DNA from: a virus
Strand: one strand, 5' to 3'
Virus record (IMG/VR): IMGVR_UViG_3300036832_000646
Location: 1-41,441 of that record
DNA: 41,441 nt
Position numbers and translations under genes: made by a program. The notes under the pieces are model-generated. The model had not been told where the DNA came from, ran no database searches, and saw only the letters and a program-made list of their open reading frames with translations. This document shows positions 1 through 41,441 of the stretch, in pieces; within the stretch, counting starts at the first letter, position 1; each line of letters opens with the position of its first letter.

Positions 1-143
1 TGGGCGAATGGAGCCACGAACCGACCTCGTATGCCTACCAGTGGCAGGGTGATGGCGAGGATGTCGGCACTAATTCGGCCGACTACACGCGCACACCGGG
101 CGATGTGGGCAAGACCGCGACCTGCACCGTCACCGCGAGCAAT
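1..143. repeat. Terminal redundancy, left copy
   Basis: These 143 bases match 41299-41441 except at 127, 138 and 139 (41425, 41436, 41437). The mismatches all lie in the last 17 bases of the window, which looks like read-end noise rather than divergence. The overlap closes the sequence into a circle of about 41,298 bp and joins the two halves of one coding frame. It may be an assembly overlap of a circularly permuted genome or a true terminal repeat; the sequence alone cannot decide. Confidence 0.9.
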
Positions 144-194
144 GCGACGGGTTCCACGACAGCGCCGCCCTCGAACGAGGTGGTGGTGACATGA
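3..194 (+). CDS. Ig-like domain protein, C-terminal part (continues from 41076)
   Basis: This is the 3' part of the gene beginning at 41076 at the other end of the window; joined through the overlap it gives about 138 residues. The visible part is an Ig-like fold typical of phage surface proteins: a YAYQWQ strand, then TRTPGDVGKTATCTVTASN and an EVVVT end. The stop TGA (192-194) overlaps a downstream ATG at 191. It lies between terL and the portal, so a virion decoration or appendage role is plausible but not shown. Confidence 0.75.
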   Translation, partial: GEWSHEPTSYAYQWQGDGEDVGTNSADYTRTPGDVGKTATCTVTASNATGSTTAPPSNEVVVT

Positions 195-242
195 CGCCGC
201 TGTTTTATAAGGGCGTGACGAAGTTTTCTGGCATGCGCCGTT

Positions 243-374
243 ATGTCGTCCACTCACGGCGCTCGGACCATGCCGGTCCTGATGATTGCGCAGATCGTGC
301 TGGCGCTGATCCTGCTGCTGGTGCTGCTGTCCTACCTTCTGCCGCTGATCCACGAGCCGCCGTTGCTGCGATGA
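243..374 (+). CDS. Small single-pass membrane protein
   Basis: A 43-residue frame (MSSTHGARTMPVLM...) carries one strong hydrophobic segment of about 20 residues (IVLALILLLVLLSYLLPLI) and ends in EPPLLR. Its TGA (372-374) overlaps the ATGATG start of the next gene, suggesting translational coupling. An alternative start is the ATG at 270, giving 34 residues. A competing frame from ATG 191 runs through the same bases to 727 but gives a low-complexity R/A/D-rich sequence here, so the membrane frame is preferred. Function unknown; position and size fit a small holin-like or envelope peptide, but nothing proves this. Confidence 0.5.
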   Translation: MSSTHGARTMPVLMIAQIVLALILLLVLLSYLLPLIHEPPLLR

Positions 375-727
375 TGTCCAATACCCTGCTTAGTATGTCG
401 ATGGTGCTTGCCAAGGCGATGGTCATGGTGGAGCGCGCCATCCCTGGGCCGTGCGAGATCACCGCTGACTTCCGCTTCCCGACAGTCGCTCTCACCATGA
501 GCATCGATGACTTCACTGATGAGTATCTGCGGCCCGCTATCGACACCGCGATGGAACACAAGCGCCAGCTAACGCATGTCGGCAAGTTTAGGCGTACAGC
601 GATACCCGATGACATGGAGTGTTGCGTCGCGCGTCGCGGCATCGCCGCCCGACTCCGGCGCTGGTACGACATCGACACCGATACGCTGCCAACTCGCATT
701 GAGATGCGTGTGAGGCCGACCGAGTGA
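371..727 (+). CDS. Miniature paralogue of the P22-type coat protein
   Basis: About 118 residues from ATGATG at 371/374; the frame stays open upstream to an ATG at 191, which would give 178 residues. Three blocks echo the phage's own coat protein (4997-6199) in the same order. An N-terminal NTLLSMSMVLAKAMVMVE segment matches coat NSVLTINMITAKFLVILH. A central LTMSIDDFTDEYLRPA matches LTLSIDDFTNRYIEPA. A C-terminal GIAARLRRWYDIDTDTLPTR matches GISCRIVRQYDINNDFLPCR. Everything between, including most of the HK97-fold body and inserted domain, is missing. GTGA couples it to the next gene. It could be a minor capsid or vertex protein, an assembly modulator, or a decaying duplicate. Confidence 0.65.
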   Translation: MMSNTLLSMSMVLAKAMVMVERAIPGPCEITADFRFPTVALTMSIDDFTDEYLRPAIDTAMEHKRQLTHVGKFRRTAIPDDMECCVARRGIAARLRRWYDIDTDTLPTRIEMRVRPTE

Positions 728-936
728 ACCCAACCCACCCGCAAGGCCAGGAAGCCGCGCGTCGGGTCTATGAGGCGGTCAAGGACGGTGGCCTCGCGTT
801 CCCCGAGGACGCCATCATGATGCTCAGCTACCAGCTTAGCCTGGAGCTGCGCCGGCTACCGGAGAAGCAGCGCATGGCCGAGGCGCTGCGCGTGTCGCGC
901 TGCATCGTCGCTAATACGAAAGAGAGCCTGGACTGA
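724..936 (+). CDS. Hypothetical 70-residue protein
   Basis: Starts at GTG 724 overlapping the previous stop (GTGA) and ends at TGA 934-936 overlapping the portal ATG at 936. The product is mostly helical and charged (AARRVYEAVKDGG, LSLELRRLPEKQRMAEALRV). I recognise no family. The double overlap with the mini-coat and portal genes places it in the head operon, so a packaging or portal-related accessory role is a guess from context only. Confidence 0.6.
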   Translation: MNPTHPQGQEAARRVYEAVKDGGLAFPEDAIMMLSYQLSLELRRLPEKQRMAEALRVSRCIVANTKESLD

Positions 937-3152
937 TGGCCCGCACCCGCGTCCGCGCCGGCGACGCCGAAATCCTCCGCGAGGCGAAGGATAGGTTCGA
1001 GCGCTGCGTTGCCTGGGAGACACAGGCCCGACAGAACGCGCTCGCCGATGCCAAGTTCGCGGCTGGCGACATTTACAACCTGTGGCAATGGGACGATAGC
1101 GTCAGGGCCGGGCGTGGCAACCGGCCGTGCCTGACTATGAACAAGGTGCGCCAGCACAACCTTCAGATCGTCAACGATGCCAGGCAGCACAAGGCGCAGA
1201 TCAAGGTCACGCCGGTTGGCGGACGTGCCACCTATGAGGCGGCGCAGGTATTTTCCGGCATCGTGCGGCGCATCGAGTATCAGTCCAAGGCGGTAGACGC
1301 CTACAGCACGGCAATATTCCATCAGGTCGAGAGCGGCATCGGTTACGTGCGCGTGCTACTCGACTACGCCGATGAACAATCCATGGACGAGGAGATCTTC
1401 ATCCGCCGCGTTGCCAACCCGCGCAGCGTCTATCTCGATCCAGACGCCAAGGACTACGACAAGAGCGACATGAATTTCGCCTTTGTGTTCGCCGACATCC
1501 CGCGCGACCGGTTCGAGGCTCAGCACGGCAAGGAGGAGGCACCCGCACCCGCCACGCTCGACCATCCCGACGGCTGGAACGACAAGGATCACATTAGGGA
1601 AGCGGAATACTGGCGCCGGACCGACGAGAACGACACGCTGCACAAGCTGATCGATGGCACCGTGTTCAAGGAAAGCGACCTCGAGGACGGCGAGATGGAC
1701 CGACTAGAGCCGTTCATCAAAGCATCGCGCGATATCAGCGAGCCGACGATCGAGTGGTTCCTGCTGCGCGGCAATCGGGTGGCCGAGCGCCGCGAGTGGA
1801 AGGGGCGGTATATCCCGATCGTGCCGTTCATCGGCGAGGAAACCGTCATCGAGAACCGCATGGACCGCAAAGGGCACACCCGCGCCCTGATCGATGCGCA
1901 GCGCATGTATAACTACTGGAACAGCGCAGCGGTCGAGCACGTAGCCTTGCAGACCAAGACGCCGTTTATTGCCTCGCTGCGGGCGGTCGATGGCGTGCAG
2001 CAGGAATGGGACCAGGCCAACGTCAGCAATAAGGGATATCTGCCGTATAACGACATCGACGAGACCGGCAGGCCGATCGAGCGGCCGGAGCGCTCGCAAC
2101 CGCCAGCGATGGCCGACGCCTACATCAAAGGCATGACCATCAGTCGCGACGATATGCTCATGGTCTCTGGGCAATACCAGGCGGAATTTGGTCAGCCGTC
2201 CAATGAGCGCAGCGGTGTGGCGATCGACGCCCGCCAGCGGCAGTCGGACAATGCCACTGCGCACTATGTCGACAACCAGGCCAAGGGCATCCGGCAGGTG
2301 GGGCGGATCGTGCTCGATCTGATCCCGAAGGTGTACGACACCGAGCGTGTGATGAAGATCATGGCCGAGGATGGCACCGATTCCGACGTGCATCTCGACC
2401 CGAACGCGCCAATAGCCCATCAGCACGTCGCGATGACACCGGGTGGCCCGCAGCCGATCACGCCAGGGCAGGCGAAGCAATCGGACGACGACGAGAAGAG
2501 CCCGCTGGACGTGCGGGTTATCTTCAATCCCAACGTGGGGCGCTACGACATCGAGGCGGATGTCGGGCCGAGCTATGGGACCAGAAGGCAAGAGGCGTTC
2601 AATGCGTTCAGCCAGATCATGGCGCAGAACCAGGCGGCATTTCAGGTGGTCGGCGACTTCTGGGCACAGAATGCCGACTTCCCGGGTGCCGATGAGCTCG
2701 CCGACCGGCTGAAGCGCGGCCTGCCGCCGCAATACAAGCCCGGCCCCTCGCCGCAGGAGCAGCAACTCCAGCAGCAACTGCAGCAGACCACGCAGACCGC
2801 GCAGCAGATGTTGCAGAAGGCGGATGCCGAGATTTCCATGCTCAAGGCGATGCACGTGCATTTGCAGGAGGAGATGCAATCGAAGCACGCCGACACCGCG
2901 ATTGATGAATACAAGGCCGAGACGGATCGGTTGAAGGCGGTTGGCACGATTGATCCGGTGGCACTGCAGATGATCGTGCGTCAAATGGTCGCGGACATGC
3001 TCGGGACCCAGATTGTGCATCCGCAGGTGCTGGCGCACGCGCAGGATCAGTCCGAAATCCAGCAGACGCTAGCACCTCCACCGCCGCCGGATGGCGCGAA
3101 TGGCGCAGGTGGTGCGCCGCAGCCGTCCAACGGCGCGGGAGCGGGGCCATGA
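936..3152 (+). CDS. Portal protein, P22 type
   Basis: 738 residues, the length expected for the large P22-like portal family. The dodecameric portal forms the DNA channel at one capsid vertex and docks the terminase. The pattern fits: N-terminal helical region with ARQHKAQIKVTP, an FIKASRDISEPTIEWFLLRG core, MYNYWNSAAVEHVALQTKTP (residues about 325-345) and NERSGVAIDARQRQSD. From about residue 600 a Gln-rich coiled coil (QEQQLQQQLQQTTQ) and a Pro/Gly-rich tail follow, comparable to the barrel and disordered end of P22 gp1. It lies upstream of scaffold and coat, the normal order. Confidence 0.88.
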   Translation: MARTRVRAGDAEILREAKDRFERCVAWETQARQNALADAKFAAGDIYNLWQWDDSVRAGRGNRPCLTMNKVRQHNLQIVNDARQHKAQIKVTPVGGRATYEAAQVFSGIVRRIEYQSKAVDAYSTAIFHQVESGIGYVRVLLDYADEQSMDEEIFIRRVANPRSVYLDPDAKDYDKSDMNFAFVFADIPRDRFEAQHGKEEAPAPATLDHPDGWNDKDHIREAEYWRRTDENDTLHKLIDGTVFKESDLEDGEMDRLEPFIKASRDISEPTIEWFLLRGNRVAERREWKGRYIPIVPFIGEETVIENRMDRKGHTRALIDAQRMYNYWNSAAVEHVALQTKTPFIASLRAVDGVQQEWDQANVSNKGYLPYNDIDETGRPIERPERSQPPAMADAYIKGMTISRDDMLMVSGQYQAEFGQPSNERSGVAIDARQRQSDNATAHYVDNQAKGIRQVGRIVLDLIPKVYDTERVMKIMAEDGTDSDVHLDPNAPIAHQHVAMTPGGPQPITPGQAKQSDDDEKSPLDVRVIFNPNVGRYDIEADVGPSYGTRRQEAFNAFSQIMAQNQAAFQVVGDFWAQNADFPGADELADRLKRGLPPQYKPGPSPQEQQLQQQLQQTTQTAQQMLQKADAEISMLKAMHVHLQEEMQSKHADTAIDEYKAETDRLKAVGTIDPVALQMIVRQMVADMLGTQIVHPQVLAHAQDQSEIQQTLAPPPPPDGANGAGGAPQPSNGAGAGP

Positions 3153-3328
3153 GCGACGCTGAGATGACGCTGCCCGAGGCGCTGGCCGAGATCGAGCGGC
3201 TGCGCACCAGCCTCGCCCGCTTAGCGGAGGCGCACGCTGTCGCGCTCGGCAAGGTAGGGCCGCAATTCGAGCCAGCCGACGAGCCGTTCACCGTGACCCA
3301 CAACGTCCCCGGCAACGCGCCGACCTAA
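3149..3328 (+). CDS. Hypothetical 59-residue protein
   Basis: ATG at 3149 overlaps the portal stop (ATGA) and TAA is at 3326-3328. The first half is a short helix (EMTLPEALAEIERLRTSLAR) suited to coiled-coil pairing; the rest is Pro-rich. Small coiled-coil proteins between portal and scaffold are common in podovirus head operons, but this one has no recognised family. Confidence 0.55.
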   Translation: MSDAEMTLPEALAEIERLRTSLARLAEAHAVALGKVGPQFEPADEPFTVTHNVPGNAPT

Positions 3329-3353
3329 CGCCCATCAACCAGGAGAACGTGCC

Positions 3354-3701
3354 ATGTCCGACATCCTCGACCGGCTGTTGGGGCAACCCCACACGACCAG
3401 CGAGCCGCCCGAAGTCACCGCCCAGCGCGAGGCCCTGATGGCCGACGTGGCGCTGGAGATCCGCCGCCTGCGCCAGATCGTCGGCGAGCGCGACGCCATC
3501 AAGGCGCTGGCGACCCAGATGCGCGCGGCACTCGATGCCTACGATGCCTCCCAGGAGAAGGCCGAGGCGCAGGCTGAGAAAGACGCGGCAGCGGCAGCCA
3601 AGAAGGCCGAGCAGGACGCCAAGAAGGCTGAGAAGGCCGAGGAAGCGCAGCACACGTCGCAACAGCATCCACAGCAGACGCAGAACCAACCGCACCGCTA
3701 A
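3354..3701 (+). CDS. Alanine/lysine-rich coiled-coil protein
   Basis: 115 residues preceded by AGGAGA about 7 bases before the ATG. A leading helical region (VALEIRRLRQIVGERDAIKALATQMRA) is followed by an almost pure Ala/Lys/Glu/Gln helix (EKDAAAAAKKAEQDAKKAEKAEE) and a Gln/His-rich tail. No catalytic motif is visible. It lies directly before the predicted scaffold, so it may be an auxiliary assembly protein; function is otherwise unknown. Confidence 0.65.
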   Translation: MSDILDRLLGQPHTTSEPPEVTAQREALMADVALEIRRLRQIVGERDAIKALATQMRAALDAYDASQEKAEAQAEKDAAAAAKKAEQDAKKAEKAEEAQHTSQQHPQQTQNQPHR

Positions 3702-3713
3702 TCAGGCCACACC

Positions 3714-4469
3714 ATGAGCGACACCGAGACGGCCGTCCCGCAGGACGCGTCCGAACCTGTCATCACCGGCAGCACTGAGGCACCCCCGCCGGCACCGGCA
3801 GAGACCGAAGCCGGCACTGAGACCGCGGCCGAGCAGGAGACCGAGGAACAACCGCGGCAACGGCGTGGCGACCGGCGTCTTGCGGTGCTGGCCGCGCAGG
3901 CTCGTGCGGCACAGGACCAACTGGCACGCCAAGAGGCTGAACTGTCGGAGCTCCGGCGACGTGTCGGCCCTATGCAGCCGGAGCAGCCGCAGATCCCCGC
4001 AGAGTGGCAGCCAGTGATCGAGCGGGAGGTCGAGGCCAGGACGGCCCAGCGCGCCGCTCAGGCGGCCCGTGAGGCCTTCCACGCCGCTGGACGGGCCGAA
4101 CATGCCGACTGGGCCGACAAGTGCCAGAGCCTCATCGACATGGGCGCAGATCCCCGCTTCGCCGAACTGCTGGTGGAGACCCAGGACGGCCACAAGGTCG
4201 CCGCCGCCCTTGCCGACGAGCCGGAGGAGCTCGAGCGGATCGCGCGCATCCAGAGCGACCGCGGCCGGGCCGTCGAGTTGGGTAAGTTCGCCGCCCGGCT
4301 GGAGAACAAGCCGCCGCCGCCGAGGCGGGCACAGGTAACGCGGACGCCAGCGCCGATCCGGCCGGTCAATGGCTCGGTGAACGTTGAGGCGGACCCGTAC
4401 CGGATGAACCCGCAAGAGGCCGTTGCCTATTACTCGAAGCAGGACATGGACAGCAGAAGGAGGCCGTGA
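3714..4469 (+). CDS. Predicted scaffolding protein
   Basis: 251 residues between portal and coat, the usual place for scaffold. The N-terminal 45 residues are acidic and Pro/Thr-rich, then come long charged helices (LAVLAAQARAAQDQLARQEAELSELRRRV) and a C-terminal PYRMNPQEAVAYYSKQDMDSRRRP ending in basic residues, as expected for a scaffold that touches coat with a basic helical tip. The assignment rests on composition and position, not on a conserved motif. It ends TGA overlapping the ATG of the next gene. Confidence 0.65.
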   Translation: MSDTETAVPQDASEPVITGSTEAPPPAPAETEAGTETAAEQETEEQPRQRRGDRRLAVLAAQARAAQDQLARQEAELSELRRRVGPMQPEQPQIPAEWQPVIEREVEARTAQRAAQAAREAFHAAGRAEHADWADKCQSLIDMGADPRFAELLVETQDGHKVAAALADEPEELERIARIQSDRGRAVELGKFAARLENKPPPPRRAQVTRTPAPIRPVNGSVNVEADPYRMNPQEAVAYYSKQDMDSRRRP

Positions 4470-4639
4470 TGGCCGAACTGGCACACCCCAAGAGTATCAC
4501 GATCCGCAACCAGGACGCCTACGAGCGCGCCGACAAGGGCCGCGGCGAATGCGCGCCGCACGATAGTGGCGGTCGCAGCAACGAGCACAAGCCGACGATC
4601 AGCAGCAGCGCCGCCAACCGCATCACCAAGGCTAAGTGA
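4469..4639 (+). CDS. Hypothetical 56-residue protein
   Basis: ATG 4469 overlaps the scaffold stop and its TGA (4637-4639) overlaps the next ATG. The product is small, hydrophilic and Ser/Asn/Lys-rich (SITIRNQDAYERADKGRGE) with no hydrophobic segment. Coupling to scaffold and the next small gene supports translation. No family recognised. Confidence 0.55.
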   Translation: MAELAHPKSITIRNQDAYERADKGRGECAPHDSGGRSNEHKPTISSSAANRITKAK

Positions 4640-4797
4640 TGCCACCAGTCTCCAAAGCACAGAACCGCCTCATGCAGGCGGCGGCGTCCGATCCCAAGGT
4701 CGCTAAGCGCACCGGCGTGCCGCAGTCCGTGGCGCGCGAGTTTACCTCCGACCTGAAGAAGGGAAGCGTGAAGAAGCTTCCGGCCCGCAAGAAGTAG
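4639..4797 (+). CDS. Small basic phage protein, DUF3008-like
   Basis: 52 residues, ATG 4639 overlapping the previous TGA. It starts MPPVSKAQNRLMQAAASD and ends in a Lys-rich tail (KKLPARKK). The SKAQNR.MQAA pattern followed by a G(I/V)P segment is one I associate with very small proteins found near capsid genes in many phages. Role unknown. Confidence 0.6.
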   Translation: MPPVSKAQNRLMQAAASDPKVAKRTGVPQSVAREFTSDLKKGSVKKLPARKK

Positions 4798-4830
4798 CCG
4801 TGCCGGCGCCTTCGCGGAGGCGTTAAACAC

Positions 4831-4903
4831 CGCTGGACGTGCCTGAACCTGTACGCGGCCGGGATGACGCCGCTGGACGTGCCTTACCTCTGTGCGGCTG
4901 GGC
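4831..4903. repeat. Imperfect 40-bp tandem repeat before the coat gene
   Basis: The 14 bases CGCTGGACGTGCCT occur at 4831 and again at 4871, each followed by a similar ACCT...TGCGG(C/T)(C/T)GGG tract. Together these make two diverged copies of a unit of about 40 bp. The copies sit in the 199-bp gap (4798-4996) before coat, which otherwise holds only a short CGCCT/AGGCG hairpin at 4807-4822. A leader or translation-control role is possible but unproven. Confidence 0.6.
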
Positions 4904-4996
4904 TTCCGATTTGCGCCGCGGAGGGTGAACGATACGCCCCGAGAACGCTCTGCGTGAGGGGCAATCACCCGCAATCCGCGCGCAGGAAGCCCAGCC

Positions 4997-6199
4997 ATGG
5001 CTACGAATGCCACGAACTCTGTACTTACCATCAACATGATCACCGCGAAATTCCTGGTGATCCTGCATCAGAAACTCAACTTCGTCGGCTCGATCAACAG
5101 GGAATACGACGACAGCTTCGCCAACTCCGGCGCCAAGATCGGCAACACGCTCAGGATCAGGCTGCCGGTCCAGTATCTGGTTAATAACGGCGCCAACCTC
5201 ATCATGCAGAACACGGTGGAGAACAACACCAGCCTGACCATCTCCACCCAGAAGCACGTCGCATTCTCGTTTAATACCGCCGACCTCACGCTTAGCATCG
5301 ACGACTTCACCAACCGCTACATCGAGCCGGCCGCCACCGTGCTGGCCGCCTCGCTCGAGAGCGACGCCATCCGCCAGTGCTACGCAGCGGTATGGAATGA
5401 GACCTCAGTCACCGGCGCGCAGACCTTCAAGAACGTGCTGACCGCCCGCAAGATCCTGCTGGACAACCTCACGCCACAGTCGAAGCAGTGGCAACTGCGT
5501 ATCAACACGCAGGACAACGTCGACATGGTCGATGTCCTCAAGGGCCTGTTCCAGCAATCCACCCAAATTGCCCGGCAATACACTGACGGCGTCATGGGCC
5601 TGTCGGGCGGCTTCGAGTGGGCAGAAAACACCCACTTGAGCCAGTTCACCGCCGGGGCCCGCTCCACCGCCTACGTGCTCAACGGCGTGCCTGCCTCGGG
5701 TGCCACAAGCGCAGTCGTGGCTACCGGCACCGGTAACATGGCGGTCGGTGACACCTTCACCATCGCGGGCGTGTTTAGGGTGCATCCGGAGACCAAGATC
5801 GCCACCGCCACGCTACAGCAGTTCGTGGTGACGACCGCCTATACGGGCGGTGCAGGCACCATCAACTTCGCGCCGGCCATGGTCTATGATGCGACCAACG
5901 GCTACCAGAACGTCTCCGCCGCTCCGGCCTCCAACGCCGCGCTGACCTTCACCCAGACGCTCAGCACCGCGCACGGCATGAGCCTCGCCTATCACCCCGA
6001 TGCGTTCTGCCTCGGCACCGCGGACCTGGTGATGCCGCAAGGTGTCGATATGGCGGCTCGCGCCGTGAAGGACGGCATCTCGTGTCGCATCGTGCGGCAG
6101 TACGACATCAACAACGATTTCCTGCCCTGCCGCGTCGACATCCTCTACGGCGTGAGCGCGATCCGGCCGCAACTCGCCTGCCGCGTCACCGCTAACTAG
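4997..6199 (+). CDS. Major capsid (coat) protein, P22 type
   Basis: 400 residues with AGGAAG seven bases before the ATG. The sequence fits the P22 coat family (HK97 fold with an inserted domain). There is an N-terminal arm (NSVLTINMITAKFLVILHQKL), an FNTADLTLSIDDFTNRYIEPA segment leading into the spine helix, and an inserted beta-rich region around residues 225-325 (VGDTFTIAGVFRVHPET). The end is GISCRIVRQYDINNDFLPCR...GVSAIRPQ. Hundreds of copies would form the shell. The end is typical of P22 gp5 relatives. It is followed by a possible terminator, in line with high expression. Confidence 0.9.
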   Translation: MATNATNSVLTINMITAKFLVILHQKLNFVGSINREYDDSFANSGAKIGNTLRIRLPVQYLVNNGANLIMQNTVENNTSLTISTQKHVAFSFNTADLTLSIDDFTNRYIEPAATVLAASLESDAIRQCYAAVWNETSVTGAQTFKNVLTARKILLDNLTPQSKQWQLRINTQDNVDMVDVLKGLFQQSTQIARQYTDGVMGLSGGFEWAENTHLSQFTAGARSTAYVLNGVPASGATSAVVATGTGNMAVGDTFTIAGVFRVHPETKIATATLQQFVVTTAYTGGAGTINFAPAMVYDATNGYQNVSAAPASNAALTFTQTLSTAHGMSLAYHPDAFCLGTADLVMPQGVDMAARAVKDGISCRIVRQYDINNDFLPCRVDILYGVSAIRPQLACRVTAN

Positions 6200-6207
6200 C
6201 ACCTTCA

Positions 6208-6258
6208 GCGCCGGCGCGGCGTTTCCTCCCCAATCAACCCTCGCGCCGGCGTCCTTTT
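6208..6258 (+). terminator. Possible terminator or attenuator after coat
   Basis: GCGCCGGCGC (6208-6217) and CGCGCCGGCG (6242-6251) can pair with each other, or fold alone since each is palindromic; TCCTTTT follows at 6252-6258. The 77-bp space between coat and the next gene is otherwise empty. It may be a partial terminator that raises coat mRNA relative to downstream genes. Confidence 0.35.
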
Positions 6259-6276
6259 CAGCACAGGAGAAGCGTC

Positions 6277-6684
6277 ATGGTTACCCGCGTTTCCTACCCT
6301 ACCGGTCAGGTGACTGCGTTCAGCGCCGGTGTCGGTCTCAGTGACGTTTCTCTGCTGGCCACCGGCAACGGCTGGTCGGCAGCCTCTCTCACCGCCCATG
6401 CTGGCGGCGGCCAAGCAGCAGCGACGCCCCTGGTGAGTGCGATCAACCTGATCGCGGTCTGCGCCACCGCGGGCGACAGCGTCATCCTGCCGCCGGCCAT
6501 GGGTGGGCAGATGATGTGGATTGCCAACGGCGGGGCTGCGAGCGCGCAGATCTTCACCGCTCTGGGCCTTGGCGGCACGATCAATGGCGTTGCCGGCACC
6601 ACCGGCATCGCGCTTGCCGCCGGCAAGAACATGACGCTGATGTCGCCGATCCTGGGCGCCTGGTTCAGCGTGCTGTCGGCCTAA
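6277..6684 (+). CDS. Probable small virion (decoration-like) protein
   Basis: 135 residues, preceded by CACAGGAGAAG. The sequence is Gly/Ala/Thr-rich and beta-prone (VSLLATGNGWSAASLTAH, AINLIAVCATAGDSVILPP, GGTINGVAGTTGIALAAGK), the style of small trimeric capsid or appendage proteins. It lies between coat and head-closure genes. I do not recognise a named family; structural role inferred from composition and position. Confidence 0.5.
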   Translation: MVTRVSYPTGQVTAFSAGVGLSDVSLLATGNGWSAASLTAHAGGGQAAATPLVSAINLIAVCATAGDSVILPPAMGGQMMWIANGGAASAQIFTALGLGGTINGVAGTTGIALAAGKNMTLMSPILGAWFSVLSA

Positions 6685-6687
6685 GCC

Positions 6688-7437
6688 ATGCCAGGCCTCC
6701 ACACCGTCGGCGACCTCATCGCGTTCTGTCTCAGAACTAGTGGTGTGAATGGCATCGGCCAGACCCCGCAGGCCGAGGACGCCAACGACGGCCTGATCAT
6801 CCTGCAAGCCACCATCGCCGAGTGGCAGGCAAAGCGCTGGCTGGTGCCGAACCTCGCGGAGCTGTCGCTGCTGTCCACAGGAGCTGCCAGCTACACCATT
6901 GGGCCGGGCATGAACTTCGACGCGCCGCGGCCAGATCGCATCATCAGCGGCTACTTCCGTATGACCTACACCTCGCCGCCGCAAGTCGACATCCCGATGA
7001 CGATCATCAGCTCGCGCGAGGAATACAACAAGATCGTGCTGAAGGGCATGTCCACGTTCCCGGCCACCCTGTTCTACGACAGCGAATGGCCCACCGGCGT
7101 GCTGTATTTCTGGCCGATCCCGCCAGCCGGCATGTTCTCGATGCATCTCACCGTGAAGGCGGCGCTGCCGGTGTATGTGCAACTCACCGACCCGATCAAC
7201 CTCCCGCCCGTCTACATGAAGGCGCTGATCTACACCATGGCCTGCGAACTGGCGCTGCAATATGGGCTCGATCCACGACCGGGACACGCCGCGGCAATGA
7301 CCGCAGGCATTCAGGCCATCAAACTGGCCAACAGCCAGATTCCTGAGTTGCCGATGCCGGTGGCGCTGATCAACCGCCGCGGCGGCACCTCGACGGCAGC
7401 CGGCGCGTCAGGCGCATTCAACACGGGGTGGTGGTAA
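6688..7437 (+). CDS. Head-closure / tail accessory protein, P22 gp4-like
   Basis: 249 residues, starting three bases after the previous stop. It matches the P22 gp4-like pattern: N-terminal TVGDLIAFCLRTSGVNG, an ANDGLIILQATIAEWQAKRWLVP helix, a Tyr/Pro-rich centre (PRPDRIISGYFRM, YFWPIPPAGMF) and a C-terminal helical part (YMKALIYTMACELALQYGL). P22 gp4 binds beneath the portal and starts the neck. The tail ends GAFNTGWW. Confidence 0.82.
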   Translation: MPGLHTVGDLIAFCLRTSGVNGIGQTPQAEDANDGLIILQATIAEWQAKRWLVPNLAELSLLSTGAASYTIGPGMNFDAPRPDRIISGYFRMTYTSPPQVDIPMTIISSREEYNKIVLKGMSTFPATLFYDSEWPTGVLYFWPIPPAGMFSMHLTVKAALPVYVQLTDPINLPPVYMKALIYTMACELALQYGLDPRPGHAAAMTAGIQAIKLANSQIPELPMPVALINRRGGTSTAAGASGAFNTGWW

Positions 7438-8919
7438 ATGCCGCGCATCGGCCTCACCGGCGGTGCTTATGTCGCGCGTAGCCTGATAGCCTCGGCGCAG
7501 CGTCAGGTGAACCTATACACCGAGCCGATGTCGGAAAAGCAGGAGGAGCCGTCCGCGTCCGCACTCTACCCGACCGCAGGGCTGCGCCTGCTGCTCACCC
7601 TGCCCCAAGGCCCGATCCGCGGCGCCCGCCAATGCACCAACGGCAGCGTCTACGTGGCGGCCGGCTCCGGCGTCTACTACATCGCTCCAGACGCCTCATA
7701 CACCCACCTCGGCGACATCACCGCCGGCAAGCGCACCCCCGTCAGCTTCAGCGACAATGGCAACACCGCCGTGCTGGTCGACGGCACCCCGAACGGCTGG
7801 CAGATCGACCTCGCATCCAACACCTTCGGCACCCTCGGCAGCGCCACCGATGACCCAGACGGCATGTTCAGCGGTGCTGATCGGGTGGACTATCTCGACA
7901 CGTTCTTCATCTTCAACAAACCCGGCACGCCGCAGTTCTACATCTCCGGCTCGCTGGCGGTGACGTTCGACAGCCTGGATTTCGCCAACAAGGAGAGTTA
8001 CAGCGACCTGCTGGTGGCGCCCATCGTGTCGCGCCGCGAACTCTGGCTGATCGGCTCACAGACCACCGAAATCTGGTACGATACCGGGGGCACGTTCAGC
8101 ACCACCGACTCGATCGGCGTGGCGAGTTCCTTCCAATTTACCCAGATCCCGGGGGCCTTCATCGACCGCGGCGCGGTGGCGAAATACTCGCCCGCCGAGA
8201 GCGACGACGTGGTGTACTGGTTCACCGCTGACCGCTCCGGCGTCGGCACCGTGCTGGCAGGTAGTGGCTACAAGGCACAGCGCATCAGCACCTTTGCCAT
8301 GGAGGCCGAGTTCGCCACCTATCCGCGGCTCGATGACGCGATCGGCTTCTGCACCCTGATCGGCGGCCACAGGTTTTATACGCTGACGTTCCCCGTTGCC
8401 GACAAGACCTGGGTCTACGACATTACCACCTCGCTGTGGCACGAGAGCGTGTGGCTCGATACCAACGGCTGGGAGCACCGGCACAGGGCGAACTGCGCGT
8501 TTACCGCCTATGGCATGGTGTGCTGCGGCGACTGGGAGAACGGCAACATCTACGCCTACGACCTCTCGGTGTTCACCGACAACGGCCAGCCGATCAAGCG
8601 TCTCCGCCATTTTCCCCACACGCTGAAGGACGGCAAGCGCGTGTTCTACCGACAGGTGCTGCTTGACGTGGAGACCGGCACCGGCGGCAACCAACAGCCG
8701 GAAGATCCGCAGGTGTTCCTGGCTTGGTCGGATGATCGGGGGCACCTGTTTGGCTCGCCGGTGGGGCAGACCATCGGGGCATCCGGGGAATATCTCACGT
8801 CTGTCCAGTTTCAGCGGCTCGGCATGGGCAGGGATCGCGTGTTTCAAGTGCAATGGAGCACGCCCTACAAGACCGCGCTACAGGGCGCCTGGGTCGATGT
8901 CGCAGTGGCGCAGAGTTAG
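7438..8919 (+). CDS. Packaged-DNA stabilisation protein, P22 gp10-like
   Basis: 493 residues, start immediately after the previous stop. P22 gp10 hexamers plug the neck and keep packaged DNA inside. Supporting features: N-terminal GGAYVARSLIASAQRQVNLYTEPM, then repeated beta-propeller-like blades with aromatic and Gly turns (VYVAAGSGVYYI, RRELWLIGSQTTEIWYDTGG, DDVVYWFTADRSGVGTVL) and a C-terminal beta domain. The order gp4-gp10 after coat is as in P22-type heads. Confidence 0.82.
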   Translation: MPRIGLTGGAYVARSLIASAQRQVNLYTEPMSEKQEEPSASALYPTAGLRLLLTLPQGPIRGARQCTNGSVYVAAGSGVYYIAPDASYTHLGDITAGKRTPVSFSDNGNTAVLVDGTPNGWQIDLASNTFGTLGSATDDPDGMFSGADRVDYLDTFFIFNKPGTPQFYISGSLAVTFDSLDFANKESYSDLLVAPIVSRRELWLIGSQTTEIWYDTGGTFSTTDSIGVASSFQFTQIPGAFIDRGAVAKYSPAESDDVVYWFTADRSGVGTVLAGSGYKAQRISTFAMEAEFATYPRLDDAIGFCTLIGGHRFYTLTFPVADKTWVYDITTSLWHESVWLDTNGWEHRHRANCAFTAYGMVCCGDWENGNIYAYDLSVFTDNGQPIKRLRHFPHTLKDGKRVFYRQVLLDVETGTGGNQQPEDPQVFLAWSDDRGHLFGSPVGQTIGASGEYLTSVQFQRLGMGRDRVFQVQWSTPYKTALQGAWVDVAVAQS

Positions 8920-8927
8920 GGAACAGC

Positions 8928-10022
8928 ATGGCCCTCGTTGCCTGTGACGGGTTCGACCACTACGCCACCAACGGCGGCCTTACGCCTGCTCCGACGGATA
9001 TCCTTGCGCGCCGTGGCGGCGGCATTCAGTGGAACTCACAAGCCGCCGTTGGATACGTCACGCCAGGGCGCAACAGTTTCGGTGGCGCGATCGAGCTTGC
9101 GCAGGACGGCTATCTACGCGGCACGCTCACCGCGCCAATTAGTGCCGGTTTCGTCGGTTTCGCCGCCCTGACGCGGTTAGTAACCAACGACAATCACCCG
9201 TATTTCCAACTGGTCGATCTGCACGCCGGCAATGTGGTACAGATCAGTGTGCAGTTCAACGTTACCACGAACTCTATCCAGGTTTATCGCGGCGACCTGT
9301 CCAGCTTGTCCACCGCCACCTTGCTCGGCGCCACGCTTAACAACGTGTTCAGCAACGGCACTTGGAATTACATCGAGATTTCCGCGACCATCCATCCTAC
9401 GGCCGGCGCGGTAACCGTGCGCCTCAACGGCACGAACGTGTTGGTGCTGACCGGGCAGAACACCCAGAATAGCGCCAACGCCGTGTTTGACGGCGTGTGG
9501 TTCCAGGGCGCACCGAGGGTCACCAGTACCTACTGGCAGATCGATGATTTCTATGTCGCCGACACCACGGCTGGATCGGGCCTGGTGCCATTCAACGCCT
9601 TCATCGGCGACGCGCGGGTGTGGACGCTGTGGACGACCGGAGACGCCACGACCCAGCAATGGACGCCGCTCACCGGGACGAACTGGCAGCAGGTGGTCGA
9701 GACCAACAACGACGGGGATGCGTCGTATAATTCAACCCTGACCATCGGTGCCCGCGATAACTTCCATTTCCAGACGCTTCCCGCCTCGGTGCAGGTACTC
9801 GCGGTGCAGGTGACCGGCTCCTATCGCCGCGACGCAGCTGGGCCGCGCACGGTCAACCAGCATCTCACCTCGGGCGGCACCGACGTGACGGGCACCAACT
9901 ATGTGCTGCCCAACACCTACGTGTATTGCTGTGATTTCTGGACTGTCGATCCGCACACCGGCGCGGGATGGACAGTGGCGGCGGCCAACGCGGTCTCGGC
10001 CGGCTACGGGTTGGTGGCGTGA
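8928..10022 (+). CDS. Tail appendage protein with LamG-like N domain (paralogue of 14237-15715)
   Basis: 364 residues from ATG 8928 behind AGGGAAC. The first 220 residues look like a concanavalin/LamG-type jelly roll (GFDHYATNGG, GTWNYIEISATIHPTAGAVTVRLNG, WQIDDFYVAD). A C-terminal beta domain (DNFHFQTLPASVQVLAVQVT, DPHTGAGWTVAAAN) follows. The protein at 14237 begins with the same GFD.YAT motif and ends with a matching domain (DPATGAAWT), so the two are paralogues. A role in receptor or glycan binding is inferred from the fold and the position after the neck genes. Confidence 0.6.
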   Translation: MALVACDGFDHYATNGGLTPAPTDILARRGGGIQWNSQAAVGYVTPGRNSFGGAIELAQDGYLRGTLTAPISAGFVGFAALTRLVTNDNHPYFQLVDLHAGNVVQISVQFNVTTNSIQVYRGDLSSLSTATLLGATLNNVFSNGTWNYIEISATIHPTAGAVTVRLNGTNVLVLTGQNTQNSANAVFDGVWFQGAPRVTSTYWQIDDFYVADTTAGSGLVPFNAFIGDARVWTLWTTGDATTQQWTPLTGTNWQQVVETNNDGDASYNSTLTIGARDNFHFQTLPASVQVLAVQVTGSYRRDAAGPRTVNQHLTSGGTDVTGTNYVLPNTYVYCCDFWTVDPHTGAGWTVAAANAVSAGYGLVA

Positions 10023-10504
10023 CCGACTACCGCCTCACCCAGATCGCTATCGAGGAATGGGCCAGAGCTACACCCGATGAGCGGCTGACCCAGGCTGCGA
10101 TCGAAGAGTGGGCCACGGTAGCCTCCGGTCCCACGCCGATGCTCATCACTCAGGCGGCGCTCGAGCAATGGGCCTCGGTCTCGGTCGTCATCTCGAGCGT
10201 TAACACCTTCGCCACCCAGCAGGTGCTCGAGACGCTGAGCATCACCGGCGCAGCCTATGTGTTCGCCTCGCAGATCGTGCTCGACGGCCTCGTGCAGAAC
10301 ATCGGGCCGGTGCAGGTGCGCGCCACGCAACAGATGCTCACGCCGTTGGTGCGCCAGGCGCTGTCGCCGGCCAGGGCCACGCAGATCATGCTCGAGGTCA
10401 TCACCCGCACCGCCGCGCCGGTCCCGCCCGGCACGCCGCGCCTGTGGCTGCTCCGGCCGCCCAAGCTGCACTTTATCGGACCCGTAGGAACGACCTTCCC
10501 ATGA
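10019..10504 (+). CDS. Short-repeat protein (TQ-A-(I/L)E-W repeats)
   Basis: 161 residues from GTG 10019, overlapping the previous stop (GTGA). Three near-identical units open the protein: LTQIAIEEWA, LTQAAIEEWA and ITQAALEQWA. Four looser ones follow (FATQQVLETL, FASQIVLDGL, RATQQMLTPL, RATQIMLEVI), spaced roughly 20-25 residues apart. The end is Pro-rich. The repeats suggest stacked helices or beta-turns along a fibre. No family recognised; position among appendage genes suggests a virion linker or tail-tip protein. Confidence 0.6.
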   Translation: MTDYRLTQIAIEEWARATPDERLTQAAIEEWATVASGPTPMLITQAALEQWASVSVVISSVNTFATQQVLETLSITGAAYVFASQIVLDGLVQNIGPVQVRATQQMLTPLVRQALSPARATQIMLEVITRTAAPVPPGTPRLWLLRPPKLHFIGPVGTTFP

Positions 10505-11289
10505 GCGGTGCCGCCGCCGAGCCGACCCTGCTTCCGTCGCCCGAACTCCAGTTCGTGGACCCGAACGGCGTGCCCTACGCCGGCGGCTCGTTCTTCCTCT
10601 ATGTGCCGGGCACCACCACGCCGAAGAACAGCTGGATGGACTGGGGCGGAACGGTGCTCAACGCCAACCCGATCGTGTTGGATTCTGCCGGGCGCTGCAT
10701 CGTGTGGGGTGATGGCGACTACCGCTGCATTCTCGAGGATGCCGATGGAAACCTGATCTTCGACCAGAACAGCACCACGTTAGTGTCGGCAGCGATGGTG
10801 CCGGTGGTCAGCGCACCCACCTTGGCCGCAGCGCGCGACGCGATGGGCGTCACCGCCGCGATCCAGGTCGAGACCGACCGCGCCATTGCCATGGAGCAGT
10901 ATCTGCTGTCGCTGATCAACAGCCCCTCATCGGCGCTTGCTGCCGAGATTGCCCGCGCTGAAGCGGCTGAGGCAGCATTACAGGCCGCGATCGATGCTGA
11001 AACCGCCCGCGCCGAGGCAGCCGAAGCCGCGCTCGGCGCCGATCTCCCCAACATGCGGGTCGGTTATGCCGAAACCGATTCCAGCGGCTATGTCACGGTG
11101 ACCTATTCCACGCCGTTTGCGACCAACACGACGGCCATCGCGTGTCAGGGCATCGGCGACAACCTCGATTGCTGGTTTAACGTGTTTTCCGTCTCCGCCA
11201 GCGGCTTTCAGTGCAGCAGTGCCACGCCGCGGCAATACACCTGGATTCGCGGCCCGGCTTTCTTTTACTACATGGCGACTGGCTACTGA
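10501..11289 (+). CDS. Tail fibre protein, copy A
   Basis: 262 residues, ATGA overlap with the preceding gene. An N-terminal domain (ELQFVDPNGVPYAGGSFFLY, VPGTTTPKNSW, GRCIVWGDGDYR) is shared with the next gene. A coiled coil made of AEIARAEAAEA-type heptads spans about residues 145-185, and a short beta C-terminal domain follows. This is the build of a trimeric fibre: base-binding domain, coiled-coil shaft, tip. The tip differs from copy B, as expected if it sets specificity. Confidence 0.68.
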   Translation: MSGAAAEPTLLPSPELQFVDPNGVPYAGGSFFLYVPGTTTPKNSWMDWGGTVLNANPIVLDSAGRCIVWGDGDYRCILEDADGNLIFDQNSTTLVSAAMVPVVSAPTLAAARDAMGVTAAIQVETDRAIAMEQYLLSLINSPSSALAAEIARAEAAEAALQAAIDAETARAEAAEAALGADLPNMRVGYAETDSSGYVTVTYSTPFATNTTAIACQGIGDNLDCWFNVFSVSASGFQCSSATPRQYTWIRGPAFFYYMATGY

Positions 11290-12146
11290 TGGCCGTCCTC
11301 ATCCCATCGGCAGAGCTTCAGTTCTGCGACGCGAACGGTAAACCCTACGCCGGCGGCACGCTCGAGATGTGGGTGCCTGGAACCACGACCCCCAAGGATT
11401 CGTGGCAGGACCAGGCCGGGACGGTGCTCAACACCAACCCGATCATCCTCGATGCGGCTGGCCGCTGCATCATCTGGGGTGATGGTGACTATCGCACCGT
11501 GCTGTCGGACGCCAATGGCAACCTGATCTGGGATCAGACCGCCACCGCCTCGATCTCGGCGGCAATGGCTCCGGTGGTGGATGCACCGACCATCGCCGAA
11601 GCAGTGCGCTTGCTCGGCATTCAAGACCTGATCGATGCCGAGGCGAACGCGCGCATCGCAGCGGATAACGCGCTCCAGTCGCAGATCAACGCCAAGGCCA
11701 ATCAGTCCGACCTCAATGCGGAAATAGCGCGGGCCGAGGCTGCTGAGGCGAGCCTGCGCAATGATCTCAACGCTGAGATCGCCCGGGCCGAGGCAGCCGA
11801 GGCGAACCTGCAGGCGCAGATCAGCGGCATTGGCGGCCCGACCGGCAACGTGCGCGACGGCACCGCGACCACCGACGCCAACGGCCGGTTCAACGCCACC
11901 TGGACAACCCCGTTCCTGACGCGGCCCACGGGGATGCAGGCGTGGTTCTACGGCACCTCGCTGCCGGTGTGGCCCGATCCGCGCACCGACAACCTCTACA
12001 CGCTGTATTTTCTCGACAACGCCGGCGCACCGATTTCCGCCAACACCACCGGCGTCTATGGCGCGCAGTGCCAAACCGTGGATAGTAGCGGCATCACCCA
12101 CATCGTCCCCTCGACCACGATCAGTTGGGAAGTGACGGGGATCTGA
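11289..12146 (+). CDS. Tail fibre protein, copy B
   Basis: 285 residues, ATG overlapping the stop of copy A. The first 110 residues repeat copy A's base domain (ELQFCDANGKPYAGGTLEMW, GTTTPKDSW, GRCIIWGDGDYR). Then comes a longer coiled coil with two AEIARAEAAEA units and a different C-terminal domain (TWTTPFLTRPTGMQAWFYG). A tandem duplication with divergence of the tip is the simplest reading. The two may assemble separately or as mixed fibres. Confidence 0.68.
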   Translation: MAVLIPSAELQFCDANGKPYAGGTLEMWVPGTTTPKDSWQDQAGTVLNTNPIILDAAGRCIIWGDGDYRTVLSDANGNLIWDQTATASISAAMAPVVDAPTIAEAVRLLGIQDLIDAEANARIAADNALQSQINAKANQSDLNAEIARAEAAEASLRNDLNAEIARAEAAEANLQAQISGIGGPTGNVRDGTATTDANGRFNATWTTPFLTRPTGMQAWFYGTSLPVWPDPRTDNLYTLYFLDNAGAPISANTTGVYGAQCQTVDSSGITHIVPSTTISWEVTGI

Positions 12147-12745
12147 TGCCGATCGACCCGTTCAATGCCGCAATTCCGCAAGCGGCCTTCATCGATCCCG
12201 GCACCAATGACATCGCGTTCGTCTGGCGGCAGTTCCTGGTCGCGCTGTGGAACCGCACCGGGCGCGGCCCAGGCACCGACAGTAGCAACCCAACGCTGAC
12301 CGCGGCACTCGCCGCAGAGACCCAGCAGCGCCAGACCGCCGATACCTCGCTCGGTAACGCCATCGCCGCTGAGCGGTCGCGGGCGGAAACAGCCGAGAGC
12401 GCGCTCGCAGGCTCGATCGGCAACGAGATCGAGACGCGCGCCTTCGGCGACATGAGTCTGCAGAACCAGATCAACGACATGGCCACCGACGGCGCGTTGC
12501 AGGCTGAGATCGCGGCGCGGAAGGCGGCTGATCTTCTGTTGGTGCCGATCGACCAACTGTGCAGCCTGTGGGCGGCGTGCGATCTGAGCTTCCTGCCGAC
12601 CACCGATCCCGGTCATGGGATGCCGTGGCTGAACAACACCGTGCTGACGGTGGGCGGGACGGCAGGCACTAGGCTCGGCCTCGAGGACGCTACCGGCGGT
12701 TGGAGCCTCGAGGCGGTCAGCACCGATCACTGGCTCTACGGGTAG
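12146..12745 (+). CDS. Fibre-associated coiled-coil protein
   Basis: 199 residues, ATG overlapping the previous stop. N-terminus: FNAAIPQAAFIDPGTNDIAF and VWRQFLVALWNRTGRG, a motif seen in phage tail proteins. A central coiled coil (AAETQQRQTADTSLGNAIAAERSRAETAESAL) is followed by a compact C-terminal part. It ends at TAG 12743-12745, in the same frame as the following fibre gene, so readthrough would fuse the two. Confidence 0.6.
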   Translation: MPIDPFNAAIPQAAFIDPGTNDIAFVWRQFLVALWNRTGRGPGTDSSNPTLTAALAAETQQRQTADTSLGNAIAAERSRAETAESALAGSIGNEIETRAFGDMSLQNQINDMATDGALQAEIAARKAADLLLVPIDQLCSLWAACDLSFLPTTDPGHGMPWLNNTVLTVGGTAGTRLGLEDATGGWSLEAVSTDHWLYG

Positions 12746-12754
12746 GAGGCGGGC

Positions 12755-14203
12755 ATAGCCGACACCAAGATCTCTGCCGCCGCAGATATCACCACCCTGG
12801 TCAGCACCGACATGGTGCCGGTGGCGCGTTCCGGCTCGAGCACCGCCTACCACGCTACGATGGCCGAGGTGGCCAGCTTCACTCAGGTGCTGCCGTCTTC
12901 GACCACGCCGCTGATGGATGGCACCGCCGCGGCCGGCACCGCTACCGCATTTTCCCGCGGTGATCACATCCATCCGTCCGACACCGCCAAGCTGAGCCTC
13001 ACCGGCGGCACCCTCACCGGCGTGCTCAACCTGCACAGCTCGTCTCCCGTGGCCGCCCTGGAGGCCGCCAGCAAGGGCTATGTGGACAGCATGGCGGGCA
13101 GCGGAGGCCCCCCTAGCGGCGCTGCAGGCGGGTCGTTGGCCGGCAGCTATCCCAACCCCACCCTGGCCGCGACAGCGGTCACAGCGGGCTCCTACACCAA
13201 CAGCAACATCACTGTGGCGGCCGATGGGCGGATCACCGCCGCTACCAACGGCACCGCCGTTGCCCCGGCGTTCAACGATGTCGGCCGCAACCTGCTGCAC
13301 AACGGGCTGTTCAACATCGCACAGCGCGGCGCGGGGCCGTGGACGGCAACGAGTTATACTGTGGACCGCTGGCAAGGCGGCATTACGCTCGATACTGCAT
13401 CGTTCAGTCAGCAAGCTATCACCGACGCCCAGCGAACGCAGATTGTCGATGAGGCCGCTATCTATGCGCTGGCTAATACATTCACCGGCAACGCAGGCTT
13501 ATCCGCACAGACATTTGTGGCGCATAAGATCGAAGGCGTTTGGCGACTGGCTGGCAAGACTGTCACGCTTAGCTTCTGGGCTAGCTCGTCGGCAGGACAG
13601 AAGATCGGTATTAACATCGCGCAGCAGTTTGGCACCGGCGGGTCGCCATCGGGCGGCATTTATATTCTTGCTACCGGACTGTCGGTCACGACGGTAGCCA
13701 ACACTTACACCCGGTTTATCGTTGGTCCGATAGCTATACCAAGCGCAAACGGAAAGACGCTCGGCACCAATGGTGACGATCATACGGATCTGATGCTTTG
13801 GTATACCTGCGGTGCCACCAATAATGTCACTGCCGGCAATATCGGCGTGCAGTCTGGCACCATCAACCTCTGGGGCATCCAACTCGAAGTCGGTAGCGTC
13901 GTGACCCCGCTGGAGAAGCCCGACCCGCAGCAGGACTTGGCGAAGTGCCAGCGGTTCTATCAAGCGGGTCATCTCGACTTCAACGCATGGGCGGGAGCCT
14001 CGATGATATTGTCGCAGTCAAACCTATTGCCAGTGCAGATGCGGGCCACGCCGACCATCGTCTATTCCGGGACGAGCTACGGCAATGGCAGCGGGGTGAC
14101 AGCCTACGCTGTCGATGCGCGGTTTCTAAAGACCGGCTTCACCACCACGGCCGCGGGCGCGTCGTATGTAGCAACGGATTACACCGCCAGTGCGGACCTC
14201 TGA
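12755..14203 (+). CDS. Tail fibre protein with apparent AUA start
   Basis: 482 residues if started at ATA 12755, giving xADTKISAAADITTLVSTDM, a common opening of phage fibre proteins (normally MADTKIS). AGGAGG lies five bases before this ATA, while the next ATG (12812) has no good ribosome site and would cut the conserved start. Later come SRGDHIHPSDTAKLSLTGGTL (a repeat found in many fibres), a collagen-like GGPPSGAAGG stretch and a C-terminal beta domain (NLLHNGLFNIAQRG, VDRWQGG, LSFWASSSAG) typical of carbohydrate-binding tips. AUA may be a real rare start or a changed or miscalled ATG. Confidence 0.65.
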   Translation: MADTKISAAADITTLVSTDMVPVARSGSSTAYHATMAEVASFTQVLPSSTTPLMDGTAAAGTATAFSRGDHIHPSDTAKLSLTGGTLTGVLNLHSSSPVAALEAASKGYVDSMAGSGGPPSGAAGGSLAGSYPNPTLAATAVTAGSYTNSNITVAADGRITAATNGTAVAPAFNDVGRNLLHNGLFNIAQRGAGPWTATSYTVDRWQGGITLDTASFSQQAITDAQRTQIVDEAAIYALANTFTGNAGLSAQTFVAHKIEGVWRLAGKTVTLSFWASSSAGQKIGINIAQQFGTGGSPSGGIYILATGLSVTTVANTYTRFIVGPIAIPSANGKTLGTNGDDHTDLMLWYTCGATNNVTAGNIGVQSGTINLWGIQLEVGSVVTPLEKPDPQQDLAKCQRFYQAGHLDFNAWAGASMILSQSNLLPVQMRATPTIVYSGTSYGNGSGVTAYAVDARFLKTGFTTTAAGASYVATDYTASADL

Positions 14204-14204
14204 C

Positions 14205-14237
14205 ATGGCAAGCGAATACCGGCACGCGAGGGTCTGA
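14205..14237 (+). pseudogene. Ten-codon remnant of the gene at 15722
   Basis: ATG 14205 gives MASEYRHARV then TGA. The DNA resembles the start of the gene at 15722 (MASEYQHIRD), sharing ATGGC.AGCGAATACC and CAC, and both run into a GATGG. It therefore looks like the first codons of that gene left behind when the fibre gene at 14237 was placed or duplicated here. Its TGA (14235-14237) overlaps the ATG of the fibre gene. Confidence 0.5.
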
Positions 14238-15715
14238 TGGCGTACATTTTCGGTGATGGGTTCGACCTCTACGCCACGATGGCCGATCCACTTGCTGGAT
14301 ACTGGGATAGTGGCCTTGGTGTCGGCGGGGCCAACTCATTGGTCGCGGGACGCTTTGCCGGTGGGCAAGCCATCAGCATGCAAAGCGGTCCGACTACCTG
14401 TCTGGTCAAGAGCAGCGGCGCGAACGACGCCATCCACCATATTGTTGTCGCGTTCCGCCAGACAGTAGCCCTGAGCGGCACCACGCTCGGCGTGTATTTT
14501 CAGCTCAGCGACGGCGCGACCAACCAGTGCTGCATCGTGTTCCGCAGCGACGGCGCGGTCCTGCTGACCTCGGCCACACCGGCGGGCACGGCCCTGGCGA
14601 CCTATACCGGCGCGGTGACTGCGGCGAACACCTGGACCGCGTTCGAGTTTGAGGTTGTCATCAACAATACCACCGGCGCTTTTCGGGCACGCAAGAACGG
14701 CAATACCAGCAACGACTTCGACAGCGGCGCCGTGTTGAACACACGGCCAGGTGCCAACAGCTATGCCAACAAACTGACGGTGGCAATGAACGCGACCGTC
14801 AACGCACAGCAGTTCGACGATGTGCTCTGGCGCAGCGATGCGTCGTCGGTGGCGTGGGTCGGCGACGTGCGGGCCTATGTGCGGATGCCGGCCTCCGATG
14901 CCAGCGCGCAGTTCACCCGCAATCCGGCGACACAAACCCCGTTTGCGCAGAGCACGACCAGCGCGATCAGCAACACCGTGGCACGCTTTACGCCATTCAC
15001 CGCTTCGTATGACGGAGCCATCGGCACGCTCACCGTGTCGCTCAATGCCGGTTATACCGGCAACATGAAGTGTTCCATCTTCGCGGTATCTGGCGCCAAT
15101 CCTGGGGCTGTTCTGGGAAGCGCCACGCCGATCAGCAATCCCGCCACCGGGAACAATACTCTTACATTCCCCACGCCGGTTCCGGTGGCCAGGGGTGCGG
15201 CCTACCATGTGGGGGTCATGGCTGATACGTCGTCGGGGACCTGGAATACCGGCAATCTCAACTCAGGGACGCAGCAGACCGGCACCACCTATGCCGCGTT
15301 TCCTACCGCAAGCCCCTCGGTCACTCTGGCCAATGCGATCGTCTGCACCATAACGGTAACAATTTCCAACAACGCAGCCCTGGTGAACGAGACGATAGAG
15401 GACGGCGCCGCCAGTTATGTCTACGACAGCAACCCCGGCGATGCTGATTTCTACAACATAGCGGCGATCTCAGGCACGCCGGTCAACGTGGTCGCGGTGA
15501 CCACGCGCGGGTTCGTGCAAAAAAGTGACGCCGGCACCCGCAATGGCGCTGTGCAGCTCAAGAGCGGCGGCACCACGGTGGCCAGCCCATCCACGGTACT
15601 CTCGACCTCGTTCGGCTGGCTGTGGCGCACCGACCAAACCGACCCGGCAACCGGCGCCGCCTGGACGCCGCTTGCGGTCAACAGCGTAACGATCGGGCCG
15701 ACTGTGACGGCGTGA
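14237..15715 (+). CDS. Tail appendage protein, paralogue of 8928 gene with inserted domain
   Basis: 492 residues. It begins FGDGFDLYATMADPLAGYW and has a jelly-roll N domain with FDDVLWRSD and WVGDVRAYVRM, matching the layout of the 8928 product. Its C-terminal domain also matches (YNIAAISGTPVNVVAVTTRG, DPATGAAWT). Between them, at roughly residues 230-385, lies an extra beta-rich domain (TLTVSLNAGYTGNMKCSIFAVSG, VARGAAYHVGVMA) absent from the shorter copy. Likely a receptor-binding appendage that gained a domain. Confidence 0.6.
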   Translation: MAYIFGDGFDLYATMADPLAGYWDSGLGVGGANSLVAGRFAGGQAISMQSGPTTCLVKSSGANDAIHHIVVAFRQTVALSGTTLGVYFQLSDGATNQCCIVFRSDGAVLLTSATPAGTALATYTGAVTAANTWTAFEFEVVINNTTGAFRARKNGNTSNDFDSGAVLNTRPGANSYANKLTVAMNATVNAQQFDDVLWRSDASSVAWVGDVRAYVRMPASDASAQFTRNPATQTPFAQSTTSAISNTVARFTPFTASYDGAIGTLTVSLNAGYTGNMKCSIFAVSGANPGAVLGSATPISNPATGNNTLTFPTPVPVARGAAYHVGVMADTSSGTWNTGNLNSGTQQTGTTYAAFPTASPSVTLANAIVCTITVTISNNAALVNETIEDGAASYVYDSNPGDADFYNIAAISGTPVNVVAVTTRGFVQKSDAGTRNGAVQLKSGGTTVASPSTVLSTSFGWLWRTDQTDPATGAAWTPLAVNSVTIGPTVTA

Positions 15716-15721
15716 GGTAAC

Positions 15722-16030
15722 ATGGCCAGCGAATACCAACACATCCGCGACTATGATGGCGTGCTCAGATACGTGGATAACGCCACGGTGCCCCCTGATC
15801 CTGCTAATCGGGATTGGCAGCAGTGGCTCGCTTACACTGAGGCCGGCGGCACCACCGATCCGGCACCGTTGCCGCCTGAGCCGCCGCCGCCTGAGCCGGT
15901 GGCGTTGCCGCCGGTCATGCCAACCGAACCCAACGACGCCGCGCCCAAAGCCTACGTGGACGTGGAGGTGGCCAAGCTTGCAGCCGGCGTGCTGCCACGC
16001 ATCGAGGCGCTGGAGAGCAAACTGGCGTAA
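15722..16030 (+). CDS. Tail fibre accessory protein
   Basis: 102 residues. N-terminus MASEYQHIRDYDGVLRYVDN then PPDPANRDWQQWLAYTEAGG, a motif frequent in small phage proteins next to fibre genes (tail fibre assembly or base components). A Pro-rich linker (PPEPPPPEP) and a C-terminal helix (YVDVEVAKLAAGVLPRIEALESKL) follow, which could pair with fibre coiled coils. A ten-codon fragment of the same start exists at 14205. Confidence 0.6.
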   Translation: MASEYQHIRDYDGVLRYVDNATVPPDPANRDWQQWLAYTEAGGTTDPAPLPPEPPPPEPVALPPVMPTEPNDAAPKAYVDVEVAKLAAGVLPRIEALESKLA

Positions 16031-16033
16031 TGC

Positions 16034-16339
16034 ATGGCCGATGTCGTCGCGGTCTGCCGGCGCACTGACTACACGCTGACGGTGGAGCGCCACGAGGACA
16101 ACCTCTGGGCACACGCCGAGGTCCGCCGCTGGAGCCACACGGTAGCCCGCACCCTGAAGCGCGATGTCGATACGCTGATTGCCGAACTGGGGCCGGTTGC
16201 GATCACGCCAACCGAGGACCGGGCCAGCGGCGTGGGCTACGAGACATTCCGCAAGTTCGCGGCGTTCTGCGGCTTCGGGTTCTACCGGACCAAGACGGTC
16301 GATGGAGTGAGACGCGCCATCTACGCGCGGTGGAGATAG
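16034..16339 (+). CDS. Hypothetical protein, weak GNAT resemblance
   Basis: 101 residues. Visible features are HEDNLWAHAEVRRWSHTVARTLKRD and the C-terminal ETFRKFAAFCGFGFYRTKTVDG. A helix ending in a GF-aromatic pair resembles the last part of GNAT acetyltransferases and of a small protein often found just before podovirus ejection genes. No acetyl-CoA P-loop is evident, so enzymatic activity is doubtful. Confidence 0.5.
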   Translation: MADVVAVCRRTDYTLTVERHEDNLWAHAEVRRWSHTVARTLKRDVDTLIAELGPVAITPTEDRASGVGYETFRKFAAFCGFGFYRTKTVDGVRRAIYARWR

Positions 16340-16342
16340 ACG

Positions 16343-17101
16343 ATGGGCGGCATCATCTCGGGCATTGGCTCGATCATCGGCGGCAGTCAGGCGTCGTCGG
16401 CCGACAAGGCCGCCTCGAACCTCGCGCAGACGGCTTATCAGACCGCGAGCACCGACCTGACGCCCTACATTTCGGCCGGAGACACCGCTGAGAGCAGTGC
16501 GCTGGCATTAGCGACCGGCAGCCCGACCGGCGGCGGTACCGACTACGTCAGCCAGGCGGCCGGCATGCAGCCCGGTCAGATGACGCAGGCGGAACTCGAG
16601 AAGACGCCAGGTTATCAGTGGCAGTTGGGCCAGGGGCTCAAGGCGGTCCAGTCGGCTGCGGCGGCCAAGGGCCTCGGGGTATCGGGATCGTCGCTCAAAG
16701 GGGCGGCCACATACGCGACGGGATTGGCGAATAGTAACTACCAGCAGCAGTTCAACAATGCACAGCAGCGGTTCACCAACTCGCTCAGCCTCAACACCGC
16801 GCAGCAGGGCAACCTGACCAACCAGTTCAACCGGCTGAACGCCCTGACCACGACCGGCGAGAGTGCGGCGAAAGACCTGGCCACCACTGGCGCGCAGTAC
16901 ACCAACACCGCGGCGACCGCGCTGGAGAACGCCGGCACGGCACAGTCGCAAGGCACCCAGGGGCTGGCGACCGGCATCGGTAACACCCTGACCAGCGTGG
17001 GCACCGCGTCCAACTCGCAGGGTAACTCGCTTTACGCGACCCTCGGCAACATTCTCGGCAATGCGCTGTCCGGCAGCGGCAGCGGCGACACCAAATACTA
17101 G
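16343..17101 (+). CDS. Probable DNA ejection protein (small)
   Basis: 252 residues rich in Gly, Ala, Ser, Gln and Asn. The N-terminus is a glycine-zipper-like hydrophobic segment (GGIISGIGSIIGGSQ). The core carries TPGYQWQLGQGLKAVQSAAA then LGVSGSSLKGAATYATGLAN, a pattern recurring in podovirus proteins of this locus. It is first of three probable internal proteins that would leave the head with the DNA and form a conduit across the envelope. Confidence 0.65.
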   Translation: MGGIISGIGSIIGGSQASSADKAASNLAQTAYQTASTDLTPYISAGDTAESSALALATGSPTGGGTDYVSQAAGMQPGQMTQAELEKTPGYQWQLGQGLKAVQSAAAAKGLGVSGSSLKGAATYATGLANSNYQQQFNNAQQRFTNSLSLNTAQQGNLTNQFNRLNALTTTGESAAKDLATTGAQYTNTAATALENAGTAQSQGTQGLATGIGNTLTSVGTASNSQGNSLYATLGNILGNALSGSGSGDTKY

Positions 17102-17110
17102 GACCACGCC

Positions 17111-18724
17111 ATGAGCGGCCTCATCGACTACAGCTACCTCAACCCGGTAAAGCCCACCGATCCGACGACCGAAGCCAACAACTGGCTGGACCTGCGTAAC
17201 AAGCAGATGCAGCTGCAGCAGCAGAATGCCAATGCGTTGGCAGGGCAGGCGGCACAGGGCGCCATCGACCCCAGCACCGGAGAGTTCAACCCGAACACCT
17301 ACCGCACGCTGTTGCAGCAGGCAGGTCCGAAGGCGGCGCTGGCCGCGCAGGCGGGACTGGCCAACACGCAAACCATCAGTTCCAACGAACTTGAGCAGCA
17401 GCGCGCGAAATGGAACATGGTCCATAGTGCTGCCGGGGCGCTGCTCGACCTGCCGAACCCCTCGCGGGATGACGCCGTAAGAGCGGTGAACAGCATCCCA
17501 GGTCTTTCGGACGCCGACCGCCAGCGTGCCATTGCCACCATTCCACAGGACAGCGCGGGCATAAAGATATGGGCTGCGCAGCATCAGTTGACCGGGCTGC
17601 AGATGGAGAACCAGATCCAGCAGCAATCTGGCACTACAGGCACGGCGACAGCACCGGGCGGTGCATTGATTGGCACGCAACAGGCCCCGGCACGCAAAGG
17701 CGGCGCCATTTCCGCGCCCGCGCAGCATGGCGTCCAGCAGGGCATGACCCCGGCCGAGGGGGCTCAGCCGGTGACGTACACCGACAAGAACAACGTCACA
17801 CAGCACACGACGCTGCAGGAATACGGCAACGCCGTTAACAGGGGCGACGCGCGCGGGCCTGCGTATGACGCCAACGGCCGCCCAGTGCAGTTGCCAGGAG
17901 GGGGTGGCAGTGGCTCGTCCACAGCAGTTCCTCCAGCGCCGCCAGGCGCCACGGTGCGCAGCCCAGGCTCCTACCAGCCACGCGGTGGAGGGGGCGCCCC
18001 GAATGCTACGGCGCCACCCGCCGCAGCGCCCGCAACCCCAGCGTCCGACCAGCCCCAGCCTAGATCGATCTCTGGCCCGGAGACGGGCGAGGCCGGGCAG
18101 AAGGAACAATCAGCCACCCAGTTTGCCGCAGCACGCGATGCCGCCGGCAACTACCAGCAACGCCTCTGGCCGATGGTGCAGTCCTACCATCTGCTGGCAG
18201 GCGGCGATGTCACCACAGGGCAGGGCGCTGACTTCACCAACAAGGTCAAAAGCTACTTGCAGACACTTGGCACGATCTTCACGCCCGCCGACATGCAGAG
18301 CATTCAGCAGGCCGATTTCGACAAACTTGGCAAGTATCTGCAGCAGGCAGTGAATGCGCAGCCATTCGCCGCGGGCACCAACGACAAGCTGGCAGCTGCA
18401 ATCACCGGCAGCCCGAACACCCACATCTCGACGCTTGCCAACAAGGACGTTGTCTCCGCGATGATCGCGCAGGAGCGCATGAAGCAGGCCGCTTATCTCG
18501 ACTTCACCGACCAGGGACAGCCGGCCAACAAGTGGGGAGACTTTCTGGCGAAGTGGCAGACCACACACGATCCGCGCGCATTCTTAACCGACATGATCGG
18601 TGACGACAGCAAGCTGAAGAAAATGTTTGCCAGCATGTCGCCGTCTGAGCGGACGGCCTACGCGAACACAATGGCCCTGATTAAAGGCCACCCGGATGTC
18701 ATGAATATGTCCGCGATGCCCTGA
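17111..18724 (+). CDS. Probable internal virion / ejection protein (medium)
   Basis: 537 residues. An N-terminal LIDYSYLNPVKPTDP, Gln-rich helices (LRNKQMQLQQQNANALAGQ), a low-complexity Pro/Gly/Ala centre at about residues 190-320, and a helical C-terminal third (AAYLDFTDQGQPANKWGDFLAKW). Length, composition and place between two other ejection-type genes fit a P22 gp20-like role. No enzymatic motif seen. The stop overlaps the next ATG. Confidence 0.6.
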   Translation: MSGLIDYSYLNPVKPTDPTTEANNWLDLRNKQMQLQQQNANALAGQAAQGAIDPSTGEFNPNTYRTLLQQAGPKAALAAQAGLANTQTISSNELEQQRAKWNMVHSAAGALLDLPNPSRDDAVRAVNSIPGLSDADRQRAIATIPQDSAGIKIWAAQHQLTGLQMENQIQQQSGTTGTATAPGGALIGTQQAPARKGGAISAPAQHGVQQGMTPAEGAQPVTYTDKNNVTQHTTLQEYGNAVNRGDARGPAYDANGRPVQLPGGGGSGSSTAVPPAPPGATVRSPGSYQPRGGGGAPNATAPPAAAPATPASDQPQPRSISGPETGEAGQKEQSATQFAAARDAAGNYQQRLWPMVQSYHLLAGGDVTTGQGADFTNKVKSYLQTLGTIFTPADMQSIQQADFDKLGKYLQQAVNAQPFAAGTNDKLAAAITGSPNTHISTLANKDVVSAMIAQERMKQAAYLDFTDQGQPANKWGDFLAKWQTTHDPRAFLTDMIGDDSKLKKMFASMSPSERTAYANTMALIKGHPDVMNMSAMP

Positions 18725-19614
18725 TGCCGACCGACGACTATGATGACCTGTTCGACCAGTGGGGGCAGTCGTTCAACGTCGACCCGCAGTTGGCCAAGTC
18801 GGTATTCCAGCAGGAAAGCGACGGAGGCAAGACGAATCCCGCCAACCCGATGGGCATCACGCCAGAAACCGCCACGAAGGTGGCGCAGCAGATGGGATGG
18901 AATTCGAAGCAGGTCAATCTGGCGGACATGGGGTGGTCGGTGCCGATCGCCATGCGTGTGCTCGCCGATGGGCTGAATGCGACCCAGTCAGCGGACGGAG
19001 CCGTGGGCTACTACAACTCGGGCAGCACCGATCCGAAGAAGTGGAACCCAAACTACGTCGCCTCGATCGGCAAGATCTATCCAACCGCCGCGCTGAAGCC
19101 GCAGGGGCAGCAACAGATCCAGCAGCCGGATCAGAGCGGGCAACCGCCGGCAGACGGCAGCGGCATCGTGGACACTGCGGCCAGCCAGCTAGGGCAGACC
19201 AGCAGCGGCGTCGGTGACTTCCTGCGCAAGAACAATCAGAGCCTCGACCCGACACGGGCGAACTGGTGCGCGGCCTTCGTCAATGGCGTGCTGGATGCGA
19301 ACGGCGTCGAAGGCACGACCGGACCCGGCAAGAATGTTGCCACCGGCTTCCTGAACTGGGGCCAGCCGGTGCAGGGCGATCCACAGGCCGGCGATGTGCT
19401 GGTGCAACCGCGGGGGCATCCGGCGGGAGGCATCGGCGGTCATGTCGGGATCTTCGCGGGCCAGATCGCAGACGGTCAGCACGGCGAGGTCTATTACCTG
19501 ATGGAAAGCGGCAACTATGCCGGGAAAGTCTCCTATAGCTGGGAGCCGGCGAACTCGGTGGTGGCGCGCCGGGCTCCAGGCTCACAACCTCCGTCTCAAG
19601 TGGCGCAACGCTGA
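18724..19614 (+). CDS. Virion peptidoglycan hydrolase: transglycosylase plus NlpC/CHAP domain
   Basis: 296 residues with two domains. Residues about 10-125 look like an SLT lytic transglycosylase: FNVDPQLAKSVFQQESDGGKTNP with the Glu of QQES as likely catalyst, then GAVGYYNSGSTDPKKWNP. After a Gln/Pro linker, residues about 145-290 look like a CHAP/NlpC-type amidase or peptidase: NWCAAFVNGVLDANG (Cys nucleophile) and GGHVGIFAG (His). Cutting both glycan and peptide would locally open the wall for DNA entry. Its place among ejection genes argues for a virion enzyme rather than the endolysin. Confidence 0.75.
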   Translation: MPTDDYDDLFDQWGQSFNVDPQLAKSVFQQESDGGKTNPANPMGITPETATKVAQQMGWNSKQVNLADMGWSVPIAMRVLADGLNATQSADGAVGYYNSGSTDPKKWNPNYVASIGKIYPTAALKPQGQQQIQQPDQSGQPPADGSGIVDTAASQLGQTSSGVGDFLRKNNQSLDPTRANWCAAFVNGVLDANGVEGTTGPGKNVATGFLNWGQPVQGDPQAGDVLVQPRGHPAGGIGGHVGIFAGQIADGQHGEVYYLMESGNYAGKVSYSWEPANSVVARRAPGSQPPSQVAQR

Positions 19615-21392
19615 TGGCAGATGACGCACCCACCGTAGACGACCTGATGGCGCAGGCAAGGGCGCTGCGTGGTGGCGTCCAGGGGGCCGCGACAGGGGCG
19701 CCAGGAAGCTCGCAGGCGCCGTCGGCCGACGATCTGCTGGCACAGACGCGGGCAGTTGTGCCGGCCCGCACAGCTGCTCCGCAGACGCCACAGCAGCCAC
19801 CGACCACGCCGTTGGGTGTGGCGAAGAATGCCGCTGCCGCCGGGCAGGATATTACCGCTGGCATCCTGAATACGGCGGCCGATCCCACCTACAACCTCCT
19901 GATGCATCCCCTGGTGGTTGCCGGCGGCACAGCCTTCGATGCTGTCGCGCACGCGCTCGGTTATGCTGGCATGTCGCCGGAGCAGCGGGCTGACCTGTAC
20001 GGCATGCCGCAGCCGGGCCAAACACAGTTGCCGCCGGAACAGCAGCAGATCGGCACGCGCGTCGTCAATGCCCTAGACGCCGCCATTCCCGGACCGCAGG
20101 CAACCAATCTGCCGGCGTCACCAGCCGAGGCTGCGGTGCGCCGAGGTGTTGCTGGCGCGGGCACCATGGCGGCACTCGGGCCGGGCGGCCTAGTGCCGAT
20201 CGTGGCTGGTGGCGTGGCCTCTGCAGCCGCGCCGGAGGTAGCCAAGAATGTGCCGGACTGGCTTCAGCCTGGGACCGAGATGGCGGTCAATGCGCTGGCT
20301 CCTGGCGGGGCTGCGGCGCTTGAGGCGCGCTTCAGACCGGGGTCTGCTGTTCAGCCGACCGACGCCGCCACGGCGCAACTGGCCCGCAGCAAATACCAGA
20401 TCCCGATCGATGCCACCGACATCACGCCTGGCTCGACGTTCCGCACGCCTGAGTCGGTCCAGGCCAAGACTGCCGCGTGGCAGGGAAAGCTGGTCGAAGA
20501 GTTGGGGGAGAACCCAAACACGCCTGATGTGCTGAGCCGCAATCAGATCACCAACAAGGTGATGACCGACACCGCGGCCAGATCGGGGAAAGTGATGGAC
20601 GACGTTGCCAACCGCACTGATATCGGCCAGTTGCAGACCTACGGAGCGGTGACGAAACTGGCGGCCATCGACCATAGCCTGGATTTGGAGGCAATTAGCG
20701 ACGCCCAGAAATCCGCCATCCGGCGCAACATCGATCTGGTTCAGGACGCTGCCGCCAAGGGCAATGGCGTGATCAGCGGGAAGGACTATCAAGACCTCAC
20801 CAAAACAGACACGCCGCTAGATAGGCTGGCTAGTAACAGCGACCCAAACGTTGCGGCCATTGGCATGCAGATCAAGTCGGCGCTGGACGATGCGTTCCAG
20901 AAGTCGGCCTCTCCAGCAGACCAAGCGGCACTCACGCAGGCGCGGTATCAATGGCGGTTGATGAAGACGCTGCAGCCGCTGGTGGAACGCGCACAGGGCG
21001 GCAATATCGATCCAGGGCAGTTCATGACCCGAGCGATTGCTGCGTCGCGGAAACTCGACGGCTCGACCGGCGGGATGGCCTACACGGGCGGCGGCAACAT
21101 CGGCGAATTGGCACGCATCGGCGATCTGATAAAGCGCGGCCCGACGCCGACAGCAAGCTCGCTGCTAGGGGATGTCTTCAACCCCGCCGGTGGCGGCCTG
21201 CCGTACTATATCAACCCAAAGATGGCTGCCGCTGCGCACGTCGCGCAGGTCGTGGGCAAACAGGTTGCCGGCCCCTATCTCCGCAGCGGGTTCAACGCGC
21301 AGCGGGTCATCCAGAACGCGCTTCAGCCGCCAACAGCGGGCGGCGCGTTCCTGCAAGGGGCGTATGCCGGCGCTTTACAGCCGCCGTCTTAG
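19614..21392 (+). CDS. Probable internal virion / ejection protein (large)
   Basis: 592 residues, ATG overlapping the previous stop. Two short related helices open it (TVDDLMAQARAL, SADDLLAQTRAV). A hydrophobic Gly/Ala stretch near residues 185-215 (GTMAALGPGGLVPIVAGGVASAAA) could insert in a membrane. The rest is helical and charged. This is the pattern of P22 gp16-like ejection proteins. The end overlaps the convergent minus-strand gene by four bases. Confidence 0.6.
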   Translation: MADDAPTVDDLMAQARALRGGVQGAATGAPGSSQAPSADDLLAQTRAVVPARTAAPQTPQQPPTTPLGVAKNAAAAGQDITAGILNTAADPTYNLLMHPLVVAGGTAFDAVAHALGYAGMSPEQRADLYGMPQPGQTQLPPEQQQIGTRVVNALDAAIPGPQATNLPASPAEAAVRRGVAGAGTMAALGPGGLVPIVAGGVASAAAPEVAKNVPDWLQPGTEMAVNALAPGGAAALEARFRPGSAVQPTDAATAQLARSKYQIPIDATDITPGSTFRTPESVQAKTAAWQGKLVEELGENPNTPDVLSRNQITNKVMTDTAARSGKVMDDVANRTDIGQLQTYGAVTKLAAIDHSLDLEAISDAQKSAIRRNIDLVQDAAAKGNGVISGKDYQDLTKTDTPLDRLASNSDPNVAAIGMQIKSALDDAFQKSASPADQAALTQARYQWRLMKTLQPLVERAQGGNIDPGQFMTRAIAASRKLDGSTGGMAYTGGGNIGELARIGDLIKRGPTPTASSLLGDVFNPAGGGLPYYINPKMAAAAHVAQVVGKQVAGPYLRSGFNAQRVIQNALQPPTAGGAFLQGAYAGALQPPS

Positions 21393-21670
21393 AAGGTGGC
21401 GCTGAAGATCGGCGCCAGGACTGCCGTGACGACCAGGCAGACTGCCGCCGCCCAGGCGAACTCCGGCACCCAGCCACTGGTGAAGAACCGGTAAATCGCG
21501 CGTGGGGAATACCAGATGCCGAGAGCGATGAAGTAAGGCAGCCGGATCAGGAACCAGAGCAACTGCACCACCACGCCGAGGAGATGGGCGCCAGCGACGA
21601 AGATCAGTTGCCAGGCGATGATCGATAGCAGGACCGCACCGACGGCCCAGAAGATGGTCATGAACATCAC
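21389..21670 (-). CDS. Three-helix membrane protein, holin candidate
   Basis: 93 residues with about three hydrophobic segments (FWAVGAVLLSIIAWQLIFVAG, VVVQLLWFLIRLPYFIALGI, FAWAAAVCLVVTAVLAPIF). ATG at 21670 overlaps the stop of the upstream minus-strand gene. Last gene of a minus-strand operon that also carries a coiled-coil/TM protein and a secreted peptide. Size and topology fit a class I holin, but no family motif is recognised. Confidence 0.5.
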   Translation of the reverse strand: MMFMTIFWAVGAVLLSIIAWQLIFVAGAHLLGVVVQLLWFLIRLPYFIALGIWYSPRAIYRFFTSGWVPEFAWAAAVCLVVTAVLAPIFSATF

Positions 21671-21858
21671 ATCTTCCCCATCAGATGCTCTAGCCGCTCC
21701 AGCCGCTCGTCCATCCGATCCAGCCTTTGGTTGACACCGGCCAGTCCGATCTCCAGGCGGGCCAGCACCTCACTGACGCCGCACAGATCGGCCTGCAACC
21801 GCAAGATAACCGGTCTGATCTCGGTCGCTATGTACGACGCTGTATAGATGTCGCTCAT
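21667..21858 (-). CDS. Short coiled-coil protein
   Basis: 63 residues from ATG 21858; a longer frame to 21933 exists but starts inside the neighbour. The sequence MSDIYTASYIATEIRPVI is followed by a regular heptad coiled coil (LARLEIGLAGVNQRLDRMDERLERLEHLM). The coiled coil resembles that of the XhlA-like protein upstream, so the two may pair. No membrane segment. Confidence 0.5.
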   Translation of the reverse strand: MSDIYTASYIATEIRPVILRLQADLCGVSEVLARLEIGLAGVNQRLDRMDERLERLEHLMGKM

Positions 21859-22073
21859 ATCCAGTGAAATCCATGCGCCATGACGCCAAGGAGAGCGGCG
21901 AGGCCGCCTAGCATCCAATAGAAGTTCGTCCACAGGCGGCTGTTCAGTTTGTCTAGCTTGTCCTCGACCCTGTCTAGCCGCTGATCGATCCGCGCCAGAC
22001 CATCCCGCACCTCACGGGCGATCTGCTCCAGCACGGCGACCCGCGGCAGCAAGTCGTTGGTCGTGTCGCTCAC
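21855..22073 (-). CDS. XhlA-like coiled-coil protein with C-terminal membrane anchor
   Basis: 72 residues from GTG 22073, with AGGGAG seven bases upstream deciding the start over the longer ATG 22130 frame. A heptad coiled coil (VAVLEQIAREVRDGLARIDQ, RVEDKLDKLNSRL) is followed by a single C-terminal helix (FYWMLGGLAALLGVMAHGF). This is the layout of haemolysin XhlA-type proteins that work with holins. It lies in an operon of other small envelope proteins. Confidence 0.55.
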   Translation of the reverse strand: MSDTTNDLLPRVAVLEQIAREVRDGLARIDQRLDRVEDKLDKLNSRLWTNFYWMLGGLAALLGVMAHGFHWI

Positions 22074-22089
22074 CGCGGGTCTCCCTGGG

Positions 22090-22221
22090 TCAGAAGCAGG
22101 AACGTGTGCAGGTACGGTAGCCGCCGCCACCGTTGCAGGTCGTGGTGCAGCTCTGGTAGGCGCTGGCCACCTGCGCAGAGAGCGCGACAGCGATCAGTGC
22201 CAGAGCAAAGATAATCTTCAT
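22090..22221 (-). CDS. Secreted cysteine-rich micropeptide
   Basis: 43 residues. A clear signal peptide (MKIIFALALIAVALSAQVAS, ending VASA) leaves a mature part of about 22 residues with four cysteines in two similar halves: SCTTTC, a Gly run, then TCTRSC. SD AAGGA lies upstream of the ATG. Four cysteines in a mature peptide this short would allow two disulfides or metal binding in the periplasm. It lies between an RHH regulator and XhlA-like gene. No family recognised. Confidence 0.6.
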   Translation of the reverse strand: MKIIFALALIAVALSAQVASAYQSCTTTCNGGGGYRTCTRSCF

Positions 22222-22244
22222 GGTCAGTATCCTTGTGTGAGTGA

Positions 22245-22379
22245 TTAAATCTTTCGCTTTTCGTCTATGATCCGGCGAACCAACTCGCCTACGCTCAACC
22301 CCAGCCGCTTTGCTTCACGCTCCAGCCATGTGAGTTGCGGCACGGTTACTGTGACGTAGATGCGCGGGTTGCTGCTCAT
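22245..22379 (-). CDS. Ribbon-helix-helix regulator
   Basis: 44 residues from ATG 22379. The beta strand RIYVTVTVPQLTWLE followed by two helices (REAKRLGLSVGELVRRIID) is the classic CopG/Arc RHH layout, which dimerises and inserts its strand in the DNA major groove. First gene of the minus-strand operon, so it may regulate that operon or the divergent gene at 22425; only 45 bp separate the two starts. Confidence 0.65.
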   Translation of the reverse strand: MSSNPRIYVTVTVPQLTWLEREAKRLGLSVGELVRRIIDEKRKI

Positions 22380-22424
22380 GACTCGGATATGCTGCACATC
22401 TGGCACATAGTCAAGGATAATCCG

Positions 22425-24134
22425 ATGCCCATAAGCGTTCCGACGGCCGAGGAGTTCGAGGGGCTTAAGGCAACCGTCGAGGCGTTGCAGTCGGCGGCGC
22501 TCGAGCATGATCAGGCCATAGACGACCTGAACGCCCGCGTGGCGGCGCTGGAGCAGGACAGCGGCAGGCCAGACCGGCCTGACCGCCCCGACCCGCCCGA
22601 CCCAGGCGGGCCGCCAGTCGTCACAGTCCACATGGACGGCGTTGACTATGTGTATGATCAGGACGACGGCACTGACCTCGGCGACTACGTAGACCCGGAC
22701 GGCCGGTTCGTCATGTCCTGTGTGCGCGTGCGTTTCGCCGACTGCCCACTGGTGGTGGACTTCCGCGCCACCGCGGCCTGGTCCTGCGTCGTGTTCGAGT
22801 ATTCAGACCCACTCAATGGCAACTGCCCGAACCTGGCCTACACGGTGACAATCAAAGGCGAGACGATCGAGGTCAGCGATCACTGGGCCAATGCCAGCTG
22901 GCGTCGGCAGTCCGGGCCGTGGCCGCATCCGCTGACCCCGCTGGCCACGCTCTACGAGCGCAAGCTGCTGCCGCGCCACGACGGCGCCCTGGCGTTGGGC
23001 AAAGCGGGCAACCTCACGAATGTCCACGATGCCCCACCCATGTCGTTGTGCGGGTTCACCCCCGACATGCCCGCGACCGGCGGCAGGGCCGACATCGGCG
23101 TGCTCACCGGCTGGCAGGGCGAGTGGGCCTGCACCGAGGGGTCCGATATGCTGAAGACCGTCATCGTGCAAGGCGAGGCGAGCTTCAACTGGAAATTCCG
23201 CGACAAGGATACGGGCGCGATCTTCGATGCGATCAAGACGTATCCACAGGCCAGCTTGCACTGGGGAAACGGGCCGAGCGGTAACCCCCAACTGTACCAC
23301 GGCACCGGCTATCACCCCGGCCTCGACAGCGCGCATTCCCCAGCCTGCTACTATGTGCCGTTCGTGCTCACCGGCGACCCGTATTTCCTGGAATACCATC
23401 AGGGCGCGGTGATGTATCATTTCTGCGAAATCGCGCGGAACACCAGCACGGTCGTGGGCAGCGAGCAGATCAGAGGCGTGGCGTGGAGCCTCCGTTACTT
23501 GTTCCAGGCCGCGATCGCGACGCCGGATGACGTGCCATCGTGGATACTGTCCAAGAGCATCTTCGTGGACGAGCTCGAGCGCCAGCGTGGGCTGCTTGAT
23601 GCCCGGCAGCGCGATGGTTGGGTGTACCGGGATTTCGCCCACATCATCGACAGCTATGGCCGCTGGCAGCACGCTTGGTGGCAGAGCGACTATGCCACCG
23701 CGATCGTGGCGTGGATTTCGATGCACGACGATAGATGGGCGCAGCAACGGGACTGGATGGTCGAAGGGATCGCTGGCCGATCCGATCCGACCTCCGGCTG
23801 GTGCCCAGGCTATCCGACCAGCTACTGGACCAACACGACCAACAAAAATGACTGGTATCCTGAAGGGAGCTTCCGCAGCTGGGCCGAGGCGTGGGACTAC
23901 AATGCCCACAACGTCTACACCGACACGCCCGGCGGCGTGTGCCCGACGCTCGAGGCGACGCTGAGCAAGAACACCACCTACGACTATTTCAGTGCGATGA
24001 TGCATGCCCTGCGGTTGTCGGCGCAGGCCGGCAGCGAGCAGGCGTTGCCCGCGCTGGAGCGTCTCACTGGGCCGTGGGAGCAGGGCCTGATGCAGTATGG
24101 ATTTACCGAGTACAAGTACTGTGCGGATTCGTAA
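22425..24134 (+). CDS. Candidate glycan-active spike protein, alpha/alpha-toroid-like
   Basis: 569 residues from ATG 22425 behind AAGGA. The N-terminus is a coiled coil (EEFEGLKATVEALQSAALEH) ending in a repetitive RPDRPDRPDPPDPGGPP hinge. A beta region around residues 65-150 is followed by a large helical domain. HSPACYYVPFVLTGDPYFLEY, QIRGVAWSLRYLFQAA, YGRWQHAWWQSDYATAIVAW and AEAWDYNAHNVY recall the repeated helix pairs and aromatic clefts of (alpha/alpha)n polysaccharide lyases and hydrolases. A trimeric depolymerase or receptor-binding spike is inferred. Catalytic residues cannot be named from the sequence alone. Confidence 0.5.
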   Translation: MPISVPTAEEFEGLKATVEALQSAALEHDQAIDDLNARVAALEQDSGRPDRPDRPDPPDPGGPPVVTVHMDGVDYVYDQDDGTDLGDYVDPDGRFVMSCVRVRFADCPLVVDFRATAAWSCVVFEYSDPLNGNCPNLAYTVTIKGETIEVSDHWANASWRRQSGPWPHPLTPLATLYERKLLPRHDGALALGKAGNLTNVHDAPPMSLCGFTPDMPATGGRADIGVLTGWQGEWACTEGSDMLKTVIVQGEASFNWKFRDKDTGAIFDAIKTYPQASLHWGNGPSGNPQLYHGTGYHPGLDSAHSPACYYVPFVLTGDPYFLEYHQGAVMYHFCEIARNTSTVVGSEQIRGVAWSLRYLFQAAIATPDDVPSWILSKSIFVDELERQRGLLDARQRDGWVYRDFAHIIDSYGRWQHAWWQSDYATAIVAWISMHDDRWAQQRDWMVEGIAGRSDPTSGWCPGYPTSYWTNTTNKNDWYPEGSFRSWAEAWDYNAHNVYTDTPGGVCPTLEATLSKNTTYDYFSAMMHALRLSAQAGSEQALPALERLTGPWEQGLMQYGFTEYKYCADS

Positions 24135-24137
24135 CGA

Positions 24138-24602
24138 CTAGGGGAGCCACTTCCAGGTCCGTCTCGCCTGCACGTGACGTATGTGGTCAACACTCATCCC
24201 ATACTCGGCTGCCAGGGTTGCTGGCAGCATTTTGCCTTTAAGGCGGCGGATGCGCCTGACATCCGAGGGTCTGAGTCTCGCCAGCCATTGCTTGCTCCCT
24301 CGCGTAGAGCGTCCATGCGCAACGGTGTCCTCGCAGTTCTCTTTGCGCGTAGCCCATCTGAGATGACGAGGATTGACGCAAGTCCGTGTGCCGCAGGAAT
24401 GCGCTGCGTCGAGACGGCTTGTCGGCGGTGGGCCGTGCACTACCTCGCAGATGATACGATGCACAAGCCCGCTATAGCGGCCTTGCTGACTAACTCTACC
24501 GTATCCCTGAGTGGTAGCATATGGCCACAATAGGCACGCGTCCTGCTCTGTCTTCGCCGCCATTTCCAGGAAATCGCAGGCGGTCCCCCTTTTTGCTCTC
24601 AT
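24138..24602 (-). CDS. HNH homing-type endonuclease with C-terminal HTH
   Basis: 154 residues on the minus strand. The HNH_3-type core is plain: CLLWPYATTQGYGRV, GLVHRIICEVVHGPPP, AAHSCGTRTCVNPRHLRWAT and ENCEDTVAHGR. The two Cys-pairs and His/Asn/His residues for metal and catalysis are all kept. A C-terminal helix-turn-helix (MLPATLAAEYGMSVDHIRHV) likely adds DNA specificity. It lies antisense between two plus-strand genes, stopping four bases after the spike gene, which fits a mobile free-standing endonuclease. Confidence 0.8.
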   Translation of the reverse strand: MRAKRGTACDFLEMAAKTEQDACLLWPYATTQGYGRVSQQGRYSGLVHRIICEVVHGPPPTSRLDAAHSCGTRTCVNPRHLRWATRKENCEDTVAHGRSTRGSKQWLARLRPSDVRRIRRLKGKMLPATLAAEYGMSVDHIRHVQARRTWKWLP

Positions 24603-24625
24603 TCACAGGCTATAACAAAGGAGAC

Positions 24626-25171
24626 ATGACAATGCGACTGAAAATAGCTAGCGCGCTACTGGCTTTCTTGCCATCTGCTGCTATGGCACTTCCCCAGATT
24701 GGGGTCTCGGATACGCTTAATGTCGTTGGCAATGCTACCTTCGATGGTGTGAACGTGCTGTTCGCCACACCGTCAAACCTGGTGAGCGGCACCGGGGCCT
24801 ATGCGGCACTCGGCACATGCGTCAGTTGCGTGGTCGTCAACACCCCGCTGGACTATTCGCCGTTCACCAACATCTCGAACCTGTTCGTCGCCACCAACAA
24901 CGGGGTGACCGCCACCGTGTCGCTCACGTCTCAGGTCGATCCACCCACGGTGGTCGGCAATGATCTCTCGCTCAACGACACCGCGCTGCTCACGTTGACC
25001 GGCTTCGCGCCGACGTTTGGGACGCTGGAGTTGACGGTCAACCAGGCCACGGGCGTGGCCAGCGGGAGCTTCTCAGCGACCGCCCAGGGCGCTCCGGTGC
25101 CGGAGCCGTTTAGTCTCGCGATCCTGGGCGTGGGCCTGCTGGGCCTCGTCGCGGTGCGGCGCCGGGCGTGA
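24626..25171 (+). CDS. PEP-CTERM exported protein
   Basis: 181 residues, start after AAAGGAGAC. N-terminal signal peptide (MRLKIASALLAFLPSAAMA). The mature region of about 130 residues is Thr/Val/Asn/Gly-rich and beta-prone, with a CVSC pair. The C-terminus is a textbook PEP-CTERM sorting signal: VPEPFSLAILGVGLLG then a short spacer and RRRA. In bacteria such proteins are cut by an exosortase in the inner membrane and released to the surface or matrix. This is very unusual cargo for a phage. It is followed two bases later by a lipoprotein-like gene, suggesting a small envelope cassette. Confidence 0.82.
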   Translation: MTMRLKIASALLAFLPSAAMALPQIGVSDTLNVVGNATFDGVNVLFATPSNLVSGTGAYAALGTCVSCVVVNTPLDYSPFTNISNLFVATNNGVTATVSLTSQVDPPTVVGNDLSLNDTALLTLTGFAPTFGTLELTVNQATGVASGSFSATAQGAPVPEPFSLAILGVGLLGLVAVRRRA

Positions 25172-25172
25172 G

Positions 25173-25388
25173 GTGTGGCGCCGCTGGTTGCCACAAGATC
25201 AGACTGATTGGCTGCTGATCGCCATCATGCTGCTATCGACTGCGGTGTTGCTGTGGGGCTGTTCCACCGGCGGCGGCCGTTCGGACGGCAATCCTGTGCC
25301 TTGCGAGAGCGTCCTGGTGCTGGCCAGTCCAGGCAGCTACGTGGCCTGTCCCGGCGCGCCGCCGCTGCTGGATGCCCGCCCCCATTAG
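25173..25388 (+). CDS. Lipoprotein-like or membrane-anchored small protein
   Basis: 71 residues from GTG 25173, two bases after the PEP-CTERM stop. An N-terminal hydrophobic segment (WLLIAIMLLSTAVLLWGCS) ends in a lipobox-like LWGC. A Gly/Pro-rich tail with two more cysteines (VPCESVLVL, YVACPGAPP) follows. It might be an outer-membrane lipoprotein such as an o-spanin, but the tail is not clearly spanin-like. Confidence 0.5.
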   Translation: MWRRWLPQDQTDWLLIAIMLLSTAVLLWGCSTGGGRSDGNPVPCESVLVLASPGSYVACPGAPPLLDARPH

Positions 25389-25455
25389 CCAGGAGGTCAT
25401 CCTGCTCGGGGTAGCCGCGGCGTTCCTGGTGCTGCTGATTGCCGGGGCGTCCTGA
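25372..25455 (+). CDS. 27-residue membrane peptide
   Basis: ATG 25372 lies inside the end of the previous gene in another frame. The product is MPAPISQEVILLGVAAAFLV followed by LLIAGAS, essentially a single transmembrane helix. Overlapping micro-membrane peptides are common in phage lysis regions, but there is no clear ribosome site, so this is tentative. Confidence 0.35.
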   Translation: MPAPISQEVILLGVAAAFLVLLIAGAS

Positions 25456-25486
25456 ACGTCGGTAGAGTCCGCACGTCTACCAACGT
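25456..25486. repeat. 11-bp inverted repeat in the convergent intergenic region
   Basis: ACGTCGGTAGA (25456-25466) faces TCTACCAACGT (25476-25486), 10 of 11 paired with a nine-base loop. ACGTCTA also occurs as a direct repeat at 25473 and 25483. It lies between the last plus gene and the terminator. It may be a protein site, a recombination core or an extra RNA stem; the loop contains GAGTC, a GANTC methylation-type site. Confidence 0.55.
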
Positions 25487-25504
25487 CTAAAATACCCCCC
25501 TCAG

Positions 25505-25532
25505 CCCCCGCTCCCAGGCGGGGGTTTTCTTT
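25505..25532 (+). terminator. Rho-independent terminator
   Basis: CCCCCGC (25505-25511), a six-base loop, GCGGGGG (25518-25524) and then TTTTCTTT. A strong GC stem with a T tract on the plus strand ends the plus-strand block before the convergent minus-strand early operon. Confidence 0.85.
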
Positions 25533-25604
25533 GTCCGTTCCCGGAAACTGTGCTTGGAAATTCCACTGCGCGCGATAAGTGGAGTTATCGCGCTTAGGTC
25601 GTCC

Positions 25605-25778
25605 CTAGATGCTGCACAGGTCAGCTGCAACCGGGTTGTCGACTCGCTTGCGCAACCAGATCGTGGGTGGCCCGTCTGCGGCATCGGTGACCGCGAACGG
25701 CTCCCATCCGGCCTTCAGGTAGTCCACCAGGCTGTCGGAGCGGGTCCAGTCGCAGAACCGCAGTTTCCAGTAGTCCAT
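25605..25778 (-). CDS. Hypothetical 57-residue protein
   Basis: ATG 25778 to TAG 25605 on the minus strand. The sequence MDYWKLRFCDWTRSDSLVDY continues into LKAGWEPFAVT and TIWLRKRV, a compact alternating strand/helix pattern common in short phage early proteins that adapt text such as 'GWEPFAV...IWLRK'. Last gene of the early leftward operon after erf. Function unknown. Confidence 0.55.
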   Translation of the reverse strand: MDYWKLRFCDWTRSDSLVDYLKAGWEPFAVTDAADGPPTIWLRKRVDNPVAADLCSI

Positions 25779-25870
25779 CGCTCACCCCACCACCCACCAT
25801 ACCAGCACGCCGATGCACCCCCACGCCACCAGGGAGCAGGCCACACCCCAGATGATGCCGCGGGCTACAT
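25779..25870 (-). other. Gap with a membrane-like frame lacking a standard start
   Basis: The 92 bases between erf and the next minus-strand gene encode, in one frame, ARGIIWGVACSLVAWGCIGV then LVWWVVG and a TGA just before the ATG at 25778. This reads as a transmembrane helix, but no ATG, GTG or TTG precedes the hydrophobic part; the first GTG is inside it. Either a non-canonical start is used or it is chance. Confidence 0.3.
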
Positions 25871-26767
25871 CTAGGACATCGCGGGTTCAGTATCCTTCTC
25901 GGTCTCGGTCTCGTCGGCAGGCAGCTCTGGCAGCCGCCCGTACGCGTCGGCCAATATGCGGTCGATGTCTCGTCGCACCGGCGGGGGAGCTGCGGCATAA
26001 GCCGCTTTGAAGTCACTAGTCTTAGTCATTAACTCCAGATCAGCGCGCGTGTGTTCTGCCGGATTGAAGGATGCGCAATCTAACTCGAAAGTATCCATCC
26101 AGGCGTTCCACTGCTCGCCTGTGCGTGGGATGGGTTTAGCCGCGCGCTTGGTGGCGTCGTAGACCGTGGGATCGACCACCTTGTCGGGGCGTGGCATCGG
26201 GGCGGCGGCGGCACGCATCCCCTCGCCGTCGTCGTCCTCGCCCACCACGTCAGCCTGCACGATGTTGAATACCATGCCGAGCAGGTAGCGGCGCAGATAT
26301 GTCACTACGCTGCCAACCGCCTGGACCGGCGTCATGGCAATGCGCCCACCCTGGGAGCCTGTCGTGGTCACAGGGCTGTCCAGGTAGTTCTCCTCGAAGT
26401 AGCCGCTGTCGTGGGCCACAGTGCAGGTGATCCGCATCCAGCCAGGCTGTGGCGGTGCGGCCGAACCGAACCGGACGCTAAACCCGTGGCGGGTGTAGAT
26501 CGGCCGCATCTGCTGGTCGATTTTCTCCAATTTGGCATATTTGCTTCGGACGCCTGGGTTGTCGGAGACCCGCAACACAGGCTCCATCTCGCTCTGGCAA
26601 GCGGCCATCGCCGCATTGAAGGCACGGCGGGCATGGTCGTGTGCCTCATCGCGGCGCACCCGCAGCAGGGTCTCGAACTTGGCGACATCGAACGTCTCGT
26701 CCTTGGCGGCGCGTTCGATAAACGACATCAGGGCGCCGTTGGGCGCCTCGACCATGGTGGTGCTCAT
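25871..26767 (-). CDS. ERF-family single-strand annealing protein
   Basis: 298 residues. The ERF signature is visible: an N-terminal helical part (RRAFNAAMAACQSEMEPVLR), YAKLEKIDQQMRPIYTRHGFS, then PVQAVGSVVTYLRRYLLGMV followed by an acidic EDDDGEG segment. The C-terminal third is Pro-rich and charged with a second small helical unit. ERF proteins form rings on single-stranded DNA and anneal complementary strands, supporting phage recombination or genome circularisation. It is in the leftward early operon with several small accessory genes. The start overlaps the stop of the upstream gene. Confidence 0.85.
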   Translation of the reverse strand: MSTTMVEAPNGALMSFIERAAKDETFDVAKFETLLRVRRDEAHDHARRAFNAAMAACQSEMEPVLRVSDNPGVRSKYAKLEKIDQQMRPIYTRHGFSVRFGSAAPPQPGWMRITCTVAHDSGYFEENYLDSPVTTTGSQGGRIAMTPVQAVGSVVTYLRRYLLGMVFNIVQADVVGEDDDGEGMRAAAAPMPRPDKVVDPTVYDATKRAAKPIPRTGEQWNAWMDTFELDCASFNPAEHTRADLELMTKTSDFKAAYAAAPPPVRRDIDRILADAYGRLPELPADETETEKDTEPAMS

Positions 26768-27075
26768 TTGTCGGCTCCTTTGCGTAGACTGACGATCTCG
26801 CCATCATCCGAAATGCCGCGCAGTTCGACGCGCTTGGTGACGGTTGGGTAGGTGTGTTCCTCGACCTCGACGGGGTACATCTCGCGCAGCGCTTTGATGT
26901 CGAGGCGGTTGGTGGTGACCTCCCGAACTTCGACGCAATAGCGGTTACCAGTCCGTGCGCTCGGATCGGACAGCATGAGTTGGCGTAATTGCCGCTCGCG
27001 CTCCTCGAGGGCGATTAACTCAGCCCGGACGGCGTGCAACTCATCTGCTGGAGCCTGATTGGGAAGGTCGCTCAT
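26764..27075 (-). CDS. Hypothetical early protein upstream of erf
   Basis: 103 residues from ATG 27075. A helical N-terminus (ADELHAVRAELIALEERERQLRQLM) is followed by a C-terminal VEVREVTTNRLDIKALREMYP and YPTVTKRVELRG. The TNRLD.KALR...P pattern occurs in small proteins encoded with phage recombination genes; I cannot give it a firm name. Starts and stops overlap both neighbours, so it is translated with erf. Confidence 0.6.
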   Translation of the reverse strand: MSDLPNQAPADELHAVRAELIALEERERQLRQLMLSDPSARTGNRYCVEVREVTTNRLDIKALREMYPVEVEEHTYPTVTKRVELRGISDDGEIVSLRKGADK

Positions 27076-27302
27076 GCAACCAGGTCCGGCGGCGTCACCA
27101 GGGTGGGCTTGCGGCCGCGCTTGCTGACACGCTTCGAGGTCCGCACTTCGTTGACGCTGAACGTCACCTCGGCCTGATACTGATCGAGCGATGCGGTGAA
27201 GTTGGCCCAGGCGGTCGCGACCTCGCCGAGGCATGCCGCCATTTCGCTCGGGCCGTCGGGTAGCAGCAACTGAAACGATGCGTCGATGCGGTGTGCCATC
27301 AT
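27072..27302 (-). CDS. Hypothetical 76-residue early protein
   Basis: Starts at ATGATG 27302/27299 overlapping the upstream stop; a longer open frame upstream is antisense noise. It reads MMAHRIDASFQLLLPDG, a helical ACLGEVATAWANFTASLDQY, then VTFSVNEVRTSKRVSKRGRK with a basic tail. No family recognised. Part of the leftward early operon. Confidence 0.55.
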   Translation of the reverse strand: MMAHRIDASFQLLLPDGPSEMAACLGEVATAWANFTASLDQYQAEVTFSVNEVRTSKRVSKRGRKPTLVTPPDLVA

Positions 27303-27547
27303 GCGCTCCTGTTGGGCGGTTCGTGGAGTTCGCCTGCGTGGATCTTGCGGAGTAGTTGCTGCGCGTCGTGTCGCCAGTGGGCATCGCCCGCCACGGCCGC
27401 CATCAGCCTCTGCACCAGTTCCCAGGCGTGGCATTCGGCGGATATTTCCTGCGCCCGCTCGAGCGAGACGCCATCCATGATGCGGTCGATCTCGCGGCCG
27501 GACTGCTGATCCAGCATGCGCTGCTCGTGCTCTGTGTAGGTCGCCAT
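27299..27547 (-). CDS. Hypothetical 82-residue early protein
   Basis: ATG 27547 follows AGGAGG closely (the ribosome site lies in the end of the upstream gene). The protein is helical and acidic/basic mixed (MATYTEHEQRMLDQQSGREI, ERAQEISAECHAWELVQRLM, HDAQQLLRKIHAGEL). No catalytic or Zn motif. Part of the early leftward operon. Confidence 0.55.
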   Translation of the reverse strand: MATYTEHEQRMLDQQSGREIDRIMDGVSLERAQEISAECHAWELVQRLMAAVAGDAHWRHDAQQLLRKIHAGELHEPPNRSA

Positions 27548-27548
27548 C

Positions 27549-27872
27549 TCATGCCTCCTGGTATCGGTCGTGCGGGATGAAGTTGCCGTTGGCGTCTTCG
27601 TCGCCGGCCATCTGGGCGTCGCGGTGCGCGTCGGCTGTGGCCTCGGCGCGATCGCGCAGCATGTCCAGCGTCTGCTCGATCAGTTCGATGCGGGCAGTGA
27701 CGATGGTGGCCAGCGGCACCGGGATGCCGCCGTGGTCCTCGCTCCAATAGTCGGCCGCGAGGTCGGTGGCGTTCTCGGCCATCGCCTCGAGCATGTGGCC
27801 GTCGCCGGACAGGTCGCCGATGAAGTCGGTGTCGGCCAGGACGATGCGGATCAGGTCGTCCGGCGTGGGCAG
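27549..27872 (-). CDS. Hypothetical acidic early protein, start uncertain
   Basis: About 107 residues if begun at CTG 27872, just after the stop of the upstream gene; no ATG, GTG or TTG is nearer until ATG 27794. The conserved-looking text starts PTPDDLIRIVLADTDFIGDL, then MLEAMAENATDLAADYWSED, a helix RIELIEQTLDMLRDRAEA and an acidic end. The frame stays open far upstream to 28343 but that part looks non-coding, and overlaps a better frame. Function unknown. Confidence 0.45.
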   Translation of the reverse strand: MPTPDDLIRIVLADTDFIGDLSGDGHMLEAMAENATDLAADYWSEDHGGIPVPLATIVTARIELIEQTLDMLRDRAEATADAHRDAQMAGDEDANGNFIPHDRYQEA

Positions 27873-27874
27873 GC

Positions 27875-28042
27875 TTAGCGGGGAAGGTGGCGTATGAGCA
27901 GGGTGGCAATCTCTGTCTCGAGTGCCTCCAGGCGCGCCCGAACCCGTCGCGGGATACGCGGGATCGCGAGAATGGTCGTCAGTTCGCTCAGCACATGCAC
28001 CAGCACGTGCCGAAACTCGGTCGGCACAGGGGTGCGCGCCAT
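27875..28042 (-). CDS. Hypothetical 55-residue first gene of the leftward operon
   Basis: ATG 28042 to TAA 27875. Two helices are likely: RHVLVHVLSELTTILAIPRI and PRRVRARLEALETEIATLLI. It is the first credible gene after PL and so could be an early regulator or anti-host protein. The competing frame over the same bases is compositionally poor. No family recognised. Confidence 0.5.
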   Translation of the reverse strand: MARTPVPTEFRHVLVHVLSELTTILAIPRIPRRVRARLEALETEIATLLIRHLPR

Positions 28043-28308
28043 GATTTTTTACATCCATTTTAACGGTATCTGGGTAAGAAGGCTTGATGGTTTGCGGTTT
28101 TGTGACACCGCCTTGCTGGATTGGATTTGCGGTCTGGCAAATATGCTGGGTTGCAGCGGGACTACTTTGCCTTGCGTCAAATGGGATACGCACTAGCGTC
28201 TTATTCTTAGGGGTTGTGTCCGAGCAGGGGAGGGCAACGAAGTGCCGAACCGTGCCGATTTCGATGCTGGGATCGTCAAACATGAAAGCCTTCCGTCTGG
28301 TGATGACG
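28043..28308 (-). other. Leader of the leftward early transcript
   Basis: About 266 bases between the predicted PL start and the first credible gene, AT-richer than the surroundings. A frame from ATG 28283 (MFDDPSIEIGTVRHFVALPC...) stays open through this region but does not look like a conserved protein, and runs out of frame over the gene at 28042. It may hold antitermination or regulatory RNA structure; no clear hairpin with T tract was seen. Confidence 0.35.
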
Positions 28309-28314
28309 GAAACA

Positions 28315-28343
28315 TGCTTAGCAGGGCTAAGCGGCAAAGGCAA
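28315..28343 (-). promoter_or_regulatory. Predicted PL promoter with CI-type operator
   Basis: On the minus strand TTGCCT (28343-28338), a 17-base spacer and TAAGCA (28320-28315). A perfect inverted repeat GCTTAG-N5-CTAAGC (28316-28332) covers the -10 and spacer. The same operator sits at the same offset in the predicted PR, so a repressor bound here would shut the recombination operon. Confidence 0.6.
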
Positions 28344-28385
28344 CAGGAAAGATTAGCGGAAATAAGTTTTGTGCTTAGTGGTCCC

Positions 28386-28766
28386 CTAGGCGCTGAGCAA
28401 GCGACGATTGAGTGGGCGGCGCGGACGCTCCGAGGGTTGGCTTTCCGTGACCTGCGTGGCCATCATGCGCAGGTGGATGCCCTGGAGTTCTTTGGAGAGG
28501 CGGCGATAGAGCGTGATGAGGGCGATCTCATCTTCGCTCTCGAGCAACAACTGATCGTCTGGTGTCGGCGCGCCTAATAATTCCGAGGGCTTGATACCGA
28601 GAACGCGGGCCAATTCGACCAGGTTGCTGGTCTTTATACCTGTGCCGCCGCCGCCACCTTCCCATTGCGCGACGGCGCTCTTGTTAACGCCTAGGAGTTC
28701 AGCCAAGGCGCGCTGTGTAATGCCCACTCGCTGACGCGCGGCGCGAATCCGATCACCGATGTTCAC
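28386..28766 (-). CDS. CI-like repressor (XRE family, no peptidase domain)
   Basis: 126 residues from GTG 28766. An XRE helix-turn-helix occupies residues about 3-62: IGDRIRAARQRVGITQRALA, ELLGVNKSAVAQWEGG, then NLVELARVLGIKPSELL. The C-terminal part is short and helical (ALITLYRRLSKELQGIHLRM) with a basic tail. There is no LexA/CI Ser-Lys peptidase domain, so induction by RecA self-cleavage is not expected. Divergent from the Cro-like gene across an 81-bp operator region; it probably maintains lysogeny. Confidence 0.78.
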   Translation of the reverse strand: MNIGDRIRAARQRVGITQRALAELLGVNKSAVAQWEGGGGGTGIKTSNLVELARVLGIKPSELLGAPTPDDQLLLESEDEIALITLYRRLSKELQGIHLRMMATQVTESQPSERPRRPLNRRLLSA

Positions 28767-28808
28767 GCCACTAAGGTGGCTTAGCTGCGCGCCTTCCGCA
28801 GTAAGCAA
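28767..28808 (-). promoter_or_regulatory. Predicted repressor-gene promoter with operator half-sites
   Basis: On the minus strand TTGCTT (28808-28803) and TAAGCC (28783-28778), spacing 19, upstream of the GTG at 28766. The segment holds CTAAG-GTGG-CTTAG (28771-28784) and AAGC....GCTT (28803-28814), variants of the GCTTAG/CTAAGC half-sites seen in PL and PR. This suits autoregulation by CI or repression by Cro. Weaker evidence than PL and PR. Confidence 0.4.
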
Positions 28809-28812
28809 AGGC

Positions 28813-28841
28813 TTGCCAGCCAGGCTTAGTGCTGCTAAGCG
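28813..28841 (+). promoter_or_regulatory. Predicted PR promoter with CI-type operator
   Basis: TTGCCA (28813-28818), a 17-base spacer and TAAGCG (28836-28841). The perfect inverted repeat GCTTAG-TGCTG-CTAAGC lies at 28824-28840. Offsets from the -35 are identical to PL. Transcription would begin about 28848, on or next to the ATG of the Cro-like gene, giving a leaderless or nearly leaderless mRNA. Confidence 0.6.
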
Positions 28842-28847
28842 TAGGCC

Positions 28848-29054
28848 ATGCGCGATCAATGCCTCGACCGCCTCATGCAGATCCGCGGCGCGACCAAGCG
28901 TCTGGCCGAGGGTTTGGGCATCTCGACTGCTGCCGTGTCGCAGTGGGAACGGGTGCCGCGTGACCGCGTGGTGCAGGTTGCTGCCATCCTTGGTGTGCGT
29001 CCCGAAGACCTGAGGCCAGACCTCTACACATCCGAACCAGCCGAGGCGGCGTAG
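28848..29054 (+). CDS. Cro-like / YdaS-type DNA-binding protein
   Basis: 68 residues from ATG 28848; ATG 28875 is an alternative. HTH region: GATKRLAEGLGISTAAVSQW then ERVPRDRVVQVAAILGV and the typical ending PEDLRPDLY of YdaS/Cro proteins. Divergent from CI. It would favour the lytic path by competing at the shared operators. No Shine-Dalgarno is visible before either ATG, in line with leaderless translation. Confidence 0.75.
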   Translation: MRDQCLDRLMQIRGATKRLAEGLGISTAAVSQWERVPRDRVVQVAAILGVRPEDLRPDLYTSEPAEAA

Positions 29055-29180
29055 CCATGCCGCGCCAGCCTGCCAACGCCACAGCCATCCTTGCCAGCAT
29101 GACAGAGCCACGACGCTGACGTGACCGGCGCGTGTCGCCCAGGGGAAACGGGCACGCGCGCCAAACCGGGGAAAGAAACC

Positions 29181-29582
29181 ATGGCGCATTATCCACAGGC
29201 AGCCAGCCGCAGGGGGGAGAAGCCCGCCCCGGCGGAAATGCGCGCGATCCTGCACCTGGCGGCCGAGCCGATCCGCCCCTGCGACAACGTCAAAAGCCTA
29301 ATCGCCAGGGCGGCCCAGACGCTCGGCCTGACGTACCGACACGCCAAACGCATTTGGTACTGCGAGGAGGATCGCCGCCTCAGGACCGAGGAGGTGGCCC
29401 GACTACGCGAGGAACGACAACGGCTGCTGCTGGCCAAGGAGCAGCGCCTCGAGCGCGAGCTCGCTGAACTGCGCACCCTCCTCCACTACGCGGAGCTACG
29501 GCATGCTGCGGCACTGGCTGGCCAGCGTTCGGCTGTGGCTGAGGGGTCTGTGGCTGCGGTTCCTGCGGTGGGCGCTCCGTGA
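29181..29582 (+). CDS. Helix-turn-helix / coiled-coil protein
   Basis: 133 residues from ATG 29181 with GGGGAAAG upstream. A possible HTH (NVKSLIARAAQTLGLTYRHA, KRIWYCEEDRR) is followed by a long Arg/Glu coiled coil (RLREERQRLLLAKEQRLERE) and an Ala/Val tail. Early rightward gene before the GcrA-like gene; likely DNA-binding. The 126-bp space before it (29055-29180) holds only a doubtful 20-codon frame (29057-29119). Confidence 0.55.
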   Translation: MAHYPQAASRRGEKPAPAEMRAILHLAAEPIRPCDNVKSLIARAAQTLGLTYRHAKRIWYCEEDRRLRTEEVARLREERQRLLLAKEQRLERELAELRTLLHYAELRHAAALAGQRSAVAEGSVAAVPAVGAP

Positions 29583-29989
29583 CCCCGGCCGCGGCCTGGA
29601 TGACCGATGAGGCCGTGGCGTTGGCCCGCGTGCTCTGGGACGAGGGCGTGGTGGCGTCCGCCATCGCGCAGCGCATTGGCGTCACCAAGGACACGTTGCT
29701 GGGCTTAGTGCATCGCCGTGGCTGGCCGGCGCGGCCGTCGCCGATCGGCGTGCGCAAGGCGCCCCTCAAGCCACCGCCCAAGCCACAGCCCGACCTCAAG
29801 GTGGCCTGCAAGCCGCAGCCGCTGGCGGTGCCCACGCCGGCGTTCCGGACGTGCCAATGGATCTCTGGCTCGGACCGCCGCACCTGGACGATGTGCGGTG
29901 CCCCGGCGGTCAAAGGCGCCTGGTGCGAGGCGTGCTACCGCCGCGTCTACGTCCGGCCGCCGCGCTGGGAACGGCTGGAGGCGGCATGA
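29579..29989 (+). CDS. GcrA-like cell-cycle regulator
   Basis: 136 residues, GTG 29579 overlapping the previous stop; ATG 29600 is an alternative. The N-terminus has the Gcr[44 protein letters not shown] then GW. A Pro/Lys-rich linker leads to the C-terminal module [20 protein letters not shown]...[10 protein letters not shown], equivalent to the CxWP...CG...YC..H region of GcrA. In Alphaproteobacteria GcrA binds sigma-70 and promoters methylated at GANTC by CcrM. A phage copy could redirect host transcription. Downstream methyltransferases make this link suggestive. Confidence 0.8.
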
Positions 29990-30228
29990 CCCCCCTCTCT
30001 ACCGACACCCGGGCCGAAATCGTGCGGCTGCACGCGACCGGGCTGAGCCACGACGCCATCGCCCAGCTCGTCGGCGTGGGCCGCTCGACCGTCGGCAACG
30101 TGTGCCGCAACCACTTCGAGGGGCTGGTGGCGAACGCCAAGACCGTGCTTGCGCGCGAGATACTGGAGGCGAAGCGCGAACGGCTGATGGGGCGGGCGCC
30201 GCTGTTTCATCCGGAGCACTGGGGATGA
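29986..30228 (+). CDS. Small helix-turn-helix protein
   Basis: 80 residues, ATG overlapping the stop of the GcrA-like gene. [40 protein letters not shown], then a helical [13 protein letters not shown] tail. The layout is like resolvase/transposase-type HTH domains with nothing catalytic attached. Its stop overlaps the ATG of the HNH gene, whose own N-terminus is another HTH of similar type. Confidence 0.6.
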
Positions 30229-30710
30229 GCGCGCGCTGGTCGCCCGAGCACCTCCAGGAGGTCAGCAAGCTGTACGCGGCTGGTGTCTCGGCATTGGAGA
30301 TCAGCCGCAGCCTCGGACGGTCGAGAGAGGCCATCAAAAACGTGGTGCGGAAAGCTGGGTTGGTCAGTGGGTCGCCGCGTCTCCTGACCGTTGCGGAGCG
30401 GATCGGCTGGTACAGCATCCCGGAACCGAATAGCGGCTGCCTGCTTTGGTTGGGTTCGGTGGACCGGAAGGGCTATGCCCAGCTTCGGGTTGGCCCGAGA
30501 GAGCTTCGTCCGGTTGCGCGACTGGTGCTGGAGTTGGCCGGCCGCCCAGTGCCGGTGGGACAATTTGCTTGCCATACCTGCGATACGCCCGGCTGCGTCA
30601 ATCCCGACCACCTGTTTAGCGCAACTCCGGCGGAAAACACCGCCGACATGATGCGCAAGGGCCGTTGGTCGAGACCGCCTATCAGCAAGCCTAGACGCCA
30701 TGTCCAATAA
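30225..30710 (+). CDS. HTH-HNH endonuclease fusion
   Basis: 161 residues. Residues 1-50 form an HTH ([40 protein letters not shown]). Residues about 60-155 are HNH_3-type: [51 protein letters not shown]. The His/Asn/His core is intact, but the usual AHR motif before it reads VAR, losing one conserved His. Normal operon overlaps on both sides suggest it is a settled gene rather than a new insertion. Confidence 0.75.
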
Positions 30711-31092
30711 GCCATTCAAACTGACGGCATTCGTTCCGCCTGAAGATGAACTGCATCAGGCACTCTACCAGGCTTTGCGTGTGCTGCTGCCTCCTGACGC
30801 AGTGTTCAACACGTTTGAACTGCGCAATGCGGCCTCAGTCGCTGAAGGTGCCCGAAGGAAACGGCTGGGAGCTTTGCCTGGTTGGCCCGACTGTGCCGTG
30901 TTCTACCGCGGCAAGGTCGTGCTGATCGAGTTGAAGCGGTCGCGCGATGGGCATCTGTCGCCGGCGCAGCAGGCGTTGCACCCGCGGCTGGCGGAGGCCG
31001 GCTTCCCGGTACAGATCAGCCGCACGGTCGAGCACGCGCTGGCGGTGATCGAGGCGGCCGGCGTGCCGCTGAGAGGCAGGGTGGCAGCATGA
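30700..31092 (+). CDS. VRR-NUC nuclease
   Basis: 130 residues; the first bases overlap the HNH gene. The PD-(D/E)XK-type VRR-NUC core is visible: [20 protein letters not shown] then [20 protein letters not shown], with Asp, Glu and Lys as metal-site residues and the Q of AQQ. Such phage nucleases are thought to process branched DNA, such as Holliday junctions before packaging. It lies in the rightward operon of DNA metabolism genes. Confidence 0.8.
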
Positions 31093-31493
31093 AGAATCCG
31101 GGGCACAAGAGGCGATTTCGCCAGGGTGGGCCGATGGATTTCGCAACCCTGCAGTTGGCCTCCGTGGACCAGGTCCATGAGATGCAGCGCCTCGCCGAGG
31201 ATGAGGGTGTGGTGCTGCAGTGGATCATCTACCACGCGCCGCCGCACTCGATGACCGACGATGAGCGGCATCCCGCGTTTCTTGCCCGCCCCATGGTCTA
31301 TGACTACGTCGGGCACCACAACTCAATGATGCTGGCCATCGTGTTGGTCGGTGAGACGATCGATGAGTTGCGCGCTGTGCTGGCGCGGCATGCTATCAAA
31401 CTGGACATCAAGCGGTTTAGCGATCCGGCGGCGATCGAAGTCTGGGGACCTGATCCGGAGACGTACATCCCTGGGCCGCGCCGGGCGGCATAG
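31089..31493 (+). CDS. Hypothetical 134-residue protein
   Basis: ATG overlaps the VRR-NUC stop. Alternating strand/helix pattern: DQVHEMQRLAEDEGVVLQWI, SMMLAIVLVGETIDELRAVL and DIKRFSDPAAIEVWGPDPE. No metal or nucleotide motif is obvious and I recognise no family. Position in the operon suggests DNA metabolism or host takeover. Confidence 0.55.
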   Translation: MKNPGHKRRFRQGGPMDFATLQLASVDQVHEMQRLAEDEGVVLQWIIYHAPPHSMTDDERHPAFLARPMVYDYVGHHNSMMLAIVLVGETIDELRAVLARHAIKLDIKRFSDPAAIEVWGPDPETYIPGPRRAA

Positions 31494-31505
31494 GAGAAGA
31501 CGCTA

Positions 31506-32777
31506 ATGCCACAGATTGCACTTGAACTGATCCGCCCCAACCCGTTCCGCGACTTCGACCTGCACCCGATCGATGCGGAGCAGGTGGAGAAGCTAAAGGC
31601 ATCCATCGAGGCTGACGGCTTCTGGGCCTCGGTGGTTGCCCGCAGGGTCGCTGGCGAATATCAGATCGCTTTCGGCCATCACCGCATCGAGGCGGCGCGG
31701 CAACTCGGCCGACAGGAAGCGCCGATCGAGGTGCGTGATCTGTCGGACTGGCAGATGGTGCGGATGTTGGCGTCGGAGAACGCGACGCAACGCGGCTCGA
31801 CCGCTGCCGCCTGCCTGGATGCCGTTGCCGCGATGAGTAGGGTGCTGGCGTATAGTCTGCTGCGTTGGGATGAGGCGACCTTTGCCAAAAATTTGGCAGG
31901 GGTGGCCCTGGATTTCCCAACCTGTCGCGGGATGCTGGGCGCCGGCAAGGGCGTCGGGCGGTCCTGTATCGCCGCATTCGCGCCCAAGGATGCATTCAGC
32001 CGCATTCAGATCGAAGACGCGCTTGGGGTGCTCAAGGATAGCGGCCGGATGGCAGCCATCGTCGCGGCGGCACACGAGCGCGCGGCGGCCGAGTTGCAGG
32101 CTGAGCAGGAGGCCGCTGAACACGAGTTGGAAGCGGCGCAGCGCCGAGAGGCGGCGGCCAGGACCAAGCGGGATCGTGACACGGCTGCCAAGGAGACCAC
32201 AAAGGCCAAGAAGAATGCGGTAGCAAAAGGAAAGGCCATAGTAAGCGCCGACAAGGCGGTCACGTCTGTGCAGCGGGAGCCGATCATCTTTGATGCGCGC
32301 TGCACCAAATTGTTCAAGCTGGACACCCACGCCAGGACGTTTCGGCAGATCGTTACCGGCGACACCTTTAAGGCATTCCTGCCGTTCAATAAGCAATATG
32401 AGTTTGCTCAATCGGTGCTGGCCGCGTTGCGCGAGAACATGCCGAATAAGGAGGTGACGGCGCGTGACATCCGTGCCGAGTGCTGGTCTCGTGTCGAGAG
32501 CGGTTTGAACCTGCCGAAGGGCAAGCTGCGCACGGCACCCGAGCGGCCCTATCTAGAGGAGATCAAAGAGGGGTTGAACCTGCTGCGTCGCGCGGAGGGC
32601 GACTTCAAGCGCGGTGTGGCGCTGTTGCTGCGCGGGTTCCAACTCGGCGAGCGGCTCGATGCCAAGCAGGCCGAACGGCTTGGCAAGATCGAGTCCACGT
32701 TCGCTGCCGGCTGGGATGGCATGAAGCAGTACCGTGAGAACGTCAAGCGACATCTAAAGCTGATCGGGGAGGAATAA
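31506..32777 (+). CDS. ParB/Srx-fold N-terminal domain protein
   Basis: 423 residues, AGGAGA before the ATG. The first 110 residues are a ParB-like nuclease domain: LIRPNPFRDFDLHPIDAEQV, SIEADGFWASVVARRV, AFGHHRIEAARQLG (the GHHR box) and MLASENATQRG. A central coiled coil (EQEAAEHELEAAQRREAAAR) with a Lys-rich run follows, then a helical C-terminal region. ParB-type CTPase/nuclease domains serve in partition or as phage DNA-binding regulators. No ParA is present, so a partition role is uncertain. Confidence 0.7.
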   Translation: MPQIALELIRPNPFRDFDLHPIDAEQVEKLKASIEADGFWASVVARRVAGEYQIAFGHHRIEAARQLGRQEAPIEVRDLSDWQMVRMLASENATQRGSTAAACLDAVAAMSRVLAYSLLRWDEATFAKNLAGVALDFPTCRGMLGAGKGVGRSCIAAFAPKDAFSRIQIEDALGVLKDSGRMAAIVAAAHERAAAELQAEQEAAEHELEAAQRREAAARTKRDRDTAAKETTKAKKNAVAKGKAIVSADKAVTSVQREPIIFDARCTKLFKLDTHARTFRQIVTGDTFKAFLPFNKQYEFAQSVLAALRENMPNKEVTARDIRAECWSRVESGLNLPKGKLRTAPERPYLEEIKEGLNLLRRAEGDFKRGVALLLRGFQLGERLDAKQAERLGKIESTFAAGWDGMKQYRENVKRHLKLIGEE

Positions 32778-32781
32778 CGCC

Positions 32782-33432
32782 ATGGCAGAGCGTGCATCGA
32801 ACGTCGAGCTGGTTCGCAACTTCTACCAGCACCACAAGTTGGCATTTGCCCAGGCCGCGCTTCCTGACGGCGGCAACCAATTTGATTTCAGTGGCGACCA
32901 GTTCGACGCCTGGGCTGTCGCTGGCGGCTATATGGCTAAGCTGGCGCGCGACACCGACGAGTTGGAGCATGGTGGCGTGCTGTATGAGCGGCATCGCCTG
33001 CGCATTCGCATGAACCGTGCCGCACGCAAGGGCGAAGGGATCGACCGCGCCTACACGATCGAGGCGCGGGGCGGCAAATGGCGGGTGGTTCTGCTGGAGC
33101 GGTTCGTCGTCGAGCAGCCGAAGGCGATCGTCAGCGGCATCCGATCATGTCTGGAGCGATCCGACCGCGCTGCTGCGCAGTGCAACAAGTTCCTCGAGGC
33201 GCAGGAGAACATCAGCGACGAGGAGCGGTTGCTGTGCCGGATGCGGCTAGAGATGGCGCAGATGTCGATCTTCAACGGTGCCCAGATGATGGAGATGGTC
33301 ATCATGGGGTTCGATGCCGAGAAGGCGCCGAACCTTAAGCGGCTGCGGCGCCGGATGGCCGAGGTGCTGTTGCGGGAAGCCAATGGCGGCAAGCGGCTGC
33401 GCGCTCCCAAGCGCCGCAAGCGCGCTGCATGA
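32782..33432 (+). CDS. Hypothetical 216-residue protein
   Basis: Starts four bases after the ParB-like gene. Mostly helical, mixed charge: NVELVRNFYQHHKLAFAQAA, FDAWAVAGGYMAKLARDTDE, ISDEERLLCRMRLEMAQMSI, and a Lys/Arg-rich end (RLRAPKRRKRAA) suited to nucleic-acid binding. No family recognised. Probably co-translated with its neighbours. Confidence 0.55.
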   Translation: MAERASNVELVRNFYQHHKLAFAQAALPDGGNQFDFSGDQFDAWAVAGGYMAKLARDTDELEHGGVLYERHRLRIRMNRAARKGEGIDRAYTIEARGGKWRVVLLERFVVEQPKAIVSGIRSCLERSDRAAAQCNKFLEAQENISDEERLLCRMRLEMAQMSIFNGAQMMEMVIMGFDAEKAPNLKRLRRRMAEVLLREANGGKRLRAPKRRKRAA

Positions 33433-33629
33433 CCGACGCGCCCCCCACCTACACCGGCAAGCTGAGCCGTGGCGGCCAGAACGAGACGGTGGTCGGCTTC
33501 CTCGTCGATACCATGGGCAGCCGCATCGAGATCTCGGGCTTCAAAGATCCGCGCGGCGGCGGCTACTTGCTCATCGGTAAGGTGACGCTGCCGGCTCATC
33601 TCGCGGTGCCGCTGGTGGACGAGCCATGA
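33429..33629 (+). CDS. Hypothetical 66-residue protein
   Basis: Overlaps both neighbours by four bases. Small beta-rich sequence: YTGKLSRGGQNETVVGFLVD, GSRIEISGFKDPRGGGYLLI, GKVTLPAHL. May be a small OB- or SH3-like fold by composition; no motif supports a function. Confidence 0.5.
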   Translation: MTDAPPTYTGKLSRGGQNETVVGFLVDTMGSRIEISGFKDPRGGGYLLIGKVTLPAHLAVPLVDEP

Positions 33630-35530
33630 GCATCAAGCTGCTCACCGGCGATTGCCGCGACGTACTCAAGACGCTGCCGGACAGCAGCGTTCACGCGTGC
33701 GTAACTTCGCCCCCCTACTATTCATTACGGAGCTATCTCGATGCATCGCATCCAGACAAGCATCGTGAGCTAGGAGCGGAGCCGACGCCCGAGGCGTATC
33801 TGGCGGCGATGGTGGGGGTGTTCAGGGAGATCAAAAGAGTCCTTCGCCCCGAAGGGTGTTGTTTTGTTAATTTAGGCGATTCTTATTGTTCCGGAACGTC
33901 CGATGTGCGATATGTTTTGCGAGAAGATTGCACGTTAGATGAACTCAGATCTGTTTCCTTGGCAGTGTTCGGAGTGCGGCTCGACGGTGACGAAACGGCG
34001 AGCGAAGGGGCTATGTGCTCCGTGTTATCACCGGGCCTATCAGGCGGCGCTGACAGCCGCGAACCCTCGCCACCGCGCAGAGGAGTCGAAAGCCTCTTAC
34101 CTGCGGAACCGATCGGCGGTGATTGCGAGGTCTGGGGAAAGGGCGCGACGCCTAAAGATCGAGGTGCTGACGGCCTTAGGCGGAAAGTGTCTATGCTGTG
34201 GGGAGACGATACCGCAGTTCCTGACGCTGGATCATATCAACGGCGACGGCGCGGCCCATCGGAAGAGGATGGGGCGGTCAACTCTCAGGATTTACCGGGA
34301 GGTCAGGCGCGAAGGCTTTCCGAAGCACAAGTATCGAGTGCTGTGCTTCAATTGCAATTGCGCGATCGGTATCTTCGGCTCCTGTCCGCACGGGACTTTG
34401 CCGATGCCGAAGTCCCTGCCTCTGTTCGTGCCTGCTTCAAGGCGAAATCTCTAGCCGCCAAGAACCTCATGATGATGCCGGCGCGGCTGGCGATCGAGCT
34501 ACAGCGCGACGGTTGGTACCTCCGCTCGATGCTGCCGTGGCTGAAGCGCTCGGCCATGCCGGAGAGCGTCACCGACCGGCCCGCATCGGCGGTGGAGTAC
34601 GTGTTCCTGCTGACGCGCTCGGCCAGATATTTCTGGGATGGCGAGGCGGTGCGTCAGCAAGCGACCCGCGGCTATGCCATCAACCCGAATGCGAACGCTA
34701 GGTCGGATCGCAAAGCGGCGTCGTCCAGCATGTGGAGAAATGCAGGCGATGGTCGGGAGGCGGTTGAGCGCGGACGCGATTATCGCGGCGAGACCCACGA
34801 CAAAGAGAGCGGCCGCAACATGCGCAACAGCGACCTGTTCTACGACAGCCTGGAGGACGCGCCGGAGCCGGCGGCACGCATTGTGCGCGCCAAGACGTGG
34901 GCCGAACGTAAGGCTGGCGGCGAGCCGCTGCGACGCGGCGATCCAGGTGTTACCGGGCGCAATCCTACCCCATTAGGTGATATCGTCGCGCGCGACCCAC
35001 CCGAACCCCTCGGCCTCATCCTCGACGCGGACGGCTCGCCGCTGGCGCTGGACGTGAACCCGGCGGCGTTCTCACAGGCACATTTCGCAACATTTCCTGC
35101 GAAACTGGTCGAGCCGCTGATCCGTGCCGGCACCTCGGAGCGCGGCTGCTGCGCGGCCTGCGGCGCACCGTGGGTCCGCTCCATCTCCGTGGAGTACGAG
35201 AACGCCGGCAACGGCAACAACAACATGGCGCGGAAGGGCGGCGACTTCGCCGAGGCGATGGCGTCGCGGCCCTATGAGGTGCGCAAGTTGCGGCATGCCA
35301 CCACCACCGGCTGGTCGCCTGGCTGTGACCACGACGCCGCCGTGGTGCCTTGCACGGTGCTGGACCCGTTCGCGGGGGCCGGCACGACGCTGCTCGTGGC
35401 TGACCGGCTTCAGCGCGACGCGATCGGCATCGAACTGAATCCAGATTATGGGACCATGGCCACCGAGAGGTGTGTGGACGACGCGCCGCCGCTGGCCTGG
35501 ATGGAGGCCCAAGGGGGAATGGCGCAATGA
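33626..35530 (+). CDS. DNA methyltransferase (beta class) interrupted by a nested HNH gene
   Basis: 634 residues if read straight through. Motif IV TSPPYYSLRSYL is near residue 28 and an INLGDSY-type segment (VNLGDSYC) near residue 81. Then come about 180 residues of unlikely text, and normal sequence resumes at FKAKSLAAKNLMMMPARLAI, ALPWLK-type RSMLPWLKRSAMPESVTDRP and EYVFLLTRSARYFWDGEAVR. A Cys4 zinc-like segment (CCAACGAPW...GCDHD) precedes the SAM motif LDPFAGAGTTLLVADRL near residue 575. Relatives I recall are near 430-450 residues, so the excess equals the inserted HNH segment. Whether the product is spliced, tolerant or inactive is open. Confidence 0.75.
   Translation: MSIKLLTGDCRDVLKTLPDSSVHACVTSPPYYSLRSYLDASHPDKHRELGAEPTPEAYLAAMVGVFREIKRVLRPEGCCFVNLGDSYCSGTSDVRYVLREDCTLDELRSVSLAVFGVRLDGDETASEGAMCSVLSPGLSGGADSREPSPPRRGVESLLPAEPIGGDCEVWGKGATPKDRGADGLRRKVSMLWGDDTAVPDAGSYQRRRRGPSEEDGAVNSQDLPGGQARRLSEAQVSSAVLQLQLRDRYLRLLSARDFADAEVPASVRACFKAKSLAAKNLMMMPARLAIELQRDGWYLRSMLPWLKRSAMPESVTDRPASAVEYVFLLTRSARYFWDGEAVRQQATRGYAINPNANARSDRKAASSSMWRNAGDGREAVERGRDYRGETHDKESGRNMRNSDLFYDSLEDAPEPAARIVRAKTWAERKAGGEPLRRGDPGVTGRNPTPLGDIVARDPPEPLGLILDADGSPLALDVNPAAFSQAHFATFPAKLVEPLIRAGTSERGCCAACGAPWVRSISVEYENAGNGNNNMARKGGDFAEAMASRPYEVRKLRHATTTGWSPGCDHDAAVVPCTVLDPFAGAGTTLLVADRLQRDAIGIELNPDYGTMATERCVDDAPPLAWMEAQGGMAQ
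33939..34454 (+). CDS. HNH endonuclease nested out of frame in the methyltransferase
   Basis: 171 residues in the frame one base ahead of the methyltransferase frame. An N-terminal Cys4 finger (CSECGSTVTKRRAKGLCAPC) precedes the HNH core GGKCLCCGETIPQFLTLDHI, NGDGAAHRKRM, then YRVLCFNCNCAIG and a GSCPH end, which I recognise from phage HNH homing endonucleases. The methyltransferase frame stays open across all of it, and the stop lies just inside the resumed methyltransferase sequence. It could be an intron-borne, intein-free or simple in-frame insertion. Confidence 0.78.
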   Translation: MNSDLFPWQCSECGSTVTKRRAKGLCAPCYHRAYQAALTAANPRHRAEESKASYLRNRSAVIARSGERARRLKIEVLTALGGKCLCCGETIPQFLTLDHINGDGAAHRKRMGRSTLRIYREVRREGFPKHKYRVLCFNCNCAIGIFGSCPHGTLPMPKSLPLFVPASRRNL

Positions 35531-35558
35531 CGTTGCGACACGCAGAGAATCAGAGCAC

Positions 35559-35600
35559 AAACGAAATGCCGCCCCGGCAAGGGCGGCATTGTGATCGTTT
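35559..35600 (+). terminator. Strong hairpin between methyltransferase and next gene
   Basis: AATGCCGCCC (35565-35574), loop CGGCAA, GGGCGGCATT (35581-35590), a perfect 10-bp stem. The flanks AAACGA and TCGTTT extend it across a four-base bulge. There is no long T run, so termination may be partial or Rho-assisted, or the hairpin may protect mRNA ends. Confidence 0.55.
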
Positions 35601-35687
35601 CAAACTGGCGGGGAAGCCAGTGCTTGAGAAGGAACTCGCACCCCTTCTGTCGCACGAAGCGTCTCCGCCTGCAAGGGGGACGTGCGC

Positions 35688-35951
35688 ATGAAGCACCTAT
35701 ACGACCTCGCCGCCGAACTGGCCCGCCCGGTGGAAACCGGGCACCTCACCCGCACCGACGCCGACGCCGCCCTGCTCGGCACCACGCTGCGCTGGTGGCG
35801 AGGCAAGAAACTCAATGGGTTAGACCCGATCCATGTCTACCGAGGCCAGCGCCACATCCTCGGCCTCCACCTCCAGCGGCTGACCATCCAGCGCCAGGTT
35901 GCCGAGGGCCAAGCCCGCATGACAGCCTGGAGGGCGCGTCATGGCCGATGA
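35688..35951 (+). CDS. Small HTH-like protein upstream of RepA-like ATPase
   Basis: 87 residues. AAGGGGGA lies seven bases before ATG 35688, which is preferred over GTG 35682. The sequence LYDLAAELARPVETGHLTRT, DADAALLGTTLRWWRGKKLN then a helical tail resembles a small DNA-binding or primase-accessory protein, but no family is certain. It overlaps the ATPase start by 11 bases. Confidence 0.5.
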   Translation: MKHLYDLAAELARPVETGHLTRTDADAALLGTTLRWWRGKKLNGLDPIHVYRGQRHILGLHLQRLTIQRQVAEGQARMTAWRARHGR

Positions 35952-37215
35952 CTTCAACGACTGGGTGGCCGACCTGACCCCCGAGCAGATCGCCGCCCAG
36001 GAAGCGGAGAACGCCGCCACCGACGCCTACACCGCAGGTTTCCGGCCCAAGCTGGCGGTCGACAACGATCCGCAGCCGCGCACCTTCGCGCTGCGCAACC
36101 TGCACATCAAAGACCAGCATGCGATCCCGCATCGCCAATGGCTCTATGGCACCGACCTGATCCGTGCCTTCGTCACCCTCCTCGTCGCACCCGGCGGCAC
36201 CGGCAAATCCTCGCTCATCCTCGGCATGGCATTGGCACTTACTACCAACCGCCGCCTGCTGCGCACCCACATCCACCAGCAGTGCCGCGTCGCGCTGCTC
36301 AACCTGGAAGACCCGCAAGAGGAAATCGACCGCCGCATGGCCGCGCTCGCTTCCCACTACAACGTCCGCGACGAGGATCTGGAGGAGCGACTGTTCATCT
36401 CGCCGCCAGACCGCGGCGTCCGCATCGCAGAGGCTGGGCCAGACGGGTTCTCGGTCATCTATCCCGACGAGGAAGCCATCATCGCCGAGGTGCGCCGCAA
36501 CCGCATCGACGTGCTGGCCGTCGATCCGTTCGCCGAGACCCACGCGCTGGAGGAAAACAGCAACCCCGCCATGGTCAAGGCCGCGGCCGCCTGGCGCCGC
36601 GTCGCCCGTAACGGCAACTGCTCGGTCGTCCTCGCCCACCACGTCCGCAAAGGCCCGGTCGACAGCATCGATGCCGCTCGTGGCGCCAAGGCACTCTCGG
36701 ACAGTGCCCGCATCGGCCTGCTGCTCTCCACTATGAGCGAGGAGGAGGCCAACAGCCTCGGCGTGCCGCTGGACGATCGCCTGCGCTATGTCCGCATGGA
36801 CGACGCCAAGGCCAACCTGGCCAAGCGCGCCGGCAAAGCCCGCTGGTTTCAGCTCTCCGAGGTCACCCTCGACAACGCCCAGCCGCCCTATAAGGAGGGC
36901 GACGCGGTAGGCGTCATCGAGACCTGGGAACCACCCAATGTCTGGGACGGCATGGTAGACGCCAACGGCGTGCTCGACCGCATCGCTGCCGGCATGCCCG
37001 ATGGCGAGCCCTACACCGACAGTAGGCGCCACCCAGCCACCCGCTGGGCCGGCAACCTTGTCATGCGCGAACTGGACTGCTCGCCAGACCAGGCCGCCAA
37101 CGTCATCAACACCTGGCTGCGTAATGGCGTGCTGGAGGTAACCAGCTACGAAACCGGCAACCGCAAGGAACGCCGCGGACTGCGCGTCAACGACGCCAGG
37201 AGACCAACCTCATGA
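35941..37215 (+). CDS. RepA-like AAA ATPase / replicative helicase
   Basis: 424 residues. Walker A is LLVAPGGTGKSSLILGMALA (residues about 79-98); then CRVALLNLEDPQEEIDRRMA follows; Walker B is RIDVLAVDPFAETHALEENS; a sensor-type VVLAHHVRKG comes next. This is the RecA-fold arrangement of RSF1010 RepA-type hexameric helicases (AAA_25). The C-terminal 100 residues are a winged-helix-like region (DQAANVINTWLRNGVLEV). It is directly followed by repeated TTGTGGCGCA sequences that could be its origin. Confidence 0.8.
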   Translation: MADDFNDWVADLTPEQIAAQEAENAATDAYTAGFRPKLAVDNDPQPRTFALRNLHIKDQHAIPHRQWLYGTDLIRAFVTLLVAPGGTGKSSLILGMALALTTNRRLLRTHIHQQCRVALLNLEDPQEEIDRRMAALASHYNVRDEDLEERLFISPPDRGVRIAEAGPDGFSVIYPDEEAIIAEVRRNRIDVLAVDPFAETHALEENSNPAMVKAAAAWRRVARNGNCSVVLAHHVRKGPVDSIDAARGAKALSDSARIGLLLSTMSEEEANSLGVPLDDRLRYVRMDDAKANLAKRAGKARWFQLSEVTLDNAQPPYKEGDAVGVIETWEPPNVWDGMVDANGVLDRIAAGMPDGEPYTDSRRHPATRWAGNLVMRELDCSPDQAANVINTWLRNGVLEVTSYETGNRKERRGLRVNDARRPTS

Positions 37216-37436
37216 CACACCCACAACCAAACTTTGTGGCGCAGTTTGTGGAGCGTTGTGGCGCGGCGAAGGACGGTTGCGCCACAAATGCCCCTTCAGG
37301 GCATATTTTGTGGCGCACCCCAACCGTCCGTAGCCGGTTTGTGGCGCACGTTGTGGCGCAACCCTTGTGGCGCAACCCGCAGCCCATCGCCGCAATCATC
37401 GCCCGCGTCCTTGCCAAAGCCGGGATCGATGCTTGA
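37212..37436 (+). CDS. Possible protein over the iteron-like cluster
   Basis: 74 residues, ATG overlapping the ATPase stop (ATGA) and stop overlapping the next start. Its text carries echoes of the DNA repeat read in different frames (FVAQFVE, FVAHVVAQPLW). The last 20 residues (QPIAAIIARVLAKAGIDA) look like a helix. Either a genuine small protein overlapping an origin or an open frame made by the repeats. Confidence 0.4.
   Translation: MTHPQPNFVAQFVERCGAAKDGCATNAPSGHILWRTPTVRSRFVAHVVAQPLWRNPQPIAAIIARVLAKAGIDA
37234..37374. repeat. Iteron-like cluster of TTGTGGCGCA
   Basis: Six exact copies of TTGTGGCGCA start at 37234, 37278 (minus strand), 37308, 37339, 37351 and 37365, and two near copies at 37246 (TTGTGGAGCG) and 37256 (TTGTGGCGCG). 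That is eight copies in 141 bp, several spaced 10-14 bp apart and so on one face of the helix. Directly after a RepA-like ATPase gene they look like origin iterons. A small GCCC-CTTCA-GGGC hairpin lies at 37290-37302. Confidence 0.75.
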
Positions 37437-38004
37437 CGCAGTTGCACAACCGCGCTCAATTGCCCGTGAAAGGGAGCTCCGCACGCCTGCTGCTTCTGCG
37501 GACCTGCCTAGCGGACGCCGTCCAGTCTGGTGCGTCGTAGCCACATTTCCCCAGGCAGAGCGACGCGCCGCAGCCTCACTGCACCTCAAGGGCTTCGAGC
37601 CGTACCTGCCGCTCGTCACGGTGAGGTCGCCCTGCCGCCACTTCCACACTAGGGCTTTGTTCCCCGGCTACCTGTTCGTCCGCCTCGACTTGGCCAAACC
37701 CTGGCACCCAGTCTTGTTCGCCCCAGGCGTGTTCCAACTGCTCTCCCTCAACGGCATCCCCAGCACCTGCCCAGATGCCGCCGTACAAGCCGTCAGGAAC
37801 GCCGTACAGGCCGCCGAGGCGTCAGGGAGCGGGGATACACTGTGGAAGCCGGGACAGCCATGTAGCCTCGCCCTAGGCCCGTTGCGTGGGCATAGCGCCG
37901 TCGTGCTCAGCGTCTCACGAGAAACCGCCACCCTCGCCCTGCTCCTGTTCGGCGAACTCCGGCAGGTCTCTGCACCCGTGGGTTGGTTGATGAGCAGAGA
38001 ATAA
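37429..38004 (+). CDS. NusG/RfaH-like transcription factor
   Basis: 191 residues from ATG 37429; an open frame reaches back to 37234 but runs through the repeats. NGN domain: VWCVVATFPQAERRAAASLH, LKGFEPYLPLVTVRS, ALFPGYLFVRLDL and PGVFQLLSLNGIPS. The C-terminal KOW-like part follows (WKPGQPCSLALGPLRGHSAV, LSVSRETATLALLLFGELRQ). NusG paralogues tune RNA polymerase pausing and Rho access; RfaH-type ones relieve polarity. The gene lies just upstream of the packaging and head genes, a good place for a late-operon antiterminator. Confidence 0.75.
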   Translation: MLDAVAQPRSIARERELRTPAASADLPSGRRPVWCVVATFPQAERRAAASLHLKGFEPYLPLVTVRSPCRHFHTRALFPGYLFVRLDLAKPWHPVLFAPGVFQLLSLNGIPSTCPDAAVQAVRNAVQAAEASGSGDTLWKPGQPCSLALGPLRGHSAVVLSVSRETATLALLLFGELRQVSAPVGWLMSRE

Positions 38005-39281
38005 CCACGTTAGATATTGGTGCTGTTATATCCCCTCTGAACAAAATCCTCCCAGTCTCTGATATCGTTCCATATTCCCGGAATTCGCGCACCCATTCAT
38101 CAGTCCAAATCGCCCAAATCGCCGCATCAATCAGGGAGTTCGGTTGGACCAATCCAGTTTTGGTCGATAACGAGAACATCCTCATCGCAGGACATGGCCG
38201 CCTCGAGGCCGCCAAGCTCCTCGGCCTCGCCAATGTCCCCGCCATGGTCATCGAGGGACTGTCCGACGCCCAAAAGCAAGCGCTGCGCCTCGCCGACAAC
38301 AAACTCGCCCTCAACGCCGGCTGGGACGACGACCTGCTGCGCACCGAACTCATGGACCTGCGCGATGTCGGGTTCGACCTCGGCTTAACCGGCTTCGGCG
38401 ACGACGAACTCGCGGCCATCTTCGCCGATCACACCACGGGCCTCACCGATCCCGACGATGTGCCAGAGGCACCGCTCGAGCCGGTGTCGCGCCTCGGCGA
38501 CGTGTGGCTGCTCGGGCGTCACCGCCTGGTGTGCGGCGATGCAACCTCCGAGGTCGACGTGTCGCTCGCACTCGCCGGCGTCCGCCCGCACCTCATGGTC
38601 ACCGATCCGCCCTATGGGGTGGATTACGATCCAGCGTGGCGCAGTGACCCAAGCGTGGCTGCCCGCATCCGCCATCCCAAGAAGGGCGCAGTCGGAGAAG
38701 TGGCCAACGACCACAACGCCGACTGGCGAGATGCGTGGCTGCTGTTTAGTGGCGATGTGGCCTACGTCTGGCATGCAGGCAACAAGGCGCACGTTGTTGC
38801 CGAAAGCCTGATGGCAGCGGGCCTGGAGATCAGATCGCAGGTCGTGTGGGCCAAGCATCGGTTCGTCATCGGCCGCGGTCACTATCATCCACAGCACGAG
38901 CCGTGCTGGTACGCTGTGCGCAACCATGGGCACTGGCAGGGCGACAGAACGCAGTCAACGCTCTGGACCATAGATGCGCACCAACGATCCGAAACCGGCC
39001 ACAGCGCGCAGAAGCCAGTCGAGTGCATGCGCCGCCCGATCGAGAACAACTCCAGCCCAGGCCAAGCCGTCTACGACCCGTTCGTGGGATCGGGAACAAC
39101 GCTGATCGCCGCCGAAATGACCGGCCGCTCATGCCACGCCATCGAGATCAGCCCGGCATATTGCGATGTGTCGGTCCTCCGCTGGCAGGCGTTCACCGGC
39201 AGCATCGCAACCCGCCCAGACGGCACACCATTCGGAGCAGCCCATGCGGAGACGCGGCAAGCCACCGCACCAGCCGACTGA
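37983..39281 (+). CDS. ParB-domain DNA methyltransferase (beta class)
   Basis: 432 residues from TTG 37983, which overlaps the previous gene by 22 bases; no ATG is available near the start. Residues about 20-130 are ParB-like: PYSRNSRTHSSVQIAQIAAS, IREFGWTNPVLVDNEN, GHGRLEAAKLLGL. Then the methyltransferase: motif IV LMVTDPPYGVDYDPAWR and, near the end, SAM motif YDPFVGSGTTLIAAEMTGR. ParB-methylase fusions are common in phages and mobile elements. Target sequence unknown; protection from host nucleases or control of GcrA-type regulation are options. Confidence 0.8.
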   Translation: MVDEQRITTLDIGAVISPLNKILPVSDIVPYSRNSRTHSSVQIAQIAASIREFGWTNPVLVDNENILIAGHGRLEAAKLLGLANVPAMVIEGLSDAQKQALRLADNKLALNAGWDDDLLRTELMDLRDVGFDLGLTGFGDDELAAIFADHTTGLTDPDDVPEAPLEPVSRLGDVWLLGRHRLVCGDATSEVDVSLALAGVRPHLMVTDPPYGVDYDPAWRSDPSVAARIRHPKKGAVGEVANDHNADWRDAWLLFSGDVAYVWHAGNKAHVVAESLMAAGLEIRSQVVWAKHRFVIGRGHYHPQHEPCWYAVRNHGHWQGDRTQSTLWTIDAHQRSETGHSAQKPVECMRRPIENNSSPGQAVYDPFVGSGTTLIAAEMTGRSCHAIEISPAYCDVSVLRWQAFTGSIATRPDGTPFGAAHAETRQATAPAD

Positions 39282-39639
39282 GAAGCTGCGCCGCCAGGTC
39301 ATGACCATGACCGGCCTCGGCATCATCCAGGACGACATCGCGCGCTTCATCGAGATCGACGACAAGACGCTGCGCAAGCATTACCGCCGCGAACTCGACA
39401 CTGGTGCCATTGAGGCCAACATGCGCGTTGCCGGCTCGCTGTTTACCATGGCGACCCAGGACAAGGTGCCGGCCGCCGCGATATTCTGGCTGAAGGCCCG
39501 CATGGGCTGGAAAGAAACCCAAGACCTCAACGTTGCCGGCTCCTACGTCATCGAAACCGGCGTTCCGCGCCGCGATGGCTCCATCATCACAGGCGTGCCG
39601 CGAGCTAATGGCCTCATCATCGACCAGGAAACGGATTAG
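39244..39639 (+). CDS. Terminase small subunit
   Basis: 131 residues from ATG 39244, inside the end of the methyltransferase gene. Basic N-terminus, then the small-terminase HTH: LRRQVMTMTGLGIIQDDIAR, FIEIDDKTLRKHYRREL, then a helical EANMRVAGSLFTMATQDKVP and AAAIFWLKARMGWKE. This pattern is common in phage small terminases that choose the packaging site. The large subunit follows with a 32-base overlap. Confidence 0.78.
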   Translation: MRRRGKPPHQPTEKLRRQVMTMTGLGIIQDDIARFIEIDDKTLRKHYRRELDTGAIEANMRVAGSLFTMATQDKVPAAAIFWLKARMGWKETQDLNVAGSYVIETGVPRRDGSIITGVPRANGLIIDQETD

Positions 39640-40921
39640 CTGCGGCGCCTACCGGCCGCGCCCGCAGTTCGTGCCCTTCCACCAACGCACCCAACGCTGG
39701 GCCTGCCTCGTCGTCCATCGTCGCGCCGGCAAAACCGTCGCATCCGTCATGGATCTCGTCGATGCAGCACTGCGCTGCCGCAAACCCGAAGGCCGCTTCT
39801 CCTATCTCGCGCCCACCTACGCCCAGGCCAAAGATGCAAGCTGGCAATACCTCAAGCGCTTCACCGCCGACATCCCAGGCATCGAACAGCGCGAGTCCGA
39901 CCTCATGGTGCGCTTTCCGAACGGTAGCCGCGTTCGTCTATACGGCTCCGAGAACTACGACCGGCTGCGCGGCACCTACGCCGATGGCGTCGTGCTCGAC
40001 GAATACGGCGACATCGATCCGCGCGCCTGGCCCGAGGTGCTGCGTCCGTCGCTCGCCGACCGCGAAGGCTGGGCCGTGTTCATCGGCACTCCTAAGGGCC
40101 GTAATGCATTCCACGATGTCCATCGAGAAGCCCAGGACAATCCAGCTTGGTATTCACTCGTGCTGCGAGCTTCCGAAAGCGGATTGCTGCCACAGTCCGA
40201 ACTCGACGACATGCGCAGCCAGATGACCAGCGACCAGTATGACCAGGAACTAGAATGCAGCTTCGATGCCGCCATCCGCGGCAGCATCTACCGCAGCGAG
40301 CTCCACGAGATGGAAACCTCGGGTCGCATCTGCAGCGTGCCATACGATCCCGCCGTGCCGGTCTGGACCGCGTGGGATCTCGGCATCGGCGATGCCACCA
40401 GCATCTTCTGCGCGCAACTCGTCGGCCGCGAAATCCACATCATCGACTACCACGAGGACACCGGCCAATCGCTCACCAGCTACGTTGATTGGCTCGACAG
40501 CAAGCCCTATCGCTACGGCCTCGACCTGCTGCCGCACGACGCCGGCGCACGCGAGCTCGGCACCGGCAAGACACGGGAGGAACTGCTGCGCGCCAACGGC
40601 CGCAAGGTGCGTGTGCTGCCGCGCCAGGAGATTGACGACGGCATCAACGCGGCCAAGATGATGCTGGGACGCTGCTGGTTCGACAAGCAGCGCACCGAGC
40701 GGGCGCGAGAGTGCCTGGCGCACTATCACCGTGACTTCAACGACAAGATGGGCGTGTTCCGTGATGCGCCGGTGCATGACTGGAGCAGCCATTGCGCCGA
40801 TGCCCTGCGCACCTTGGCCATGGGCATTCAGGACGCGGCGCGGCTGCCGCAGCCGTTCAAGCCGCAGGTCGTGGTGCGCGATTACCCGAGCCGCGGCCAA
40901 ACCGCATGGATGACCATGTGA
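39608..40921 (+). CDS. Terminase large subunit
   Basis: 437 residues from ATG 39608, the only start that keeps the N-terminus short. Walker A is VVHRRAGKTVASVMDLVDAA, Walker B is GVVLDEYGDIDPRAWPEVLR, and a coupling motif GTPKGRNAF is followed by the RNase H-like nuclease: WTAWDLGIGDATSIFCAQLV, DLLPHDAGARELGTG and DWSSHCADALRTLAMG with its acidic residues. It pumps DNA into the procapsid and cuts the concatemer. The large-terminase type would predict the packaging mode. Confidence 0.9.
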   Translation: MASSSTRKRISCGAYRPRPQFVPFHQRTQRWACLVVHRRAGKTVASVMDLVDAALRCRKPEGRFSYLAPTYAQAKDASWQYLKRFTADIPGIEQRESDLMVRFPNGSRVRLYGSENYDRLRGTYADGVVLDEYGDIDPRAWPEVLRPSLADREGWAVFIGTPKGRNAFHDVHREAQDNPAWYSLVLRASESGLLPQSELDDMRSQMTSDQYDQELECSFDAAIRGSIYRSELHEMETSGRICSVPYDPAVPVWTAWDLGIGDATSIFCAQLVGREIHIIDYHEDTGQSLTSYVDWLDSKPYRYGLDLLPHDAGARELGTGKTREELLRANGRKVRVLPRQEIDDGINAAKMMLGRCWFDKQRTERARECLAHYHRDFNDKMGVFRDAPVHDWSSHCADALRTLAMGIQDAARLPQPFKPQVVVRDYPSRGQTAWMTM

Positions 40922-41079
40922 GCCGCAGCCGGCTTATCGCCTGGGGTGTCGCCCTGACTGGGGCGCAACTTGCCGCAGTCGTTCATTTGTTCACCCAGCA
41001 TGAGTTGAAGCGCGTGCTCCTACTGAAGGCAGTAAATAACCGGAAGGTGGCTCGTTTGATCAGGCGGGGGACGAGATGA
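40918..41079 (+). CDS. Small membrane-associated protein after terminase
   Basis: 53 residues from GTG 40918, overlapping the terL stop (GTGA); ATG 40906 is the alternative. One hydrophobic helix (LIAWGVALTGAQLAAVVHLF) is followed by a basic tail (RVLLLKAVNNRKVARLIRRG). Its TGA overlaps the next ATG. Could be a small holin-like or inner-membrane peptide; no family recognised. Confidence 0.5.
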   Translation: MSRSRLIAWGVALTGAQLAAVVHLFTQHELKRVLLLKAVNNRKVARLIRRGTR

Positions 41080-41441
41080 GCGGCACAACCAAAACCGAAT
41101 ACCAGGTGCAGCGGTTCGGCGGCTCGACCATGCCGGATGACCAGGCGACCGCCCGCTGGCTGAACGACCGCGCTGCCGAGGGGTGGGTGCTGCTCACGGT
41201 GGATGCCGGCGTCGGCTACTTCACACGCACCGCTGCCGCTCCCGCCAACATCTCGGTGCCGCACGTCAGCCAGACCGGCAACGTGCTGCACTGCACGATG
41301 GGCGAATGGAGCCACGAACCGACCTCGTATGCCTACCAGTGGCAGGGTGATGGCGAGGATGTCGGCACTAATTCGGCCGACTACACGCGCACACCGGGCG
41401 ATGTGGGCAAGACCGCGACCTGCATCGTCACCGCGTACAAT
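41076..41441 (+). CDS. DUF4177-like plus Ig-like domain protein, N-terminal part
   Basis: ATG 41076 overlaps the previous stop. The first 45 residues (EYQVQRFGG, ARWLNDRAAEGWVLLTVDAG) resemble DUF4177, a small fold with an AEGW motif. An Ig-like domain starts at about residue 55 (ISVPHVSQTGNVLHCTMGEW). The frame leaves the window and continues at bases 3-194, where the same Ig sequence is repeated. Total about 138 residues. Likely a surface-exposed virion or appendage protein. Confidence 0.72.
   Translation, partial: MSGTTKTEYQVQRFGGSTMPDDQATARWLNDRAAEGWVLLTVDAGVGYFTRTAAAPANISVPHVSQTGNVLHCTMGEWSHEPTSYAYQWQGDGEDVGTNSADYTRTPGDVGKTATCIVTAYN
41299..41441. repeat. Terminal redundancy, right copy
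   Basis: Matches bases 1-143 with differences at 41425, 41436 and 41437. Bases beyond about 41424 are less trustworthy than the left copy, because there the left copy gives the smoother protein end (TVTASNATGST). Confidence 0.9.

Follow-up and report, generated by a model that had tools for sequence, protein, structure and literature searches.

The window analysed here is the whole IMG/VR record, a 41,441-nucleotide stretch of DNA from a soil phage. Its ends (positions 1–143 and 41299–41441) form a 143-bp direct repeat with three mismatches, and the gene starting at 41076 crosses the end join; the record is classed as linear, and we consider it close to a complete circular map. Genes for P22-like portal, coat, scaffold, head-closure and ejection proteins are present, with matches to P22-type families (phrog_156, 4.5e-117; phrog_283, 1.5e-68; DNA ejection proteins). 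On the strength of its P22-type portal, coat and ejection proteins, we assign the window to a P22-like podovirus. Its nearest cultured relatives are remote, the portal being 43% identical to that of Pseudomonas phage PAE2 and 40% to that of Acetobacter phage phiAX1. A gene for a CI-like repressor lies at 28386–29189.

At the end of the late arm, the window carries a gene for a PEP-CTERM protein (Table 1). The first-pass annotation had drawn the open reading frame (ORF) from 24626 to 25171. Its strand (+) and stop codon (25169–25171) hold, and its start probably does not: the Shine-Dalgarno sequence stands 8 nt from ATG 24632 and 2 nt from ATG 24626. Because the former spacing fits better, the real start is probably ATG 24632; the ATG two codons earlier could also serve, though its spacing is poor. 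The coding score of the gene is 40.8.

Table 1. Features at the PEP-CTERM locus of the window
Feature	Position	Strand	Evidence
Last late gene before the PEP unit, 581 aa, no family	22389..24134	+	65% identical homologue in G005
HNH endonuclease gene, antisense, between PEP-CTERM gene and late operon	24138..24602	-	PF13392 1.2e-9; phrog_59 1.4e-25
Terminator-like hairpin after the 581-aa gene, within the antisense HNH gene	24208..24228	+	terminator search
Shine-Dalgarno AGGAG	24619..24623	+	read in sequence; similar site upstream of A-family relatives
PEP-CTERM protein gene, 179 aa	24632..25171	+	ORF, Pfam/TIGRFAM match, coding score, dN/dS
Sec signal peptide, residues 1–19, predicted cut between AMA and LP	24632..24688	+	sequence features by eye, hydropathy
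Exported domain, predicted all-beta	24689..25093	+	alignments; AlphaFold2
CVSC (C63, C66)	24818..24829	+	alignments
PEP-CTERM tail, residues 155–178: VPEP, hydrophobic helix, basic cluster	25094..25165	+	PF07589, TIGR02595
Doubtful small ORF, one TM segment and Cys (LLWGC), possible lipoprotein	25173..25388	+	ORF, coding score
Intrinsic terminator ending the PEP unit, at convergent junction with leftward ERF operon	25503..25526	+	terminator search

The protein begins with MRLKIASALLAFLPSAAMA, followed after the predicted cut by LPQ..., its C-terminal tail reads ...GAPVPEPFSLAILGVGLLGLVAVRRRA, and its C-terminal end is VPEPFSLAILGVGLLGLVAVRRRA. The tail scores 25.0 bits against PF07589 (E 1.9e-5; Pfam cut-off 20.7) and 17.2 bits against TIGR02595 (cut-off 16). 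The hydropathy maximum of the protein falls in the tail helix (residues 159–176), and among the ends the signal peptide ranks second. The signal peptide and PEP-CTERM tail read earlier from the letters are thus upheld, the tail by both curated cut-offs. These features are shared with the PEP-CTERM/EpsH (exosortase) system (TIGR02595/PF07589; Haft 2006, PMC1569441), in which a signal peptide, PEP motif, hydrophobic helix and basic end likewise frame a novel exported domain.

The exported domain contains a conserved motif, TLTGFxPTxG...NQATGxxSGSFS. Its second AlphaFold2 model, used in place of a poor first model (pLDDT 43.7), is all-beta with a C-terminal helix and has a mean pLDDT of 72.7, with 80–86 in the core. 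A Foldseek search of the PDB with this model returned no match below E 0.07, and no solved structure is similar. A likeness to herpesvirus UL4 (Foldseek, E ~2e-3, TM ~0.34) was dismissed as chance beta similarity. The residues C63 and C66 are invariant in all 12 aligned phage members and missing from five chromosomal homologues; these alignments mark the cysteine pair as a feature of the phage branch.

The small ORF behind the gene had been read as the lipoprotein half of a two-gene envelope cassette, a proposal that now looks weak. It starts with GTG one base past the PEP-CTERM stop, with no visible ribosome-binding site, its coding score is 7.5 against 40.8 for the PEP-CTERM gene, its lipobox (LLWGC) is non-canonical, and it is not conserved beside the PEP-CTERM gene in the nearest relatives. 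A small ORF of contig L126 (5317–5514), directly upstream of that phage's PEP-CTERM gene, has a well-formed lipobox (VLTGC) and cysteines in a similar arrangement; given this counterpart, the window ORF may be a real lipoprotein-like partner. The two terminator-like features of Table 1 belong to four such sites found against 2.4 expected by chance. The 581-aa protein has a coiled-coil-like start and a Pro-rich linker, with a further homologue (30%) in G028, and is possibly a receptor-binding or tailspike protein.

Six other IMG/VR phage contigs encode the window protein at 71–73% overall identity, and further P22-like contigs encode more distant members of this A family (40–54%), with two paralogues each in L183 and L220. 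Among the window copy and the six closer ones, all 21 pairwise dN/dS values lie between 0.11 and 0.36, and the exported domain is conserved most, the signal peptide and tail less. The dN/dS values point to strong purifying selection across diverged phages, and with the six further copies they indicate that the ORF is not a chance one. The sites of the gene are of at least three kinds. In the window and G003 it closes the late arm at a convergent junction, in G005 and G006 it stands near terminase where the late arm starts, and in G002 and G004 it immediately follows a capsid-like gene. Such a pattern is that of mobile cargo maintained by selection.

Two further explanations were weighed. The product could be a virion-associated protein that ends on phage particles or lysis debris, as its place behind the capsid-like gene in G002 and G004 might suggest; PEP-CTERM genes also adjoin the portal gene in G016, G024 and G030. 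The signal peptide and TM tail make assembly in the cytoplasm unlikely, however, and the gene's position differs among phages, so that we regard a virion role as very improbable. Alternatively, the gene could be a neutral captured host gene or contamination, since chromosomal relatives exist and host DNA may account for some contigs of our motif scan. Against this, phage genes border it left and right in the window as in its relatives, selection is strong across diverged phages, and independent PEP-CTERM families recur; this explanation is hardly tenable. Bacterial contamination, which the first-pass annotation had named among the findings that would undo its claim, was rejected on the conserved phage context, and the gene is a genuine phage gene.

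The PEP motif itself is unevenly preserved. Its E-P is invariant in 12/12 aligned A-family members; its first proline has given way to serine in G004 (SEP) and to alanine in G005 and the L183 copy at 3259–3801 (AEP), in which the hydrophobic and basic tail is retained, and TIGR02595 finds no match in G004 or G005. This erosion with a kept tail would suit an exosortase-independent membrane-anchored helper, whose signal peptide and C-terminal TM tail would do no more than hold a periplasmic domain against the inner membrane, where it might act in lysis or keep DNA from entering; the amidase and small one-TM proteins among the neighbours would suit it too. Such a helper is nevertheless improbable, because E-P is invariant, the other PEP-CTERM genes of the group exceed the PF07589 cut-off with the same tail on unrelated N-terminal domains, and homologues reside in exosortase-positive genomes.

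Beyond what the first-pass annotation had seen, unrelated PEP-CTERM genes recur across this P22-like phage group. Among 50 contigs gathered through similarity to the window's coat protein (P22-like capsid), PF07589 exceeds its cut-off in nine, two of which (G040 and G044) look like one phage, and in 6/14 of those of at least 30 kb. The PEP-CTERM proteins of the nine are mostly non-homologous, comprising type B (ATVILSFGQ...), type C (ATLQLAADFGG...) and two others, and their genes usually lie between terminase and portal. By comparison, PF07589 was found in 0/8 contigs of the phiAX1-like sister group, a small control set in which the control query also matched nowhere. In 50,697 phage records, tblastn with types A, B and C gave no match, nor did type A among plasmids. 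A DNA-pattern scan for VPEPxxLALLG matched at least 120 viral stretches, most of them ORFs with a signal peptide and tail; this set is not random, and part may be host DNA. PEP-CTERM genes run in the same direction as TerL in 35/35 cases, portal in 15/16 and MCP in 15/16, against a background of 83% same-strand neighbours. Tight operon packing was discarded as proof of late expression: the gaps are no tighter than background, with a median upstream gap of 75 nt. We tentatively consider that a lineage of soil podoviruses has time and again taken up unrelated PEP-CTERM proteins, in some contigs two, in its late or lysis region, free of host sigma54 control, so as to exploit the host exosortase during lytic infection, as a late module for taking over matrix or envelope in which the tag and not the cargo is in common; this is possible, though we would not expect it on balance.

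The neighbours of these genes also recur. In 35/38 cases, a small, conserved one-TM protein is encoded no more than two genes away from a PEP-CTERM gene, usually one of type B; the small protein has 60–80 aa, ends in ...CLxxx, belongs to no family and is represented by L120 5301–5510, with roughly 25 distinct relatives. The PEP-CTERM gene of G003 and that of G023 stand just downstream of a BPSL0067/Tae2-like amidase gene. This relative of type VI effectors (PDB 6WIN) is encoded immediately upstream of PEP-CTERM genes at L112 13344–13718 (-) and L120 4912–5304, and is a probable lysis enzyme or endolysin. Two PEP-CTERM paralogues share a contig in L183 (1223–1759 and 3259–3801) and in L227 (6243–6974 and the next gene).

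No exosortase was found in the 51 phage records searched (50 virus records and the window), so any sorting must rely on a host exosortase. A genome scan with the A1 patterns found no relatives; chromosomal relatives emerged only with a 12-row profile, which identified full-length homologues (E 2e-17 to 1e-14) in three of 385 alphaproteobacterial genomes (L262, L263 and L264). These proteins share the domain and tail over their full length and differ from the phage proteins in lacking the CxxC, in their sigma54-like promoters and in their housekeeping-gene surroundings; they form tandem pairs in 2/3 genomes. All three genomes encode an exosortase. An exosortase is also present in 17/25 genomes with any A2 profile match, as against 52/385 overall, a figure that partly restates the association of PEP-CTERM with exosortase, as most of the weaker matches fall in the tail.

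The first-pass annotation had taken the gene to imply an exosortase in the host. The homologue-bearing genomes and those with related prophages support this for hosts of such a kind; for assigning the window's own host, capsid matches were too remote, at 46–53% identity for the closest prophages, which lie in Pseudoduganella, a Caulobacterales MAG and other proteobacterial genomes. Among the genomes with related-capsid prophages, 3/5 encode an exosortase, and G396 is positive too; both alphaproteobacterial genomes whose prophage coat gene is about 50% identical to the window's are positive, G396 being the sole independent draw. GcrA-like regulators encoded near several PEP-CTERM genes, with scores below the Pfam cut-off, would agree with an alphaproteobacterial host.

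Regulation separates the chromosomal from most phage copies. A sigma54-like site scoring 9/10 stands 48–81 nt upstream of each of the five chromosomal homologues, in agreement with the control of a PEP-CTERM gene by RpoN in a floc-former (PMC9850573). The window gene has no sigma54 promoter (best match 8/10 at 24532), and such matches number 59 over the window against 59.0 expected; no clear promoter of its own was found, and a terminator is present. Sigma54-like sites of at least 9/10 precede 10/110 viral-contig PEP-CTERM genes and 0/2036 other genes (Fisher 8e-14), at a threshold set after a first look and with most of the ten contigs having no gene that the label set marks as phage. The sites of this minority lie 46–67 nt upstream (L165, L195, L201, L234 and others). 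The site is missing from the window gene and from the majority of the other phage copies, so that most phage copies have kept the sorting tag without the host promoter.

These observations weigh on the earlier proposal of a role in lysogeny. As a lysogenic-conversion moron, the gene would be expressed from a repressed genome, integrated or episomal, and its product would alter or coat the surface and block superinfection or change the matrix. Like phage morons and conversion genes, it is an accessory gene of variable position with a surface-directed product, and in the window its layout is moron-like, with a terminator-like hairpin on one side and a terminator on the other where the late and early arms converge; moreover, the sigma54-like sites suggest that some PEP-CTERM genes have independent promoters of host type, and the CI-like repressor gene keeps lysogeny possible. 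Unlike morons, these genes mostly run in the late direction, in phages without a detected tyrosine integrase, no clear promoter could be assigned to the window copy itself, and the A-family genes of G001–G005 start within about 16 nt of the gene before. The tyrosine integrase PF00589 exceeds its cut-off in 0/14 PEP-positive contigs (the window and 13 relatives) and in 3/8 PEP-negative relatives (Fisher p 0.036, post hoc), a comparison in which PEP-positive G016 has a sub-threshold match and absence is not proof because several contigs are fragments. Since no integrase exceeds the cut-off and the relatives' copies point in the late direction and adjoin genes for capsid, terminase/portal or amidase, lysogenic conversion is the weaker reading and seems unlikely.

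We therefore lean, by a narrow margin over even, towards a phage cargo gene for a host-exosortase-sorted protein that alters the envelope or matrix, most likely in late infection; the gene would ultimately stem from an alphaproteobacterial lineage with exosortase. What we infer is that the host exosortase processes the protein, when the gene is expressed, what the protein does at the surface, and the host. Counted against this reading are the antisense HNH gene and hairpin that part the window gene, for which no promoter was found, from the late operon, the eroded PEP motifs of G004, G005 and L183, the CI-like repressor gene and the median upstream gap. In the proposed mechanism, the protein would be exported by Sec in the infected cell and held in the inner membrane by its tail, which the host exosortase would recognise and cut at the PEP motif; the processed protein would then be handed to the cell surface or exopolysaccharide matrix. 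The change could favour the phage by binding or retaining EPS, by aiding progeny release or by blocking further adsorption. An effect on the matrix is plausible because bacteria overexpressing the PEP-CTERM protein PepA release less EPS and have more bound polymers (PMC9850573). The window protein resembles this flocculation-associated protein weakly and mostly at the C-terminus, scoring 33.3 bits against NF033554 (type B phage proteins, 40–46), below the cut-off of 80 bits.

Relative to the PEP-CTERM/EpsH system, the present case differs in being phage-encoded without an exosortase, in lacking the sigma54 promoter of the chromosomal homologues at the window gene, and in its partly eroded PEP motif. 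The functions of exosortase substrates are generally unknown. In our literature search for PEP-CTERM or exosortase together with phages, prophages or viromes, no title or abstract pointed to a paper on phage-encoded PEP-CTERM proteins. These phages probably use the host's sorting machinery to change the envelope or matrix of infected cells. If selection does maintain several unrelated substrates in phages, the compartment that exosortase serves, surface or matrix, would matter in infection, the exosortase and matrix would form a testable phage–host battleground, and PEP-CTERM genes could serve as markers assigning uncultured soil phages to exosortase-bearing hosts.

Two further features of the window were recorded. 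Its tail-region genes are duplicated in two sets, 10501–11289/11289–12146 and 8928–10022/14237–15715 (a phrog_26190 pair and a phrog_2448 pair). In addition, positions 22090–22221 (-) encode a tiny secreted Cys-rich peptide (...AYQSCTTTCNGGGGYRTCTRSCF) that adjoins small TM genes and is 79% identical to that of G002 29852–29989 (-).
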